Shown here one piece after another: positions 1-64,000 of a stretch of 64,000 bases of DNA (position 1 is the stretch's first letter; each line of letters begins with the position of its first letter). The stretch covers positions 1 to 64,000 of the forward strand of contig CAJVYQ010000011.1 of NCBI GenBank assembly GCA_913009825.1. Reading direction: 5' to 3'. The stretch is from an uncultured Deferribacteres bacterium (lineage in GTDB: Bacteria; Zhuqueibacterota; JdFR-76; DREG01). The translations under genes were made by a program, and so were the position numbers. A model generated the notes under the pieces. That model ran no database searches. It worked only from the letters and a program-made list of their open reading frames with translations, and was not told the DNA's origin.

Positions 1-599
1 TTGAATATCCTTATGAGGCATTAAGAGAAGCGATCATTAATGCTTTGATTCACCGGGATTATTCCGGGAATTCACAAATCCAGATACGGGTCTATTCTGA
101 TAAATTGATAATCATGAATGAAGGCAGACTCCCGCCCGAAGTTCCTGTGGAAAAATTAAAAATCAATCATTTGTCCATGCCGAGAAACACACTCCTTGCC
201 GAAATTTTTTACTATGCCGGATTTATTGAATTAAGGGGGCATGGGACTATAAAGATTTTGGATAATTGCAAAGAACAGGTATTGCCGGAACCGGATTTTA
301 CGGAAGAAAACGGTGTTATGACAGTCGTTTTTTATAAAGATAAGTGGACAGAAGTGAATTTAAAGAAAATTGGATTAAACGACAGACAGATTAAAGCAGT
401 GATTTATGTAAAGGAAAACGATAAAATTACGAATCAAGAATATCAAGTGATTTGTGAAACTTCTAACCGAACAGCAACTCGGGATTTGACAGAATTGGTT
501 TCTTTGAAAATTTTTCAACAAATAGGAACTACAGGAAAAGGGACTAAGTATATTTTAAGACGCCATAAAGGCGCCAAAGACGCCACGAAGACGCCATAA
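1..599 (+). CDS. ATP-binding (GHKL/AlbA_2-type) regulator, 5' end outside window
   Basis: The reading frame is open from base 3 and has no start inside the window, so this is the 3' part of a longer gene. The first visible residues contain EAIINALIHRDYS, the signature of the HATPase_c_4 domain found in RecG-like/Schlafen-AlbA_2 putative transcriptional regulators. The conserved block with LRGHGTIKI follows. The last roughly 70 residues (from about GLNDRQIKAVIYV) read as a winged helix-turn-helix typical of this family. The extreme C-terminus (RRHKGAKDATKTP) is encoded by an 11-bp-like tandem repeat and is probably not part of the original fold. By family this is a DNA-binding regulator of unknown target; it is often found in accessory islands, consistent with the restriction-modification remains next door. 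The family call is fairly secure, the function unknown. Confidence 0.8.
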   Translation, partial: EYPYEALREAIINALIHRDYSGNSQIQIRVYSDKLIIMNEGRLPPEVPVEKLKINHLSMPRNTLLAEIFYYAGFIELRGHGTIKILDNCKEQVLPEPDFTEENGVMTVVFYKDKWTEVNLKKIGLNDRQIKAVIYVKENDKITNQEYQVICETSNRTATRDLTELVSLKIFQQIGTTGKGTKYILRRHKGAKDATKTP

Positions 600-607
600 A
601 GACGCCA
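556..607. repeat. Short tandem repeat built on GACGCC units, spanning a stop codon
   Basis: Units of the form GACGCC plus a short A-rich spacer (GACGCCATAAA, GGCGCCAAA, GACGCCACGAA, GACGCCATAAA, GACGCC) follow one another with a period of about 9 to 11 bp. They encode the last residues of the upstream gene and continue past its TAA. A related word (GCCACGAAGG...GGCACGAAG) recurs near 7970. Confidence 0.7.
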
Positions 608-2012
608 ATGGAAAAGGGCTCGTAAACGGTTCAAAGGAATAAAATATGAATAAACAACAAGCACAACAAATTATCAGAGATACCTTTGAAAATTCTTTTG
701 ATAAACAAAAGTTCAAAACATTCATACTGGACTTTTTAAATCATTTCGAGGAAAACACATTTATGCATAGGGGTTACAATATACCTGATTCATACGATGA
801 ATATATTAGTTCCTGGCAGCGATTAGGGAAATACAGCGACGGGGAAAATCGTATAGACATATTAATTGTGAATTTGAAAAAAGAAACTTCTCTTGAGCGG
901 GCTCGGTCCAGACAGAGAAATTTTGTGGCCGGATACTTACAAGGCAAATATGGTCGATCCGGTGAAAAAGAAGCTGCACTTGTAGCTTATGTGTCTCCGA
1001 ATAAATCAGACTGGCGCTTTTCGCTGGTTAAGATGGATTACAAATTTGAAAAAACCAAAACCGGCAGAATAAAAGTAAAAGAAGAATTCACTCCTGCCCG
1101 GCGCTGGTCGTTTCTTGTAGGAGCCAACGAAAAGAGCCACACAGCGCAAAGCCGACTAATCAAAATTCTGGCAAACGATGAACAGGCCCCAACCCTGGAA
1201 GAAATCGAAAAAGCCTTTGATATTGAAACCGTTACTAAAGAGTTTTTCCTCAAATACCGTGAGCTTTTTCTGCGCACCAAAGAAGAATTGGACAAGGTTG
1301 TTGAAAAAGACCCGAAAATTAAGGCTGACTTCGATGCCAAGGGCGTGGATACGGTCAACTTCGCAAAGAAACTGCTCGGGCAGATTATTTTTCTTTATTT
1401 TCTGCAGAAAAAGGGCTGGTTCGGTGTAGAGCGTAATGATAACTGGGGAAGCGGTTCAAAACATTTCCTTCGGGAACTGTTTAATAAAAAACATGGCGGT
1501 TATGAAAATTTCTTCAATGATATTTTAGAACCGCTTTTTTATGAAGCCCTGAGGACAGGTGAAGATCGTAAGCATGGAGATTATTATTACAGCAAGTTTG
1601 ACTGCAAAATCCCTTTCTTAAACGGCGGGCTTTTTGACCCTATCGGTAATTACGATTGGGTGCATACCGACATTCTTCTTCCAAACAAACTCTTTTCCAA
1701 CAACAGTAAAACGAAGGAAGGCGACACCGGAGACGGCATTCTGGACATCTTTGACCGTTACAACTTTACTGTTAGGGAAGACGAACCGCTGGAAAAGGAA
1801 GTAGCCATTGATCCGGAACTGCTGGGGAAAGCCTACGAGAAATTCAATGCCATCCGCCCGGATAATTATGATGAATTCAAAAAAGCGCTAAAAAACGGCA
1901 GAAAGGGCGATGAAAACAAATTCAATAAAAAATTCGGCGTCTATTATACGCCCCGCGAAATTGTCCATTACATGTGCCAACAGAGTTTGATTAACTACCT
2001 GACAGCAAGTGT

Positions 2013-2058
2013 ATCTCAGGCTTCCAGCCTGAATGACCACAGGCAGGATGCCCGTGAC
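2013..2058. repeat. ORF-embedded double palindrome
   Basis: Two small palindromes in tandem, TCAGGCTTCCAGCCTGA and CACAGGCAGGATGCCCGTG, lie in frame inside the methylase ORF and encode SQASSLNDHRQDARD. The second is the word that reads as RQDACA or TGILPV on either strand, a recognisable dispersed palindrome that interrupts genes without breaking the frame. Confidence 0.65.
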
Positions 2059-2341
2059 ACTATAACCAAAGAAGACATCGAAACCCTGATACATACCGGC
2101 GAGCAGGTCAGCGAAAACGAAGTAGCAGCGCTAATAAAAGAACAAAACATAAAAGAAGGAAAACAGAAAACTTCCGGCTACAAATTACAACTGTCCGAAA
2201 GCATACGATGCAACGCCGCCCTGATTGACGAGAAACTGGCGGACATCACAGTCTGCGACCCGGCAGTGGGTTCCGGCGCTTTCCCGGTAGGCATGATCAG
2301 CGAGATTGTAAGAGCAAGAAATGTATTGTCGACTTTTATCA

Positions 2342-2358
2342 ACAGGCAGGATGCCTGT
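2342..2358. repeat. ORF-embedded palindrome ACAGGCAGGATGCCTGT
   Basis: Second in-frame copy of the same palindromic word (encoding NRQDACA), placed between methylase motif I and the YGVDIDP block. It is a near-perfect inverted repeat with a single-base centre. Confidence 0.65.
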
Positions 2359-2470
2359 GCTACTACCTACGAATTCAAACGCCGCTGTATTGAACATTCC
2401 CTTTACGGTGTGGATATTGACCCGGGCGCGGTGGAGATTGCCAAACTGAGATAAGATAAAACAAGAATAA

Positions 2471-2602
2471 TTTAATGAAAAAATATCAAGGGAGGATGCA
2501 GAAACACAATTGGAACGAATACAAAATAAAGTTGATGAAATGACCTACCAACTCTACGGTTTCCCTGAAGAGGGGATAGGGATTGTGGAGGGGATAAGGT
2601 GA
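2471..2602 (+). pseudogene. C-terminal tail remnant of a type IIG restriction-modification gene
   Basis: A frame open only from a TAA at 2468-2470 encodes a 43-residue tail including EDAETQLERIQNKVDEM and TYQLYGFPEEGIGIVEGIR, ending at TGA 2600-2602. The pattern LEr-I-d-mvYqLYGl-eeeI-ivEg is the usual end of Eco57I-like enzymes. It has no start codon context and a frame different from the upstream truncated gene, so it is the far side of a deletion. The TGA overlaps the next ATG (TGATG), showing the two were once translationally coupled. Confidence 0.7.
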
Positions 2603-3258
2603 TGAATATGCTAAACCTCATTGGAAAAATATTAGTTTCAGCAATTCGTAATCTCTTTGCCAACCAACCTGATGTCTTGACACCTACTTCCTTCACAGGG
2701 ATGACAGAATGGAACTTTGGTCATCATCTTGCTAATGAGATTATCCAATATATTTTCTGGCTTAATCATGATCTGGATGTAACTAAACATAATTACGATA
2801 ACCGTCGGCCTGACATTATTTTTCACAAACGTGGAATTAATGACTTAAATTTTCTTGTTGTTGAAATAAAAACTAAAGGTTCAAGTGGAAAAGATATCAA
2901 AAAAATCAGAGATGGTTGGGTATGCCACCCATTAGAATATCGTTTTGGAGCAAGTATAGTTGTACAATCGACTGACGATTTTGAAGTTAATGTTTTTCAG
3001 AAAAACAGATCACAAACTTTTTCGAAGTCAATATCGGTTATTCCTATTCCTAAAATGTCAGATTCCGATAGAATATTATTTATTGAATTAGTGGATAAAA
3101 TTACTTTAATTACCAAAGACGAAGATTATTTACAAAACCCACAAAAGCAAGCAAAAGTCAAAGCGCTGGAACGGGAGATTGACCGGATAGTGAATGAACT
3201 TTACGGCCTCACGGAAGACGAAATAGCCGTAGTGGAAGAGAATGTAGGAAATGTATGA
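2602..3258 (+). CDS. PD-(D/E)XK-like nuclease-type protein with a restriction-enzyme tail
   Basis: ATG 2602 overlaps the stop of the upstream remnant (TGATG); a GTG three bases earlier is less likely. The 218-residue product has a plausible PD-(D/E)XK core: RRPDIIFHKRG, then a strand ending in FLVVEIKTKG, giving D...ExK, followed by a helix DIKKIRDGW. The final 35 residues, containing KALEREIDRIVNELYGLT, are the C-terminal tail otherwise seen on Eco57I-like restriction-modification enzymes. So this is either a genuine small partner protein that shares that tail or a product of recombination with a neighbouring gene's end. Placed directly behind the broken restriction-modification gene, a role in DNA restriction is likely by context. 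Activity is inferred from the motif only. Confidence 0.55.
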   Translation: MNMLNLIGKILVSAIRNLFANQPDVLTPTSFTGMTEWNFGHHLANEIIQYIFWLNHDLDVTKHNYDNRRPDIIFHKRGINDLNFLVVEIKTKGSSGKDIKKIRDGWVCHPLEYRFGASIVVQSTDDFEVNVFQKNRSQTFSKSISVIPIPKMSDSDRILFIELVDKITLITKDEDYLQNPQKQAKVKALEREIDRIVNELYGLTEDEIAVVEENVGNV

Positions 3259-3336
3259 ATATAAAAATGATGAGAAACCAATGAACAAAGGGTGTCAAAG
3301 ACGAGAGTCAATATCTCCTCTTTATCTTTTAGTAAT

Positions 3337-3476
3337 ATATACCTGAATTGAGCGATTCTCATGTCATTCCGTAGGAATCTTGCTGGTTTAGCGCACAGAA
3401 CTAACAAGATTCTTTCAGAATGACAAAACTCTTTGGGTGGTTGTTTCAAGCTAAGAATCGCTCAATTTAGGATATA
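3337..3476. mobile_element. Miniature inverted-repeat element, family 1 (CCTGAATTGAGCGATT ends)
   Basis: Terminal inverted repeats CCTGAATTGAGCGATTCT (3342-3359) and its complement AGAATCGCTCAATTTAGG (3454-3471) match at 17 of 18 positions. They are flanked by the exact 5-bp direct repeat ATATA (3337-3341 and 3472-3476). Inside is a second, longer imperfect palindrome (GTCATTCCGTAGGAATCTTG...CAAGATTCTTTCAGAATGAC). There is no coding capacity. It sits 40 bp before the GHKL ATPase gene. Confidence 0.8.
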
Positions 3477-3516
3477 GTTATTTTAAAATTTCAGCATCAA
3501 AGGAAGAAGGAGTAAT

Positions 3517-4887
3517 ATGACCGAATTGGTTAGTTTTCAACCGACGAAGAAATTGTTTATCCATATCCTAACAAGAGATATTGATATACGCGATTGTATC
3601 TTTGAGTTGTTAGATAATGCAGTTGATTCTTACACAATAAATGAAATCGACGAAAAGAGAGAGATTCGATTAAATTTCGATAAAAATGAACTAAGCATTT
3701 TTGACAATTGCGGAGGTATCGATAAGAAGAAACTCCAGGAAGAAGTATTTCGATTTGGAACTAAAGATTTTTTGAATCATGCTCCCACTATTGGATTGTA
3801 TGGCATAGGTCTCAAAAGATCAATTTTTAAACTTGGTGAATTAATTGTTTTTGAAACAGATGATGGGAAAGATTATTGTAAACTTGAAATTGATGTAAAC
3901 GATTGGTTAAAGAAGAAAGACGAAGAAGGTAATGATATGTGGGACATACCATTAACCGAAACATCAACTTCAAGATTGATAAATGGGCAAAAACCTTTTA
4001 CCAGAATTAAAGTAAAAAAATTACGATATGAAACAATAGAGTCTTTTGTTCCAGAATTTGAAAGAAACTTAAAAGAAACCGTCAAGATATACTATTCACG
4101 TTACATACAAAGAGATAAAATTAATTTTTTTATAAACAATGAAAAACAAAGCGGTTTTGAAATAAAGGTAAAGGCATCTGATGATTTCAAACCCGTAAAA
4201 GTTGAAGAAGAATATGAGGGAATAAAAATAGCCATTTTTTGCTGGCTTGATTTAAGAGAAGAGCAAACAAAAAGATATGTAAAAGAACCCGGACACCAAG
4301 GCTGGAATGTTTTCATGAATGAACGTTTGGTAATCTTTGATGATACTTCAGAAGATACTGGTTGGACCGGAGAGAAACCATTTCTTCCCAAGGTTCACAA
4401 TATTTATAATCAATTTAGGGGAGTGGTTCTTTTGAATACAAATAATCCTTCAAAACTTCCTATTAATACTTCGAAAAACGGATTTAATACAGAAGATAGG
4501 ATTTATCATCATTTACTGAACCTCATGGTGAAAGTGGCAAGACCATTTATTGATTTCCTATCTGATAAGTATAATAAACAAAAAGAAAAGATTGATGAAA
4601 AAGAAGATGAATTATTAAAAACTATTAGTAAGGATAGCGAAGAAGAAAAGAAAATTATTGAAACTTCTATTGACGACACTAAAACAGAATACCAGTCGAC
4701 TTTCACACCACCTGAGACGGCAATTGTTACCCGACCTGTAATACCGCAAACAAGAATTTCATTTAAAAAACCCAGGAGACAAGTCGATATTATGAAAAAG
4801 GTTTTAAAAGTTAGAACTAATTGGCAAGTAGGGGAGAAGACATTTGATTATTTCTGGGAAAGCGAGGGCTTGGATGAAGAAGAGTAA
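3517..4887 (+). CDS. MORC/MutL-like GHKL ATPase (first gene of a three-gene cassette)
   Basis: The 456-residue protein has the Bergerat-fold ATP-binding signatures: N-box ELLDNAVDS (E30, N34), G1-like DNCGGI (D63-I68) and GLYGIGLKRS (from G93). Homologues of this kind (HATPase_c_3, MutL/MORC type) occur in prokaryotic restriction-modification and defence loci, where ATP-driven dimerisation is thought to clamp DNA. After the ATPase and transducer region there is a charged, probably coiled-coil stretch at about residues 350-395, rich in K/E, and a short C-terminal domain. It has no visible nuclease motif. The next gene starts inside its last codons, so the two are translationally coupled. It is AT-rich compared with the housekeeping genes downstream, suggesting acquisition. 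RBS GGAAGAAGGAG precedes ATG 3517. Confidence 0.8.
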   Translation: MTELVSFQPTKKLFIHILTRDIDIRDCIFELLDNAVDSYTINEIDEKREIRLNFDKNELSIFDNCGGIDKKKLQEEVFRFGTKDFLNHAPTIGLYGIGLKRSIFKLGELIVFETDDGKDYCKLEIDVNDWLKKKDEEGNDMWDIPLTETSTSRLINGQKPFTRIKVKKLRYETIESFVPEFERNLKETVKIYYSRYIQRDKINFFINNEKQSGFEIKVKASDDFKPVKVEEEYEGIKIAIFCWLDLREEQTKRYVKEPGHQGWNVFMNERLVIFDDTSEDTGWTGEKPFLPKVHNIYNQFRGVVLLNTNNPSKLPINTSKNGFNTEDRIYHHLLNLMVKVARPFIDFLSDKYNKQKEKIDEKEDELLKTISKDSEEEKKIIETSIDDTKTEYQSTFTPPETAIVTRPVIPQTRISFKKPRRQVDIMKKVLKVRTNWQVGEKTFDYFWESEGLDEEE

Positions 4888-5863
4888 ACCTAGTTTTGGG
4901 ATGATCAATTATATATTCAGACCAAAAAAGCAAATAGAGCGAAAAATACTTATAGAATTATTTCAAAAGATACAAAACACTTTGAATATTAATATACCAG
5001 AATATCAATATATCGGTCTTGGATCAATTTATTACTACGACTTTATTCTTTTTCATAAGTATTTAAACATCCGAGATATGGTTTCATTAGATAACAAAGA
5101 TTATCCTAATAGATTTGAATTCAATAAGCCGTTTGACTTTATTACATTTAAAAATATGTCAACAACTGATTTCCTTTCAAAAAACGATTTAAACAAAAAA
5201 TCATTTATTTGGTTTGATTATGATTCAAGTTTAATCCGTTATAAGAGTAAAACATTCTTGAACAAGGAAACAATCTTTGAAGATATTAAAATTATCACAA
5301 AAAAAAGCAAAGGACTGGACTTGTTTATTCTTACGGTTAACATAAAAATTCAGGACACTTTTTTTGACAGTCCAAGATTTAAGCAAGATTTTATAGATAA
5401 GTATGATGAATATTTATCAGATCAATATAAAAAGTTGAATAAGATTACTTTTGATAAGTATCCATTGATCATACAAAATATAATCATCAATATTTTTAGG
5501 AATAATGAACAATTTCACCCGGTAAAATTTAGAAAACTATTTTCATTTATTTATCAGGATGGAGCTCCAATGTATACAATTGGAGGAATATTTTCTAAAG
5601 ACAATCTACAGGATAAACTCGTTGAGGAAGATAGTTTTTTCCAAACAGATGAGAATAAAGTCGTAAATATAGATGTGCCTTTGCTTACTTATTATGAAAA
5701 AATGACATTAGATAAGAATATTTTAAACATTAAAGAGAACTTGATTTCACTGAACAAAGAAAAAATCATTGATTTGCTGGGTTTTGAAATGGAACCTTCC
5801 GAATTAAGAAGTTACTTAGATTATTACAGATATTATCCCCAATATTATGAGGGAATAATATGA
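4874..5863 (+). CDS. Rossmann/methyltransferase-like protein of unknown function (second cassette gene)
   Basis: I chose ATG 4874 (preceded by GCGAGGG) over a TTG at 4844; it overlaps the upstream gene by 14 nt. The 329-residue product has features of a SAM-dependent methyltransferase fold: YIGLGSIYYYDFILF resembles motif I, VSLDNKD an acidic motif II, and FIWFDYDS a motif IV-like strand. The middle also carries a PFDFITFKN block. The catalytic chemistry cannot be assigned, and I do not recognise a named family with certainty. Its stop overlaps the methylase start (ATGA), so all three cassette genes are coupled and probably work together. Confidence 0.6.
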   Translation: MKKSKPSFGMINYIFRPKKQIERKILIELFQKIQNTLNINIPEYQYIGLGSIYYYDFILFHKYLNIRDMVSLDNKDYPNRFEFNKPFDFITFKNMSTTDFLSKNDLNKKSFIWFDYDSSLIRYKSKTFLNKETIFEDIKIITKKSKGLDLFILTVNIKIQDTFFDSPRFKQDFIDKYDEYLSDQYKKLNKITFDKYPLIIQNIIINIFRNNEQFHPVKFRKLFSFIYQDGAPMYTIGGIFSKDNLQDKLVEEDSFFQTDENKVVNIDVPLLTYYEKMTLDKNILNIKENLISLNKEKIIDLLGFEMEPSELRSYLDYYRYYPQYYEGII

Positions 5864-7179
5864 CAAAAGATATATTGTATTTGATAGAAGATTCAAGGAA
5901 TATAAGGGCAGCTTTTCTTAAAAATAAGTTTGAAAAAGTTGATCTTATCCTAACATCCCCACCCTATTTTGATGTTAAGAATTATGAGAATGCTGAGCGG
6001 CAGATTGGTTACAAGCAGTCTTATGATGAATATTTGAATGATATCGCACTTGTTTTGCAAGATTGCTACAGTATTTCAAAAGATCATACAACCCTATGGT
6101 TAGTAATGGATACCATAAAAAGAAAAGGTATTACTTGTCCATTGCCATTCGATATACACAAAAAGCTCATTGATTTGAAAAGCGGTAATACTTGGATTCT
6201 CAGAGACGTAATAATTTGGAATAAATATAAGAACTTGCCTTGGCACGCGAAGGGTCGATTTAAAAATCAATTTGAATACATTTTATTTTTTTCAAAAACT
6301 GATGATTATAAATATTATTTGGATAGAGTTCGTGAAATTGCTGATTATAAAAATTGGTGGCTGACATACCCTGAAAGGTATAATTCTAACGGCAAACCTC
6401 CTTCTAATGTGTGGGAATTTACAATTCCCATTCGTGGTTGGGGTAACGGTCGCCAGAATCACTTTTGCCCTTTCCCTTTTCCGCTAATTGAAAGAATTCT
6501 TTCAATTTCTTCAGATAAAAATGATTTTATTTTTGATCCTTTTGCTGGTTCCGGTTCCGTTATAGCTATGGCCCAGCAAATGAACAGAAGAGCAATTGGA
6601 TTCGATATAAACCAAAAGTATAAAGACCAATTTGAGAAAGAAGTTATAAATGGCGCAAAATACTATTGGGAAAAAAGGAAGAAGGAATTGAATGAAATAA
6701 AAAGCAGAATTATACTTTTCAAAGAAACAAATCAACAATTGCGAAAAATTAAAGCTGGAATAAAGCTAAAGGAATTATTTCAAGATCAAATCCCGGGTGA
6801 CGATATAGCTTTTATAGTTATAGACAGAGGCAAGAAAGCTAAAGAAATTGACTTCATTGTTTTTTCAAAGAAAAAGGACACATTCATTAATCTTTCAGCC
6901 TGCAAGGATACTGTCAATAAACTGGAAAGTAAATATAAAGTAAAAATTAGTATAAAGAAAAAAAATGTCGATGAACTTTTAAATAGCAATTATAAAAAAT
7001 ATAAGTTTTTCGGTTACTTAAGTGATAAAATATATAGTTTTGAAAAAGAATTTTCTATAGCACAAATTGTTTTAAATAGCGGAAAACAAGATATTCTATT
7101 TTCAAATATAAAGATAAAAATAGATAGGAAAAATATTTCTTTTGGAGTGATAAATAGTTTGGAACAGAGCTTTAAGTAA
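5860..7179 (+). CDS. Class beta DNA methyltransferase (N4-cytosine/N6-adenine), third cassette gene
   Basis: Motif IV is TSPPYFD (S33-Y36) near the N-terminus and motif I DPFAGSGSV lies near residue 226. This order (IV before I) defines class beta amino-methylases, and an SPPY motif is more common in N4-cytosine than in N6-adenine enzymes. The catalytic domain ends around residue 265. A 170-residue lysine-rich C-terminal extension follows, of unknown role, perhaps target recognition or partner contact. Start ATG overlaps the previous stop (ATGA). No restriction endonuclease gene is coupled to it, so restriction, if any, must come from the ATPase, the second gene or another mechanism. A family 2 repeat begins 14 bp after the stop. 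Confidence 0.85.
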   Translation: MTKDILYLIEDSRNIRAAFLKNKFEKVDLILTSPPYFDVKNYENAERQIGYKQSYDEYLNDIALVLQDCYSISKDHTTLWLVMDTIKRKGITCPLPFDIHKKLIDLKSGNTWILRDVIIWNKYKNLPWHAKGRFKNQFEYILFFSKTDDYKYYLDRVREIADYKNWWLTYPERYNSNGKPPSNVWEFTIPIRGWGNGRQNHFCPFPFPLIERILSISSDKNDFIFDPFAGSGSVIAMAQQMNRRAIGFDINQKYKDQFEKEVINGAKYYWEKRKKELNEIKSRIILFKETNQQLRKIKAGIKLKELFQDQIPGDDIAFIVIDRGKKAKEIDFIVFSKKKDTFINLSACKDTVNKLESKYKVKISIKKKNVDELLNSNYKKYKFFGYLSDKIYSFEKEFSIAQIVLNSGKQDILFSNIKIKIDRKNISFGVINSLEQSFK

Positions 7180-7184
7180 TAATT

Positions 7185-7360
7185 TAATATTTGTAACTAT
7201 TCAGGTGTTTTCTTTCAATCTTTTTCGCCTTGCCGTGAACGACAAGGCTAAGAAATGAAAGGGCGCTAAAGCGTCCTATTTACGATAGCATCCTTCAGGA
7301 TGCTTTCATGTCTTAGCCTGAGGGTTCACTCTCAGGCGACCTGAATAGTTACTAATATTT
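7185..7360. mobile_element. Miniature inverted-repeat element, family 2 (copy 1) with 8-bp target duplication
   Basis: Ends GTAACTATTCAGGT (7193-7206) and ACCTGAATAGTTAC (7339-7352) are exact complements. The flanks are the exact 8-bp direct repeat TAATATTT (7185-7192 and 7353-7360). The interior holds nested palindromes (AAGGCTAAG...CTTAGCCT, AGCATCCTTCAGGATGCT). A near-identical copy lies at 8757-8917. Confidence 0.85.
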
Positions 7361-7503
7361 AAAAATGGATTTGCATTTTTCACTTCAGTTCTTGCCATTA
7401 AATAGTGAATGTGTAAATCGGGATTGGTTTCACATCTATTTGTTTCATTACCTTTGTAGACCAAATCCTCTCCATGAAAATCCAATCTATCAACTTGCGT
7501 CCA

Positions 7504-7575
7504 CGCATTGGAAGCCGCGATTTACCGGATGGCCTATCAACTCTATGGCCTGGATCGTAGAGGGGATAAATCAGC
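7504..7575 (+). pseudogene. Third remnant of a restriction-modification C-terminal tail
   Basis: In one frame the sequence reads ALEAAIYRMAYQLYGLD, the Eco57I-like tail pattern also seen at 2504-2597 and at the end of the 2602-3258 gene. No start or continuing domain is present on either side. It is probably all that remains of another restriction-modification gene downstream of the cassette. Confidence 0.5.
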
Positions 7576-7716
7576 AGTGCCATCGACAACAAGACTGCCG
7601 CATTTATAGATATCCGGTCTAATATTGAGTTGCTTTTTCATCGAAATTGTTTTACTTTTTTTTGCATTACTCAGATACCCGGCATAAATTATTATGAAAG
7701 GTATAGGAATATGTAA

Positions 7717-7960
7717 TTACCACGCACCATCAAAGCCGTTATCCGGCAGGGTGAACAATCGGGATCCGCTGCCGAATGTATGGAAATTCCGGTGGCAACC
7801 CGGGGGGCTGCACTTGATGAAGTTACACACAATTTTCAGGAGGCGGTGCAGCTCCATCTCGAAGGCGGGGATTTTGCGGAGCCTGGTTTGGTCGCCAATC
7901 CGTCCATCCCGGTGACCGTGGAACCGGAACCAGCTTATGCCTGAGTTGCGCCGATTATAA
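7717..7960 (+). pseudogene. HicB-HicA toxin-antitoxin relic
   Basis: From 7717 to the TGA at 7942-7944 the frame encodes a 75-codon HicB-like antitoxin: TIKAVIRQGEQSG, then EIPVATRGAALDEV, QEAVQLHLEGGD and a terminal VTVEPEPAYA. All are typical of the HicB-like family. The frame is closed upstream by TAA (7714-7716) directly after an ATG, so no start codon serves it; a one-base frameshift from ATG 7694 is the likely lesion. Overlapping the hicB stop, ATG 7937 opens MPELRRL, the usual start of a HicA (YcfA-like) toxin, but it meets TAA after seven codons and then runs into dispersed repeat sequence. The pair is dead as written. Confidence 0.65.
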
Positions 7961-8148
7961 CGAATAATTGCCACGAAGGTACTAAGGCACGAAGATGAAT
8001 AATGGAAAATATTATTAGAACTTAGTGTCTTTGTGATTTGGCAGCTACCCAACCAATATTTCATTTTTACTCTTAATTTTTGAGCGGGTACAATTTATTT
8101 TATTACCATTCAGACATTTGAAACGCCTAACCATAAAAGGTGCCATCC

Positions 8149-8346
8149 ATGAAAAACAGATTGTCAAAAATCTGGCCACAAGATAAATTCACTTCCCGGG
8201 GAGTCGTTTATGCCGCACTCGGTTTTGCCGGTTTGTTTTATGAACTTGTATTCCGGCAGCCGCCTGAATTGCTTGTCCTGATTTTCTATATCGTTATCAC
8301 CGGTATCGGTTTCATCTCCATATTTTTCATTAAGGAGCATGTCTAA
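8149..8346 (+). CDS. Small membrane protein, unknown
   Basis: ATG 8149 has an AAAGGTG ribosome-binding sequence at a good distance; an upstream GTG at 8140 would add three residues. The 65-residue product has a basic N-terminus (KNRLSKIW) followed by two hydrophobic segments, about residues 21-35 (VVYAALGFAGLFYEL) and 41-60 (ELLVLIFYIVITGIGFISIF). This suggests a two-helix inner-membrane protein or one long hairpin. I do not recognise the family. It stands alone between decayed sequence and repeats. Confidence 0.5.
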   Translation: MKNRLSKIWPQDKFTSRGVVYAALGFAGLFYELVFRQPPELLVLIFYIVITGIGFISIFFIKEHV

Positions 8347-8748
8347 GTGCGGCGGCTTGTTGGATCGGTCTTATTATCCGTACCTGTGTTGCATTTTTTT
8401 GTCAGGATCAACACCCTGCCCGGCCGCAGGCAGGGATGATCAGGATTAAAAAATGTCTTGCCTCTTTTTTTCATTCTGTCAAAAAAGAACAGTTACCATA
8501 TTGAAAAAGTCTGCTTAAAACAATGTTTTACAATGCAATAACATACAAACTCCCCGTCAGGTATCAAACCGGTACTACAATTATATGAAACGTTTTCCGA
8601 TTACTATGTAACTGAGAATTGCACTGTTTTTTCCCGAACCGTTCATCAAGCAGAAAACATCGATTTTGTCATGAATCCCGAACCGGCGGATCAATAGTGG
8701 GAGACTAACTGATATTGACAGAATGGCATTCCATTTTGCCAAATGAAG
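8347..8748. other. Intergenic stretch without a gene
   Basis: I see no coding frame. It contains one copy of a small palindrome, CCCTGCCCGGCCGCAGGCAGGG (8414-8435), a word that recurs in variants near 8947, 13327, 17377, 34346 and 49967. The rest is unremarkable. Confidence 0.5.
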
Positions 8749-8925
8749 GATTCATTGTAACTATTCAGGTGTTTTCTTTCAATCTTTTTCACCTTGCCGT
8801 GAACGACAAGGCTAAGAAATAAAAGGGCGCTAAAGCGTCCTATTTACGATAGCATCCTTCAGGATGCTTTCATGTCTTAGCCTGAGGGGTTCACTCTCAG
8901 GCGACCTGAATAGTTACGATTTATG
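8749..8925. mobile_element. Miniature inverted-repeat element, family 2 (copy 2)
   Basis: Almost base-for-base the same as the element at 7193-7352 in the same orientation, with the same ends (8757 and 8917). The flanks GATTCATT and GATTTATG agree at 6 of 8 positions, a decayed version of the exact 8-bp duplication of copy 1. Confidence 0.8.
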
Positions 8926-9565
8926 TTAATAAAGTGTGCTTTCGCTGCCTGTCTGCTCAGGCAGGCAAAAAACGCAGCTAAAGCGGTTAATTTTATATTC
9001 AGTTAAGTACAAGTCTAATACTATAGTGCGTAAAATAACTGCTGACTTTCAATTCAACTTAATCAAAACAGCCGATGGTCCTTTGAGTGCCAAAAGTCGG
9101 TTTTGGTTTAAGTTTTATCTGTTTTACATACTTTTTCTCCTGCTGTCCTGGCTGATTAACAATGGCCGTTGCGAAGAACAAGATTTTCCCCCTCCCGGAG
9201 GGGGAAAATCAGCGATGATAAGATCAACATGTGCCGGGTCCGTTAAGCCTTCTTTCGAACCCATCGATGTTTTCACCGCCGGACAGGATGATATCGTTGG
9301 AGTGAAGAATGCGTGGGAAAAGGGTGTACAATTTCGGGAACAGAATGTTGTAGAAACAAACAACGTTACTTTGGTTGCGGTTTGTCAGGTGCGGAATGCG
9401 AGTAGATGGTCGGATTCGCCGGGACAGGATTTGGTCGTTAATAACGGCCATGATAGGATAGCAAAGGCGCTGCGGCTGTGTTCGGTTCGGCTGCGGGGAT
9501 TCAATTGCAAAATGTCTGTTTCTCTCTGGAATGGTTGTTAAAAAACTAACTTTTGGAGCATCGAG
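8926..9565. other. Intergenic stretch, probably non-coding or decayed
   Basis: A 201-codon frame (8936-9541) runs through it but has no recognisable domain and no ribosome-binding site. It includes repeat sequence (GCCTGTCTGCTCAGGCAGGC at 8947) and a perfect hairpin GATTTTCCCCCTC-CCG-GAGGGGGAAAATC (9182-9210). I treat it as chance or decay. Confidence 0.45.
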
Positions 9566-11026
9566 ATGGAAAGAAGAAAGTTTTTAAAAAATACTTGTAT
9601 CGGGACTGCCGCTCTGTCTTTATCCCAACTTCAATTTTGCGGGAAAACAGGCGAAAAAAAGCCCAATATTATCTTTATCATGGCCGATGATCTGGGCTAT
9701 GGCGAGTTGGGCTGTTACGGGCAAAAAATCATCAAAACACCCAATATCAACAAATTGGCGGCGGAAGGAATGAAATTTACTCAATTTTACGCCGGCAGTC
9801 CGGTGTGCGCTCCATCCCGCTGCGTACTGCTCACCGGCAAACATACCGGCCATGCTTACATTCGCAACAATGGGCGACCGATAAACCGGGGACACAATCC
9901 GGGAAAAGGTGTTTTTGCCGGACAGAATCCGCTTGCGGCGGATGAAGTCACCATCGCAGAAGTTTTGAAAAAGCATGGTTACGTAACCGGCGCCATTGGA
10001 AAGTGGGGACTGGGCGCCGTTGGTACGGAAGGAGACCCGAACAAACAGGGGTTCGATCTGTTTTACGGCTACAACTCACAGGTTCAGGCGCACAATCATT
10101 ATCCGAAATATTTGTGGCGCAATGATAAAAAAGAAATATTGGCAGGGAACAACCGGGAATTAACCGGAAAACAGTATTCTCAGGATCTGTTCATTCGGGA
10201 AGCAAAAAAATTCATTCGTAAAAATAAAACCCGCCCGTTTTTTCTCTATTTACCCTTTATCGTTCCTCATTTGTCTATCCAGGTGCCGGAGGATGCGCTT
10301 GCCGAATACAAAGGCAAAATTCCCGAAACACCGTACAAGCACCGGGGCTACCTGCAGCATCCGTATCCCCACGCAGGATACGCGGCGATGATCTCCCGCA
10401 TGGATGCCGGGATTGGTGAAATTATGGCTTTACTGAAGGAACTGGGATTGGATGATCAAACCATCGTGTTTTTCACCAGCGATAACGGCCCCACTTACAA
10501 CCGGCTTGGCGGTGCCGATTCTGAATTTTTTAACAGCACCGGACCGTTGCGGGGGAGAAAGGGAAGCGTGTACGAAGGCGGTATTCGTGTTCCTATGATT
10601 GCCCGCTGGCCGGGTAAAATTACTCCGGACAGCCAGACCCACCTGCCGTTCGCTTTTTGGGATGTTCCGCCCACGCTTTGTGAACTCGCCGGAACAAAAC
10701 CGCCGGCGCAAACCGATGGTATCAGTTTTTACCCAACGCTTACCAATAATAGCCGGCAGAAGCAGCATGCATATCTCTACTGGGAATTCCCGGCGTACGG
10801 CGGTCAGCAAGCGGTACGTATGGGCGATTGGAAAGGAGTACGCAGCGGTCTGAAGAAAAAAAACAGTGATAAATCGATCCGGTTGTACAATCTGAAAGAT
10901 GATATCGGAGAAAAAAATAATGTTGCTGCGGCTCATCCGGAAATTGTGCAAAAGATACGGGAAATCATGAAAACCGCTCGTAGCGAATCGAAATTGTTTC
11001 CGTTTCCGGAAACGAAGTTGCACTAA
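9566..11026 (+). CDS. Tat-exported formylglycine sulfatase
   Basis: The 486-residue protein begins [10 protein letters not shown], a twin-arginine signal, followed by a hydrophobic stretch and a lipobox-like LQFC, so it may be an exported lipoprotein. The type I sulfatase core is clear: metal-binding DD (41-42), the modification motif CAPSR (C81, P83, R85) whose cysteine is converted to formylglycine, GKWGLG near residue 147, and SDNGPTYN near residue 305. It hydrolyses a sulfate ester, probably on a polysaccharide or glycosaminoglycan, in the periplasm. Substrate cannot be read from sequence. A second sulfatase follows 249 bp downstream. No formylglycine-generating enzyme is in the window. 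Confidence 0.9.
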
Positions 11027-11274
11027 TTATCCTTTTTAGCCAGGGCCGCCGCGCTTTATTTGGTTAGCACTTACACCAACACACACTTCTACAATATATG
11101 CTACAATCGGTGTTGTTACAATCATGCTGTCGGATATGTCGTCAGTTTGGCCATGCCTGTATCGGTTCAGGATCTGACCGGATTGATTTTTTACACGCAA
11201 AACAGACAAGAGGGGAGATAGAGAAATTTTGCAATGTAACTAATATAAAATCATAATTTTAACAGAGAGGAAAA

Positions 11275-12732
11275 ATGGAACGACGTAGTTTTTTACAAAC
11301 ATTGGCGGGGAGTTTGGCGTATGCGGGGTTGACCGGCTGTCGGCATGGTCATGAAAATAGGCCCAATGTAGTTCTGGTTCTGGTAGATGATCTGGGGTGG
11401 ACCGATGTAAGCTGTTTCGGCAGCAAATATTATGAAACTCCCAACATCGACCGGTTGTGTGCCGGCGGGATGAAATTTACCGGCGCTTATGCAGCTTGCG
11501 CTGTTTGTTCTCCCACAAGGAGTTCAATTATGACGGGTCGCTATCCCACACGCACCGGGATTACCGATTGGATTCATTTCCGGGATCCCCGGGTAAAAGA
11601 AGCGCTCAAAAACAACACGGAAATCACAGGATACGATCCCGGCGGAAACCGTCCCATGCTCACTCCTGCCAACCAGTTCTGGTTGAAACACGAAGAAATA
11701 ACTATTCCGGAATTGTTGAAATCACGGGGATATACTTCCTGTCATATCGGCAAATGGCATCTGGGACCCAAACCATATTATCCGGAAACGCAGGGCTTCG
11801 ATTACAATATTGGCGGTTGCGAATACGGCCAACCACCCGCTTATTTCGATCCGTATGCCAACAAACGACTGAAAGGGATTCCCACGCTGCCGCCGCGAAA
11901 AGAGGGAGAATATTTGACGGACCGGGAATCCGACGAAGCAGTGCGTTTTATCAGAGAGCACAAAGACCAGCCTTTTTTTCTCTATATGGCTCATTACGCC
12001 GTCCATTCTCCGCTGCAAGCCAAAGAAAAGATGATCGAAAAATACAAAGCGAAAGCGAAAACCAATCAGAAGAATCCGGTTTATGCCGCTATGGTGGAAA
12101 GCGTGGATCAGGCGGTGGGCAGAATCATGGCTACGCTGAAAGAGCTGAATCTTCAGGAGAACACCATTGTTATTTTCAATTCCGATAACGGCGGTGCCAG
12201 TCATTTTTTCGCCACGGATAATTCTCCGTTACGCAAAGGGAAAGGCTTTCCGTACGAAGGCGGCATTCGTGTGCCGCTGATTGTCTCCCGGCCCGGTGTG
12301 ACAAAACCGGGCTCCATCTGTGATCAGCCGGTTATCAGTATGGACCTGCTGCCGACGATTGCACGGGCCGCGGGTGCAGATTTGCCACAGAACCGCAGGA
12401 TAGACGGTTTAGATCTGCTGCCGTTGCTGCGGCAAACCGGCACGCTGCCGCGCAAAACGTTGTACTGGCATTTTCCCCATTATTGGTGGGGCACTCATGT
12501 GCAGCCGTACAGCATCGTTCGCAACGGCGATTGGAAACTGATCCATTGGTATCAAAATGATCAGTTTGAACTGTACAATATCAAAAACGATATCGGTGAA
12601 ACCACCGATCTGGCTGTCCGAATGCCGGTAAAAGTTGCTAATCTAAGAAAAAAACTGGCTGTTTGGTTACAGGAAACAGGAGCTAAAATGCCGGTGAAAA
12701 ATCCGGATTATAAACCGGAAGAGAAAAAATAG
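11275..12732 (+). CDS. Tat-exported formylglycine sulfatase (lipoprotein-type)
   Basis: Starts MERRSFLQTL (twin-arginine) with a lipobox LTGC at residues 19-22. Metal-ligand DD is at 38-39, the modification motif CSPTR at 78-82, HIGKWHLG near residue 160, and NSDNGG near residue 303. It is only distantly similar to the preceding sulfatase, so the two probably act on different linkages of the same polymer rather than being a recent duplication. RBS AGAGAGGAAAA precedes ATG 11275. Export and lipid anchoring are inferred from the signal. Together with the heparinase-like protein at 29.6 kb it points to use of sulfated polysaccharides. Confidence 0.9.
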   Translation: MERRSFLQTLAGSLAYAGLTGCRHGHENRPNVVLVLVDDLGWTDVSCFGSKYYETPNIDRLCAGGMKFTGAYAACAVCSPTRSSIMTGRYPTRTGITDWIHFRDPRVKEALKNNTEITGYDPGGNRPMLTPANQFWLKHEEITIPELLKSRGYTSCHIGKWHLGPKPYYPETQGFDYNIGGCEYGQPPAYFDPYANKRLKGIPTLPPRKEGEYLTDRESDEAVRFIREHKDQPFFLYMAHYAVHSPLQAKEKMIEKYKAKAKTNQKNPVYAAMVESVDQAVGRIMATLKELNLQENTIVIFNSDNGGASHFFATDNSPLRKGKGFPYEGGIRVPLIVSRPGVTKPGSICDQPVISMDLLPTIARAAGADLPQNRRIDGLDLLPLLRQTGTLPRKTLYWHFPHYWWGTHVQPYSIVRNGDWKLIHWYQNDQFELYNIKNDIGETTDLAVRMPVKVANLRKKLAVWLQETGAKMPVKNPDYKPEEKK

Positions 12733-12837
12733 CAACAAAAGTTGTTAAAATATTTCGGATTGTAGCGCAATTTCCACATAAGAACCAGCGGAAAAAATTT
12801 GGGAAAAATAGTATCATATCACCGGAGCGGAGGCAAC

Positions 12838-13284
12838 ATGCAAATCAATCTCACGAAAAAAGAATACAAAATTCTGTTGGAAGTTCTTACTATAGCAGAT
12901 TGGGTTCTTCATGCACACAAAGATGAAGAGGACGCCGGCAGCAGGAAGTATAGAGCATTAGAACAGAAGATTTATTCACTGGCGGCTAAAACGGGAGCAA
13001 AAAATTTAGTGGAGTACAATGAAGAATATAATATGTTTTTCGCTACCTCAGAATTGGAAGAAAATAGTGATGTCGTGTATTTTATTGAGGAATTTGAAAA
13101 TGATACATTTTGGGAAGAATTGATTGACCGCCTGGCGTTAAGGGATCAGATTGCAGAGGAAGGCGAAGATGCCTTTGCCTTTTTGAGTCCGAAAGAAAGA
13201 TTCAGGAGAAAACAACCCCTGCTGGAAAAATACCAGGATGAATTTGCAGAGAACGGATTAGATAATCTGCGGTTGATTTTTTAA
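12838..13284 (+). CDS. Acidic hypothetical protein
   Basis: I place the start at ATG 12838, 3 nt after GGAGGCAAC, rather than at the TTG 12799, which has no ribosome-binding site. The 148-residue product is soluble, strongly acidic and mostly helical in appearance (LTKKEYKILLEVLTIADWVL, then EELIDRLALRDQIAEEGE). It has no cysteine pair, signal peptide or known motif. I do not recognise a family with a known function. It stands alone between the sulfatases and the oxidase gene. Confidence 0.65.
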   Translation: MQINLTKKEYKILLEVLTIADWVLHAHKDEEDAGSRKYRALEQKIYSLAAKTGAKNLVEYNEEYNMFFATSELEENSDVVYFIEEFENDTFWEELIDRLALRDQIAEEGEDAFAFLSPKERFRRKQPLLEKYQDEFAENGLDNLRLIF

Positions 13285-13574
13285 CTTGGAATCTTGATTG
13301 TCGCACAAACAGGAGTTGCATTTGTTGCTGCCTGCCCCGGGCACAGCAGGAATCCAATAAAATCAAAAACTTATAGATTCATGCTTACGCGGGAATGACA
13401 GAAAAGTTGGGTTTTCGGTCAGGCACTAATTAGGACAAAGTTTTTATTTTACTCATTGGATGAGTCCTGTATTTCTCGTAAAATATTGTAATTATTAGAC
13501 TGAACACTGAAAGTTGAGAGTTAATCACTTCTTTTAGGGAAAATTAAACAATTAATCCTGTCGGGAAAGGTTTT
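13285..13574. other. Intergenic stretch with repeat fragments
   Basis: Holds an imperfect CCTGCC/GGCAGG palindrome (13327-13350) followed by a stretch (GGGAATGACAGAAA...CACTAATTA...AAAGTTTTT, about 13391-13447) that recurs at 49990-50045. No gene seen. Confidence 0.5.
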
Positions 13575-16454
13575 ATGTCACAAACAGACTTCGACAAATT
13601 CGAAAATGAACTGCGCCGGAAGATAAAAGGCGATGTCGCTTTTGATGATGTTACGCTGGGTATTTATGCTACGGACGCCGGTATTTATCAGATCAGGCCG
13701 GTCGCGGTGGTTCTTCCCCGGGATGAAGAGGATGTGAAAAACGCAGTAGTATCGGCGGCAAAATACCGCGTTAATATTCTGCCCCGCGGCAGCGGTACCA
13801 GTCTGGGCGGGCAGGCGGTTGGTTATGCCATGATCCTGGATTTCACTAAATATATGAACCGTATTCTGGAATTGAATTTGGCGAAGCGCTGGGTGCGGGT
13901 ACAGCCGGGAATTATATTAGATGTTCTAAATGCGGAACTGGCCAAATATGATCTGCAATTTGCCCCGGATCCGGCGACAAGCAGTCGCGCCACTATTGGC
14001 GGGATGATTGGCAACAATTCATCCGGCGCCAGGAGCGTCTATTACGGCATCACCAAAGACCACGTGCTGGAAGCGAAAGTATTGCTTTCTGATGGTACAG
14101 AAATGTGGTTTCGTGAATTCTTTATTCTCGATGATCCGGCAGGCTGGAGCACGCGGGAAAGAGAGATTGTTCGCCGGTTCAAAAAAATTATCGCCGCAAA
14201 TTGTGACGAGATTAAGAAGCAGTTTCCCAAACAGATGCGCCGGGTGCAGGGCTACAATCTGGATGCTTTTGCAGATACGGTGCGCTGGAATCTCGCCAAA
14301 CTGATCGTCGGCAGCGAAGGAACGCTGGCAACGGTACTGGATGCCAAATTGAATCTGGTGCCTTTACCCAAACACAAAGCACTTTGTGCCGTCCATTTTA
14401 ATGATCTGTTGGCCGGCATCCGTGCTGTTGAAGCCATTTTAACTCACCGGCCGTCGGCTGTTGAAATCCTGGATCATGAAATAGTGGCTCGAGCCGGAAA
14501 GAATCTCAGTATTGCACCCCTGTGCAATTTTGTCCGGGGCGAGCCGCAAGCTATTTTGGTAGTCGAGTTTTTTGGCGACACACAAAAAGAAGCAGAGGAA
14601 AAAGCCGAAACTCTGGCCGAAAATCTGCAAAACCGGAAAAAAGGGTATGCCTGGCCGGTCATTGTGGCTGCGGAGGAACAGGCAAAAGTTTGGGCGGTAC
14701 GTAAAAACGGCCTTGGGCTTATGTTAGGTATAAAAGGTGACCGAAAGCCGCTGGGCTTCATCGAAGACGCCAGTATTCCGGTGGAACATCTGCCGGATTA
14801 CATCGATAAGATTCTTTCGTTTTGTAGAGAGAAGAATGTGCCGGTTGTTATGTACGCCCATGCCAGTGTGGGTACGATTCATATTCGGCCTGCTTTATCT
14901 ATGAAATCCGGACAGGATATTAATACCATGCAAGAGATCGCCGAATTCTCTTTCAATCTGGTGCTGAAATACCACGGTTCGGTAAGCAGCGAACACGGCG
15001 ACGGCCGCAACCGCAGTCCTTTTTTAAAACGCTATTTTGGCGGGCAGATTTACCAGGCTTTACGTGATGTGAAACAACTATTCGATCCGGCAGGACTCAT
15101 GAACCCCGGCGTTATTGTGGATGCCAATCCCATGGATCAGGATTTGCGTTTCGGGCCGAATTATCAGACGCCGGTTGTGGATACCCTGTATCATTACCGG
15201 GAAGAAGGCGATTTTGCCCACGCGGTGGAGTTGTGCAACGGTGTGGGGGTTTGTCGCCAGGAGTTGGATGGCACCATGTGTCCCAGTTACCGGGCGACGC
15301 GGGATGAGGTAGATTCCACCCGCGGCCGTGCCAATGCGCTGCGCCTGGCTATGACCGGCCAGTTGGATACGGATGGATTAAGTAGTGAAAAATTATACGG
15401 CGTATTGGATCTTTGTCTCTCCTGTAAATCGTGCAAAGCGGAATGTCCCAGCAACGTGGATCTGGCCAGGTTAAAAAGCGAGGTTTTGCAAAAATATCAC
15501 GATGAGCACGGTGTTGCATTGCGTGATAAATTGGCAGCCAAATCAACCGCTATGGCGGCTGTAATTGCCGGATGGAAAGCAGCAGTAGTGGTAAATTTTG
15601 TACAAGGGAATTTCCTTTTCCGTCGATTGATGGAGTGGATTGCCGGTATCGATAAACGGCGGCGGCTGCCCCGGTATGCGAAAAAATCGTTTCTTAAATG
15701 GTTCGAAGAACGCAAAAGAACACGGCCGGAATCAGCTAAAAAGATTGTTCTTTTTGATGACACGTACATGAATTTTCATGAACCCCATATTGGTTTCTCC
15801 GCTGTGGAGTTGCTGGAATCATGCGGCTACGAAGTAATTTTGGCCGGCGCCGGATGCTGCCAGCGGCCGAAAATATCCCACGGCTTTTTGCGGGAGGCAA
15901 AAGGGAAAGGCGAAAAAACGCTGCGCAATCTGGACCGGTATATTCAACATGGCCTGCAAATTGTGGTGTGTGAACCGGGCTGTGCATCCGCATTGACGGA
16001 TGACCTTCCCGATCTGATCGATGATGAAAAATTGGGCGATCGTATCAAAGCCAACGTGAAGATGATCGATGTGTTTCTGGCGGAAGAAATTAAAAATGGA
16101 AATCTGCAAACCCAATTCATTTCACCATTTGAAAAAATTATAATTCATGGACATTGCCATCAAAAATCGCTGTTTGGCACCATCCGGATGAAAGAAATTC
16201 TGGAGCTTGTGCCGGGCATTTCAGTTTCGGAGATCGATTCCGGCTGCTGCGGGATGGCCGGTTCGTTTGGCTACGAAAAGGAACATTTTGAGCTTTCGTT
16301 AATAATCGGGGAAGACCGGCTTTTCCCCGCCATCAGAAACAGGGAGGAAGGAACCGCGGTGGTTGCCTGCGGATTCAGTTGCCGTCATCAGATAAAAGAC
16401 GGCACCGGTGTGCAGGCGGTGCATTGGGTGGAAACACTGCGGGGGAAGTTTTAA
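13575..16454 (+). CDS. FAD-linked oxidase with C-terminal Fe-S and CCG domains (D-lactate/glycolate-type dehydrogenase)
   Basis: The 959-residue protein fuses three modules. Residues about 1-240 are an FAD_binding_4 domain (PRGSGTSLGGQAVG and NNSSGARSVYYG). About 250-530 is the FAD-oxidase C-terminal domain, ending in HASVGTIHIRP, SEHGDGRNRSPF and LFDPAGLMNPG. From C554 there is a ferredoxin region (CNGVGVC, MCPSYRAT, then CLSCKSCKAECPSN) for two 4Fe-4S clusters. Residues about 710-950 carry two cysteine-rich CCG-type halves (GAGCCQRP, GHCHQKSLFGT, SGCCGMAGSFGYE). The layout matches large D-lactate or D-2-hydroxyacid dehydrogenases that pass electrons to a quinone or Fe-S partner. Substrate is inference. 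Confidence 0.85.
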   Translation: MSQTDFDKFENELRRKIKGDVAFDDVTLGIYATDAGIYQIRPVAVVLPRDEEDVKNAVVSAAKYRVNILPRGSGTSLGGQAVGYAMILDFTKYMNRILELNLAKRWVRVQPGIILDVLNAELAKYDLQFAPDPATSSRATIGGMIGNNSSGARSVYYGITKDHVLEAKVLLSDGTEMWFREFFILDDPAGWSTREREIVRRFKKIIAANCDEIKKQFPKQMRRVQGYNLDAFADTVRWNLAKLIVGSEGTLATVLDAKLNLVPLPKHKALCAVHFNDLLAGIRAVEAILTHRPSAVEILDHEIVARAGKNLSIAPLCNFVRGEPQAILVVEFFGDTQKEAEEKAETLAENLQNRKKGYAWPVIVAAEEQAKVWAVRKNGLGLMLGIKGDRKPLGFIEDASIPVEHLPDYIDKILSFCREKNVPVVMYAHASVGTIHIRPALSMKSGQDINTMQEIAEFSFNLVLKYHGSVSSEHGDGRNRSPFLKRYFGGQIYQALRDVKQLFDPAGLMNPGVIVDANPMDQDLRFGPNYQTPVVDTLYHYREEGDFAHAVELCNGVGVCRQELDGTMCPSYRATRDEVDSTRGRANALRLAMTGQLDTDGLSSEKLYGVLDLCLSCKSCKAECPSNVDLARLKSEVLQKYHDEHGVALRDKLAAKSTAMAAVIAGWKAAVVVNFVQGNFLFRRLMEWIAGIDKRRRLPRYAKKSFLKWFEERKRTRPESAKKIVLFDDTYMNFHEPHIGFSAVELLESCGYEVILAGAGCCQRPKISHGFLREAKGKGEKTLRNLDRYIQHGLQIVVCEPGCASALTDDLPDLIDDEKLGDRIKANVKMIDVFLAEEIKNGNLQTQFISPFEKIIIHGHCHQKSLFGTIRMKEILELVPGISVSEIDSGCCGMAGSFGYEKEHFELSLIIGEDRLFPAIRNREEGTAVVACGFSCRHQIKDGTGVQAVHWVETLRGKF

Positions 16455-16469
16455 AATAGGCAAGTAAAA

Positions 16470-16527
16470 CCTGAATATAGTGATTGTAGGACGATTCGCT
16501 GAATAACCAACCGGATTTACATTAAAA
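16470..16527. mobile_element. One-ended fragment of family 1 repeat at the start of the cyclase gene
   Basis: CCTGAATATAGTGATTGTAGGACGATTCGCTGAATAACCAACCGGATTTACATTAAAA matches, in reverse orientation, the right half of the family 1 element at 38893-39009. Only one terminal repeat is present. The matching stretch runs up to the start codon of the next gene. Confidence 0.7.
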
Positions 16528-17168
16528 TGGATAAAAAAATGAAAATAGTTGATATTTCCGCGCCAATGAATGCAGACACAACTGTCTGGCCGGAGGATGT
16601 TCCGATTCGGGTGGAAACGCTATCTTCACGGCAACAAGGAGATGAATTCCATATTTCCAAATTTACTTTAGGTTCGCACAGCGGCACTCACATCGATGCA
16701 CCTTTCCATTTTTTGGAGTCCGGTCGAAAATTAAGCGAGATTCCTCTGTCGCAACTCATCCTTCCGGTAAAAGTGGTTCAATATGATGAAAAGGAGCATA
16801 TTACAAGGGAATTTGTCCGGTCGCTACCGCTGAAAAATGTGGCGGGAGTTCTGTTTAAAACCTCAAATTCGCGCTGGTGGGAAAATCCTTCCGAACCGTT
16901 CCATGAAGATTTTATTGCGTTAACACCACCGGCAGCGACGGAATTGGCCGGATCGGGTTTAAAACTAATTGGCATCGATTACTTCTCAATTGAACCTTTG
17001 GACAGTGAAAATTATATAGTACATCAAACTTTATTGCAGAAGAATATTGTTATTCTGGAGAATGCCAATCTTTCCGCCGTTGTGCCGGAAGATTATCAGT
17101 TAATCTGTTTGCCTCTCAAACTGGAGGTGCCGGACGGAGCGCCGGTACGTGCTGTTTTGCTGAGTTAG
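16527..17168 (+). CDS. Cyclase-family metal hydrolase (kynurenine formamidase-like)
   Basis: The 213-residue protein belongs to the Cyclase/KynB superfamily (PF04199), shown by the zinc-binding motif SHSGTHIDAPFHF with H51, H55, D57 and H61. Length is normal for the family. Members hydrolyse N-formylkynurenine, isatin or related amides and lactones; the substrate is not readable here. ATG 16527 or ATG 16539 could start it, and neither has a clear ribosome-binding site, because the upstream sequence is a fragment of a dispersed repeat. It lies 72 bp behind the oxidase gene, but no tryptophan-catabolism genes are nearby. Confidence 0.8.
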   Translation: MDKKMKIVDISAPMNADTTVWPEDVPIRVETLSSRQQGDEFHISKFTLGSHSGTHIDAPFHFLESGRKLSEIPLSQLILPVKVVQYDEKEHITREFVRSLPLKNVAGVLFKTSNSRWWENPSEPFHEDFIALTPPAATELAGSGLKLIGIDYFSIEPLDSENYIVHQTLLQKNIVILENANLSAVVPEDYQLICLPLKLEVPDGAPVRAVLLS

Positions 17169-17224
17169 AAATGAGATGTTGTTTTTGTTTGATCTGTTGG
17201 GTAATGCCGGCGTGTTACTTCATT

Positions 17225-17452
17225 TCACTAAAGTAACTACTCCGGTATGCTTATTGTTTGATGTGCAGGAAGCCTTCGAATGAGTAACTCTTCGACAAGC
17301 TCAGGACAAACTTGTCGCAGAGCTCAGGCAGGTTTAAATAGCCATATTGCGGGCTTGCCCGCCTTTGCGGGCCTACCCGCCTGCTGCAGGCAGGGAATAG
17401 AAGCGTGATTACAGCTAATTCATGGTGCACATCTGAGTAGTTACCCGCTAAA
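17225..17452. mobile_element. Divergent family 2-like inverted-repeat element
   Basis: Left end GTAACTACTCCGGT (17233) and right end ATCTGAGTAGTTAC (ending 17444) resemble the family 2 ends. The 8-bp flanks TCACTAAA and CCGCTAAA agree at 6 of 8 positions. The interior is different and includes the CCTGCC palindrome (about 17377-17395). Confidence 0.5.
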
Positions 17453-17498
17453 TAATTAAAACTGTTAGAGATATAAATAATTGGTACTTGTAATGCGC

Positions 17499-17527
17499 TT
17501 GACATTTTTAAAAAAAAGTGATATATT
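17499..17527 (+). promoter_or_regulatory. Sigma-70-type promoter
   Basis: TTGACA (17499-17504) and TATATT (17522-17527) are separated by exactly 17 bp, close to consensus. It points at the SpoIID-like gene starting at 17683, leaving a leader of about 150 nt. Confidence 0.7.
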
Positions 17528-17682
17528 TTTATGTCTGTTTGGAATATTGCTTTAGGCGGCCACTTTTTTTCAAGCGTAAAAAAGTTACGTAAATGATCCG
17601 AAAGAAGTAAATAGCCATGTCGAAGAAATTATCCTGTTTTTAGGATGATTTTATTGAGCACAAAGAAATATGAGGGACTTTT

Positions 17683-19308
17683 ATGCATGAAAGCGATCTG
17701 AAATTTTTCACGGAGATTTCCGAGGAGAATCTTATTACCTTTCGCCAGAGACCGCGGGTTCGCGTAAAAATGGTTGAGCAACAGGAATATTTGGAGTTTG
17801 AAACGGATGGACGCTTTGTTCTCACGGATGAGCAGGAGCAGGTTCTGAATGATGATTTTGAGACGGACGGCGTTTGGCGTGCCCGCGTGGATGCTTTCAC
17901 GCCCCCCACTTACCGGTATCTCCTTTTTGTCATCGAAGAGTTCCATATCGAAAAAGCAAAGGAAATAAATGCAGATTTACGCCGGCGTGGTTTCCAGTCA
18001 TGGTATAAAGCATTCGGTTACCGGATTCAAATTGGCAGAGAAACAGAATTAATAGAAGTTCTCCGCTACCGGGTATTTGTCGGCCCGATGCAGGATAAAC
18101 TGAAAGCGCGCAATATCCAAAGCCAACTTTTGGGTGTTTTTCATACCCAGATAATCAAAATTCCTTACCGTCACACGCGCGGGATTTTGGAAACAATCGA
18201 TACGAAAAATACGGTTATGCACAAAGGAACCGGATTTCTTCGCCTCGCTCCCAAAAGCAGCAGCGGTAGGATCACAGTTTATAACCTGCGCAATGCAGGG
18301 AAAAGGATGCCGTATACTTTTCAATATAGCGTGGAATTCCATGTGGCAGACAACGGAAAGTTGTTTTTGGTTGGAGAGATGGACATCGAAGAATTTATAA
18401 CCGGTCTGATGATTGCGCTTTATAAACCGGAATATCCTGTGGAATTTCTCAAAGCCATGGCAATTGCCTATCGCAGTTCTGTCCTTGCCAACCTGCGCAT
18501 GAGCCATATCAACGAGCCGTTTGATTTCCGCTGCGCTGAGCCATTTTTCCAATTTGCCTGGCAGGATACGGTTCCGGCTGATCTTAAAAAAGTTTTGAAG
18601 GAAATGGCCGGTAAATATTTATTGAAAAGTGACCGGATTTGTGATGCCCGGCATACCCGGATTTGTGGCGGCCATACCGAACATATTGACATCATGATGA
18701 ACCGGGATACCCGCAATAGTATCACCGGCCGTTACGATGTGATCGATGAAAAATCCTATGATTTTCCGTTTAACCTGATTAATGAAACAGACGCGGAAGA
18801 ATGGATCAAATCCCACCCGCCCACATTATGTAACCTGGATGACGTAGATCTGAAAGGGGATTTTTCAAAATTTACCGATCAATTTCGTTGGCTTATGGAA
18901 TACAGCCGTCAGGATCTGGAAGAGATTATCAGAAAAAAAACGGATGAAGATATTGGCACCATCTTTGACATTGTTCCCTTACTGCGCGGCGGTTCCGGCA
19001 GGCTGATTGAAGTGGAGGTGCTGGGTAGTCACCGGAATGTTCACCTGGTTGGTGATTATGAAATCCGCAGTTGTCTGGCCGGGAATCTGTTACCGAGCAG
19101 TTGTTTTGTTATCAAATCGACGCCCGGTGTGGACGGTACACCAGCCCAGTTTACCTTTATTGGCGCCGGAACGGGACACGGTGTGGGCTTGTGTCAGGCG
19201 GGAGCCGTTGCGCTGGCGCTGAAAAAAATGGATCATATCTCTATTTTAGAGCATTATTTCGGAAAGATTCAATTAGTATCGCGTCTTTCTTTTACCAAAT
19301 CAGATTGA
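17683..19308 (+). CDS. SpoIID/LytB-domain protein, with SPOR-like segment
   Basis: The 541-residue protein ends in the characteristic SpoIID block (GAGTGHGVGLCQAGAVALA, then ILEHYFGKIQL). It carries the upstream PVEFLKAMAIAYRSSVLANL segment of the same domain. SpoIID-type proteins are lytic transglycosylases acting on glycan strands lacking stem peptides; in non-sporulating Gram-negatives their role in cell-wall turnover or division is less clear. Residues about 80-165 look like a SPOR-type repeat pair (FVIEEFHIEKAKEINADL and RVFVGPMQDKLKARNIQSQL), which would target denuded peptidoglycan. There is no obvious signal peptide at the chosen start. A GAGGG sequence precedes ATG 17683. The near-consensus promoter above suggests steady expression. 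Confidence 0.8.
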   Translation: MHESDLKFFTEISEENLITFRQRPRVRVKMVEQQEYLEFETDGRFVLTDEQEQVLNDDFETDGVWRARVDAFTPPTYRYLLFVIEEFHIEKAKEINADLRRRGFQSWYKAFGYRIQIGRETELIEVLRYRVFVGPMQDKLKARNIQSQLLGVFHTQIIKIPYRHTRGILETIDTKNTVMHKGTGFLRLAPKSSSGRITVYNLRNAGKRMPYTFQYSVEFHVADNGKLFLVGEMDIEEFITGLMIALYKPEYPVEFLKAMAIAYRSSVLANLRMSHINEPFDFRCAEPFFQFAWQDTVPADLKKVLKEMAGKYLLKSDRICDARHTRICGGHTEHIDIMMNRDTRNSITGRYDVIDEKSYDFPFNLINETDAEEWIKSHPPTLCNLDDVDLKGDFSKFTDQFRWLMEYSRQDLEEIIRKKTDEDIGTIFDIVPLLRGGSGRLIEVEVLGSHRNVHLVGDYEIRSCLAGNLLPSSCFVIKSTPGVDGTPAQFTFIGAGTGHGVGLCQAGAVALALKKMDHISILEHYFGKIQLVSRLSFTKSD

Positions 19309-19370
19309 AAGATGGCATATTTCCCTTCCTCTTTTTTTACAAAGAATATTTTTAGTAAGGAATTTAAGAA

Positions 19371-20469
19371 ATGAACGACGAGTACTTGATACAGTATGAA
19401 GGATTAAAGGGTCGATTGCAACACCTAAGGGGGTACCTTTGAGATCGACCACATCGAAGAAGACGTAGAAAAATTAGAAAAAAAGACAACCGGACAAGGT
19501 TTTTGGGATGACAATAAACAAGCCCAGGATGTGTTGCAGCAGCTCAGTCAGTTAAAAGAAAAGTTGAAAAAATTCAATGAAGTGAAAGAGCAGGAAACGG
19601 AAGTTGCTGTGCTCATTGAATTGAGTGGTGAAGCTGAAGACGGTGAGCTGGACGATGATCTGGAACAAGCCATTTCGATTTTTCGCCAAAAAGTGGAAGC
19701 CCTTGAATTGGAGAGCATGCTGGACGGAAAAGATGACGCCCGGAATGCCCTGTTAACCATCCATGCCGGCGCCGGCGGGACCGAGGCACAGGATTGGGCG
19801 GAAATGCTGTTGCGTATGTACACCCGTTGGTTGGAGCGGCGCCATTTTCAGTTTAAGATCATCGACCGGCAGATGGGCGATGAAGCGGGTATTAAAAGCG
19901 CCGTTTTGGAAGTGGAAGGCCGATACGCTTACGGATACCTGAAAGCGGAATCGGGCGTGCACCGGCTGATCAGGTTGTCGCCTTTCGATGCAAACCATCG
20001 CCGCCACACCTCTTTTGCTTCCGTGTTTATTTATCCGGAAATCGATGATGATATTGAAATTGAGATCGATCCCAACGATCTGCGGATAGATACTTACCGC
20101 GCCAGCGGAGCCGGGGGTCAGCATGTTAACAAAACCAGTTCCGCTGTTCGGATTACGCATCTTCCCACAAATATTGTCGTTCAATGCCAGAGTGAACGTT
20201 CCCAACACATGAACAAGGCGAGCGCCATGAAAATATTGCGGTTACGGCTCTATCAGAAACAAAAGGAAGAAGAAGAGGTAAAACTCTCTGAAATTGAGAA
20301 ATCCAAAAAAGAGATCGCCTGGGGGAGTCAGATTCGTTCCTACGTTTTTCATCCGTACAGCATGGTGAAAGATCACCGTACCGGTATGGAGAAGGGCAAT
20401 ATCCAGGGTGTGATGGACGGCGACCTGGACGATTTTGTGAAGGCCTTTTTGGTGCATAAAGAGAAGTGA
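19371..20469 (+). CDS. prfB: Peptide chain release factor 2, programmed +1 frameshift
   Basis: Two frames make one protein. ATG 19371 opens 23 codons ending in an in-frame UGA (19440-19442). A +1 shift at CTT TGA continues into EIDHIEEDVEKLEKKTTGQG and on to the stop at 20469, giving 365 residues, the usual RF2 length. The tripeptide anticodon SPF (in RLIRLSPFDANHRRH) and the peptidyl-hydrolysis motif GGQ (SGAGGQHVNKT) are both present. The factor reads UGA and UAA stop codons. Its own UGA provides autoregulation: when RF2 is scarce, the ribosome shifts and more is made. This gene leads the alr-lysS-lol block, 164 bp before alr. Confidence 0.95.
19427..19442 (+). promoter_or_regulatory. prfB programmed frameshift site
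   Basis: AAGGGGGTACCTTTGA contains the internal Shine-Dalgarno-like AGGGGG three bases before CTT TGA, the same spacing as in E. coli prfB (AGGGGGTATCTTTGA). The only difference in the core is TAC for TAT. Confidence 0.95.
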
Positions 20470-20633
20470 TGATATTTACCGGTTGATCTGCCCAAACCAT
20501 CTGCAGAAAACTGCTTGAATATCTTGTGGAAAATTTGTTTTTTAATATCACCTTTATTTGTTAAAAAGGTTCGCCATACTTTTCCCTTTGGAAAATTGCA
20601 ATCAGTGAAAAAAATTAACCGGGTACCCCGTTT

Positions 20634-21740
20634 GTGAGACCGACTGTCGCCTCCATTGATCTTGATGCCATCACATTTAATTTGCAACAGGTAAAAAAAC
20701 GCGTGCATCCCGCCAAAGTAATGGCGGTGGTGAAAGCCAACGCTTACGGCCACGGCGCTGTTCCGGTTGCCCGGTGCGCGTTGCAGGAAGGCGCTGATTT
20801 TTTAGCTGTAGCCTTGCTTGAAGAAGGGATTGAACTGCGGCATGCCGGAATCTCCGCCCCGATTCTTGTGTTCGGCGGCTTTTTCCCGGAACAGATTCCT
20901 GATTTTCTTCGCTATGATTTGCAGTTCACGCTTTACTCTGAAAATCATTTGAGGGCGTTGCGGGAAGCCGCCGGTGAAAAGAAACAAAAGCCCCATGTTC
21001 ATATTAAAGTGGACACAGGCATGGGGCGTGTAGGCTTACAACCGGAACAGGCGTTTGATTTTATTGGCCGTGTATGGAACTCGCGGGAGATCGATTTAGT
21101 TGGACTATATACCCATTTCGCCACCTCGGATGAGCGGGATAAAACGCAGGCGAATCTGCAGCTACAACGCTTCAGGGAATTGATTAGGCAACTGGAGCGG
21201 CATAGTATCAACATCCCGCTGAAACATGCGGCCAACAGCGGGGCTATTCTGGATATGCCGGACGCTTATTTCGACATGGTTCGACCCGGAATTATGATGT
21301 ACGGCTACTACCCGTCCACGGAGACATCGGAGAGTACACCGCTGAAACCGGCAATGACGTTAAGATCTAACGTATTGTTTGTGAAGGAAGTTAAGGCCGG
21401 AGTAAGTGTGAGTTATGGTCGAAAATACATTGCTAAGCGGGATACAAAAATAGCAACCATTCCCGTTGGTTATGCGGATGGCTACAACCGCCTGCTGACA
21501 AATAAAGGTTTTGTCTCGATTCGCGGAGTAAATTATCCGGTTGCCGGGAGAGTCTGTATGGATCAAGTTCTTGCTGATGTGGGCCTGAAGTCCCCGGTTG
21601 TTGCGGGGGATGAAGTGGTGCTGTTTGGTCCCGGATATGGGGAAGAGGTTGGGGTGCCGTTCCTGTGTGAGAAATTGAACACTATTCCGTACGAGGTTTG
21701 TTGTTGGGTTTCTCCCCGGGTGCCGCGGGTTTATCGGTAA
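20634..21740 (+). CDS. alr: Alanine racemase
   Basis: GTG 20634 starts a 368-residue fold-type III PLP enzyme. The PLP lysine is K34 in VVKANAYGHG, and the second catalytic base, Y261, lies in SVSYGRKY. The conserved GYADGYNR block and GRVCMDQ follow. It interconverts L- and D-alanine for peptidoglycan synthesis in the cytoplasm. It precedes lysS by 43 bp and is probably cotranscribed with it. No UDP-MurNAc ligase genes are nearby. Confidence 0.95.
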   Translation: MRPTVASIDLDAITFNLQQVKKRVHPAKVMAVVKANAYGHGAVPVARCALQEGADFLAVALLEEGIELRHAGISAPILVFGGFFPEQIPDFLRYDLQFTLYSENHLRALREAAGEKKQKPHVHIKVDTGMGRVGLQPEQAFDFIGRVWNSREIDLVGLYTHFATSDERDKTQANLQLQRFRELIRQLERHSINIPLKHAANSGAILDMPDAYFDMVRPGIMMYGYYPSTETSESTPLKPAMTLRSNVLFVKEVKAGVSVSYGRKYIAKRDTKIATIPVGYADGYNRLLTNKGFVSIRGVNYPVAGRVCMDQVLADVGLKSPVVAGDEVVLFGPGYGEEVGVPFLCEKLNTIPYEVCCWVSPRVPRVYR

Positions 21741-21783
21741 AAATTGGCCAGTGTTTGAATGTTTAGTATGAAGGAGACGGAAA

Positions 21784-23316
21784 GTGCAATTACCTGAAGA
21801 TTACAATGAATTGAAAATGATTCGCTATCAGAAAATAGAAGAATTGAAAAACATGGCGGTGAATCCTTATCCGTATAAATTTACCCGGACGCACACGGCA
21901 AAAGATGTTGTGAAGCAATACGATGAGTTGGGGGGAGAACAGGTCTCCGTGGCCGGGCGGATTATGAGTTTGAGGAAAATGGGGCGTGCCAGCTTTGCCC
22001 ATATTGTGGACATGCACGGCAAAATCCAAATTTATGTGCGTGAGGATAAAATCGGCCAGGACAATTACAGTATGTTCCGGCTGTTGGATATTGGCGATTT
22101 TGTCGGTGTGACCGGCCAGGTGTTCCGCACCCGCACCGGTGAAACATCCATTCTGGTTACACAATTGACCCTGCTGTCAAAGTCACTGCGTTCTTTGCCC
22201 ATTGTCAAAGAAAAGGTGGAAGCCGGCCAGCATCTTGTTTACGATAAATTTTCCGATGTTGAAATGCGCTACCGCCAGCGCTACGTGGATTTGGTGGTCA
22301 ACCCGGAAGTCCGGAAGGTTTTTGTGAAACGGTCGAAGATTATCGGTTCAATGAGAAGATTCATGGATGAACTGGGTTTCTTAGAAGTGGAGACGCCCAT
22401 TCTGCAGCCCATTTACGGCGGCGCTTTTGCCCGGCCGTTTGTAACCCATCACAACAGCCTGGATATCGATCTGTATCTGCGTATTTCCAACGAACTGTAT
22501 CTGAAACGGCTCATTGTCGGCGGTTACGACGGTGTATTTGAATTTGGCAAAGATTTTCGTAATGAGGGGATGGACCGGTTTCACAATCCCGAATTTACAC
22601 AGATGGAACTTTATGTAGCTTACCAGGATTATATTTACATGATGGAACTGGTGGAAAACATGATTGCCAAAATTGCCGGGGAAATCAACGGCACAACGAA
22701 AGTTACTTTTCAGAACCGGACCATCGATTTGAAACCGCCCTGGCGCCGGCTGCGCATGTACGAAGCCATCGAGGAAAAAACGGATTATAATCTTTACGGA
22801 AAGAGCGAAAATGAGATTAGAGAGATTGGTAAAAACCTGGATATCGATGTGAACGCATTGCCTAACAAAGGGAAAATCATCGAGGGGATATTTGAAGAAT
22901 TTGTCGAACCTCATCTGATCGAACCCACATTTATCATCGATTTTCCCATTGAAATTTCCCCGCTGGCCAAAAAACACCGGGACGATCCCAATCTGGTAGA
23001 ACGGTTCGAACCGTACATTTTCGGCCGGGAAATCGGCAACGCTTTTTCCGAGTTGAATGATCCCATCGATCAGCGTAAACGGTTCGAAGCGCAGATGGAG
23101 ATGAAAAAGCAGGGCGATGATGAAGCCCAGGTGATGGATGAAGACTACGTGCGCGCGTTGGAATACGGCATGCCGCCAACCGCCGGACTGGGTATCGGCA
23201 TCGACCGGCTGGTGATGATTTTGACCGGCTCGCCATCCATCCGGGATGTGATCCTTTTCCCGCAAATGCGGCCGGAATCTTTGGGGCCAAACTTAAAAAT
23301 GGATGAAGATGTCTGA
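21784..23316 (+). CDS. lysS: Lysyl-tRNA synthetase, class II
   Basis: GTG 21784 follows AAGGAGACGGAAA. The 510-residue protein has the N-terminal OB-fold anticodon-binding domain ([19 protein letters not shown], residues about 55-75). The class II core motifs follow: motif 1 near [19 protein letters not shown], motif 2 in [20 protein letters not shown], and motif 3 in [13 protein letters not shown]. It charges tRNA-Lys. Length and motif order are those of LysS. It is followed 23 bp later by the LolC/E-type permease. Confidence 0.95.
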
Positions 23317-23339
23317 TTATCGGAAAGAGATACGCCGTT

Positions 23340-24578
23340 ATGTCCTATGAATTTTTCATCGCCAAAAGATATTTCAAATCCAAGCGCAAAACCGGATTTA
23401 TCTCTTTAATCACCTACATCTCCATCGTCGGGGTTACCATCGGCGTGGCGGCTCTGGTGATTGTGCTGTCCATCATGAACGGTTTCGAAAGCGAAGTACG
23501 CTCCCGCTTTGTCGGTTTTGATGCCCATCTCCGCTTGCAGGCCTATCACAGCGAGGGAGTGAAAGACTACGAAAAGCTGATTGAAACAACGGAAAAAGAG
23601 GATCATGTGGTCGGCGTTTCTCCGTTCATCATCGATAAAGCCATGATAAAAGTCGGCCCCAATGTGGAAGGGATGATCCTGAAAGGCACGGATGCGAAAC
23701 GGATTACACAAGTGACCGATATTGCCAAAAACATGACCTACGGGAAGTTGGATTTTTCCGAAAAATCAGTGGACGGTAAACGCCCGCTGCCCGGCATTGT
23801 GCTGGGGCGTTCCCTGGCGGATCGACTAAATGCTTTCGATCTGGATGAAAAAGTAATTGTGATGAGCCCCAAAGGAATGAATTTCCCGTTTTCCACGCCG
23901 CGGATCAAACAGTTTCGTCTTGCCGGTCTGTTTGAAACCGGCATGTATGAATTCGACAACACGTTTGCTTTCATTTCCATTGAAGCGGCGCAGCAGCTTC
24001 TTAAAATGCCCGGCGAAGTGACCGGACTGGAAATTAAACTGGATGATATGTACCGGGCGGATCAGGTTGCAGAAAAATTAAATGCTAAGCTCGGTTATCC
24101 CTACTATGTCATCACCTGGTTTGACCTGCATAAAAATCTGTTTTCCTGGATGAAACTGGAAAAGATGGCCATGTTTGTCATTTTAAGTCTGATCATCATG
24201 GTAGCGGCTTTCAACATCATCAGCAGTTTGATTATGGTGGTGATGGAAAAAACCAGGGAGATCGGCATTTTAAAATCCATGGGCGCTACAACACGCAGCA
24301 TCCGGAAAGTTTTTATGTTCGAAGGGCTGGCGATTGGTATTGGCGGAACACTGGTGGGCAGTTTGCTGGGGTATTCGGTATGCTGGGCGCAATTGGAATA
24401 TAAATTTTTCTCACTGCCGTCGGATGTCTATTTTATCGATTTTCTGCCGGTTTTGATGGAATGGCAGGACTTTCTTTTTGTTGCGCTGGCGGCCATCGGA
24501 CTGAGCTTTTTGGCAACGCTCTATCCTGCAGTGAAAGCGGCCAAACTGGATCCGGTAACGGCAATAAGGTATGAATAA
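23340..24578 (+). CDS. lolC: Lipoprotein-releasing ABC transporter permease (LolC/LolE family)
   Basis: The 412-residue protein has the LolC/E layout. An N-terminal membrane segment (residues about 20-50, ISIVGVTIGVAALVIVLSIM) is followed by the NGFESEVR hallmark and a large periplasmic MacB-like domain. Three C-terminal FtsX-type helices follow, with KTREIGILKSMGAT between the first two. With the ATPase encoded next, it extracts outer-membrane lipoproteins from the inner membrane. Only one permease is present, so it may act as a homodimer (LolF-like) instead of the LolC-LolE pair. Its stop overlaps the lolD start by one base. Confidence 0.88.
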   Translation: MSYEFFIAKRYFKSKRKTGFISLITYISIVGVTIGVAALVIVLSIMNGFESEVRSRFVGFDAHLRLQAYHSEGVKDYEKLIETTEKEDHVVGVSPFIIDKAMIKVGPNVEGMILKGTDAKRITQVTDIAKNMTYGKLDFSEKSVDGKRPLPGIVLGRSLADRLNAFDLDEKVIVMSPKGMNFPFSTPRIKQFRLAGLFETGMYEFDNTFAFISIEAAQQLLKMPGEVTGLEIKLDDMYRADQVAEKLNAKLGYPYYVITWFDLHKNLFSWMKLEKMAMFVILSLIIMVAAFNIISSLIMVVMEKTREIGILKSMGATTRSIRKVFMFEGLAIGIGGTLVGSLLGYSVCWAQLEYKFFSLPSDVYFIDFLPVLMEWQDFLFVALAAIGLSFLATLYPAVKAAKLDPVTAIRYE

Positions 24579-25276
24579 TGAGTGAACAAAATATTCTTTT
24601 ACAGGCAAGTGGGATTACCAAAAGTTATCTTATGGCCAGGCAGGAGCTGCCGGTGCTGAAAGGGATCGATCTTTCCGTTTATAAAGGAGAAATGACGGTG
24701 ATTGTGGGCCCCTCCGGTGTGGGCAAGAGCACGCTGCTGCATATTTTAGGCGCGCTGGATCGTCCGACTTCCGGCAAGGTTTTGCTCGATCACACTGCGG
24801 TGTTTGATTTTGATGATGATCAACTGGCGCAGTTTCGCAATAAAACGGCCGGTTTTGTATTTCAGTTTCATCATCTGCTGCCGGAATTTTCCGCGCTGGA
24901 AAATGTGGCTATGCCGGGAATGATTGCAGGACGATCCCGCAAAGAATGTTTCGCCAAAGCGGAATCACTGTTAAGAGAGATGAATCTGGCCGATCGTCTG
25001 GACCATAAACCCAGCGAATTATCCGGCGGCGAACAGCAGCGTGTGGCCGTGGCGCGCGCGCTGATGAATGATCCGCAAATTATTCTGGCAGATGAGCCGT
25101 CCGGCAATCTCGACATGAAATCCAGTGAAGCGCTGCATGAATTGCTTTACCGGTTAGCGCATGAAAACGGCCATACCATCGTTGTGGCCACCCATAACCG
25201 GGAACTGACCGGACGAGGCGATAGAATTGTTGAACTGTACGACGGGAGAATTAAGAATGATTCCAGGAGCTCGTAA
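24578..25276 (+). CDS. lolD: Lipoprotein-releasing ABC transporter ATPase
   Basis: The 232-residue ATPase has Walker A GPSGVGKST (K50), Q-loop FQFHHLLPEFSALENV (typical of LolD/MacB-type ATPases), the ABC signature LSGGEQQRVAVARAL near residue 147 and Walker B IILADEPSGNLD. It powers lipoprotein release by the preceding permease. It overlaps the permease stop by one base and its own last base is the first base of the next ATG, so the three genes form a tight operon. Confidence 0.92.
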   Translation: MSEQNILLQASGITKSYLMARQELPVLKGIDLSVYKGEMTVIVGPSGVGKSTLLHILGALDRPTSGKVLLDHTAVFDFDDDQLAQFRNKTAGFVFQFHHLLPEFSALENVAMPGMIAGRSRKECFAKAESLLREMNLADRLDHKPSELSGGEQQRVAVARALMNDPQIILADEPSGNLDMKSSEALHELLYRLAHENGHTIVVATHNRELTGRGDRIVELYDGRIKNDSRSS

Positions 25277-25794
25277 TGTTGTGTCAACGTTGTTATAAAA
25301 AGACCGCAACCGTCGGCATTACCCAGATTGTGAACAATGAGCAAAAGGAACTGCATCTGTGTGAATCCTGTGCGCAGGAGATGGGATTCGAACAGGCTGT
25401 TTCCAATCTGCCGCAAATTTTTACCGGCCTGATGATGGAAATTCTCAAGTTCAAAGAGAAGGAAAATCAATTACCGGTTCGTCATGCGGAATCCGGCCGC
25501 TGCCCGGTTTGCGGCAGCTCATGGTCCGATTTTAAGCGCACCGGACTGTTTGGCTGTGACAACTGTTATCTGACCTTCAAAAATAAAGTAAAAGATGTCC
25601 TTATCAGTATTCAAGGAACGGCTAAACATATCGGTCAGCGGCCGCGGAAGGCAGGCAGAATAGATTCGGAAGAAAATCTTACTTTTCTGGAACATGCGCT
25701 GCAGGATGCCGTTGCCAAAGAAGAATTCGAAAAAGCAGCGGAATATCGTGATCGGATCCGGTCACTGAAGAAAAAATCCCAACAGTCTGTTTGA
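25276..25794 (+). CDS. McsA-like protein with two zinc-finger pairs and a UvrB/UvrC (UVR) motif
   Basis: The 172-residue protein starts MLCQRCYKK with CxxC pairs (CQRC, CESC), then a second set (CPVC, CDNC). It ends with a UVR motif (FLEHALQDAVAKEEFEKAAE, YRDRIRSL). This is the domain order of McsA, the activator of the protein-arginine kinase McsB in Gram-positives, and of related proteins in other phyla. Normally mcsB and clpC follow; here neither does, and the gene sits at the end of the lol operon with a one-base overlap. Its partner is therefore unknown. Confidence 0.8.
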   Translation: MLCQRCYKKTATVGITQIVNNEQKELHLCESCAQEMGFEQAVSNLPQIFTGLMMEILKFKEKENQLPVRHAESGRCPVCGSSWSDFKRTGLFGCDNCYLTFKNKVKDVLISIQGTAKHIGQRPRKAGRIDSEENLTFLEHALQDAVAKEEFEKAAEYRDRIRSLKKKSQQSV

Positions 25795-26025
25795 ATTTAT
25801 GACTGTTCTTGTCTGGCAAAATGTGCTCTTCACTATTTCTGATAAACGCAAGTTGCCATTGAAGGAACTTTCTTTCCTCTTTTTAAGCAAATTTCCCGCC
25901 CCAAAATTTGTAACAACTTTCGCGTGGAGTATCTATATGTACCGGATGATAAAAAGCGATCACCTCTCAATTTTGTGATGATGAACTGCGGTTAAAAGGA
26001 AAAGGTCCCCCCGTGATTAATTATG

Positions 26026-29000
26026 ATGAACCTTAATTATCTGATTTACCTGCTGTTTTTTATCTCCGGCGCCTGCAGTTTGATGTATGAGCTGATCTGG
26101 CTGCGCAAACTGGCGTTGATTTTTGGTAACACTACATTTGCCACCAGTTCTATCCTGACCGCTTTCATGGGCGGTCTGGCGTTGGGCAGTTATTTGATCG
26201 GAAAATATGCGGACAAAGTGAAATCGCCGCTTAAACTGTACGGCTATCTGGAGTTGGGCATCGGCGGTTTTGCCGTAATTATTTTGTTTCTCTTTTTACC
26301 GGTTTCAGATTCCGTTTATATCTGGACTTTCCGCAATGTGGGACAAAATGGTATTTTGTTCAATGTGATCCGGTTTTTGCTTTCCGGTCTCATTTTAATT
26401 ATCCCCACCACATTAATGGGCGGAACACTGCCGGTAGTAAGCAAATTCTTGATCGATGATACAGAAAAATTAGGCCGGAAAATAGGCTTGCTTTACGCGT
26501 TGAACACGTTCGGCGGCGTTGTGGGGGCTTATTTTACCGGCTATCATCTCATTCGACTTTTCGGAGAAACCTGGTCTTTGTGGCTGGCGATTCTACTCAA
26601 TTTTTCCATTGCTGCCATCGCTGTCTATTTTGGTTCCCGGGAAAAAGGGACGCAGGCAATTGCGGATGAAAAACGGGAAAAAAGCAAAAAAGTAATTGCC
26701 GTGCAACCGGCAAAAGATGGGGCGAAAATTGGTTTCTATTCACAAAAAACCGCAAAGATAGTGCTGTGGCTGTTTGCTGCTGCCGGTTTCACCTCATTGG
26801 CTTATGAAGTGATCTGGACGCGGGCGCTCATTTTTTTCGTCAGTTCCACTACCTATTCTTTTACTATCATCCTGGTCACATTTCTTACCGGCATTACGTT
26901 GGGCAGCCTAGTTATTTCAAAATGGGTTGATAAAATAAAAAATCCGATTCTCTGGTTCGGCCTGTTCGAAGTGATGATCTCCCTGGCGGCCATCCTTTCC
27001 ATTCCGCTGCTGCGCAATATGTATTCCATTCATCATTGGATTCTGGCCTATTTAAATACAACGCAATGGTGGCAGGTTACTTTTTTCCTTTTTGTCACCG
27101 CTTTTATCATTCTGATTGTGCCCGCGTTTTTTATGGGCGCCGTGTTTCCCATTGTCAACCGGATTTGCGTGCACAGCCTGCCGCGTTTGGGACGGGGAGT
27201 GGGCAGTGTGTATATGGCCAACACAATCGGCGCTATTTTGGGGTCTTTTTTTTCCGGCTTTGTGATGCTGCCCCTGTTGGGAATCCAGGAGAGTATCTTG
27301 ATGCTGACAATTGTTAATCTGTTCATCGGTCTCTTTGTTTTCACACGGGAGCAAAATTTTGGCCGCAATAAAAGGAGCTATTTTCCGGTTATGGCGGCTT
27401 CGGTTGTTTTATTTGTAGTCATCAATTTGTCGTTCTTTACTACAAAATCGCTTTTTACCCACGTGCTGTCATTTCAGGACACCCGGATTTTGTTCCGGAA
27501 AGACGCTTCGGCAGCTACTTTGTCGGTTCTGGAGAAACAGGAAGACCTGAATATCTGGGGAGAAAATGTCCGCTTTTTAAATATTAACGGTCACAATACC
27601 GCCCATACAACGTATGCCGATATTATCATCCATAAAATGCTGGCGCACTTGCCCATGTTGCTGCATCCCAATCCGCAAAGCGCTTTGGTCATCGGTTTTG
27701 GTTTTGGTAACACGTGCCAGTCTTTTCTGCAATACGATATCAAAAAGGTCGATTGTGTGGAATTACTGGGCAGCGAAAAGGAATCGGCAAAATATTTTGA
27801 AGAAGAAAACCGCGGCGTCTTTACGGAGCCAAGATTCCGTTTCATTGAAAACGACGGGCGTAATTATATCCTGGCGACAGAAAAGAGGTACGATATCATC
27901 TCCGTCAATGCGGTGGACCCCAAATTCAGTCCTGCGCTCTACACCAATCAGTTTTACCGCTTGTGCAGAAACAATCTCAGGCCGGATGGTTATCTGGTTG
28001 CCTGGCTGCCCATTTCCGGCATGACTGAAAAGGAAGTATTGTCGCTGATTAAAAGTTTTGTCGCCGAGTTTCCCCACAGCTCATTGTGGTACAACAATCC
28101 CGAACACCTGCTTTTGCTGGGCAGCAAAACCGAATTGAAAATTGATGTATCCCGTTTGCAGCGGAGATTAGCGGTTCAGGCGATACAAAAAAACTTGCAA
28201 CTGATCCGTTTCAACAATCCGTACACGATTTTGTCCACTTTCCTGTTGGGTGAAAAACAATTGGCCGAACTCACTCGTTCCACCGTCGGCAATACGGATA
28301 TCCATCCGGTAGTGGAATTCAGCCGGGTGACTGCGCCGGAAATGTCACCTGAAATTTATGCAGATATTTTACGACGGAAAGAAAGCGTTTTACCGTACTG
28401 CACAAATTTCAACAAAGAAGAAGAAAAGGCGCAGCGGGAAGCCATCTTTTTACACGAGAAGGCCATGTTCGACATGTTAAAAGGCCTGTTTCAATACCGG
28501 ATTGCAGCCGGCGGATCGATTGCCGACACAACCGCTACAAAAAAGGCTTTTCAGCTTATGAGAAAAGCGCTGGATATGACACCGGACAACAAATTCAATC
28601 TGCTCTTTTTTGTCGATTGGGTGCACCAGTACGATCTGACTGCCTCGCTGAAATATATCAGGCAGGCCGTGGCGGAGGAACCGAAATTTGCCAAAGCATC
28701 CGTTTTGTTGGGAATGGAATGCACCCAGCGCGCCGAATGGGACAGCGCGTTAACTTACTACGATGCGGCGCTTGCCGTCAACGACAGCTTCATTTCCGCC
28801 TGGTACAACCGGGGATTTGCCCTGGGACAAAAACAGAATTGGGCCGAATCGGCGGCATCCTTCGAAAAAGTGACGGAATTACAGCCGGATAATGTTTTTG
28901 CCCATTCCAGCCTTTCTCAGGTCTATTACATGCTGAACAATTTTCCTAAAGCGTTACAGCATGTGCAGAAATCCATCGAACTGGCTCCCGATGAGGCAAA

Positions 29001-29139
29001 CTCTTACTTTAATATGGGCATGATGTACGAAAAAAACGGCCGGATTAAAGAAGCGATTCGGGCTTTCGAAGAAGGATTGAAACGCGCACCGCAAGACAAG
29101 AAAGCACAGGAAAAATTGCGCCGGTTGAAACAACGTTAG
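26026..29139 (+). CDS. Multi-pass membrane protein fused to a spermidine synthase-like domain and TPR repeats
   Basis: The start is ATG 26026 or ATG 26023. The long protein (1037 or 1038 residues) has about twelve hydrophobic segments in two similar halves (about residues 5-210 and 245-475), each with the SLMYELIW/SLAYEVIW-type motif. A SAM-binding Rossmann domain follows at about 480-720 (VIGFGFGNTCQSFL, then VDCVEL and ENDGRNY). The C-terminus has TPR repeats from about 870 (for instance AWYNRGFALGQKQNWAESAA). Such fused SpeE-like membrane proteins are widespread but poorly understood. The catalytic acid of true spermidine synthases is not evident (VNAVDPK where DxxDP is expected), so polyamine synthesis is doubtful. 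Confidence 0.8.
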   Translation: MNLNYLIYLLFFISGACSLMYELIWLRKLALIFGNTTFATSSILTAFMGGLALGSYLIGKYADKVKSPLKLYGYLELGIGGFAVIILFLFLPVSDSVYIWTFRNVGQNGILFNVIRFLLSGLILIIPTTLMGGTLPVVSKFLIDDTEKLGRKIGLLYALNTFGGVVGAYFTGYHLIRLFGETWSLWLAILLNFSIAAIAVYFGSREKGTQAIADEKREKSKKVIAVQPAKDGAKIGFYSQKTAKIVLWLFAAAGFTSLAYEVIWTRALIFFVSSTTYSFTIILVTFLTGITLGSLVISKWVDKIKNPILWFGLFEVMISLAAILSIPLLRNMYSIHHWILAYLNTTQWWQVTFFLFVTAFIILIVPAFFMGAVFPIVNRICVHSLPRLGRGVGSVYMANTIGAILGSFFSGFVMLPLLGIQESILMLTIVNLFIGLFVFTREQNFGRNKRSYFPVMAASVVLFVVINLSFFTTKSLFTHVLSFQDTRILFRKDASAATLSVLEKQEDLNIWGENVRFLNINGHNTAHTTYADIIIHKMLAHLPMLLHPNPQSALVIGFGFGNTCQSFLQYDIKKVDCVELLGSEKESAKYFEEENRGVFTEPRFRFIENDGRNYILATEKRYDIISVNAVDPKFSPALYTNQFYRLCRNNLRPDGYLVAWLPISGMTEKEVLSLIKSFVAEFPHSSLWYNNPEHLLLLGSKTELKIDVSRLQRRLAVQAIQKNLQLIRFNNPYTILSTFLLGEKQLAELTRSTVGNTDIHPVVEFSRVTAPEMSPEIYADILRRKESVLPYCTNFNKEEEKAQREAIFLHEKAMFDMLKGLFQYRIAAGGSIADTTATKKAFQLMRKALDMTPDNKFNLLFFVDWVHQYDLTASLKYIRQAVAEEPKFAKASVLLGMECTQRAEWDSALTYYDAALAVNDSFISAWYNRGFALGQKQNWAESAASFEKVTELQPDNVFAHSSLSQVYYMLNNFPKALQHVQKSIELAPDEANSYFNMGMMYEKNGRIKEAIRAFEEGLKRAPQDKKAQEKLRRLKQR

Positions 29140-29596
29140 TCTGCAATCAGACATCGGTTCCTCCGGGTAAACAATTCAATTTTTTTCTTTTTCCCCTGGG
29201 TCGTCCTGTCTTTACTTGTGCAGAAGCCTGCTTGGGCAGGAGTTGAACGTCCCGGTCACAAAGAGATGACAGATTGACCTGTTTTTTTGGCTAAAGCACG
29301 GAGTAGAGTGATTGCAAATCTCCCACGAGCAAAAGCTCGTGGCAATGAAAAGGAAAGAAAATTATTTCATTAGCCACAATCTTTAGATCGTGGATTAAAA
29401 TTGTGAGCTAATCTTTGGCGGCTTCAGCCTGACTGTACTTTTTATAACATTTTGGAAATTTCAGAAGTTCTGTATGAGAAGATAAAATATACTCAACAGC
29501 TTTCCCGGGAGTATTTTTCAAAGAACTAAAGTGGTATAAATTGCCAATTAGGAATATTTCGTTTACAATACAAATTCTTACCTGCCGGAGTTTCTT
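29140..29596. other. Intergenic stretch with palindromic repeats
   Basis: Two small palindromes, CCACGAGCAAAAGCTCGTGG (about 29317-29342) and CCACAATCTTTAGATCGTGG (about 29375-29394), and the word TTTTTCAAAGAACTAAAGTG (about 29514-29533) that recurs at 37413, 48737 and 55487. No gene seen. Confidence 0.55.
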
Positions 29597-31876
29597 ATGA
29601 AAATTTTGCTGTCGTTTTTTTGCGCTGTTTTAATGTTGACCGGGACTGCCGCCGGGACGGAAAAAACGGATGAATTAACCTATTTAAAAACCACGCTTGA
29701 TTATGCCCTGCAGAAAAAAGGCGAAATGGTGCAGAAATGGCAGAAACAGTACACCGGTTCCCGGGGAAATGAAAACATGATGGAGCTGCTTGCCTATCGT
29801 CCGCCCGATTTCCTGGTCGGTATTGCTGCCATATCTGCTTATTTGTACGAGAAAACCGGCGAAAGAAAATTTGCTGAAATTACAAAAAAACTCCTCGTTT
29901 CGCTGGAAAGTTACCGGAAATATTTCCCGGCCCGCTTCAAACACCGGGTTGAATACAAGGAGGGCGTGCCGGTTGTCAACTGGTTTCGCACGCTGCCCGA
30001 ATTTGTGGACTGCTATCAACGGACGAAAAAATCCGGCGTTTACTCGCAAGCGGATATACAAAAAATCGCCGAATCGGCAGCCGCCAGTGTGAATATTATT
30101 TTTGCTTTCCCCGAATGGGGCGCCATGAACCGGGCCATGCTGCGGGCGGAAAGCCTCATCGCTGCTGCCGTCGCTTTTCCACAACACAAGGATGCGGCAA
30201 AGTGGCGAAAAATGGCGGAAATTCTGGCCAGCGATAGTATGGAAAAATGGGAGATCGAAGATGCGCAGATTTATCATCCCGTCTGGCTGCATGCTTATGT
30301 GGATTATCTGGATCGCTCCGGTAAAACACGTCTGTTTCAGTCGCCCATGTTGAAGTTTTATTTTGATTATTTCGTCAGTCTCATTACGCCGGACCGGACT
30401 ATTCCGGAATTCGGCGACGGCGCCTGGAAAGTGAATCTGTACGAATATTACCTGATGCTGGAACGGGGTGCAAAAGAATACCGTTCCGGAGAAATGAAAT
30501 GGGCAGCCAACGAGCTGTTCGCCAATTTAAGCGGTTTGGCGCAGAATTCACCCTATAAAATAGACGGGAAATCGTTGTACGCGCAGCCCAACATCGGCTT
30601 CGCCAATCTTTTAGCGGCGCGCAACCGGTATATGGATGCGGCTATCAAAGCGGTGCAGCCCCATTACGCCTCCGGCGATGCCCTTGAAGAGGTGATCAGC
30701 AAAAAGATTGTATTTCGCTCCGGCTGGGGCAAAAACGCCGCATATTTACTGCTCAATTACAAAGACGAGGGTTACTACAGTATTTTGCAGAAAGATTATC
30801 TGAAACGAATTTTAGCGGTGGAAGAAGAGAAAATGCACCACGGTCATTCCGATGAAAACAGTATCTGCCTGCTGATGAAAAACGGCAGCATTTTACTGAG
30901 CGACGGCAATTACCGGGAGATTGCGCCCAGCGGAGAATACGGCGCTTTTCGCGCCGATATTTTCCACAATCGCGTGGTAGTTCGTAATGTGAAAAAATCC
31001 GCCGGTCAACATTACTTTGCCATATTACGGAACTCCGGCGCCTACAATGATCAGGTGCGGACAAGCAAAATCGATTTTCAATCCTTCCGGGAGATGGAAT
31101 TTTCCCGCACACGGCTGGAAGACAGCAAGCGAAATTATCGCTGGGAACGGGTGATTATCCGCCACAAAAAGGATGATTATTTCATTGTAGCGGATGCTCT
31201 GAAATTTTTCAAATCCGATTATTACACGTCGGCGAACCTGTACCACACACGAAAAATTGTCACCCGCGGTAAAAACTGGTTCGTGACCAGAATGGATCAG
31301 ATGTCGGGCAGTTTTCCACTGGGAGGAAGCATGGATTTGCTGATCATTTTTCCGCAGCAAAAATTTACCGGCACGGAAAAAGAATGGCGGGACAAACAGG
31401 ATGAGATCGCTGTTTTTCAGGGCACCTCCCAATATTATGACGCCGGGAAAGTAGAATCGTTTGTTACTATTTTATGCCCGATCAAACGAGGAGCAGACCC
31501 GACCGCATTGGTGAAGCGTTTCAGTTTGATGCGCAACGACCGGAAAGGCGTGGCGGTTGCCGTGAGCGATGAACATACTAATGATCTGTACGGCGTAAAA
31601 CTGGATTTGGATGTGGATTTACTGAAGGAAGATATCCGGCCGCGCTATAATTATGAATCGGGAAAAATAAAATACGGCGCCGTTGAAACCGATGCGGATA
31701 TTTTCTTCCTGTCCGTGAAAAATGGTGAACCGTTCTACTCGGCAACTAACTTAGTGAAATTTGTCTATCAAAACCGGGTGTTATTCGATACGCCGGAAAG
31801 CCAGTTTTTCCAGGTCTGGGGAAAATCCGACAGAAAAGGCCGGGCCAAATGGCGACGATGGGATAATTACCGGTGA
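29597..31876 (+). CDS. Exported heparinase II/III-like polysaccharide lyase or related protein
   Basis: A Sec signal peptide (MKILLSFFCAVLMLTGTAAG) precedes a 759-residue protein. Residues about 25-340 look like an alpha/alpha toroid typical of the chondroitin AC/alginate lyase superfamily (repeated helices; PEWGAMNRAMLRAES). From about 360 onward is a beta-sheet domain with the heparinase II/III hallmark HHGHSDENSICLLMKNGS and LLSDGNYRE. Such enzymes cleave acidic polysaccharides in the periplasm or outside the cell. With the two sulfatases at 9.5-12.7 kb it supports sulfated-polysaccharide use, but the genes are not adjacent. Substrate unknown. It is 120 bp or more from any neighbour and likely its own unit. 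Confidence 0.65.
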   Translation: MKILLSFFCAVLMLTGTAAGTEKTDELTYLKTTLDYALQKKGEMVQKWQKQYTGSRGNENMMELLAYRPPDFLVGIAAISAYLYEKTGERKFAEITKKLLVSLESYRKYFPARFKHRVEYKEGVPVVNWFRTLPEFVDCYQRTKKSGVYSQADIQKIAESAAASVNIIFAFPEWGAMNRAMLRAESLIAAAVAFPQHKDAAKWRKMAEILASDSMEKWEIEDAQIYHPVWLHAYVDYLDRSGKTRLFQSPMLKFYFDYFVSLITPDRTIPEFGDGAWKVNLYEYYLMLERGAKEYRSGEMKWAANELFANLSGLAQNSPYKIDGKSLYAQPNIGFANLLAARNRYMDAAIKAVQPHYASGDALEEVISKKIVFRSGWGKNAAYLLLNYKDEGYYSILQKDYLKRILAVEEEKMHHGHSDENSICLLMKNGSILLSDGNYREIAPSGEYGAFRADIFHNRVVVRNVKKSAGQHYFAILRNSGAYNDQVRTSKIDFQSFREMEFSRTRLEDSKRNYRWERVIIRHKKDDYFIVADALKFFKSDYYTSANLYHTRKIVTRGKNWFVTRMDQMSGSFPLGGSMDLLIIFPQQKFTGTEKEWRDKQDEIAVFQGTSQYYDAGKVESFVTILCPIKRGADPTALVKRFSLMRNDRKGVAVAVSDEHTNDLYGVKLDLDVDLLKEDIRPRYNYESGKIKYGAVETDADIFFLSVKNGEPFYSATNLVKFVYQNRVLFDTPESQFFQVWGKSDRKGRAKWRRWDNYR

Positions 31877-31888
31877 GTATAAACGGAC

Positions 31889-32059
31889 AATGTTGTTGAT
31901 TTAAGAAATTTTCGACGTCCGCCCCGCGATAAATTACGGGGCTAAGATTAGCAAGCGCCATAAATGACGCTCCCTCTACAGGGCGTTTTAGCGTCCTTTC
32001 TATTCTTAGCCTCGTGGTTCACTACGGGACAGTATTTTTTCCCTTAAGTCAACAACATT
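31889..32059. mobile_element. Inverted-repeat element with ends AATGTTGTTGATTTAAG
   Basis: Ends AATGTTGTTGATTTAAG (31889-31905) and CTTAAGTCAACAACATT (32043-32059) are complements at 16 of 17 positions. The interior contains GGGGCTAAG...CTTAGCCTCGTGGTTCACTACGGG, words also found inside family 2 and, inverted, at 49678-49695. No coding capacity. Confidence 0.6.
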
Positions 32060-32401
32060 GAGTGTAAGCGGAGGAAAATAGTATTGCCGGTTTGGGGTGA
32101 GATAAAAAAATTAAGAGAAAAATCGATCAAGAATCAGAGATTGGAATAAATTCATAGAAATTGCAGTTTTAAAGATTAGTCAAAAAACTTGTAGTCTCAA
32201 GTGGTTGAAGGCTTTACAATAACGATCGGTTCAGGCTGAAGAACAGCCGGTGATTTTTTGATATTCAGACTGTTTGATTGGACTTAGATTCTACTTTCAA
32301 GTTCTCCGCCGCTGTTTTTTTTGAGAGTATAAAAAATTATTCTACACAAGCAAAAAAACAGATAATTCCTCGAAAACTGTAAAATTTTATGGGAAATTAG
32401 C
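32060..32401. other. Leader of the glutamate synthase-like gene, no gene seen
   Basis: AT-rich stretch without a plausible coding frame. I could not place a convincing promoter pair. Confidence 0.45.
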
Positions 32402-34234
32402 ATGGATAAAAAAAACTCAATCAGCACCTCGAAAAACGGTCCTCTGGTGGTTAAAAACCTTACAAGCCTGAGCGAAGCAAACGGAAATATTTTCCCTGTT
32501 GAAAAAAAGACAATTGCTCTTTGCCGCTGCGGCAAATCCAAAAACAAACCTTTTTGCGACGGATCACACGGCAAGATTGGCTGGACAGATGAAAAATTGG
32601 CAGACAGACAGCCCAGAAGAGTAGATACTTATAAAGGTAAAAATATTACCATTCACGATGATCGCGGCATTTGTTCACATGCCGGTTTTTGCACAGACAA
32701 TCTGCCGGGAGTTTTCCAAATGGGTGTAGAGCCGTGGATTAATCCGAATGCCGAAATCGTCGGGGAAATTATCGAGACCATAAAAAAATGTCCTTCAGGA
32801 GCTTTAAGCTATTCTATCGATGGCGTTTTGTATAATAAATTTTCGGAACATCCGGAAATTAAAATTACTGAAAACGGACCGTATTTTGTAAGCGGTTCGA
32901 TTGAATTACACGACAAAGACCAACCTGAATCAGAGGAACATTATGCTCTGTGCCGCTGCGGAAAATCAAAAAACAAACCATTCTGCGACGGGCAGCATTG
33001 GTATATAAAATTTACAGATGTTGGGCAGGTAACACCTATCGGACTGAATGAAGATGAGAAAGTAGCAAACATTCAAAAACTTGCTCAGAGTGGAAAAAGT
33101 GAAAATTCAGCTATGCGGACATTACGAACCTTTCCCGGTTTTGAAACGCTTGTTTTTAAAGGCGTCCAACTACATAAAATGCCGTTGAACGAAGATGTGA
33201 AAGTAAACACGAAAACACTAATTGGCAAAACAGCCGAACATCCTGTTGAAATCGATATGCCGTTTTATGTTTCGCACATGTCTTACGGAGCCCTTTCGCG
33301 CGAAGCAAAAATAGCATTGGCAAAAGGCACAACTCTTGTCGGCACAGCCATGTGTTCCGGTGAAGGCGGCATGCTGCCAGAAGCGCGCAAAGCTGCCGGT
33401 AAATACATTTATGAACTTGGAACCGCTGCTTTTTCACACATAGACAGTGTAATGAAGCAGGCCGATGCTGTGGAAATAAAAATCGGTCAGGGTGTAAAGC
33501 CCGGTTTGGGCGGACATCTGCCGGCGCACAAAGTAACGAAAGAGATCGCTGAAATCAGAGGTTTGAAACCGGGAGAAGCATCTGTTTCTCCCGGCAGGCT
33601 TGCCGGCGTAAACAATTTAGAAGATTTGCAAACCAAGGTTGCGCATATCAAAAAAATTACCGGAGGGAAACCTGTTGGATTAAAATTCGCCGCCGGCCAT
33701 GTTGAAGAAGATTTGGAATTTGCCTTGAAAGCCGAACCGGATTTTATTACCATCGACTGCCGGGGCGGCGCAACCGGATCCTCGCCTAAATTTTTTAAAG
33801 ATAATGTGGGTATCCCGCCCATTTTCGTCATTCGCAGGGCAAGAAAATACCTGGATAAAGTGAAAAGCAATGTGACGCTTTGTATTACCGGAGGGTTCAG
33901 AGATAGCTCCGACATTGCCAAAGGGATTGCCCTTGGCGCCGATGCAATTGCCTTAGCCACGGCTTCGATGATTGCTGTCGGTTGTATTCAGGCAAAAGTA
34001 TGTCATACCGGAACTTGCCCGGTTGGTATTGCCACGCAGGATGAGCAGCTTCGCAAACTTTTTGATGAAGAGAAAGCCTTGACGCAATTCAAAAATTTTT
34101 ATACCGCAACGAACGAAGAGTTAAAAGTTTTTGCCCGGACCAATGGTGTAAATGATGTACATCAACTTCAGGTTTCGGATTTAGTTACGGACAATACAGT
34201 TGTTGCAGATTTTACGGATATTGAGCATATTTAA
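32402..34234 (+). CDS. CDGSH-ferredoxin-CDGSH-glutamate synthase-like fusion
   Basis: Four modules in 610 residues. The first CDGSH iron-sulfur motif has C41, C43, C52 and H56 (CRCGKSKNKPFCDGSH). Next is a Fer4_19-type domain (about 85-142, ICSHAGFCTDNLPGVF, then KKCPSGALSY). The second CDGSH has C184, C186, C195 and H199. Residues about 250-600 are the FMN-binding glutamate synthase large-subunit domain (MSYGALSREAK, GEGGMLPEARK, then HTGTCPVGIATQ). The amidotransferase domain of true GltB is missing. It is therefore an FMN/Fe-S oxidoreductase, substrate unknown. The next gene carries the same front end. Electron transfer from the CDGSH and ferredoxin modules to FMN is inference. Confidence 0.8.
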   Translation: MDKKNSISTSKNGPLVVKNLTSLSEANGNIFPVEKKTIALCRCGKSKNKPFCDGSHGKIGWTDEKLADRQPRRVDTYKGKNITIHDDRGICSHAGFCTDNLPGVFQMGVEPWINPNAEIVGEIIETIKKCPSGALSYSIDGVLYNKFSEHPEIKITENGPYFVSGSIELHDKDQPESEEHYALCRCGKSKNKPFCDGQHWYIKFTDVGQVTPIGLNEDEKVANIQKLAQSGKSENSAMRTLRTFPGFETLVFKGVQLHKMPLNEDVKVNTKTLIGKTAEHPVEIDMPFYVSHMSYGALSREAKIALAKGTTLVGTAMCSGEGGMLPEARKAAGKYIYELGTAAFSHIDSVMKQADAVEIKIGQGVKPGLGGHLPAHKVTKEIAEIRGLKPGEASVSPGRLAGVNNLEDLQTKVAHIKKITGGKPVGLKFAAGHVEEDLEFALKAEPDFITIDCRGGATGSSPKFFKDNVGIPPIFVIRRARKYLDKVKSNVTLCITGGFRDSSDIAKGIALGADAIALATASMIAVGCIQAKVCHTGTCPVGIATQDEQLRKLFDEEKALTQFKNFYTATNEELKVFARTNGVNDVHQLQVSDLVTDNTVVADFTDIEHI

Positions 34235-34493
34235 TTGTTATCTTCAAACAAACACAAGAGGAACGGAGAGAATTAATTGAATATCGAATAAAGATTAACG
34301 ATTTAAGAATTTTGAAATATAGGCGGAAATGAATAAATTTAATTTGCCTGCCCGCTGCAGGCAGGGATTTCAATGCAAAATTGAAAGTGAATGCAAGTAG
34401 TGAAAATCAATAATAAATTAAAACGGAAGCGCTATATGGAACAATCAGGACTATGTTAAAATTCTTTATCGGAGGAAGCCAAATCGTAAAAGG

Positions 34494-37103
34494 ATGAATA
34501 AAATGCAAAAAGAAAACCCAACAATGTCGCCGTTAAAAAATGGTCCATTTATTGTAAGAAACCTGCAAAAGTTTACTAACTCACGCGGTGAAAAAATTGA
34601 AACAAAATCTACAATGCCGTTATGCCGTTGCGGCGCTTCCAAAACAAAACCATTCTGTGACGGCACACATGCAAGCATCGGCTTTACCGATGAAAAAAGT
34701 GAAGACCGTATTGCCGACAAAAAAGAAACCTACAAAGGCAAATCCATTACTATTCATGATAATCGGGGAATTTGTTCCCATGCCGGTTTTTGCACCGACA
34801 ACCTGCCCGGTGTATTCCGCATGGGTACAGAGCCTTGGATCGACCCTGATGGCGCCGATATTGAAGAAATAAAAAGAGTAATACGAATGTGCCCGTCCGG
34901 TGCATTGAGCTACTCAGAAAAAGGAACAGAAACAAATGAGTTCTTCGATGAAGCTGAAATCGTTGTCTCTAAAAACGGTCCTTTTTATGTGAGGGGAGGC
35001 ATAGAAATAAAAGATGTAGATTTAGGTGATGAAGCATCAAAAGATCATTTTACTCTGTGCCGCTGCGGAAAATCCGCTAATAAACCGCGCTGCGACGGGG
35101 CACACTGGTATGCTGCATTTAAAGATGATGAAGCCCTCACCATCGCCGCAGCCAACCGTCAACGTGAGAAAAAAGAACCGCAGCGGCAAAAAGTAGCTGA
35201 AGTTGGCGAATTGAAAGATAACGATACCAAGAAACTCAACCTGTTTTCGCAACAGATCCTGCTATCGAGGGTTCATGGAAAATATGGCGCAATTGAAGGA
35301 ATCTGTCCGCATCAGGGCGGGCCTCTTATCGACGGTAAAATTGAAAACGGTATTATCCGGTGTCCCTGGCATGGACATCCTTTCGATCCGATAAGCGGAA
35401 AATCGCTGGGGAAGGATAATGATCTGACAACTTACGAAGTAGAAGAACGCAATGACGGTGTTTACCTGAAGATTGCACCCGCTAAAAAATCCGCATGGAC
35501 GGTAAGTCATGTCATTGCCGAAACGCTTGTGAATTGGGGCATTAAGCATGTTTTCGGCATAGTGGGGCATTCCAACCTCGGTATGGCAGAGGCGTTTCGT
35601 GTGCAGGAAGAAAAAGGAAATATCAACTACATCGGTGTTCGCCACGAGGGAGCTGCTGCCTTTGCCTGCTCCGGCTATTCAAAAATTTCGGGAAAACCTG
35701 CCGTTTGTTTTGCTATCGCCGGTCCCGGCGCAACCAATTTAATTACCGGATTGTGGGATGCACATGTTGACCGCACACCTGTTTTAGCTATAACCGGACA
35801 AGTAAAAACCCAGTTTTTCGGTCCCGGTTCATTTCAGGAAATTGATCTGAAGGAAGCATTTCAGACCGTTGCGCCATTTAGCAAAGTGGTATTGCCGGAT
35901 AGCAATCATGCCGGGCTAACATCTCTGGCTATGAAGAACGCTATTGTGCAGCGTAATGTGGCGCATTTGATTATGCCCGATGATGTGCAAACATTGGATG
36001 CGGGGGAAAGCGGACCGGGCGTGCCCGACGGCCGGCTGGCGGATTTGCGTATTATGCCATCTGAAGATTCGGTGAATTTAGCGATGTATCGAATCCGGAA
36101 AGCCAAACGCCCGGCAATTATCGTTGGCTACGGGGCAAGAAATGACATGGAAACAATTATCGCCTTTGCGGAAAAGCTGCGTGCACCGGTTTTGACCACC
36201 TTTAAAGCCAAAGGGCAAATTGCCGACAGCCATCCGTTAGCAGCCGGTGTGTTGGGCAAAAGCGGTACGCCGGTATCTGCTTATTTTATGAATTCGGCCG
36301 ATTTGCTCATCGTTTTCGGCGCGTCTTTCTCGCAGCATACGGGCATTGACAAGTCGAAACCCATCATTCAGGTAGATTTTGAACAAATGGCGCTGGCCAA
36401 ATTCCACGCCGTGGATAATCCGATTTGGGGCGATGTTGGTATGACAGCAAATCTTTTTACAGAAAAACTTGCTGACTATTCACAATCTGAAATTACAGTT
36501 GCAGAGATCGACCGGCGCAAACAGGTATGGCGGGAAGAGAAAAAGGTTCGAGCCGCTAAAGCGGGCCGCAGCGGCTTAAATTCCATCTTCATTTTTAATA
36601 AACTAGCCGAACTTTTGCCGGATAATGCTATCATCAGCCTGGACGTGGGGAATAACACCTACTCTTTCGGCCGTTATTTTGAATGTAAAAAACAGCGGGT
36701 AATTTTATCCGGTTATCTTGGCTCTATCGGTTTTAGTTTTCCCGCAGCCATGGGAGCGTATTACGCTGAACCGGATATCCCCATTATTTCGTTAAGCGGT
36801 GACGGCGGTTTCGGACAATATATGACCGAATTCAATACGGCCGTGCTTTATAAAATGAAAATCACTCATATTTTACTCAACAATAATGAATTGGGTAAAA
36901 TATCGAAAGAACAGCGGGATGAAAAGCTTCCGGTGTGGAAAACACAACTCAGCAACCCGAATTTTGCAGAATACGCAAATCTTTGCAACGGCTTCGGCAT
37001 TCGGGTTACAAAGAATGAAGAATTGGAAGAGGCAGTAATCAAAGCCCTAAGCTACGATGGACCATCTATTGTTGAAATTATGGCTGATCCGTTATTAACG
37101 TAA
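34494..37103 (+). CDS. CDGSH-ferredoxin-CDGSH-Rieske-TPP enzyme fusion
   Basis: The 869-residue protein repeats the front end of its upstream neighbour: CDGSH (C44, C46, C55, H59), Fer4_19-type domain (about 75-145) and a second CDGSH (C189, C191, C200, H204). A Rieske 2Fe-2S domain then follows (ICPHQGG with C271 and H273, CPWHGHPF with C290 and H293). The rest (about 330-869) is a thiamine-diphosphate enzyme of the acetolactate synthase/pyruvate oxidase family. It has the catalytic-glutamate region RHEGAAAFACSGY and the TPP-binding GDGGFGQ...LLNNN near residue 770. The substrate is unknown; POX-type 2-oxoacid chemistry coupled to the clusters is possible. GTG/ATG choice is not decisive: ATG 34503 is an alternative start. 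Confidence 0.8.
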   Translation: MNKMQKENPTMSPLKNGPFIVRNLQKFTNSRGEKIETKSTMPLCRCGASKTKPFCDGTHASIGFTDEKSEDRIADKKETYKGKSITIHDNRGICSHAGFCTDNLPGVFRMGTEPWIDPDGADIEEIKRVIRMCPSGALSYSEKGTETNEFFDEAEIVVSKNGPFYVRGGIEIKDVDLGDEASKDHFTLCRCGKSANKPRCDGAHWYAAFKDDEALTIAAANRQREKKEPQRQKVAEVGELKDNDTKKLNLFSQQILLSRVHGKYGAIEGICPHQGGPLIDGKIENGIIRCPWHGHPFDPISGKSLGKDNDLTTYEVEERNDGVYLKIAPAKKSAWTVSHVIAETLVNWGIKHVFGIVGHSNLGMAEAFRVQEEKGNINYIGVRHEGAAAFACSGYSKISGKPAVCFAIAGPGATNLITGLWDAHVDRTPVLAITGQVKTQFFGPGSFQEIDLKEAFQTVAPFSKVVLPDSNHAGLTSLAMKNAIVQRNVAHLIMPDDVQTLDAGESGPGVPDGRLADLRIMPSEDSVNLAMYRIRKAKRPAIIVGYGARNDMETIIAFAEKLRAPVLTTFKAKGQIADSHPLAAGVLGKSGTPVSAYFMNSADLLIVFGASFSQHTGIDKSKPIIQVDFEQMALAKFHAVDNPIWGDVGMTANLFTEKLADYSQSEITVAEIDRRKQVWREEKKVRAAKAGRSGLNSIFIFNKLAELLPDNAIISLDVGNNTYSFGRYFECKKQRVILSGYLGSIGFSFPAAMGAYYAEPDIPIISLSGDGGFGQYMTEFNTAVLYKMKITHILLNNNELGKISKEQRDEKLPVWKTQLSNPNFAEYANLCNGFGIRVTKNEELEEAVIKALSYDGPSIVEIMADPLLT

Positions 37104-37278
37104 TTCAGGTTCCCGGTTCAAAAAGTTATTGGTTTAAATTTTTCGTTGTGAATTCTGAAAGTTTGTCTTTAACAATTGAATATCGAACAAAGAATGACAA
37201 ATTCTGATTTTTAAAGCTGTTTTGTGTTTACTTCTCGAATCAAAATTCGTTGTTCGATATTCATAATTCAAAAATGAT

Positions 37279-37434
37279 AACACTTTAGTCATTTGCAACG
37301 GCACATTAAATTGTCATTCCCGCATGATTTAAGCGGGAAGCCACATGAATTTAAAAATAGATTCCCGATAAGAGCATTCGGGAATAACAGCCTGGTCATT
37401 ACTAACTGTTTTTCAAAGAACTAAAGTGTTCCCC
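37279..37434. mobile_element. Inverted-repeat element, family 3 (AACACTTTAGT ends)
   Basis: Left end GATAACACTTTAGTCATTTG and right end TTTCAAAGAACTAAAGTGTT are inverted copies of the same word. The interior has two smaller palindromes around GTCATTCCCGC...GCGGGAA and TTCCCGATAAGAGCATTCGGGAATAAC. Related ends occur at 55356-55505 and 55750-55775. Confidence 0.55.
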
Positions 37435-37508
37435 AAAATGAACATCTTTGGTCCAGGGCTAAACGGTATAAAAATTCGTACATTTGAAAAAAATCAAGTG
37501 AGGATCTT

Positions 37509-38795
37509 ATGACAAAATTAGTTGAATTATCTACCAATGAATTGGAAAAACTACTTGGAAACAAAGATACAAAGATCATCGATGTCCGTTCTGTCGATGC
37601 TTACAACGGTTGGAAATTGAAAAATGAAACGTTGGGCGGACATATTAAAGATGCAAAAAATGTGCCTGTGAATTGGACCAACTATATAGATTGTGTAGCA
37701 GTAGTACGATCTAAACATATTTTACCTGAGCATAAACTGATTATTTACGGATATACGCCTGAGCAAAGCAGAATAATGGCCAACCTGCTTTTAAAAGCCG
37801 GCTATAACCATATTTTCATATACGATCATTTTATTGAAGAATGGGCAGGTAATCCTGAATTGCCGATGGAAAAACTCGCAAGATACCGCCAGCTTGTTTA
37901 TCCCGAATGGGTTAAAACCATTGTTGAAGGCGGAATACCACCTGAGCACAGCGGAGGTAAAACGATCATTTGTCATGCCCATTACCGCAATCGTGATGCG
38001 TATTTATCTGGACATATTCCCGGTGCCATCGATATAAACACTTTAGCGCTCGAAGATCCGCAAACCTGGAACCGCCGCTCTCCGGAAGAATTAGAAGAAG
38101 CTCTGAAACAGCATGGAATTACAGCAGACACTACGGTTGTTTTATACGGGAAATATATGGAGCCGGATAATGCCGATGAGTTTCCCGGAGCGGCGGCAGG
38201 ACATATTGGCGCGATTCGTTGTGCATTCATTATGATGTATGCAGGTGTAAAAGATGTGCGCGTTTTAAACGGCGGTTTCCAGTCCTGGCAAGATGCCGGG
38301 TTTCAAATAACTACCGATGATTCAGCCGGGAAACCTGTCTCGGATTTCGGTGCAAATATCCCGGTACATCCTGAATTTGCCGTTGACATACCGGGAGCCA
38401 AAGAAATGCTGAAATCAAAGGAAGCAGAATTGGTTTGCGTACGAAGCTGGCCCGAATATATTGGAAAAGTCAGCGGTTACAACTACATCAAAAAGACAGG
38501 ACGTATTCCGGGAGCTATTTTCTCAAATTGCGGCGCAGATGCCTATCACATGGGAAATTACCGGAATTTTGACCACACAACCCGTGAATATCCTGAAATT
38601 GCTGAAATATGGGAGGCATCCGGAATTACACCGGCTAAGCACCTGGCTTTTTATTGCGGTACAGGTTGGCGCGGAAGCGAAGCGTTCTTCAATGCCTGGT
38701 TGATGGGCTGGCCCCGCGTGTCGGTTTTCGATGGCGGTTGGTTTGAATGGAGTACCGATCCTAATAATCCCTATGAAACAGGAGTGCCAAAATAA
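37509..38795 (+). CDS. Triple-rhodanese sulfurtransferase, active cysteine only in the last domain
   Basis: The 428-residue protein has three rhodanese modules. Domain 1 (about 1-115) begins with IIDVRSVDAYNGW but has IIYGYTPEQS where the active-site loop should be. Domain 2 (about 130-270, GHIPGAIDINT, RVLNGGFQSW) has VVLYGKYMEPDN. Domain 3 (about 295-428) keeps the catalytic cysteine C383 in FYCGTGWRGSE. The first two are thus non-catalytic. It probably moves sulfane sulfur (thiosulfate or persulfide) in the cytoplasm; there is no signal peptide. It follows the two CDGSH-fusion genes, suggesting a shared redox/sulfur task. RBS GTGAGGATCTT precedes ATG 37509. Confidence 0.8.
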   Translation: MTKLVELSTNELEKLLGNKDTKIIDVRSVDAYNGWKLKNETLGGHIKDAKNVPVNWTNYIDCVAVVRSKHILPEHKLIIYGYTPEQSRIMANLLLKAGYNHIFIYDHFIEEWAGNPELPMEKLARYRQLVYPEWVKTIVEGGIPPEHSGGKTIICHAHYRNRDAYLSGHIPGAIDINTLALEDPQTWNRRSPEELEEALKQHGITADTTVVLYGKYMEPDNADEFPGAAAGHIGAIRCAFIMMYAGVKDVRVLNGGFQSWQDAGFQITTDDSAGKPVSDFGANIPVHPEFAVDIPGAKEMLKSKEAELVCVRSWPEYIGKVSGYNYIKKTGRIPGAIFSNCGADAYHMGNYRNFDHTTREYPEIAEIWEASGITPAKHLAFYCGTGWRGSEAFFNAWLMGWPRVSVFDGGWFEWSTDPNNPYETGVPK

Positions 38796-38887
38796 AAAAT
38801 GGAACTGCTCAGATTCCTGATGTGAAAATTCATGGGTCAGATTTTTCCTGATAATAAATTCAACTATTCAAGTTCAAATTAATCAAT

Positions 38888-39014
38888 TTAAACCTGAATT
38901 GAGCGATTCTCTTATTTTTGAGTTTGTTTTTTTTACTAAACGGATTTTCATTTTTAATGTAAATCCGGTTGGCGATTCAGCGAATCGCCCTACAATCGCT
39001 CAATTCAATTTAAA
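38888..39014. mobile_element. Miniature inverted-repeat element, family 1
   Basis: Left end CCTGAATTGAGCGATTCT (38893) and right end AATCGCTCAATTCAAT (ending 39009) with flanking TTAAA (38888-38892 and 39010-39014; the identity can be stretched to AATTTAAA if the right end is shorter). The interior hairpin GGCGATTCAGCGAATCGCC is shared with the copy at 55515-55643. Confidence 0.75.
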
Positions 39015-39244
39015 ATAACTTGCGGGAAGGTTTTCGGAATTAATCAACAGAATCATCTATCAGTTAAAATATGCAAAGCTTCCGGGCAGCAGATTTCTTT
39101 TAAAGTTATCGGCTGGAGTGTCATTGTGGAGCTAATTCAATAGCAGAAGTGTCATAAGTTCCGTTAGGGACAAAATATTTATAGTATTCGGAATGATAAA
39201 GAGAAAAAATTTGCCTGGCGACGACATGTGGGATGAAAGGAAAT

Positions 39245-40213
39245 ATGACAACAGCGACAGAGAAAGAAGAGAGGGGCTGGCAGCAAATACTGCGGGAAAA
39301 TATGATGAGTCCGGTGGATATATGCAGGATTTGCGGGCTTGCTGATGAAGAGTTGGCAAAAATTACTGCTCTATATCCGGTAAAAATCAACAGAAATCTG
39401 AACAATAGCAGTGAAGCTGTCATGAAACAATTTTTACCGTCCCTCTTTGAACTGAATAACACGGGGGAAGATGACCCGTTAGCGGAAGTGAAGTATGAAA
39501 AAGTTTCCGGGATTATTCACCGTTATCCGAACCGGGTTTTGTTTTTGGTGACGAATATTTGTGCAAGTTATTGCCGCTTTTGTACGCGCAGAAGATTGGT
39601 GGGAAAACAGGCAGGTTTAAATGACCGCAAAATAGCGGCAGGGATAAAATACATCGCAGATCATGAAGAGATCGATGAAGTGATTTTATCCGGCGGCGAC
39701 CCCCTTATACTATCCGATGTAAAATTGAAAAATATTCTGACCGCTCTCAGGGCGATTCCCCATATTGGTCCCATTCGCGTTTCAACACGCACGCCGGTGG
39801 CTCTCCCGGAACGAATAACCGGCGCCTTGATTGAAATGCTGCAACAGTTTCACCCCCTCTACCTGATCACACAGATCAACCATCCGGACGAGCTGACTGC
39901 GAAATCAGACGCGGCAATCGCCGGCCTGGTTGTTCATGGAATCTCCGTATTGAATCAGAGTGTTCTGTTAAAAGGGGTCAATGATCAGTGTGAAATTATG
40001 TTGAGATTGGTGAAAAAACTAATTGAGAGGCGCGTACGTCCTTATTATTTGCATCAGATGGATCCGGCAAGAGGAACCCTGCATTTTCGCGTACCGGTGA
40101 AAAAAGGGAAAGAAATTATCACTTATCTGCGGGAAAATATCGGCGGTTATGCGGTGCCCTATTACGTTTTTGACGATCCGCAACAAAAAGCCAAAACGCT
40201 GCTCTATCCCTGA
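39245..40213 (+). CDS. KamA-family radical SAM aminomutase-like protein
   Basis: ATG 39245 is preferred over 39233 because AAAGGAAAT lies just before it. The 322-residue protein has the radical SAM triad CASYCRFC (C106, C110, C113) after VLFLVTNI. It also has the KamA/EpmB-family blocks DEVILSGGDPL, TRTPVALPERI and QINHPDELT. Members are lysine 2,3-aminomutases or the EF-P-modifying EpmB, using 4Fe-4S, SAM and PLP. The usual glycine-rich PGGGGK loop with the PLP lysine is replaced by FDDPQQKAKTLL, and the protein ends eight residues later, so it is shorter than typical KamA. It could be a divergent aminomutase with unknown substrate. No efp or genA is visible. Confidence 0.75.
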   Translation: MTTATEKEERGWQQILRENMMSPVDICRICGLADEELAKITALYPVKINRNLNNSSEAVMKQFLPSLFELNNTGEDDPLAEVKYEKVSGIIHRYPNRVLFLVTNICASYCRFCTRRRLVGKQAGLNDRKIAAGIKYIADHEEIDEVILSGGDPLILSDVKLKNILTALRAIPHIGPIRVSTRTPVALPERITGALIEMLQQFHPLYLITQINHPDELTAKSDAAIAGLVVHGISVLNQSVLLKGVNDQCEIMLRLVKKLIERRVRPYYLHQMDPARGTLHFRVPVKKGKEIITYLRENIGGYAVPYYVFDDPQQKAKTLLYP

Positions 40214-40881
40214 TTGTACAGGGAGATCATTTCAACGAAACAGGAATAAATCCTACCCGAAGAGATGGGAAAGTAAAATCCGGCCGTTCTAATGCCGATG
40301 ATTATACATGGAAACCATATCCTAACTTGCAGCAGCGCCAGACTAAATTCGATAACCAGTGAGTCAATACTGATAGCAATGTGAAAGCATCACCAGTGTT
40401 TTGCCTCGTGATGGGTCATGATTGAGTTGTGATTCGGGATTTTGTGCCAAACTCGACAATATCCATTCCTGAACCGGCAAATGCCAGTAAAAAGAAAGCA
40501 ATCCAATGATCTACGGATTGAATCATTTCGGCAAGCTGAATGCCGATGTACCAGCCGATCACCGGCATGAAGAATTGAAAAAATCCTTGTATTTTAATGT
40601 TTCTCTGAATAAAATATAATATCATTAGTTTCTTTCTTTAAATATCTTTCGCAAAGTTTTTGCAGAAAAGGATATTTTTTTTACTGAAGACAACTAATCA
40701 CTGAAGTGTTGCCATGATTTAAGTATTTCGGGTCGGATGAGTATATGGGACGTAACCTGTGGATACTTCATAGTGAATAAACGGCATCATGACTACAATC
40801 TTTTTTTTGTGGTTTCTCATTTTTGCGGCTGAAGATGAGCGATTAAAACATGAATGAATTTTAGCAAAGCAGGGTTTTATA
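40214..40881. other. Intergenic stretch holding only an mntP relic
   Basis: Apart from the minus-strand mntP fragment listed separately, I see no gene in this 668-bp gap. Confidence 0.5.
40416..40625 (-). pseudogene. Fragment of a MntP-like manganese efflux pump
   Basis: Residues GFFQFFMPVIGWYIGIQL, then VDHWIAFFLLAFAGSGM, match the second and third helices of MntP (DUF204) proteins, where the usual text is FQ..MP..GW and DHWIAF.LLA..GG.M. The frame lacks both the first helix with its acidic site and everything after the third helix. Only about a third of the usual length remains, so it is a gene remnant. Confidence 0.6.
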
Positions 40882-42555
40882 ATGAGAGGAAATGTGGCTA
40901 TCCCGGATCAAAAAAAATATAATGTGATTATCATCGGCGGCGGCATTAACGGTGCAGGTATCGCACTGGATGCGGCGCTAAGAGGATTGTCGGTGCTGCT
41001 GTTGGAAAAAAGCGATTTTGGCAGTGCAACCACCAGTGCCTCCACCAAACTGATCCACGGCGGATTGCGCTACCTGGAATATTTTGAACTGCCGCTGGTG
41101 CGTGAATCTCTGCATGAAAGAGAACGGTTGCTGAAAAATGCACCTCATTTGGTTAAGCCGCTGAGATTGAAACTGCCCATTTATAAACACAGCGCCCGCG
41201 GTTCTTTGGTTATTAAAGCCGGTATGATTTTTTATGATCTCTTATCTCTCGGTAAAAGTCTGCCCAATCACAAGATGATCTGGCGTGTTAGTAGAGGCAA
41301 AATGGAAAAGAGCGAACCGGGGCTGCTTCAGGATCAGTTGAAATCCATTGCCATCTATTACGATTGCCAGGTGAACTACCCGGAACGGCTTTGTCTGGAG
41401 GTTGTTCTCAGCGCAAGGGAAGCCGGTGCGCTTACGCTTAATTACTGTGAAGTATTTGCCATTGGCGAGATGCCGGAAGCAACCCGAAGTGTACAATTCC
41501 GGGACGTGTCGAGCGGAAAAAAATATCAGGTTTTCGGTGAAATCATTGTAAACGCCGGCGGGCCTTATGTGGATAAAATATGCGGTCTTTTGGATCCGAA
41601 TATTGAACAGCGGATTCATGGCGCCAAGGGAAGTCATTTGATTTTTGGAAAATTTGAAAACGGACCTCATCATGCTTTGTATGTGGAAGCCATACAGGAT
41701 GGGCGGCCGTTTTTCATCATCCCGTGGCGGGATTACTATTTGGTTGGCACGACAGATATCTATTTTGACGGGAGTTTGGATCGGGTATCTGTTTCGAAAG
41801 AAGAAATCGATTACCTGCTTTACGAAATCAATCATTTTTTCCCGGATGCCGATATTACGGTGAATGATATTCTTTACTCCTATTCCGGTGTCCGGCCCCT
41901 GCCGTACGAGCCGGATAAAAAAGAAGCTCAGGTGACCCGCAAGCACATCATTTTCGATCATGGCAAACATAACGGCCACCGGAACTTTATTTCCATCATC
42001 GGCGGGAAATTGACAACCTACCGGAATTTAGCTGAAGAATGTGTCGATCTGATCTGTGAAAAGTTGAATATATCTGATGCAAAATCAGAGACGAAAGCAT
42101 TTCCCCTGTTTGGCAGCTACGGGATCGGAGATATGGAGAAATACAGGACCGAAATGGCTGCGACTTATGCGGAAAGTTTTCATATTTCTCCAACGCTGGT
42201 GGATCACCTGGTGCAGTTTTATGGCGCGAGATTTAAACTTGTACTCGACCTGACAAAAGATGACGCCGATTTAAAAGCACAAATCTGTGAGTATAATTTG
42301 GACATAAAAGCGCAAATCGTTTACGCCATCAAATATGAAGAGGCAAAAACGCTGGCCGACATTATCATACGCAGGACGAGCATCGGCACCAGTGCCTGCC
42401 TGGGATTGAATTGTGCGGGTGTTGTCGCGGATATCTCCGCCTCGTTCTTTAGATGGGATGAAATACGGAAAAAGGAAGAAGTGGAAAAATTCAAAGAAAG
42501 AATGATACAATTGCACCTGCCCGATCCGCTCATTTCCCAATTCGTTGAGGAATAG
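40882..42555 (+). CDS. glpD: Glycerol-3-phosphate dehydrogenase, aerobic type
   Basis: The 557-residue protein starts with the FAD-binding IIGGGINGAGIALDAALRG and carries the DAO-family block SASTKLIHGGLRYLEY near residue 50. YLVGTTDIYFDG and YSGVRPLP follow at about 290 and 335, then the C-terminal GlpD domain. It oxidises sn-glycerol-3-phosphate to dihydroxyacetone phosphate at the inner membrane, feeding electrons to quinone. No glpK or glpF is adjacent. The next gene, a RapA-like ATPase, starts three bases after its stop, so the two are likely cotranscribed. Confidence 0.9.
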   Translation: MRGNVAIPDQKKYNVIIIGGGINGAGIALDAALRGLSVLLLEKSDFGSATTSASTKLIHGGLRYLEYFELPLVRESLHERERLLKNAPHLVKPLRLKLPIYKHSARGSLVIKAGMIFYDLLSLGKSLPNHKMIWRVSRGKMEKSEPGLLQDQLKSIAIYYDCQVNYPERLCLEVVLSAREAGALTLNYCEVFAIGEMPEATRSVQFRDVSSGKKYQVFGEIIVNAGGPYVDKICGLLDPNIEQRIHGAKGSHLIFGKFENGPHHALYVEAIQDGRPFFIIPWRDYYLVGTTDIYFDGSLDRVSVSKEEIDYLLYEINHFFPDADITVNDILYSYSGVRPLPYEPDKKEAQVTRKHIIFDHGKHNGHRNFISIIGGKLTTYRNLAEECVDLICEKLNISDAKSETKAFPLFGSYGIGDMEKYRTEMAATYAESFHISPTLVDHLVQFYGARFKLVLDLTKDDADLKAQICEYNLDIKAQIVYAIKYEEAKTLADIIIRRTSIGTSACLGLNCAGVVADISASFFRWDEIRKKEEVEKFKERMIQLHLPDPLISQFVEE

Positions 42556-42558
42556 CGC

Positions 42559-45324
42559 ATGGATACTTTTCAAATCGGGCAGCGCTGGATCAGCGAAATG
42601 GAACCGGAACTGGGATTAGGTGTAATCACTGAAATAGAGCGACAGACCGTACGCATCTGTTTTCCGGCTGCGGATTGCGAAAGAAATTATGCCATCGGTT
42701 CCGCTCCCATCCGGCGCGTGCGATTTAGTCCCGGCGACACGGTGAAGGCAAAATCAGGCACAAGTTTCATCGTGGAACGGATCGAAGAAAAGGAGGGCAG
42801 GAGGGTTTATTTCGGTGAAGGAATGGCGCTGCCGGAAAACAACCTGTTTGACGCCCTCAACTTTTCCACGCCAAAAGACCGTTTGCTCAGCGGATTTCTG
42901 GATGACAACCGGGATTTTGATCTGCGCTACCGCACGCTGCAGTTTTACAGCCGTATGCGTCAGTCGCCTGTGCGTGGTTTCATCGGCGGCCGTATCAGCC
43001 TGATTCCCCATCAGTTATATGTCGCTGCAGAAACAGCCCGCCGTGCGCTGCTCCGGGTACTGCTTTCGGACGAGGTCGGTTTGGGCAAAACCATCGAAGC
43101 ATGTCTGATTCTGCATCGCCTGCTTTTGAGCGGCCGCATCGGCAGAGTGTTGTTGCTGGTGCCGGAATCGCTGGTGCATCAATGGTTTGTTGAATTATTG
43201 CGCAAGTTCAATCTGTTTTTTCGCCTGATAGACGAATCATATCTGGAATCTGCTCTGGAAATGGAACCCGATGCAAATCCGTTTCTGAATGATCAACTTT
43301 TCCTGGGCAGTATGGAATTTTTAGCTGAAGCGGAAGAATACCGGCGTCAAGCTAAAAAAGCGGGTTGGGATATGCTGGTCGTTGACGAAGCGCATCATTT
43401 GACAGAAGATAGCGCTGCCTATCAAATGGTGAATGAATTAAGTGCCGGCACGCCCGGTTTAATTTTGATCACCGCTACGCCGCAGCAATTGGGGCGCCGC
43501 AGTCATTTTGCCCGCCTGCAATTGCTGGACCCGGATCGCTACCACGATTATGCTTCCTTTGAACGGGAAGCCGGCCGGTTCGACAAAATTGTCAGGATCG
43601 CCGGTAAAATTTTGGACGGCCGCCGGTTGACTGCTACTGAGAAAAAATTGACGGGTGATTTTGTTCCGCAAGACAGGAACCTCTCCGATGAACAGTTGCG
43701 CAATAAAGTTATTGAAAATTTGCTGGATCGGTATGGACCCGGCCGGGTTGTTTTCCGCAACACCCGCGCGGCAATGACTAATTTCCCCGGGCGGCAGGTA
43801 GATCTCACCGCACTGGAGGGCAGCCGGGAAACAATCGAAAAGCTGACGGCAGAACTAAAATCCGATTTGGGGGATCAGCTTATCCCGCATGATTTCAGGA
43901 ATGATCCGCGGATTATCTGGCTCGCACGGTACTTGCAGAAGAACGAAACGGAAAAAGTGCTGCTAATCTGCCGCACTGTGGAAAAAGCCCACGCTATTCA
44001 GGATGCTTTGCGGGAGCAGATCAATATGCAAACCGCTCTTTTTCATGAAAAGATGACGCTGATCCAGCGAGATAAAAATGCCGCCTGGTTCGCCAGACCG
44101 GAAGGCGCAAGATTGTTGATCTGTTCCGAAATAGGCAGCGAAGGACGGAATTTTCAATTTTTACACCATCTTGTGCTGTTTGATTTACCATTGGACCCGG
44201 AACGGGTGGAACAGCGCATCGGCCGGCTGGACAGAATCGGGCAAACGCAAACTATCCAGATCTGTCTGCCTTTTTTGAAACAAAGCCCGCAGGAAAACCT
44301 CATCCGCTGGCACCATGAAGGGCTGCATGCTTTCGAAAAAAATATTCCCGGCGCTTACGAGATCTTCCGGAAATTCAGGGATCGGGTTGCGGAAACTATT
44401 TTTCACCCCAACGGAATGGAGCAACTGATTGCGGAAACGCAAGTTGAAATGAAAACAATCGCCAAAAAACTGGAGAGCGGCCGGGATTGGTTGTTGGAAC
44501 TGCATTCTTTCAATCCACAGGCGGCAGAGCGGTTAAAAAGAGAGATCGAAACGGTCGACGGAAACAGGGAGCTTGACCGTTATGCGCTGACTGTTTACAA
44601 CCGGTTCGGCATCCGTTTTGAGCGGACAACGGCGCGCACCTATCTGATTAATTTTGATCTTTTGGATGATCCGGCTTTCCCTGTGCCATTGCTGCGTGAA
44701 GAAAATCTTACCGTCACGTTCGACCGCGAGACGGCCCTTCATCATGAGGATATTGAATTTTTATCGTGGGATCATCCTATGGTTACCGGCGCCATGGAAT
44801 TGATCCTGGGTTCGGAAAAGGGCAACAGCAGCGCGGCTTTGTGGCCGGAATCCGGTGAGCAGGAAATTTTATTGGAAGCGATTTTCGTGCTGGAGTGTGT
44901 GGCGCCACCTGCGCTTCATGCGGACCGTTTTTTGCCGCCAACGCCGGTTTGTATGGTAGTGAATCATCTTTTAAAAGATAAAAGCGACACTTTCACTTAT
45001 GATGAGATAAACAGGAATATCAAAGGAATTCCTTCCGATGCACTGCTCAATAATCCGATGATCAAGGCAAAAGTGCCTGTGATGATCGATCGCTGTCAGG
45101 AATACGCTCAAAACCATGCGCCGGAATTTATCCATGCCGGCTTGAAAAAAATGAACACTTCTCTGAATAGCGAAATCCAACGATTGCTCAGTTTAAAAAA
45201 AGTAAATCCCAACGTTCGGGAAGAAGAGATTGAGTTGTTACAAAACGAAAGAAGCGCCCTGGAAAATGCAATTCGTTCGGCACGTCTGCGCCTGGATGCA
45301 CTGCGGCTGATTGTGAAAATGTGA
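42559..45324 (+). CDS. rapA: RapA/HepA-like SNF2-family ATPase
   Basis: The 921-residue protein has an N-terminal beta-barrel region (IGQRWISEMEPELGLGVI). The SNF2 helicase core follows: Walker A LSDEVGLGKTIEACL (K near 177), DEAH as VVDEAHHL near 275, TATPQQLGRRSH, and motifs V-VI GSEGRNFQF and QRIGRLDRIGQ near residues 530-560. A long C-terminal domain resembles the RapA C-terminus. RapA binds core RNA polymerase and recycles stalled complexes. Length (968 in E. coli) and order agree. RBS GAGGAA precedes ATG 42559. Confidence 0.85.
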   Translation: MDTFQIGQRWISEMEPELGLGVITEIERQTVRICFPAADCERNYAIGSAPIRRVRFSPGDTVKAKSGTSFIVERIEEKEGRRVYFGEGMALPENNLFDALNFSTPKDRLLSGFLDDNRDFDLRYRTLQFYSRMRQSPVRGFIGGRISLIPHQLYVAAETARRALLRVLLSDEVGLGKTIEACLILHRLLLSGRIGRVLLLVPESLVHQWFVELLRKFNLFFRLIDESYLESALEMEPDANPFLNDQLFLGSMEFLAEAEEYRRQAKKAGWDMLVVDEAHHLTEDSAAYQMVNELSAGTPGLILITATPQQLGRRSHFARLQLLDPDRYHDYASFEREAGRFDKIVRIAGKILDGRRLTATEKKLTGDFVPQDRNLSDEQLRNKVIENLLDRYGPGRVVFRNTRAAMTNFPGRQVDLTALEGSRETIEKLTAELKSDLGDQLIPHDFRNDPRIIWLARYLQKNETEKVLLICRTVEKAHAIQDALREQINMQTALFHEKMTLIQRDKNAAWFARPEGARLLICSEIGSEGRNFQFLHHLVLFDLPLDPERVEQRIGRLDRIGQTQTIQICLPFLKQSPQENLIRWHHEGLHAFEKNIPGAYEIFRKFRDRVAETIFHPNGMEQLIAETQVEMKTIAKKLESGRDWLLELHSFNPQAAERLKREIETVDGNRELDRYALTVYNRFGIRFERTTARTYLINFDLLDDPAFPVPLLREENLTVTFDRETALHHEDIEFLSWDHPMVTGAMELILGSEKGNSSAALWPESGEQEILLEAIFVLECVAPPALHADRFLPPTPVCMVVNHLLKDKSDTFTYDEINRNIKGIPSDALLNNPMIKAKVPVMIDRCQEYAQNHAPEFIHAGLKKMNTSLNSEIQRLLSLKKVNPNVREEEIELLQNERSALENAIRSARLRLDALRLIVKM

Positions 45325-45588
45325 GGGGGAGGGGGGTGAAATTGGGAATTAGAAAACAGTTTAGTTCTTTAAAAAAATAAATCCAACCCCTCCGCCCCTT
45401 CGACAAGCTCAGGACAGGCCTTGTAAAGGGGAGGAAAGGATTAAGCAAGCATTAACAGTTGGGCTATGAGTAGTGCAGGATTTCAACGCTAATCACTTTT
45501 CAACTGTTATACTGTTTAATTTTATTAATTTACTTTCATTTTGGCACTTAACCTCAAATTACTTATAGGTTTTGTTATTGGTAGTACC
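45325..45588. other. Intergenic region between convergent genes
   Basis: Contains the common repeat word CCCTTCGACAAGCTCAGGACAG (about 45397-45418), also seen near 17291-17308. No gene or clean terminator identified. Confidence 0.45.
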
Positions 45589-46602
45589 TCATTTAAAATC
45601 TATTATCTCTGATTTTGTAATTATTTCGGTTATTTCATACTGGAATAATTCTACAATTCTTAATCTTTCATCATTGAATATTACATAATTGACGCCTTCT
45701 GAAACAGAACTATTATAAATAATTCCATGAAATCCAAGATGTTTAATAATTTCAGATAAATATTGACTTGGCAAATATTCAAGATTTGCCTCTCTTGGTA
45801 TTATCGGTTTTGTTAATTCTTCCCCTAATAATTCAAGAAATGGAAGATTCTTATATATTAGTTCTAATTCATCATCATCCAAGCCAAATGGAGTTATTGT
45901 TGTCTTTGGATTTCTTAAATCTGCTAATTCCAGATTATCTAGCATTTTAAATTTTGCAACAGTAACAGATTCTCCTTTATGTCCTCTAATTTCTGCAATG
46001 GCAGTTTCAGGGATAGATGCAACATATAAATAGGGTATTCCAATTGGATTGGCTCGTCCATTTGTTGACTTTTTTTTAGGAGGCTTTCCCATCTCTGAAC
46101 TTTCAATCGGTTTACCTAAGGTATTAATTCTGGCTCTGAAAAAATACTCAGAACCTTTAATAATTTTTTTTCCTAAATATTTTCCAAATGGTTCAATTGT
46201 TCTAACTGATGGAGCATTTCTAGGGAAAAATTTATTATGATGTTTTAATTCCGTTCTAAATGTTTCCCATTGTTCAATATTTTGTTTTTCTTTCAAATGA
46301 ATAGGATTATATTCATTGCATATATCAGACATAAGAATATTTTTAAGTAGTTCCTTTTGTTTTAAGTTATCAATTATGGAAAAGATATTCCAATCTAACT
46401 GAATTAATTCGTAGAGAGGACTTCCATTACTATCTTCCATGTATAAATCTACTAATGGAATGAATAAATCTTGTAATTCGATAGGTTCAACAAGTGGAAC
46501 ATCTATTTCGGCACAAAAAGAGCATTTACCCTTGCAGGTACTATTTGCATTAATATGACTTTGGATAAATGTATCATTAAAACAATTTGGGCAACAATAC
46601 AT
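45589..46602 (-). CDS. RES-domain protein with N-terminal zinc-binding segment
   Basis: The 337-residue protein opens with a likely zinc ribbon (MYCCPNC...CKGKCSFC) and ends in a RES domain (about residues 150-330). The key RES residues are visible: an arginine in YFFRARIN, a glutamate in SIPETAIAEIRGHKGE, and a serine near SEGVNYVIF. RES proteins (as in the RES-Xre toxin-antitoxin systems) deplete NAD+. There is no Xre/DUF2384 antitoxin here; the gene is third in an operon behind sce7726 and sce7725 relatives, starting 6 bp after the latter. It is a candidate effector of a defence operon. NAD+ cleavage is family knowledge, not shown by the sequence alone. Confidence 0.75.
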   Translation of the reverse strand: MYCCPNCFNDTFIQSHINANSTCKGKCSFCAEIDVPLVEPIELQDLFIPLVDLYMEDSNGSPLYELIQLDWNIFSIIDNLKQKELLKNILMSDICNEYNPIHLKEKQNIEQWETFRTELKHHNKFFPRNAPSVRTIEPFGKYLGKKIIKGSEYFFRARINTLGKPIESSEMGKPPKKKSTNGRANPIGIPYLYVASIPETAIAEIRGHKGESVTVAKFKMLDNLELADLRNPKTTITPFGLDDDELELIYKNLPFLELLGEELTKPIIPREANLEYLPSQYLSEIIKHLGFHGIIYNSSVSEGVNYVIFNDERLRIVELFQYEITEIITKSEIIDFK

Positions 46603-46608
46603 ATTATA

Positions 46609-47556
46609 TTATGCTTGATTGAAAAAATTAACTATCAATTCCAAATGATGCTGCATGGAAAGTTTTTTAACATAACCAAGACCAGGATAATGTTGCTTTT
46701 CATACAAATTTTTAAATTCATAATAGGCATTCGATTTAAAAATCATAGAATTTTTATTTTCAGCTTTATCAATTAGCTTACTCAATGCTTCCAAAAATTT
46801 GCCACCAGGATCTGTTGGTGAATCCGAACGGTCAGAAACAAAATGATAAATAAACATATCATCTTCTTCATTAAGATATGTTAAATGAATTGCTACGGCA
46901 TATGCGGGTCCACCAGTTTCAGAATAATCATCACCGACAATAAGGTAATCACCAAAACCATCCATACCTTCATCAGGATAAGTTATATGTAAATCAGAAA
47001 AATGTTCGCTTTCGGGATAAAGAGAATTTTTTCTTTGAGGTTTAAAGCCGTCACGAATTAAAATCCTAACAATTCCATCTTTTTTTAAATGTCTTTGATA
47101 AAGTTTACCAGCATAACCTTCAATAAAGATATGTCTTTTTATGTTATCAAAATCATTAATTTTATCGGCAATTAACTTGCTATTTGAAAAACCATAATGG
47201 ATAATGGAAAATTGCTTGTCTCTATTCCCTTCTAGTAAAGTTATTAATTCTTCAATATTAGTCTCTGCATTAAGTATATAACCATAAGACAGATTATGAA
47301 AATTAATGTCACTAATATTAATAAAATTATGAAAGATTATTTCTGTAGCTACTGGCTTTTCTCCAGTAATTGGATTTAAAATTAATGTATAATTTACTCC
47401 ATTTTCTTCAACAATTGTTAAAGCACGGTCCAAAGCTTTGAAATCGCATTTGACGGGTTCAATAATTGGATGTATATCATTATCAGCGACAATTTTTGCA
47501 TTATCTCTAAGTAAAATCAATTCAAATTGCTTGCCTCGTAAAAATGGATAATACAT
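46609..47556 (-). CDS. sce7725-family (Beta-protein-like) protein
   Basis: The 315-residue protein starts MYYPFLRGKQFELILLRD, the recognisable opening of the sce7725 family, related to phage Beta-family proteins. It has an alternating strand-helix pattern suggestive of a TIM barrel (HPIIEPVK, YTLILNP, FSIIHYGF, HIFIEGYAG, DGFGDYLIVGDD). The molecular function is unknown. Such genes commonly sit next to sce7726-family genes, as here. ATG 47556 follows AAAGGTAACAAT. It is AT-rich like its operon partners, which suggests recent acquisition. Confidence 0.75.
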   Translation of the reverse strand: MYYPFLRGKQFELILLRDNAKIVADNDIHPIIEPVKCDFKALDRALTIVEENGVNYTLILNPITGEKPVATEIIFHNFINISDINFHNLSYGYILNAETNIEELITLLEGNRDKQFSIIHYGFSNSKLIADKINDFDNIKRHIFIEGYAGKLYQRHLKKDGIVRILIRDGFKPQRKNSLYPESEHFSDLHITYPDEGMDGFGDYLIVGDDYSETGGPAYAVAIHLTYLNEEDDMFIYHFVSDRSDSPTDPGGKFLEALSKLIDKAENKNSMIFKSNAYYEFKNLYEKQHYPGLGYVKKLSMQHHLELIVNFFNQA

Positions 47557-47568
47557 ATTGTTACCTTT

Positions 47569-48465
47569 TTATATTAAATAACAACTTAATTTTTGATCAA
47601 AAAGACTTATATAATTTCTTATTTTAGCCTGTTGATTACCTATACTTAATATATAAGCAACCACGGAAAAAGGAATTTTATCGATGGTGTTTTTTAGATA
47701 TTCTGAGTCATTGCGTTTTTTTAAAACATCGATAGTTAACTTATAAGCATTAAATAATGGGATATCGCAGTAAAGTTTTTTACTTACTTCATATATTTTG
47801 GTATTTGGAACATCCGGTATGCAACCGTAAAATTTGTTGATAATACTAAGATATTCACCTTTTCTAAGTGAACCAAACAAAAAATCAAGATTTAAATTTG
47901 ATAGGTTTGATTCTGGTTTACGAATTATAGAAATAGTATCTTCCTTTGTTAATGCGAGAATACCGACCTCTTTGGGCAAATGCTTTTTTGCGATATCAAC
48001 TTGGGAAGGTGATGTAACCAAATTAACATATTCAAAAGCTTTTATATATGAGTTGATTTGATCATCAAGCCTTTTAAAGGAGTCATATTCCGATTTAATT
48101 TCATATATTGTCGATGTTCCATTTAAAATTACAACGTCAGCTTTGTTTTTCCCAACTCGAAATTCAGTTAACATCTGGGAAGTTTTTATGGAATGGCGGC
48201 CAAGTAAAATTTTATTTGCGATAATATTTTTATAAACATATTCATTTCGATAATTATTTAATAAAAACCGAAAAATATTATTCAAAAAATTCCCTAACGT
48301 TATAGTTAAATCTAAATATTTAATCAATCCGCTATTTTTACATACTTCTGATAAATAAGAAGAATATTCTTTTTTCTCAATATCAGACAAAACAACAGGA
48401 GAGAAAAAACGTCCTATCGAAGATAGATATCTTTTATCAATATCAAAATTGATTAAACTGTTCAT
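47569..48465 (-). CDS. sce7726-family protein, PD-(D/E)XK nuclease-like
   Basis: The 298-residue protein is the first of the operon. Its central part (residues about 95-135) reads RVGKNKADVVILNG, then STIYEIKSEYD, giving the D...ExK pattern of PD-(D/E)XK nucleases. The helix after it (DSFKRLDDQINSYIKAF) also fits that fold. The rest matches the sce7726 family. DNA cleavage is therefore plausible but unproven. There is no ribosome-binding site before ATG 48465, so it may be translated from a very short leader. Twelve bases separate it from sce7725. Confidence 0.72.
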   Translation of the reverse strand: MNSLINFDIDKRYLSSIGRFFSPVVLSDIEKKEYSSYLSEVCKNSGLIKYLDLTITLGNFLNNIFRFLLNNYRNEYVYKNIIANKILLGRHSIKTSQMLTEFRVGKNKADVVILNGTSTIYEIKSEYDSFKRLDDQINSYIKAFEYVNLVTSPSQVDIAKKHLPKEVGILALTKEDTISIIRKPESNLSNLNLDFLFGSLRKGEYLSIINKFYGCIPDVPNTKIYEVSKKLYCDIPLFNAYKLTIDVLKKRNDSEYLKNTIDKIPFSVVAYILSIGNQQAKIRNYISLFDQKLSCYLI

Positions 48466-48996
48466 ATTACAAATATAACCTTAAAATGATTTTTGTGAAA
48501 AAAATATAATATATAATTTTCAAATTCATAATATTTTTCAATCAGCATTACCAACAACATTTGTGTATATATTATTGTATTTATCCGCCCAAATTAGCGG
48601 GATTAACGCTATTATTTACTTTTTCCTTTTATAATCAATATAGTTTTATTAGGGAAAATAATCAATAGGATTCCTAGTCGTATCATAGAATTTTTAGAAA
48701 CAAGTGTATAACACAGTTTTAATCGAAGTTAAATAAAATTTTTCAAACAACTAAAATGTTACAAAATTAGAAATGTGACAACATTTCTCTATTTTGAAAA
48801 TTGCAGCTTTATAACGGCTAAATACCCTTCATCGATGTCATTCCCTGCCAGCTTTGACAGGAAATGACATTGTGATAATTCATTTAAATGTTGAAAATGC
48901 CCGGTTTATCAAAGAATTAAGATACTGTCTAATTTCCAATTTTACATCCCCCCATTTAACAAAATAAGTAACGGCTGTATTCTTTTCCATTAATCC
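48466..48996. other. Intergenic stretch with repeat fragments
   Basis: Carries one family 3-like end (TTTTTCAAACAACTAAAATGTTACAAAA, about 48737-48764), a small hairpin AGAAATGTGACAACATTTCT (about 48770-48789), and a palindrome TGTCATTCCCTG...CAGGAAATGACA (about 48838-48871). No gene seen. Confidence 0.5.
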
Positions 48997-49320
48997 TCAA
49001 ACCGCCGCTCTTCTCAATCTCTTTTTCAGGTTTTTTATTTGAATGCGAATTTCCTTCAATTCGGTATAATTGTGTTCTTTTATCACCTGGTCTCTTTTGG
49101 CTTTGAGCGCCCTGATTTTTGTTTTTAATTTCGATTTGTTGGAAACTGTCGCTACATGATGTTCGAATTTATCGATGTTCAACGCTTTGCAGATCGCATC
49201 TAAAAGGTGGTCTTTGTTCATTTGAGTATGTCCCTGCACGGCTTCATGCTCAATTCCCGCGGCAATTTCTCTCAGTTCAGCTACCGTTTTGTGCCTCAAC
49301 TCTTTGAAAGTATACGCCAT
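48997..49320 (-). CDS. Rho N-terminal-like (SAP-like) small protein
   Basis: ATG 49320 is chosen because AGGAGGTAAAG lies directly upstream; a start at 49338 adds six residues across that site. The 107-residue product opens with YTFKELRHKTVAELREIAAG and KDHLLDAICKALNI, the fold of the Rho termination-factor N-terminal or SAP domain, which binds nucleic acid. The second half (residues about 60-107) is a very basic helical region (SKLKTKIRALKAKRDQVIK, then IRIQIKNLKKRLRR). A small RNA- or DNA-binding protein is likely; role unknown. Confidence 0.65.
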   Translation of the reverse strand: MAYTFKELRHKTVAELREIAAGIEHEAVQGHTQMNKDHLLDAICKALNIDKFEHHVATVSNKSKLKTKIRALKAKRDQVIKEHNYTELKEIRIQIKNLKKRLRRAAV

Positions 49321-50164
49321 CTTTACCTCCTCTTTCACAGTTCGATTTTACTATTTTATATTACTGCGTTACACCGTTTTGTTCTCCTTCTCAAGTGGGA
49401 CAAGTTCTGATAAAACATCTTCGACCTTAAAAATTACTGTCGGTTTGCAGGTCGATTCGCTGAACCGCCCCACACATTAGAATTTGCTGTTTCTTTATTT
49501 TAAGCAACCAAATTGTTGAAATCAAGCATTAATTTTGCACTATAAAAATTTTAAGCTCAACCGGATATTTGCCGATACGATGAATAGATAAACTGAAATA
49601 CCCGAACTGCGTTTTACGTTTGTTGTTCGTTCAATTTTATTTAGCGCAGAAATTGTGATTATTCAGATTGTCCCGTAGTGAACCACGGGGCGGCGCTGCG
49701 GAAAAAACCTAAACGGAAAATACTGAGAAAAAGTTGCAATAAGATTGAATTTATATTTTTACTTTTTTCTGTGGCCCAATCTTTTTTACTTTCTTGAAAG
49801 TGATCCTATTTGTTTTTTTGCCGGATTAGTTAGTGAGTTGGTAATTTAGCCCGCAAGCGTATGATCTTAGTGTAACTTTGTTACCTATCCTTCCGTAACC
49901 CTGAATTGCTCATTGCATATATTGAAAAAAACTTCTACATTTTTAAAATTATTATTATTCAGCCCGCGCCTGTCTGCTTCAGGCACGGCAGGAATGACAG
50001 AAACAGGGAATTTTCAGACAAACACTAATTAAAAAGGTTTTAGTGTTTTTCGTGTATTTAGCGGGCAACCTGAGTAGTTACGCATAAAGATAAAATTTCC
50101 CGTTCGTTGATTTTTATGAAGATATTCTCAAACCGGTAACACACACAAAAAACAGGAGTGAATC
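49321..50164. other. Intergenic stretch with several repeat fragments
   Basis: Includes a family 1 fragment (GTCGATTCGCTGAACCGCCCC, about 49451-49471) and an inverted fragment of the 31889 element (CCCGTAGTGAACCACGGGG, about 49674-49692). It also has the CCTGCC-type palindrome (49967-49992) and a single family 2-like end (ACCTGAGTAGTTAC, 50068-50081). No gene seen. Confidence 0.55.
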
Positions 50165-53100
50165 ATGCTTAAAAAGTATTTTCTACCGTTTTTTATTTTT
50201 TGTATTTTGGTGGATATTGCTGTTCCGCAAATTTTTGCAGCAAACAATCGACTTGTCGGCGCGCGCTACCCGGCAATTTCGCCGGACGGCAAACGGATCG
50301 CTTTTTCCTATCTGGGTGACCTTTGGCTGGTTGCCGCTGAAGGCGGAAAAGCGAACCGCCTGACAGACCATGAAGCGTACGAGCGGGAGCCGGTCTGGTC
50401 GCCCGATGGCAAGTGGCTGGCGTTTTCTTCGAACCGCTATGGCAACAACGATGTCTTCATCATGCCGGCTTCCGGCGGAAAGCCGAAGCAGCTTACTTTC
50501 CACACCGGCGGTGATCTGGCCACCGGATTTACACCTGACGGTAACTGGGTTATTTTTCAATCATCACGGTCTTCAAGCTCCTCCATTTTTAAAATCAACG
50601 TAAAAGGCGGAAACGCGATTCCTATTTTGGACACGTACTGGAGTTGGCCGTTCTATGCCCGTGTCAGTCCGGACGGAAGTTCGCTGTTGTTTTCGCTGGG
50701 AATGGAAAACCGGTTCTGGTGGCGCCGTGGCTACAGAGGAAGCAACAGCGCCAAAATCTGGATAAAATCACTACAGGGAGATAAAGCTACTTTGCTGATT
50801 GACGACAGAAGTAACTGTTTCTGGCCTGCCTGGAGCAACGGCGGACAAAATATCTATTTTGTCAGCGACCGGGAGAACGGCGTGAAAAATATCTGGCAGG
50901 CTGATAAAAGCGGCGGCAATCTGCTTCCGGTAACCCGTTTCAAGGAAGGCGATGTTACTTACATGACGGTTGCCGGTAAAACGCCCATTGCGGTTTATGA
51001 ACGAAATTTCGGTGTCTGGGTCACCGGTCTGAATTCCGGAAAATCGCACCGGGTAAAAATCGACGCGCCCGCCGAACTGAAATCGAACAGCACATTTTTT
51101 GTGAAAAACGGTTCAGTCTCCGAATACCGGCTTTCACCGGACGGGAAAAAGATTGCCGCCGTTGTGCGCGGTGATATTTTTGTACTGTCCACAGACGGCG
51201 GATACGCCCGCAATGTCGGCAATTCACCGTGGCGCGAACGGCAGGTGATCTGGGACAAAGAGAGTAAAAATCTCATTTATGTGTCCGATGTAAACGCCAA
51301 TCCCGATCTGTACCGTGTCTCTGCTCTGGGCGGCAATCAACCGGAAAGACTGACCGACAGCGCGGAAGATGAACTAAAACCGAAACTTTCACCGGATGGC
51401 AAATGGATCGCTTACTACCGCGGCAAAAGGCAGTTAAGATTGATGAGACCGGACGGCAGCAAGGATCATCTTCTCATCGAGGCCGATTTTGGCGGCCGCC
51501 GCGCCGGAGAAATTGCCTGGTCGCCGGACAGCCGCTATGTGGCGGTTGATGTGATGGTCAAGGCTAACCAGGATATTTGGGCGGTGGACGTTCAATCCGG
51601 CAAAACAATCAAACTGACCAACACCGCTTATGACGAAGGAGGCCCGGAATGGTCTGTAAATGGGAAATTTATTTTATTCGGTTCGAACCGTTTCGGGCAC
51701 AGTTTCCCGGAATTCACCGGTAAGTGGGATATCTACAAAGTAGACCTGACGCCAAAAAAACAGGAGTTCGAAGAAACAAAATTCGAGAAGCTGTTCACCG
51801 AAAAAAAAGAGACCGGGAAAGAAAAACCGGACAAAAATAAAAAGGAAAAGAAAGAAAAAATCAGGGTGGAATTTAAGTTGGAAAACCTGGATTTGCAAAC
51901 ATCACGGGTAGCTAACACTTCCGGGAATGACAGCGAATATACTCTTTCACCGAAAGACACAAGCACTATCTATTTTATTTCAAATATCGATGGAAAACGT
52001 CATCTGTGGAAAACCAGTCTGAAAAAGGAAAAACGAGGGCAGTATAAACCGTTCATGGCCGATATCACCAATCTGAGCGATTTGCAGTTCGATACGAAAG
52101 GAAAATATATCTATTATCTTCGTAGCGGAAAAATCGGGCGCATAGATGTGGGCGCAAAAAAGAACAAGACCATTTCATTCAAAAGTAAAATTGAAGTGGA
52201 TAAAACCGCCGATTATGAGCAGATGCTGGCTGAGTTGTATTATACCCTGCAATATTATTATTATGATGCGCAGCATCACCAGGTTAACTGGACAAAAGTT
52301 TATGAAAAATTTAGACCTGTTTTACAGCAGGTGCGCGAAGATGCCGATTTTTATGATTATGCCAATCAGATGATCGGATATCTCAATTCATCTCATTCGG
52401 GAATTCACGGACCGGGAAAATTCAAAGTGGAAAAGCCCAGCGCGCATTTGGGGGCAAAACTGGCCGTTGCCGGGCATAAAATTTTGCTGGAAAAAATTTA
52501 CAAAGACGGCGTTTTGTACGCGCACAGAGACAGTGTTGCCGCCGGGGATGAACTGCTTGCCGTCAACGGGGAAAAAGTAGCGGCGGGAAAAAATATCTGG
52601 CGCCGGTTGAACGGGCAGATGGGCAAACGGATCAAATTAAAATTTGGCAGTAAACGGTTCAATAAAAATATTGAAATTGCCCTTAAACCGGAATCCGGCG
52701 GCGCGGAAAACAGGCAGGTTCTTGAGGAATGGATCCAAAGTAGAAAAGAGTTGGTAAAGCAGAAAACGGATGACCGGATTGCCTATATTTACATGCGAGC
52801 CATGGGCGGCGGCGATTTAGAGCGGTTTCTGAAAGAGTTGGAACGGGACGCCGTTCCCCGTAAAGGTCTAATTCTGGATTTGCGCTTCAATTTCGGCGGT
52901 AATGTTCACGACCGCGTACTGCAGGCTCTGACCAAACCGGTTTACGCCAAATGGCGCCGGCGCGGCTTATCGGAAACGCAGCAATCCACGTTTGGCTTTG
53001 CGGATAAACCCATTGTCCTGTTGATCAACGAAGTGACATTGAGCGACGGTGAAATGACGGCCAACGGATTCAAAACGCTGAAACGGGGCACCATCGTGGG

Positions 53101-53329
53101 CAACACCACTTACGGCTGGCTTATTTTCACCACCAGTGTCGGTTTGATGAACGGCGGTTCGTTCCGGCTGCCGTTCTGGGGCTGTTATACGCTGGACGGG
53201 CAGGATCTGGAAACTATCGGCGGCATCACTCCGGATGTCTCGGTGATCAATGATCTGAACCATGATTTGCACGGGCAGGATCCCCAGTTGGAGAAGGCGG
53301 TTGAAGTGATTTTATCGAAAATTAAATAG
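50165..53329 (+). CDS. Tricorn-like S41-family protease
   Basis: A signal peptide (cleavage after QIFA) precedes a 1054-residue protein, close to the 1071 of Thermoplasma tricorn. Residues about 30-560 hold PD40-type beta-propeller repeats (PAISPDGKRIAFSY, VWSPDGKWLAFSS, YRLSPDGKKIAAV). A lysine/glutamate-rich linker lies at about 540-575. The C-terminal half has a PDZ-like domain (about 755-830) and the S41 core with the expected catalytic residues: SH in LNSSHSGIHG near 740, serine in LSDGEMTANG near 958, and glutamate in LETIGGITPD near 1015. Unlike cytosolic tricorn it is exported. RBS AGGAG precedes ATG 50165. Confidence 0.88.
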   Translation: MLKKYFLPFFIFCILVDIAVPQIFAANNRLVGARYPAISPDGKRIAFSYLGDLWLVAAEGGKANRLTDHEAYEREPVWSPDGKWLAFSSNRYGNNDVFIMPASGGKPKQLTFHTGGDLATGFTPDGNWVIFQSSRSSSSSIFKINVKGGNAIPILDTYWSWPFYARVSPDGSSLLFSLGMENRFWWRRGYRGSNSAKIWIKSLQGDKATLLIDDRSNCFWPAWSNGGQNIYFVSDRENGVKNIWQADKSGGNLLPVTRFKEGDVTYMTVAGKTPIAVYERNFGVWVTGLNSGKSHRVKIDAPAELKSNSTFFVKNGSVSEYRLSPDGKKIAAVVRGDIFVLSTDGGYARNVGNSPWRERQVIWDKESKNLIYVSDVNANPDLYRVSALGGNQPERLTDSAEDELKPKLSPDGKWIAYYRGKRQLRLMRPDGSKDHLLIEADFGGRRAGEIAWSPDSRYVAVDVMVKANQDIWAVDVQSGKTIKLTNTAYDEGGPEWSVNGKFILFGSNRFGHSFPEFTGKWDIYKVDLTPKKQEFEETKFEKLFTEKKETGKEKPDKNKKEKKEKIRVEFKLENLDLQTSRVANTSGNDSEYTLSPKDTSTIYFISNIDGKRHLWKTSLKKEKRGQYKPFMADITNLSDLQFDTKGKYIYYLRSGKIGRIDVGAKKNKTISFKSKIEVDKTADYEQMLAELYYTLQYYYYDAQHHQVNWTKVYEKFRPVLQQVREDADFYDYANQMIGYLNSSHSGIHGPGKFKVEKPSAHLGAKLAVAGHKILLEKIYKDGVLYAHRDSVAAGDELLAVNGEKVAAGKNIWRRLNGQMGKRIKLKFGSKRFNKNIEIALKPESGGAENRQVLEEWIQSRKELVKQKTDDRIAYIYMRAMGGGDLERFLKELERDAVPRKGLILDLRFNFGGNVHDRVLQALTKPVYAKWRRRGLSETQQSTFGFADKPIVLLINEVTLSDGEMTANGFKTLKRGTIVGNTTYGWLIFTTSVGLMNGGSFRLPFWGCYTLDGQDLETIGGITPDVSVINDLNHDLHGQDPQLEKAVEVILSKIK

Positions 53330-53337
53330 GAAGATTA

Positions 53338-53372
53338 AACCTTCCAGGTTTTCAAAACCTGGAAGGTTTTCT
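53338..53372. terminator. Bidirectional-type hairpin terminator
   Basis: AACCTTCCAGGTTTT (53338-53352) and AAAACCTGGAAGGTT (53354-53368) form a perfect 15-bp stem, followed by a T-rich run. It begins 9 bases after the tricorn-like gene. The same word is also a common dispersed repeat, so it could be both. Confidence 0.7.
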
Positions 53373-53554
53373 TCTTTGTAAGGTTTGTTGTGCTTCACGG
53401 GAAGGTTTCGTTTTGCCTGTTTGTGCATGGTTATTTTTCTTCACAGGCAAAGAAATTATTACCGTTTCCCGGTTATTGCACTTTAAAACTTTATTTCATG
53501 TCCGGACAGTAGTTTAGCTCCGGCTCAGGTTGCAGATTCAGAGAGGATAGTTCT

Positions 53555-54814
53555 ATGACATCACGGCAACGAGTTTTAACTACACTTAACCACAAAACTG
53601 CGGATAAAATTCCCATGGATTTCGGCGGCACCGGCGTTACGGGAATTCATATTAAAATTGTCGCTGCATTGCGGGATTATTACGGGCTGGAAAAACGGCC
53701 CGTTAAAGCCTTTGAACCCTATCAGATGTTGGGTTTAGTAGAGGATGATTTGGCAGAAGCGATGGGCATCGATGTGGTTGGATTACATGGCCGCAAAACG
53801 CTGTTTGGTTTTGCCAATGAAAACTGGCGGGAATTTCGCATGCCCTGGGGACAGGTAGTACTGGTTCCCGAAAATTTCAAAACCACGGTCGATGAAAAAG
53901 GCGATCTGCTGATCTACCCGGAGGGTGACACCGGCGTACCGCCCAGCGGCCGGATGCCGTACGACGGTTATTTTTTCGATACTATTATTCGTCAAAATCA
54001 TTTTAATGAAAACAACCTCAATCCTGAGGATAATCTGGAAGAATTCGGGCTGGTTTCCGAAGATGATTTGCAGTACTACCGGGCGGAGACCGAACGGCTT
54101 GCTCAAACCGGCAAAGCGGTGATCGCCGGTTTCGGCGGCATCGGTTTTGGCGATATTGCACTGGTACCGGCGCCGTTTTTGAAAGACCCCCGCGGTATCC
54201 GGGATATTATGGAATGGTACATCTCCACCGCCATTCGTCAGGATTATATTCATAAAATATTCGACAAACAATGCGAAATCGGTTTGGAGAATTTGCAAAG
54301 AATCCATGCAGTGGTTGGCGATGATATCGATGTCCTTTTTGTCTGTGGCACCGATTTTGGCACGCAGACATCCGGTTTTTGCTCTACCGATACTTTCAAT
54401 TCACTTTATGCGCTCTACTATAAAAGAATTAATAATTGGGTTCATGAAAATACAAAATGGAAAACTTTCAAACATTCCTGTGGTGCCGTGGAGATGTTTA
54501 TGCCCTATTTTATCGAATCGGGATTTGATATTATCAATCCGGTGCAGTGTTCGGCAGCCGGGATGGAACCGGAAAAACTGAAATACCGCTACGGCGATAA
54601 ACTGGTTTTTTGGGGCGGCGGCATCGATACACAAAAAACGCTGCCGTTCGGAATGCCGGAAGAGATACGGGAAGAAGTGTTCCGGCGCTGCGAAGTGTTT
54701 TCCAAAGATGGCGGTTTTGTTTTTAACGCCGTGCATAATATTCAGGCGAATACCCCCATAAAAAATGTGGTTGCCATGCTGAACGCTTTAAAGGAATTTA
54801 ATGGAGAAAAATGA
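53555..54814 (+). CDS. Uroporphyrinogen decarboxylase-family protein
   Basis: The 419-residue protein starts MTSRQRVLTTLNHKTADKIP, the typical opening of the UroD/MtaA-like family, followed by MDFGGTGVTGIH. It has KTFKHSCGAVEMFMPYFIES, with the conserved HxCG used for metal binding in the methyltransferase branch, then NPVQCSAAGMEPEKLK and VFWGGGIDTQKTLP. It is more likely a corrinoid- or methyl-transfer relative than HemE, because it lacks the HemE-type N-terminus and keeps the HSCG motif. Substrate unknown. RBS AGAGGA lies before ATG 53555. Confidence 0.8.
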   Translation: MTSRQRVLTTLNHKTADKIPMDFGGTGVTGIHIKIVAALRDYYGLEKRPVKAFEPYQMLGLVEDDLAEAMGIDVVGLHGRKTLFGFANENWREFRMPWGQVVLVPENFKTTVDEKGDLLIYPEGDTGVPPSGRMPYDGYFFDTIIRQNHFNENNLNPEDNLEEFGLVSEDDLQYYRAETERLAQTGKAVIAGFGGIGFGDIALVPAPFLKDPRGIRDIMEWYISTAIRQDYIHKIFDKQCEIGLENLQRIHAVVGDDIDVLFVCGTDFGTQTSGFCSTDTFNSLYALYYKRINNWVHENTKWKTFKHSCGAVEMFMPYFIESGFDIINPVQCSAAGMEPEKLKYRYGDKLVFWGGGIDTQKTLPFGMPEEIREEVFRRCEVFSKDGGFVFNAVHNIQANTPIKNVVAMLNALKEFNGEK

Positions 54815-55355
54815 AATTGGTTGTGGGGGAGGCGGGTGATTCAGGGAATATAGGCTGTGAAGATTAGGTTGGCGGTTATTTACACTCCCCTTGCCGCCGC
54901 CCTTAAGGGGGGTGTTTCATTTAATCGATGCTGAAAACTTCCCAGATCTTTCATCCCTGGTGACATTTTAATTCTTTTAAAAAATTCGCATTGTCATTAG
55001 TATACCACCTCATTCTATCGCTAAATCATCAAAGACTTGTCATTTCGAATCCCGACTCATTGGGATTTTAGGCAAATAAGACAACAGATTATAAGAAGCG
55101 CGTTGCTCTTGTAATTTAGTTGTCAAAACGGTTAGCGCTTCTACGTGAAAGTTTTTTTTAAGCGCATAATAATCTATCACATTCTCAATTCCCATGAATA
55201 TTCCAGCCGAATTTGGCCCTCATAGCGTAAAACTTTGTTTTTTTGGGGTAAAGTTTTTCATCCGGTTGGTTTGTAGGACGACGAGTCTTGTCGCCTTACA
55301 TAATTTGTTTATTGATTTAAAGCATCCGGCAGACTTTTCCCGATAATAAATTCAA
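54815..55355. other. Intergenic stretch, no gene
   Basis: Only small repeats are seen, such as GTAGGACGACGAGTCTTGTCGCCTTAC (about 55274-55300), an imperfect hairpin. No promoter or gene could be supported. Confidence 0.5.
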
Positions 55356-55359
55356 AGTA

Positions 55360-55490
55360 ACACTTGTCGAACTCGTAAAAAGTCAAGAAATGGAATATAA
55401 GATCAATATATAGTATCGAAAATATTTCACTATCTACTATATGTGGACACATAATAAACATTTTAGACTTTTTACGAGTTCGACACACTT
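55360..55490. mobile_element. 121-bp element with perfect 20-bp inverted repeats
   Basis: TGTCGAACTCGTAAAAAGTC (55365-55384) and GACTTTTTACGAGTTCGACA (55466-55485) are exact complements. ACACTT flanks both sides (55360-55365 and 55485-55490), sharing one base with each end. Removing the element restores GTAACACTTTAGTTCTTTG, the family 3 end. Confidence 0.75.
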
Positions 55491-55509
55491 TAGTTCTTTG
55501 AAAAATAGA

Positions 55510-55648
55510 TAGTACCTAAATCGAGCGGTTCAGCTATTTATAATCTCGTTTTAAATACCAGACGGGTTTTCATTTATTAGTGTAAAATCCATAGAAATCA
55601 GACCGGCGATTCAGCGAATCGCCCTACAATCGCTCAATTCAGGTAGTA
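55510..55648. mobile_element. Miniature inverted-repeat element, family 1
   Basis: Ends CCTAAATCGAGCGGTT (55515) and AATCGCTCAATTCAGG (ending 55643) are flanked by the exact 5-bp repeat TAGTA (55510-55514 and 55644-55648). The interior hairpin GGCGATTCAGCGAATCGCC is shared with the copy at 38893-39009. Confidence 0.8.
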
Positions 55649-55752
55649 GTTATTCGGTTGTCATTCCCGAACGCTCCTATTGGGAATCTATTTTCTAAAT
55701 TAGTGTGGATTCCCGCTTGAATCATGCGGGAATGACAGTTTCGTGTGTCGCT

Positions 55753-56892
55753 TCAAAAAACTAAAATGTTACAAATTTTCCAATAAAGCGCCAAAAGGTT
55801 TTCAAATTCACGATTCCAGTTAAAGTGATTTTTTACGGCCTGATAACCGTTTTCGCCCATTTGTCTGCCAAGTTCCGGATTGTCCAGAAGCCTGTCGATG
55901 GCATTTCCGATTTCTTTCACATTTGAAGGATCAACTATGATACCGCATCCAACTTTTTCGATGACATTTTTCCAGATCGGAATATCGGAAGCGATCAGTG
56001 GGAGGCGATTCATCATATAAGTGAACGCTTTGGTTGGCAGGCTGTCCAGATGGTTGGGAACAGGATAGTTCAAAACCAGTCCGATCTGTGCTTCCTGCAA
56101 AGCACGGGAAATGTGTTCCTGATCTGTGGTTACGGTTATTTTCACCCGGTCTGCAAGATTGTATTTCCCAATAAGTTTGCTTAATTCCCTTTTGTAAACC
56201 TCATCAACCGGACCAATTAATTCCAAAACAGAATTGTAGTGAACGACCATTGATAATGCACGAATCATTTCTTCAACACCGCGAATGGGAGTTGGTCTGC
56301 CTACATAAATGAGTTTCGCCCGATTTTTTGCATTTTTTATAGCAGCCGTTTCTGCAAAGACCGGATAATTCCGCACAACAGCGATTCTGTTTTGTGGAAA
56401 GGCGGCATAATCGGCAACAAATCGATCGGCAACAATCACCAGACCGTCGATCCAGGTAAACAGGACTCGTTCTAAAATAGAGTATATATTTGCCAAAACC
56501 GGGCGCAGCCACACAGGCAGCCAATATTTCGACCGGATGTCTTTGGCGACAATTTCATGTGCGTCGAAGATTACCGGAATCGAAAAACGCTGCTTCATGA
56601 ATGGCGCCAGCAAAAGCAATTCAGGATCGTGCAAATGAATTAACTTCGGTTTTAATTGCCGCACCATACGCCAAATATCCCATAAGCGAAATATTCTATG
56701 CCGGCGTTTGGCAACCCTGTGCAGATGATAAATGGAAACATCCCTTTTCCGTTCATCTTTTTCCGCCTGCGCAACAAGAGAAACTTTAAAACCGGCTTTC
56801 GCCAGTGAGCATGCCTCCTTTGTAAAAATGCGCAAATCATCAGCCTGGTGCACTGAACTTAGATGTGCGACATGAATATTTTTGTTTTTCAT
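55753..56892 (-). CDS. Glycosyltransferase family 4 protein
   Basis: I take ATG 56892 (MKNKNIHVAHLSSVHQ) as start; a frame-compatible ATG at 56940 adds 16 residues with no clear support. The protein has the GT-B layout: an N-terminal half with HLHDPELLLLAPF and VIFDAHEIVAKD, and a C-terminal half with LIYVGRPTPIRGVEEMIRAL and the nucleotide-sugar region IGLVLNYPVPNHLDSLPTK, then KAFTYMMNRLPLIAS. The expected GT4 E-x7-E motif is not obvious. The last residues (KICNILVF) come from the end of a dispersed repeat. It lies downstream of two GlgC-type genes, so glycan synthesis from nucleotide sugars is likely. Confidence 0.82.
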   Translation of the reverse strand: MKNKNIHVAHLSSVHQADDLRIFTKEACSLAKAGFKVSLVAQAEKDERKRDVSIYHLHRVAKRRHRIFRLWDIWRMVRQLKPKLIHLHDPELLLLAPFMKQRFSIPVIFDAHEIVAKDIRSKYWLPVWLRPVLANIYSILERVLFTWIDGLVIVADRFVADYAAFPQNRIAVVRNYPVFAETAAIKNAKNRAKLIYVGRPTPIRGVEEMIRALSMVVHYNSVLELIGPVDEVYKRELSKLIGKYNLADRVKITVTTDQEHISRALQEAQIGLVLNYPVPNHLDSLPTKAFTYMMNRLPLIASDIPIWKNVIEKVGCGIIVDPSNVKEIGNAIDRLLDNPELGRQMGENGYQAVKNHFNWNREFENLLALYWKICNILVF

Positions 56893-56949
56893 AGGAGAAG
56901 ATGTCTGTAGAATGAATATGCAGAATAAATATTCTGCCATGCGGTTCAG

Positions 56950-58182
56950 TTAAACCGGCTCTCCTACTTCCTGAAAATCAGTGATTTCCATTTTCGGGTA
57001 GGAATAAAGGTCGGTGAGCGGAAAGATTTTACAAAATTTCCCGATGCGCATCCCATCCGGCACAACGGATCGTTTGCCGATGAGGCATAAATTGGCTGAA
57101 TCCGCATCCGGTTTTCCAAGCCTGCATCCGGAACCAATCCGGACATCTTTATCGACAATGCAATAATCCAAATGAGCGGACGGGCCGATCCGGGTATCAT
57201 GAAGAATAATAGAATTATACACGGCCGCACCCGGCGCAACAGTAACTCCGGGCGACAGCACCGAATGTTCAACGCTTCCCTCGATGACACAACCGTGGGC
57301 GATGAACGAATTGCCAACCGAGGCGCCGGATGATAAATAAGTGGGCCCGCGGTCGCCGATTCTGCCCTCTTCCTCAAAATTTGTCGCTAAATTCCAGTTT
57401 TTTAGGTCAATCGGGGAATCCGCGGAAAATATTTCCATATTGGATTCCCAATAAGCCTGAACCGTGCCCACATCACGCCAATATCCGTTAAACGGATAGC
57501 CAAATGCCCGATGTTCCTGTATAAATATGGGGATCAGGTCATGACCGAAATCATCACCGGCAAGTTTGTGCAATTGTCCGATAAGGAATTTTGTTGAAAA
57601 AACGTAGATGCCCATGGAAGCCAGGTTGCTTTGAGGCTGTTCCGGTTTTTCCTGCCATGCGGTGATACGGTTGTTCCGGCTCAATGTGGCAATGCCAAAA
57701 TGATGCGCATTCCGCAGCGGCACCTGTATCATGCCGATGGTCAGATCCGCCCCATGCTCCCGGTGAAATTGAATCATGGCGGCATAATCCATTTTATAAA
57801 TATGATCGCCGGAAAGAATTAACAAATACCCGGCATCAAAGTTTTCAATGTAATTGAGATTTTGCCGGATAGCATCTGCTGTTCCCCGGTACCAATCGGA
57901 ATCTTTGCGTCCCGTGCTGGGAGGAAGAATGTTAATGCTGCGGGTTCTACCGTTAAAATCCCAGGCAGTACCCACGCCGATATGTTCGATGAGCGAAAGC
58001 GGTTTATATTGCGGCAGCACCGTCACATGACTCAATCCGGAATTCATGACATTGCTCAGCGTAAAATCGATAATGCGGTAAATTCCGGCAAAAGGTACGG
58101 CAGGTTTGGCGCGCAATTGAGACAGGATGCTCAACCGCTTGCCGACTCCCCCGGCAAGAATCATGACCAGTGTTTTATTCAT
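56950..58182 (-). CDS. glgC: Glucose-1-phosphate adenylyltransferase (catalytic-type GlgC)
   Basis: The 410-residue protein has the intact nucleotide-binding motif AGGVGKRLSILSQLRAKPAV near the N-terminus. PFAGIYRIIDFTLSN, GTADAIRQN and LSGDHIYKMDY follow in the nucleotidyltransferase domain, and a left-handed beta-helix C-terminal part (ISIILHDTRIGP-type hexapeptides). It makes ADP-glucose (or a related NDP-sugar) from glucose-1-phosphate for glycogen or related glucans. It follows a second GlgC-type gene by 28 bp and precedes the glycosyltransferase, a likely operon. Glycogen synthase and branching enzyme are not in the window. Confidence 0.88.
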   Translation of the reverse strand: MNKTLVMILAGGVGKRLSILSQLRAKPAVPFAGIYRIIDFTLSNVMNSGLSHVTVLPQYKPLSLIEHIGVGTAWDFNGRTRSINILPPSTGRKDSDWYRGTADAIRQNLNYIENFDAGYLLILSGDHIYKMDYAAMIQFHREHGADLTIGMIQVPLRNAHHFGIATLSRNNRITAWQEKPEQPQSNLASMGIYVFSTKFLIGQLHKLAGDDFGHDLIPIFIQEHRAFGYPFNGYWRDVGTVQAYWESNMEIFSADSPIDLKNWNLATNFEEEGRIGDRGPTYLSSGASVGNSFIAHGCVIEGSVEHSVLSPGVTVAPGAAVYNSIILHDTRIGPSAHLDYCIVDKDVRIGSGCRLGKPDADSANLCLIGKRSVVPDGMRIGKFCKIFPLTDLYSYPKMEITDFQEVGEPV

Positions 58183-58210
58183 AAACCCAAAATTCCCGAT
58201 AACCGCTCAA

Positions 58211-59389
58211 TTACCCGATCAATTCACCTTCACCGAACACTTGCAGCTCAGCCGGGTTGGCAGCAAGATCGGTTTGATTTCCCAACGTAACACCGGGCGC
58301 AACCCGGATATCTACATCTAAAATCACATTATTTAAAAACGTGTTTTCGCCCAGTTTGGTATCGAACATAACGATGGAATTGTAAACTTTCGCTCCTTTG
58401 GCCACCCTCACTCCCGGAGACAACACGCTGTTCACAACTTCGCCCTCTATTACACAACCGCTACAAACCAGGCTATTTTTAACCAAAGAACCGAATTTAA
58501 TCATTGCAGGAACCCGGTCTCTGATCCCACGGTGGTCAAGGTTGGTGCGAATCTGCCATTTCTCCGGGTCAATCTGCCGGCGATTGTTGAGCAGATTCAT
58601 ATTTGAATGCCAGAATTCCGGGATTGTCCGGGTATATCCCCAATAGCCTTCATATTTATAGCCAAACAGGCGGTACTTCCCACTTGCTTCGGTCAGCGTG
58701 GTAATCAAATCCCGACCGAATTCTATGGTTTCCTGATTTTTTGCCAATGGTTTCATCATCGCCAGGCAGCGGAGAAGAAATTCGGTTTCAAAAACATAAA
58801 TTGTCAGTGATGCCCAGTCGAAGCGCTCTGTTTTCGGTTTTTCCAAATACCGGATGATTTTACCGCCGGTTCCACTATCTTCATCATCAATCTGTGCCAC
58901 ACCGAACCGGTTAGAGTAGGCAGGATCGATTTTAATGAACCCGACAGTTAAATTGGCCTTTTTCCGGGTATGATAGCGGATGATCTCCCGGTAATTCATT
59001 TTGTAAATATGATCGCCGGAGACGATCAGCACTCGCTTCGGACCTGCAGCACGAACAAAGTTGATATTTTGCTGCACTGCATCGATAGTACCGTTGTACC
59101 AATCCGAATACGTATCTCCCTTGAATGGCGGTAAAAGTGTGAGAGAGCGGTTTCGGCCCCAGAGGTCCCAGGAACGACCGTCCAGAATATGGTTGATTAG
59201 CGGAGAAGACCGGTACTGCGCCAACAACCCCACGGTACTTATGTGCGAATGCATCATATTACTCAATGGAAAATCGATGATGCGATACATACCGCCAAAC
59301 GGAACAGCCGATTTAGGCCTGAATTTGGTTAATTTCTTCAATTCATCCACCCGGCCGCCGGCCAGAATAAAGGCTAAATCCTCCTGCAT
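58211..59389 (-). CDS. Second GlgC-type protein with altered nucleotide-binding loop
   Basis: ATG 59389 is used, with GGAG seven bases upstream. The 392-residue protein is a full-length GlgC relative (PKSAVPFGGMYRIIDFPLSN, GTIDAVQQN, VSGDHIYKMNY), but the loop normally reading GGxGxRL is LAGGRVDELKKL. The arginine and second glycine are therefore lost or moved. Such variants pair with a normal GlgC in several bacteria and may be regulatory or have another sugar specificity; that is inference. It is the first gene of the GlgC pair. Confidence 0.8.
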   Translation of the reverse strand: MQEDLAFILAGGRVDELKKLTKFRPKSAVPFGGMYRIIDFPLSNMMHSHISTVGLLAQYRSSPLINHILDGRSWDLWGRNRSLTLLPPFKGDTYSDWYNGTIDAVQQNINFVRAAGPKRVLIVSGDHIYKMNYREIIRYHTRKKANLTVGFIKIDPAYSNRFGVAQIDDEDSGTGGKIIRYLEKPKTERFDWASLTIYVFETEFLLRCLAMMKPLAKNQETIEFGRDLITTLTEASGKYRLFGYKYEGYWGYTRTIPEFWHSNMNLLNNRRQIDPEKWQIRTNLDHRGIRDRVPAMIKFGSLVKNSLVCSGCVIEGEVVNSVLSPGVRVAKGAKVYNSIVMFDTKLGENTFLNNVILDVDIRVAPGVTLGNQTDLAANPAELQVFGEGELIG

Positions 59390-59742
59390 GAACACTCCGG
59401 GATAAACTAAAAAAATAGTTGAAAATAATATAAGTTACAAGCAAACTTAGCGAATCGCAAGAAGAAATCGGGTAGGTTCATAAAACCTGAATTATAAAGA
59501 TAGTAACTTTCAAGAAACTTGATAAATCAGGCCACAGAATAGAAATGCTACAGAAAAAGCAAAATAATTATTTTGCCATCTTTTTCTGACAGAATGGATT
59601 CTTCGACAATAGCGGAACTAAACTTACGCCGAAAGCTCAGGCCAGACCCCCGTTAAGGACCGGAAATTCCTCCCCCCTTTATAAGGAAAGGTTTAGAGAG
59701 GTTAAATCCCTTTTGCAGAATCATTGAAAACAATTTGCATAT
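59390..59742. other. Intergenic gap between the DUF2851 gene and the glgC pair
   Basis: Upstream of the glgC-type start an AT-rich leader contains a weak TTGCGA...TAACTT-like pair on the minus strand that I would not call. The rest holds repeat debris (CCCTTTATAAGG). No gene seen. Confidence 0.4.
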
Positions 59743-61164
59743 CTAACCTGTTTCCGCTTCTATTTTGCTGCATTCCCGGCAATACCACTTCGGACAGAAT
59801 GATTTGGCCAGGTGGATCATTCCCTGCTGTTTACAGGAAGTTATTTTACCATAAAAGTCGCTTTTACTGTTTATCTTTAATTGGTCAGACATTTTCCGGG
59901 TGATCTGGTTGGCGTCCAGTTTGGGGGATGTGAGGTAAACAGTTTTGGCAAGGTTATGTAATTCAAAATCATCGGCCTCTTCCGTGTAAGCCCAAACAAT
60001 CGGCAGCACAACATTCACAAGAATCTCCTTTGCTTTTCCCGGGCCGATCAGCCGGGCATTTCTCTGAACCAGCATGATATTTTGTTCCTGCAACTGAAAG
60101 TGATTTTGCCAAAACCCGTAACTTTCCACAATAAAATGATTTTGCAACGCGGGGAAAATTTTCACCGGTTGATCCCGCAAATCCCGGAAAATGGACAAAA
60201 CAGGTTCCAATAACCCGGCTTGTCGATGCAACAACAGGAATTTACACAGGCCCGCTATTCGCACAGTGGGGAAATTTTGTGGCCGGAGCCGGAAGAATTT
60301 CCAATCGATGAATTGCATTTCACTGATTTTATGATTTGATTTAAACCGGAGCCAGTAGAATTTCAAACGCTGCACAAATTGGACAATTTCCGTAGGCAAA
60401 ATGGGAATTTCTTCTTCAGCCTGAGATAATATTCCGGAAACACCAAAGAAGACACTCTGCAATTTAAGTAATTTTTCATCCCGCTTGGCCCCATTCTGCC
60501 CGCTCAACTCCCAAACCACGGCAAGCGGTAACATCAAAGCCAGGCGCAAAAACGGCTCTCTATTCTTAGCATAGCCCAAGGCTTCACATAAACCCTGGTA
60601 GAGTAGATCATTGAATTGAAAATAATCTCTCTCCTCTATGAACCTTTCTTTTTTCAGCCGGAGCCGTTCCAGGCCCCAATAATCCAATATTTTTTCTTTT
60701 TGAGATTGTGTTTTATCGCTGAGTAAACAGATCTCCGGCCAACTCTTTTTATTCTTCGTAGAATCTATGCGGGCATGCAGTCTGGAGACCGATTCATCCA
60801 GATACCTGCTGAGAATAAGTGTTGGCAAAACCGTACCCGCTTCGGTTTGATATTCTTTTGCCTTCCGGTGGTAGAAGAATACGGCATGCAGAATCACATT
60901 ATTGTAATGTTTATCGAGGTGATGTTTGTGCAAAAACCAATCCGGACTATTGATATGAATTTCAATGTCGCCTTTTTTCAATTCCCCATTAATTTTGATG
61001 ATGGCGCCCAAAAAGTCAGGTCCGGCATCCATATTCCAACGGCCGCGGAAAATAATTTCCACCCTTCGCCCGTCGGTAGTCTCCAGTTTATCCGAACGTA
61101 AATGTTCACCGTCCCAAATATGATAGAGAAAACTTTCCTTGAAATTCTGTGATAAATCGTTCAT
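59743..61164 (-). CDS. DUF2851 family protein
   Basis: The 473-residue protein matches the DUF2851 family, which is found mainly in Bacteroidota and related phyla. It opens with LYHIWDGEHLRS and has the conserved FRGRWNMDAGPDFLGAIIKI and KGDIEIHINSPDWFLHKHH blocks. The C-terminus has a likely metal-binding end (KQQGMIHLAKSFCP, YCRECSKIE). The function is unknown. It is a useful marker that the organism is FCB-like. It lies between the VTT membrane protein and the glgC pair, all on the minus strand. Confidence 0.85.
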   Translation of the reverse strand: MNDLSQNFKESFLYHIWDGEHLRSDKLETTDGRRVEIIFRGRWNMDAGPDFLGAIIKINGELKKGDIEIHINSPDWFLHKHHLDKHYNNVILHAVFFYHRKAKEYQTEAGTVLPTLILSRYLDESVSRLHARIDSTKNKKSWPEICLLSDKTQSQKEKILDYWGLERLRLKKERFIEERDYFQFNDLLYQGLCEALGYAKNREPFLRLALMLPLAVVWELSGQNGAKRDEKLLKLQSVFFGVSGILSQAEEEIPILPTEIVQFVQRLKFYWLRFKSNHKISEMQFIDWKFFRLRPQNFPTVRIAGLCKFLLLHRQAGLLEPVLSIFRDLRDQPVKIFPALQNHFIVESYGFWQNHFQLQEQNIMLVQRNARLIGPGKAKEILVNVVLPIVWAYTEEADDFELHNLAKTVYLTSPKLDANQITRKMSDQLKINSKSDFYGKITSCKQQGMIHLAKSFCPKWYCRECSKIEAETG

Positions 61165-61248
61165 TAAAAATAGATGTAGTTAAATAATTATGATGGAACA
61201 GAAATGTTTCCTTCACCCCGGCGATAAAAAAATGGTTTCAAAAAGCTC

Positions 61249-61932
61249 TTAAATGCTTCGCTCTGTGATGGGGATCCGATGATAAATTTTAACCGCGCGT
61301 CTGATTAGTTCAATCAATAAAGTTGCGCTTAAAAGAATGATAGCGATTAATTTGGAATAGGCTAATTGGGAGCCTAAAAATGCAAAGATAAGAATACGGG
61401 GGAGTCTGCCTAAAAATGTGGCCGTCAGAAATTTCCACAACTTATATTTCCGGGTAATTGCCAGCAAACGAATCACATCCACAGGGAGAGGGATCATAGA
61501 GGCGATCATGATACTCCGGAAGGAGAATTTATCAAAATAACCGGCATATTTTTTGTACTTCCCATTCTGTTTCAATTTTGCAATCCGGTCGAACCGCATA
61601 AGAAAATCGATCACTTTGTATTCCATGAAGGCGGCGATGGCCGCACCAATGGAGCCCAGAAGAACAATCCATCCTATGTGATAATCATGAGAAATATACA
61701 AAACAATGGGAAAGGTGGGTACGGGAACCAGGTTGCAGGAAATACTCAAAACTAAAAAATAGCTCATCAACTCATTGTATCTGGCGGGTAACAGATGCAG
61801 ATAATAGATGAGAAAGGCAATTGCGGCAATGCCGACAAAAAGGAATATTTTCAGGTAATTAAGTTTTTTTCTGGATTCGTAACTTAATTGCGAAAACTGA
61901 GAGCCATTTTGCCGTGTATTTATACTTAGCAT
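61249..61932 (-). CDS. VTT/SNARE-associated-like membrane protein
   Basis: The 227-residue protein has about five hydrophobic helices. The first, near residues 30-47, is FLFVGIAAIAFLIYYLHL. The central part resembles the VTT (DedA-like) domain: NLVPVPTFPIVLYI, then GSIGAAIAAFMEYKVIDFLM, and SMIPLPVDVIRLLA before GRLPRILIFAFLGS. DedA/VTT proteins are putative lipid scramblases or half-transporters in the inner membrane. No partner is evident from the neighbours. Confidence 0.7.
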   Translation of the reverse strand: MLSINTRQNGSQFSQLSYESRKKLNYLKIFLFVGIAAIAFLIYYLHLLPARYNELMSYFLVLSISCNLVPVPTFPIVLYISHDYHIGWIVLLGSIGAAIAAFMEYKVIDFLMRFDRIAKLKQNGKYKKYAGYFDKFSFRSIMIASMIPLPVDVIRLLAITRKYKLWKFLTATFLGRLPRILIFAFLGSQLAYSKLIAIILLSATLLIELIRRAVKIYHRIPITERSI

Positions 61933-62038
61933 AAATTCATTTATCCGAACCAGAGAAAAATAAGCAGAGAAGACATTTTAGACTTGCCCTAATATAATGA
62001 ACAGGATTAAAAAATGCAAATAATTTATTACAGAAAAT

Positions 62039-62533
62039 TCATTTTTTGATGACGTTCAAAATATGCTGCTCAAATTCTTTATAGGATTTTGCTCCGATCA
62101 ATTTTTTCTGCACTATCCCATTTTTATCGATGATAAATGAAGTGGGCACTACTTTGATGTTTCCAAAGGTACGCACAATGGCAGGATTCGCGAGTAAAAC
62201 CGGGTAATTTATTTTCATATTCCGGGCAAATTTTTTAATATCTTTCGGATTGCCCGAACTGACGGCGATGGAGATAACGGAAAAATCCGGCCCTTTATAT
62301 TTTTTCTGAAGCCGGACCAGATCGGGAATTTCATGGCGGCACGGACCGCACCAGGTTGCCCAAAAATTGATCAGCACGGTTTTTCCCTTCAATGTGGCTG
62401 AAGAAACCATTTTGCCGTCCAGATTTTTCAATTTGAACCGCGGCAGCGCACGGTTCTGAGCAATTGAAATATCCTTTTGGCTGAAAAACAACGCGATCGT
62501 TAAAAAAACAAATAAAATATATTTTGATCTCAT
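62039..62533 (-). CDS. TlpA/ResA-like thioredoxin
   Basis: A signal peptide or anchor (MRSKYILFVFLTIALFFSQ) precedes a thioredoxin domain with WATWCGPCRHEIPDL, then VVPTSFIIDKNG and LIGAKSYKEFE. The 164-residue length is typical. It is a periplasmic or membrane-anchored thiol reductase, probably receiving electrons from the DsbD-like protein encoded 18 bp upstream. Together they would support cytochrome c maturation or disulfide repair. Confidence 0.85.
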   Translation of the reverse strand: MRSKYILFVFLTIALFFSQKDISIAQNRALPRFKLKNLDGKMVSSATLKGKTVLINFWATWCGPCRHEIPDLVRLQKKYKGPDFSVISIAVSSGNPKDIKKFARNMKINYPVLLANPAIVRTFGNIKVVPTSFIIDKNGIVQKKLIGAKSYKEFEQHILNVIKK

Positions 62534-62551
62534 TGGTCTCTCTCAGTTCAT

Positions 62552-64000
62552 CTATTTTCCACCGGATAGAGTTGCCTGCATCCGTTTTAACAATTCAGCC
62601 GGTTTCATAAATCCGATTTCACGAAGGTTTGTTATCTCGTTCCCTTTGGCATCGATGAATACGAGAGTCGGCATCCCGGTTACATGAAACTTGTTCATGA
62701 ACGCCCGTATTTTTGCGTTGGGAGCGGTACAATCAACTTTAACCATGGTGAAGTTCTTTGCTATCTCCACAATCTGCGGATCCGGAAATGTCTTTTTTTC
62801 CAACTCTTTGCAGGGTGCACACCAATCAGCATAAAAATCGATAAAAACCGGTTTCTCATCCGTAACCAATTCCGCAACACTTTCCCCTGAATATTGATGC
62901 CAATCGATTTCCGGCGCTTCATAATGAATAGCGCTGTCGACCCACAAAATACCAATCAGAATGAGCAGAGCGCCAAAAATCCCGCGGCCAATTTTGAATG
63001 CTTTTGTGTAGCCGGGTGCATGATCCAGAAAACCTAATAGTAAACCACCGAAAATCGCTAACAGGCCAAAAAAGAAGCCCTGCATATCCGCAATATGCCT
63101 GGCCTGAGGCAGGAAGAAATAGAGCGCTACACCCACCAACAGAACGCCAAAGAATTTTTTAATCCAGATCATCCACATCCCGGATTGCGGTAACTTAGTA
63201 AGCAGACCGGAAAAAGTAGCCAAAATCAAATAGGGTAAACCCAACCCAAGTCCCATCACAAAAAACAGCATTGTTCCTTTGACAACAATTCCCAGTTTTG
63301 CAACCAGGCCAACCAAACCGATGATGATCCCGGCCGCACAGGGAGCGATGACGACACCGACCGTCAGTCCCATAATCAGGGAACCGATTATTCCCTCCCG
63401 GGCCTGGCCGAATTTATTCATAAAAGATGCCGGTATCCGGATTTCAAAAGCGCCAAACATACTGGCTGCCATGGCCAGGATAATCACGGTTACAATGATG
63501 ACAAACCAGGGATTCTGGAATAAAAACCCCCATTGTTTCCCGGCGAGACCGGAAATTAACCCTAACAGAGCAAAAATAATGGCAATACCAATCACATAAA
63601 AAGAGGCTCTCAGCAACGCATGCCCCCTCTTTTTGTCCGTCTGCCCGCCAAAATAACTAACCGTAATGGGAATCACGGGATAAACACAGGGGGTTAAATT
63701 TAATGCCAGGCCAAACACAAAAAAAGCCGCGATAGCATAAAACAGTCCTTTTTCAATAATCTCTTTGGCTTTTGCTTCATCGCTGGTTAAAACCTGTCCA
63801 GCCTCAGTTGACACTATTATTTCTTTTTCTACCGGAATCGCCTTAAAAATTTCCTGATTAATGGGAACCGCCGGTTGGGAAGCATCCACTACCTGAACTG
63901 TAAGTTGAAATTTGTCCTGCTGCGGCATAAAACAGTTTTGATCGGTACATGCCTGGTACGAAAAAACGCCGCTTAAAAGTAGCGGCCCCGGGGGAAAAGT
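62552..64000 (-). CDS. dsbD: DsbD-like thiol:disulfide interchange protein, 5' end outside window
   Basis: The frame stays open to the window edge. The bases beyond the ATG at 63928 encode LLLSGVFSYQACTDQNCFMP, part of a DsbD alpha domain with its CxxxxC pair, so that ATG is internal and the gene is cut by the window. Next comes the membrane DsbD beta domain with cysteines in LTPCVYPVIPI and APCAAGIIIG and about eight helices. A C-terminal thioredoxin domain has YADWCAPCKELEKK. It carries electrons from cytoplasmic thioredoxin across the inner membrane to periplasmic proteins such as the TlpA-like protein encoded next. Confidence 0.9.
   Translation of the reverse strand, partial: TFPPGPLLLSGVFSYQACTDQNCFMPQQDKFQLTVQVVDASQPAVPINQEIFKAIPVEKEIIVSTEAGQVLTSDEAKAKEIIEKGLFYAIAAFFVFGLALNLTPCVYPVIPITVSYFGGQTDKKRGHALLRASFYVIGIAIIFALLGLISGLAGKQWGFLFQNPWFVIIVTVIILAMAASMFGAFEIRIPASFMNKFGQAREGIIGSLIMGLTVGVVIAPCAAGIIIGLVGLVAKLGIVVKGTMLFFVMGLGLGLPYLILATFSGLLTKLPQSGMWMIWIKKFFGVLLVGVALYFFLPQARHIADMQGFFFGLLAIFGGLLLGFLDHAPGYTKAFKIGRGIFGALLILIGILWVDSAIHYEAPEIDWHQYSGESVAELVTDEKPVFIDFYADWCAPCKELEKKTFPDPQIVEIAKNFTMVKVDCTAPNAKIRAFMNKFHVTGMPTLVFIDAKGNEITNLREIGFMKPAELLKRMQATLSGGK

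Follow-up and report, generated by a model that had tools for sequence, protein, structure and literature searches.

Three AT-rich, coupled genes lie side by side in the window (the whole stretch of DNA analysed here, 64,000 nucleotides in length), and the question that they raise is which of them belong together as a functional unit, and on what DNA such a unit would act. The cassette (positions 3517-7179) comprises three intact ORFs, all on the plus strand and with their core motifs retained, and the coupling described in an initial annotation of this DNA was exact: the first two genes overlap by 14 nt (4874-4887) and the last two by ATGA (5860-5863). A GGAG resembling a ribosome site precedes gene 1, and the GC content of the cassette is 27-33%, versus about 42-51% across most of the 64-kb window. 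The flanking features are listed together with the genes in Table 1. PADLOC model PDLC03596 matched the broken type IIG restriction-methylase over 1-608 of its 1148 positions only, and this remnant was rejected as a member of the system because the trio occurs without a type IIG gene in two other genomes (loci L104 and L105).

Table 1. Features of the cassette and its flanks; motif positions are residues of the respective protein
Feature	Position	Strand	Length	Remarks
Gene 1, MORC-family GHKL ATPase	3517-4887	+	456 aa	GHKL ATP-binding motifs intact: ELLDN 30-34, DNCGGI 63-68, GLYGIGLKR 93-101; S5-domain signature region GWNVFMNERLV 262-272; lysine loop LPINTSK 314-320
Gene 2, PF20553 (Methyltransf_35) protein	4874-5863	+	329 aa	Counted from the ATG at 4874
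Gene 3, beta-class DNA methylase	5860-7179	+	439 aa	TSPPY 32-36; FDPFAGSGS 225-233
Broken type IIG restriction-methylase remnant	646-3258	+	602 aa and 219 aa	N-terminal half and tail ORF
MITE-like palindromic element	3342-3471	.	130 bp	18-nt inverted ends; before the cassette; not part of the system
MITE-like palindromic element	7183-7362	.	180 bp	24-nt inverted ends; after the cassette; not part of the system

Gene 1 is, on its sequence and predicted structure, a bacterial MORC ATPase. The GHKL assignment given to it earlier holds, with the ELLDN, DNCGGI and GLYGIGLK motifs all present and a Pfam match to HATPase_c_3 (E = 1.6e-9). A profile of gene 1 relatives retrieved human MORC4, MORC3 and MORC2 from the PDB (best E = 4.5e-5), and for the AlphaFold model (pLDDT 85) the best Foldseek matches were SMCHD1, the DNA-bound form of MORC2, and MORC3 (E about 1e-13), with Hsp90s not far behind. 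The S5-domain signature GhXhhpXXRhl, which Iyer et al. give as the defining criterion of MORCs (PMC2292703), is kept in 74 of 75 members of the gene 1 family. The window protein is the lone exception, carrying M for the conserved C at a position requiring a polar residue; the same M is common to the relatives in the two other trio loci, and the departure counts as a point against the explanation that we prefer below. A DUF4263 nuclease domain was found in none of the 44 MORC family members scanned, and the Pfam scan detected no nuclease domain in either the MORC or the PF20553 proteins.

Gene 2 had been left unassigned apart from a methyltransferase-like N-terminal half; it can now be assigned, as it matches Pfam PF20553 (Methyltransf_35) over nearly its full length (residues 7-326, E = 3.2e-65), and the methyltransferase likeness is borne out by its AlphaFold model (pLDDT 90), which adopts a class I SAM-methyltransferase fold. 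PF20553 is an uncharacterised family, annotated in Pfam only as 'putative O-methyltransferase'. The closest fold among solved structures is the tRNA methyltransferase Trm1 (3axs, E = 9.9e-7, with a modest TM-score of 0.48), entries of which make up three of the top 18 Foldseek matches; however, the two proteins share only about 12% identity, differ in motif IV, and gene 2 stands in a setting of DNA modification. Conserved residues of the family are R16, K19, R23, G48/G50, D56, H61, an acidic residue at 73, N84, P86, W113 and D115; among them, at the usual SAM-binding positions, are the GxG and an acidic residue that follows strand 2. Motif IV is DPPY or DPFG in N-methyltransferases, and because PF20553 carries a non-canonical [IV]W[FL]DY at this position, the predicted enzyme activity is doubtful.

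Gene 3 is the TSPPY methylase previously described, with a Pfam match to N6_N4_Mtase (E = 3.1e-49) and a C-terminal extension that is common to its relatives; the counterparts in L104 and L105 are full-length and 45-50% identical. The Pfam matches of all three genes are much too strong to have arisen by chance. An SPPY motif usually denotes N4-cytosine methylation, so to judge from this motif the mark placed by gene 3 is probably N4-methylcytosine.

As the initial annotation had proposed, the neighbours of gene 2 homologues were tabulated. Single-sequence scans with gene 2 gave no matches in viral or genome contigs, but an alignment-based query did find relatives, retrieving from the GTDB genome contigs 73 PF20553 loci in many phyla, and 78 loci were tabulated after adding those of phages, plasmids, viral contigs and the window. 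In 75 of the 78, a MORC gene of the same orientation lay directly upstream of PF20553, mostly overlapping it or a few bases apart; the three exceptions are a transposase-split locus (L003), one with a broken MORC ORF only (L034) and a degenerate one (L080). To avoid the bias of the alignment query, the Pfam PF20553 HMM was also run on evenly drawn genomes with the centres excluded, which yielded PF20553 in 4/398 Pseudomonadota, 3/395 genomes of the Bacteroides phylum and 1/296 Actinomycetota, and in this independent draw MORC adjoined PF20553 in all eight loci. The same draw gave PF20553 in none of 81 genomes of the window's phylum, and there were no matches among relatives of the window's genome. 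In the same set of 399 Pseudomonadota genomes, a close MORC (>345 bits) occurs in five, and these five and no others carry PF20553; weaker-scoring MORCs stand without it. The two proteins coevolve: the correlation between their tree distances is r = 0.92, versus 0.50-0.56 with the C5 methylase. The pair is very patchily distributed, and its carriers include a Pf prophage, plasmids and one contig that resembles a phage. MORC and PF20553 are thus a stable, nearly obligate unit in the sampled loci, and it is the marking enzyme that is exchanged.

A DNA-modification system was located within about 7.5 kb in 79 of 86 MORC-PF20553 loci, namely a C5 methylase (29), DISARM (28), Dnd (18) or a beta methylase (4), counts that include near-identical loci and should not be read as independent events; most of the seven loci lacking such a partner lie on a short contig or close to the end of one. 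Partner types were assigned with curated references, and PADLOC models confirmed the DISARM and Dnd genes. The recurring neighbourhood of ATPase and methylase anticipated in the initial annotation was found in part: the MORC is constant, but the marking partner varies. Vsr is encoded close to 15 loci, which are about half of the C5 loci and include none with another partner, and in some Dnd loci an Mrr or SIR2 protein stands just before MORC. The majority of the 28 DISARM relatives have the pair between drmMI and drmA; in one Deinococcus class 1 DISARM these two genes overlap directly without the pair, and therefore the pair is an optional insert. The PF20553 tree requires at least eight partner switches, and a DISARM locus (L072) and a C5 locus (L074) are sisters in it with 100/100 support. 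One Pf phage has the pair together with a C5 methylase, and its methylase by itself led to its being scored as an incomplete restriction system (PMC11878078). The MORC-PF20553 pair is a mobile module joined to at least four different DNA-marking systems.

The exact trio of the window also occurs in L104 and L105, two genomes of the random draw, as a lone cassette amid ordinary genes in which neither a helicase nor a recognised nuclease was found. The PF20553 protein and methylase of these loci are 43-50% identical to those of the window, and the three loci group at 100/100 in the PF20553 tree, inside a clade otherwise mainly C5-linked. The earlier view of a self-contained, modification-linked cassette is supported to this extent; the real unit, though, is the ATPase with PF20553, and the methylase can be swapped. 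The fourth beta-methylase locus (L106) is arranged differently and has an SNF2 helicase in its vicinity. Two haloarchaeal plasmids encode a fusion protein in which a MORC-like ATPase is joined to a methylase of the gene 3 type, an architecture that supports a predicted functional coupling of ATPase and methylase. Two unannotated genes flanking this fusion were considered as a distant MORC-PF20553 pair and rejected, as they gave no match.

MORC-type ATPases in restriction-type loci, which the initial annotation took as known, are indeed not new. In 2008, Iyer, Abhiman and Aravind predicted prokaryotic MORCs and paraMORCs in restriction-type operons and proposed DNA remodelling, describing a GHKL and S5 ATPase that bears the MORC signature and is encoded next to DNA methylases and Vsr, and listing MORC together with Vsr and restriction endonucleases (PMC2292703). 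The operons described in their text are mainly helicase- or nuclease-containing, and neither PF20553 nor a swapping of partners with DISARM or Dnd is recognisable there (PMC2292703). Class 1 DISARM hosts the pair in the 28 relatives, but the window cassette is without DrmA/B/C/D (the DISARM gene check found the DrmA helicase and DrmB absent next to it), and membership was rejected by gene content. The Mza system reported by Gao et al. in 2020 is said to include a MORC ATPase, MzaB; weak matches to the MzaB model were obtained for 19 of 44 gene 1 relatives (best E = 1.3e-6), but none for the window MORC, PADLOC matched no Mza component to the three genes or their upstream neighbours, and membership was likewise rejected by gene content. 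Dnd-Pbe was excluded on the same ground: DndCDEA-PbeABCD co-occurs with MORC-PF20553 in some loci, but no Dnd or Pbe homologue adjoins the window cassette, DndCDE and PbeAC being absent next to it and the PADLOC Pbe models matching none of its three proteins. In Shedu type I-D (VcSduA, paraMORC3), a GHKL ATPase has been proposed to control the defence effector (PMC12137116); those proteins carry a fused DUF4263 nuclease and the window cassette has none, so Shedu membership was rejected by gene content too. The cassette shares a DNA methylase with type II restriction-modification, but no cognate restriction endonuclease was recognised in the window cassette, L104 or L105 (Pfam, with PADLOC on the window). 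The initial annotation knew of no named system with this trio. For the window's genes 1 and 2, PADLOC-DB 2023 has no fitting model; a name for the pair was found neither there nor in the open-access papers searched.

We lean towards reading the locus as a three-gene, modification-dependent exclusion (restriction-like) system, in which the portable MORC-PF20553 pair would block unmarked DNA and the methylase would mark self. The gene content suggests that the pair probably acts on unmarked foreign DNA. In the proposed sequence of events, the beta-class methylase would mark the host's own DNA, and the ATPase and PF20553, as one obligate functional pair, would engage and block DNA lacking the mark; PF20553 would most likely provide recognition or regulation through its SAM- or base-binding fold, and the block would come from the MORC clamp, which would trap or compact the DNA and not cut it like a classical nuclease. 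The pair is portable, and in its relatives the self-mark would be written by a C5 methylase, by class 1 DISARM or by Dnd as phosphorothioation. Solved eukaryotic MORC relatives are ATP-driven dimeric DNA clamps. The simplest guess at the mechanism is trapping or compaction, because the minimal loci contain no recognised nuclease and because MORC relatives are described as DNA-trapping or DNA-compacting ATPases (PMC12216690, PMC8277788). Action by the ATPase and not by a classical endonuclease, as the initial annotation proposed, would fit the gene content. PbeABCD is a precedent for a non-cleaving cassette of this kind: it is a portable exclusion cassette, is found paired with phosphorothioation or with methylases, and reportedly halts replication without DNA cleavage (PMC6459918). 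That a single reader should recognise m5C, m4C and phosphorothioate alike is difficult to picture, and this speaks against the preferred explanation. The Vsr endonucleases of about half of the C5 loci and the Mrr or SIR2 effectors of some Dnd loci also count against it, as some contexts may bring in a nuclease. Since class 1 DISARM and Dnd-Pbe already own restriction parts, the pair may be a mere accessory there.

More tentatively, and with distinctly less confidence than in the exclusion system itself, the pair might be a chemistry-independent, non-nucleolytic silencing module that traps or compacts any DNA without the local self-mark, be it m5C, m4C/m6A or phosphorothioate, and so a prokaryotic counterpart of eukaryotic MORC silencing of foreign DNA. 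If the preferred explanation is right, one two-gene module would serve four chemically different self-marking systems, and modification-based immunity would be more modular than the tally of named systems implies. Defence annotation would then extend to those class 1 DISARM, Dnd and orphan C5-methylase loci in which two extra genes lack a fitting PADLOC model, PF20553 would gain a purpose, and bacteria would offer a tractable system for testing the action of MORC ATPases on foreign DNA, a matter that also concerns eukaryotic silencing.

Among the other explanations, two are real rivals, though both are unlikely and about equally so. PF20553 might itself be the effector, an active Trm1-like methyltransferase that modifies tRNA or DNA once MORC senses unmarked DNA and so brings about abortive infection; the Trm1 matches and the conserved SAM-binding positions fit such an enzyme, but the unusual motif IV makes catalysis doubtful and the structural likeness is modest. 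The locus might instead work as classical restriction, the pair loading a nuclease that is recruited (Vsr, Mrr or one of the host) or hidden in the pair as an unrecognised site. The Vsr genes near 15 loci, the Mrr or SIR2 genes next to several Dnd loci and the 2008 listing of MORC with Vsr and restriction endonucleases (PMC2292703) speak for it; however, no nuclease was recognised in the three trio loci, and neither protein of the pair has a nuclease Pfam domain.

A role in maintenance or repair, in which the pair would aid the modification enzyme or mend its by-products in a MutL/Vsr-like manner and leave foreign DNA alone, is improbable. The family likeness of MORC to MutL, the repair of m5C deamination by Vsr and the haloarchaeal fusion of ATPase and methylase accord with it, but the pair also accompanies phosphorothioation and DISARM, where m5C deamination is not expected, DISARM occurs without the pair, and the carriage on prophages and plasmids with a very patchy distribution fits defence better. 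That the cassette is a decayed or inactive remnant, as the truncated type IIG gene beside it and the MITEs on both sides might suggest, is very improbable, since all three ORFs are intact and their overlaps and core motifs are retained.

Among the relatives that carry the pair of MORC ATPase and PF20553 (Methyltransf_35) protein, MORC-PF20553 is immediately preceded by a SIR2-domain protein in the Paenibacillus Dnd phosphorothioation loci L015 and L017, and in Bacteroidota loci this position is taken by an Mrr nuclease that also carries a HARE-HTH domain; DndE is found upstream in two forms (Table). The pair was also located together with a C5 methylase on a prophage, for which the methylase alone was recorded and the system was termed incomplete (PMC11878078), and an interrupted copy was found on Sinorhizobium psymA. 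Outside the pair, a second, free beta-class methylase adjoins the ATPase-methylase fusion in both L113 and L114, the latter additionally having a DndD/PbeC-like ATPase, and the longer MORCs of L128 and L129, one of which adjoins a C5 methylase, are a sister lineage.

Features of the window and of related loci
Feature	Position	Strand	Remark
MITE-like palindromic element, 180 bp	window 7183-7362, 8755-8917		24-nt inverted ends
Second MITE-like family, 130 bp	window 3342-3471		18-nt inverted ends
Type IIG restriction-methylase	window 646-3258		truncated within methylase domain
AT-rich island	window 45589-48465	-	27-36% GC
SIR2-domain protein	L015 3952-5223, L017 1449-2720		Paenibacillus Dnd loci
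DndE-AAA/HerA-like ATPase fusion	L019 5129-6607		immediately upstream of pair
DndE inside 1727-aa ORF	L021 1443-6620		immediately upstream of pair
MORC-PF20553-C5 methylase	L002 280-3711		filamentous Pf prophage, Pseudomonas phage PfAC20
Sinorhizobium psymA pair	L003 1671-6816		IS66-type insertion separates MORC from PF20553
MORC-like GHKL ATPase-beta-class DNA methylase fusion	L113 2925-5879, L114 2907-5849		haloarchaeal plasmids
Longer related MORCs, 530-559 aa	L128 5562-8591, L129 5812-7401		without PF20553

Around the three-gene cassette, the 180-bp element has at least 40 genome copies; most of the best 40 scored are 95-100% identical and several copies lie at contig ends, suggesting a recent spread. 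The 130-bp element, directly 5′ of the cassette, belongs to a family of ∼40 genome copies, mostly of 80-96% identity. The truncated type IIG gene bears two in-frame palindromic inserts, GGCAGGATGCC, at 2042 and 2345; their extended 18-base form is absent from the rest of the genome, which suggests a foreign origin. Elsewhere in the window, the AT-rich island encodes a RES-domain protein together with a 315-aa ORF and a 298-aa ORF, neither of which has a match in Pfam; it resembles a second island of defence or toxin genes.
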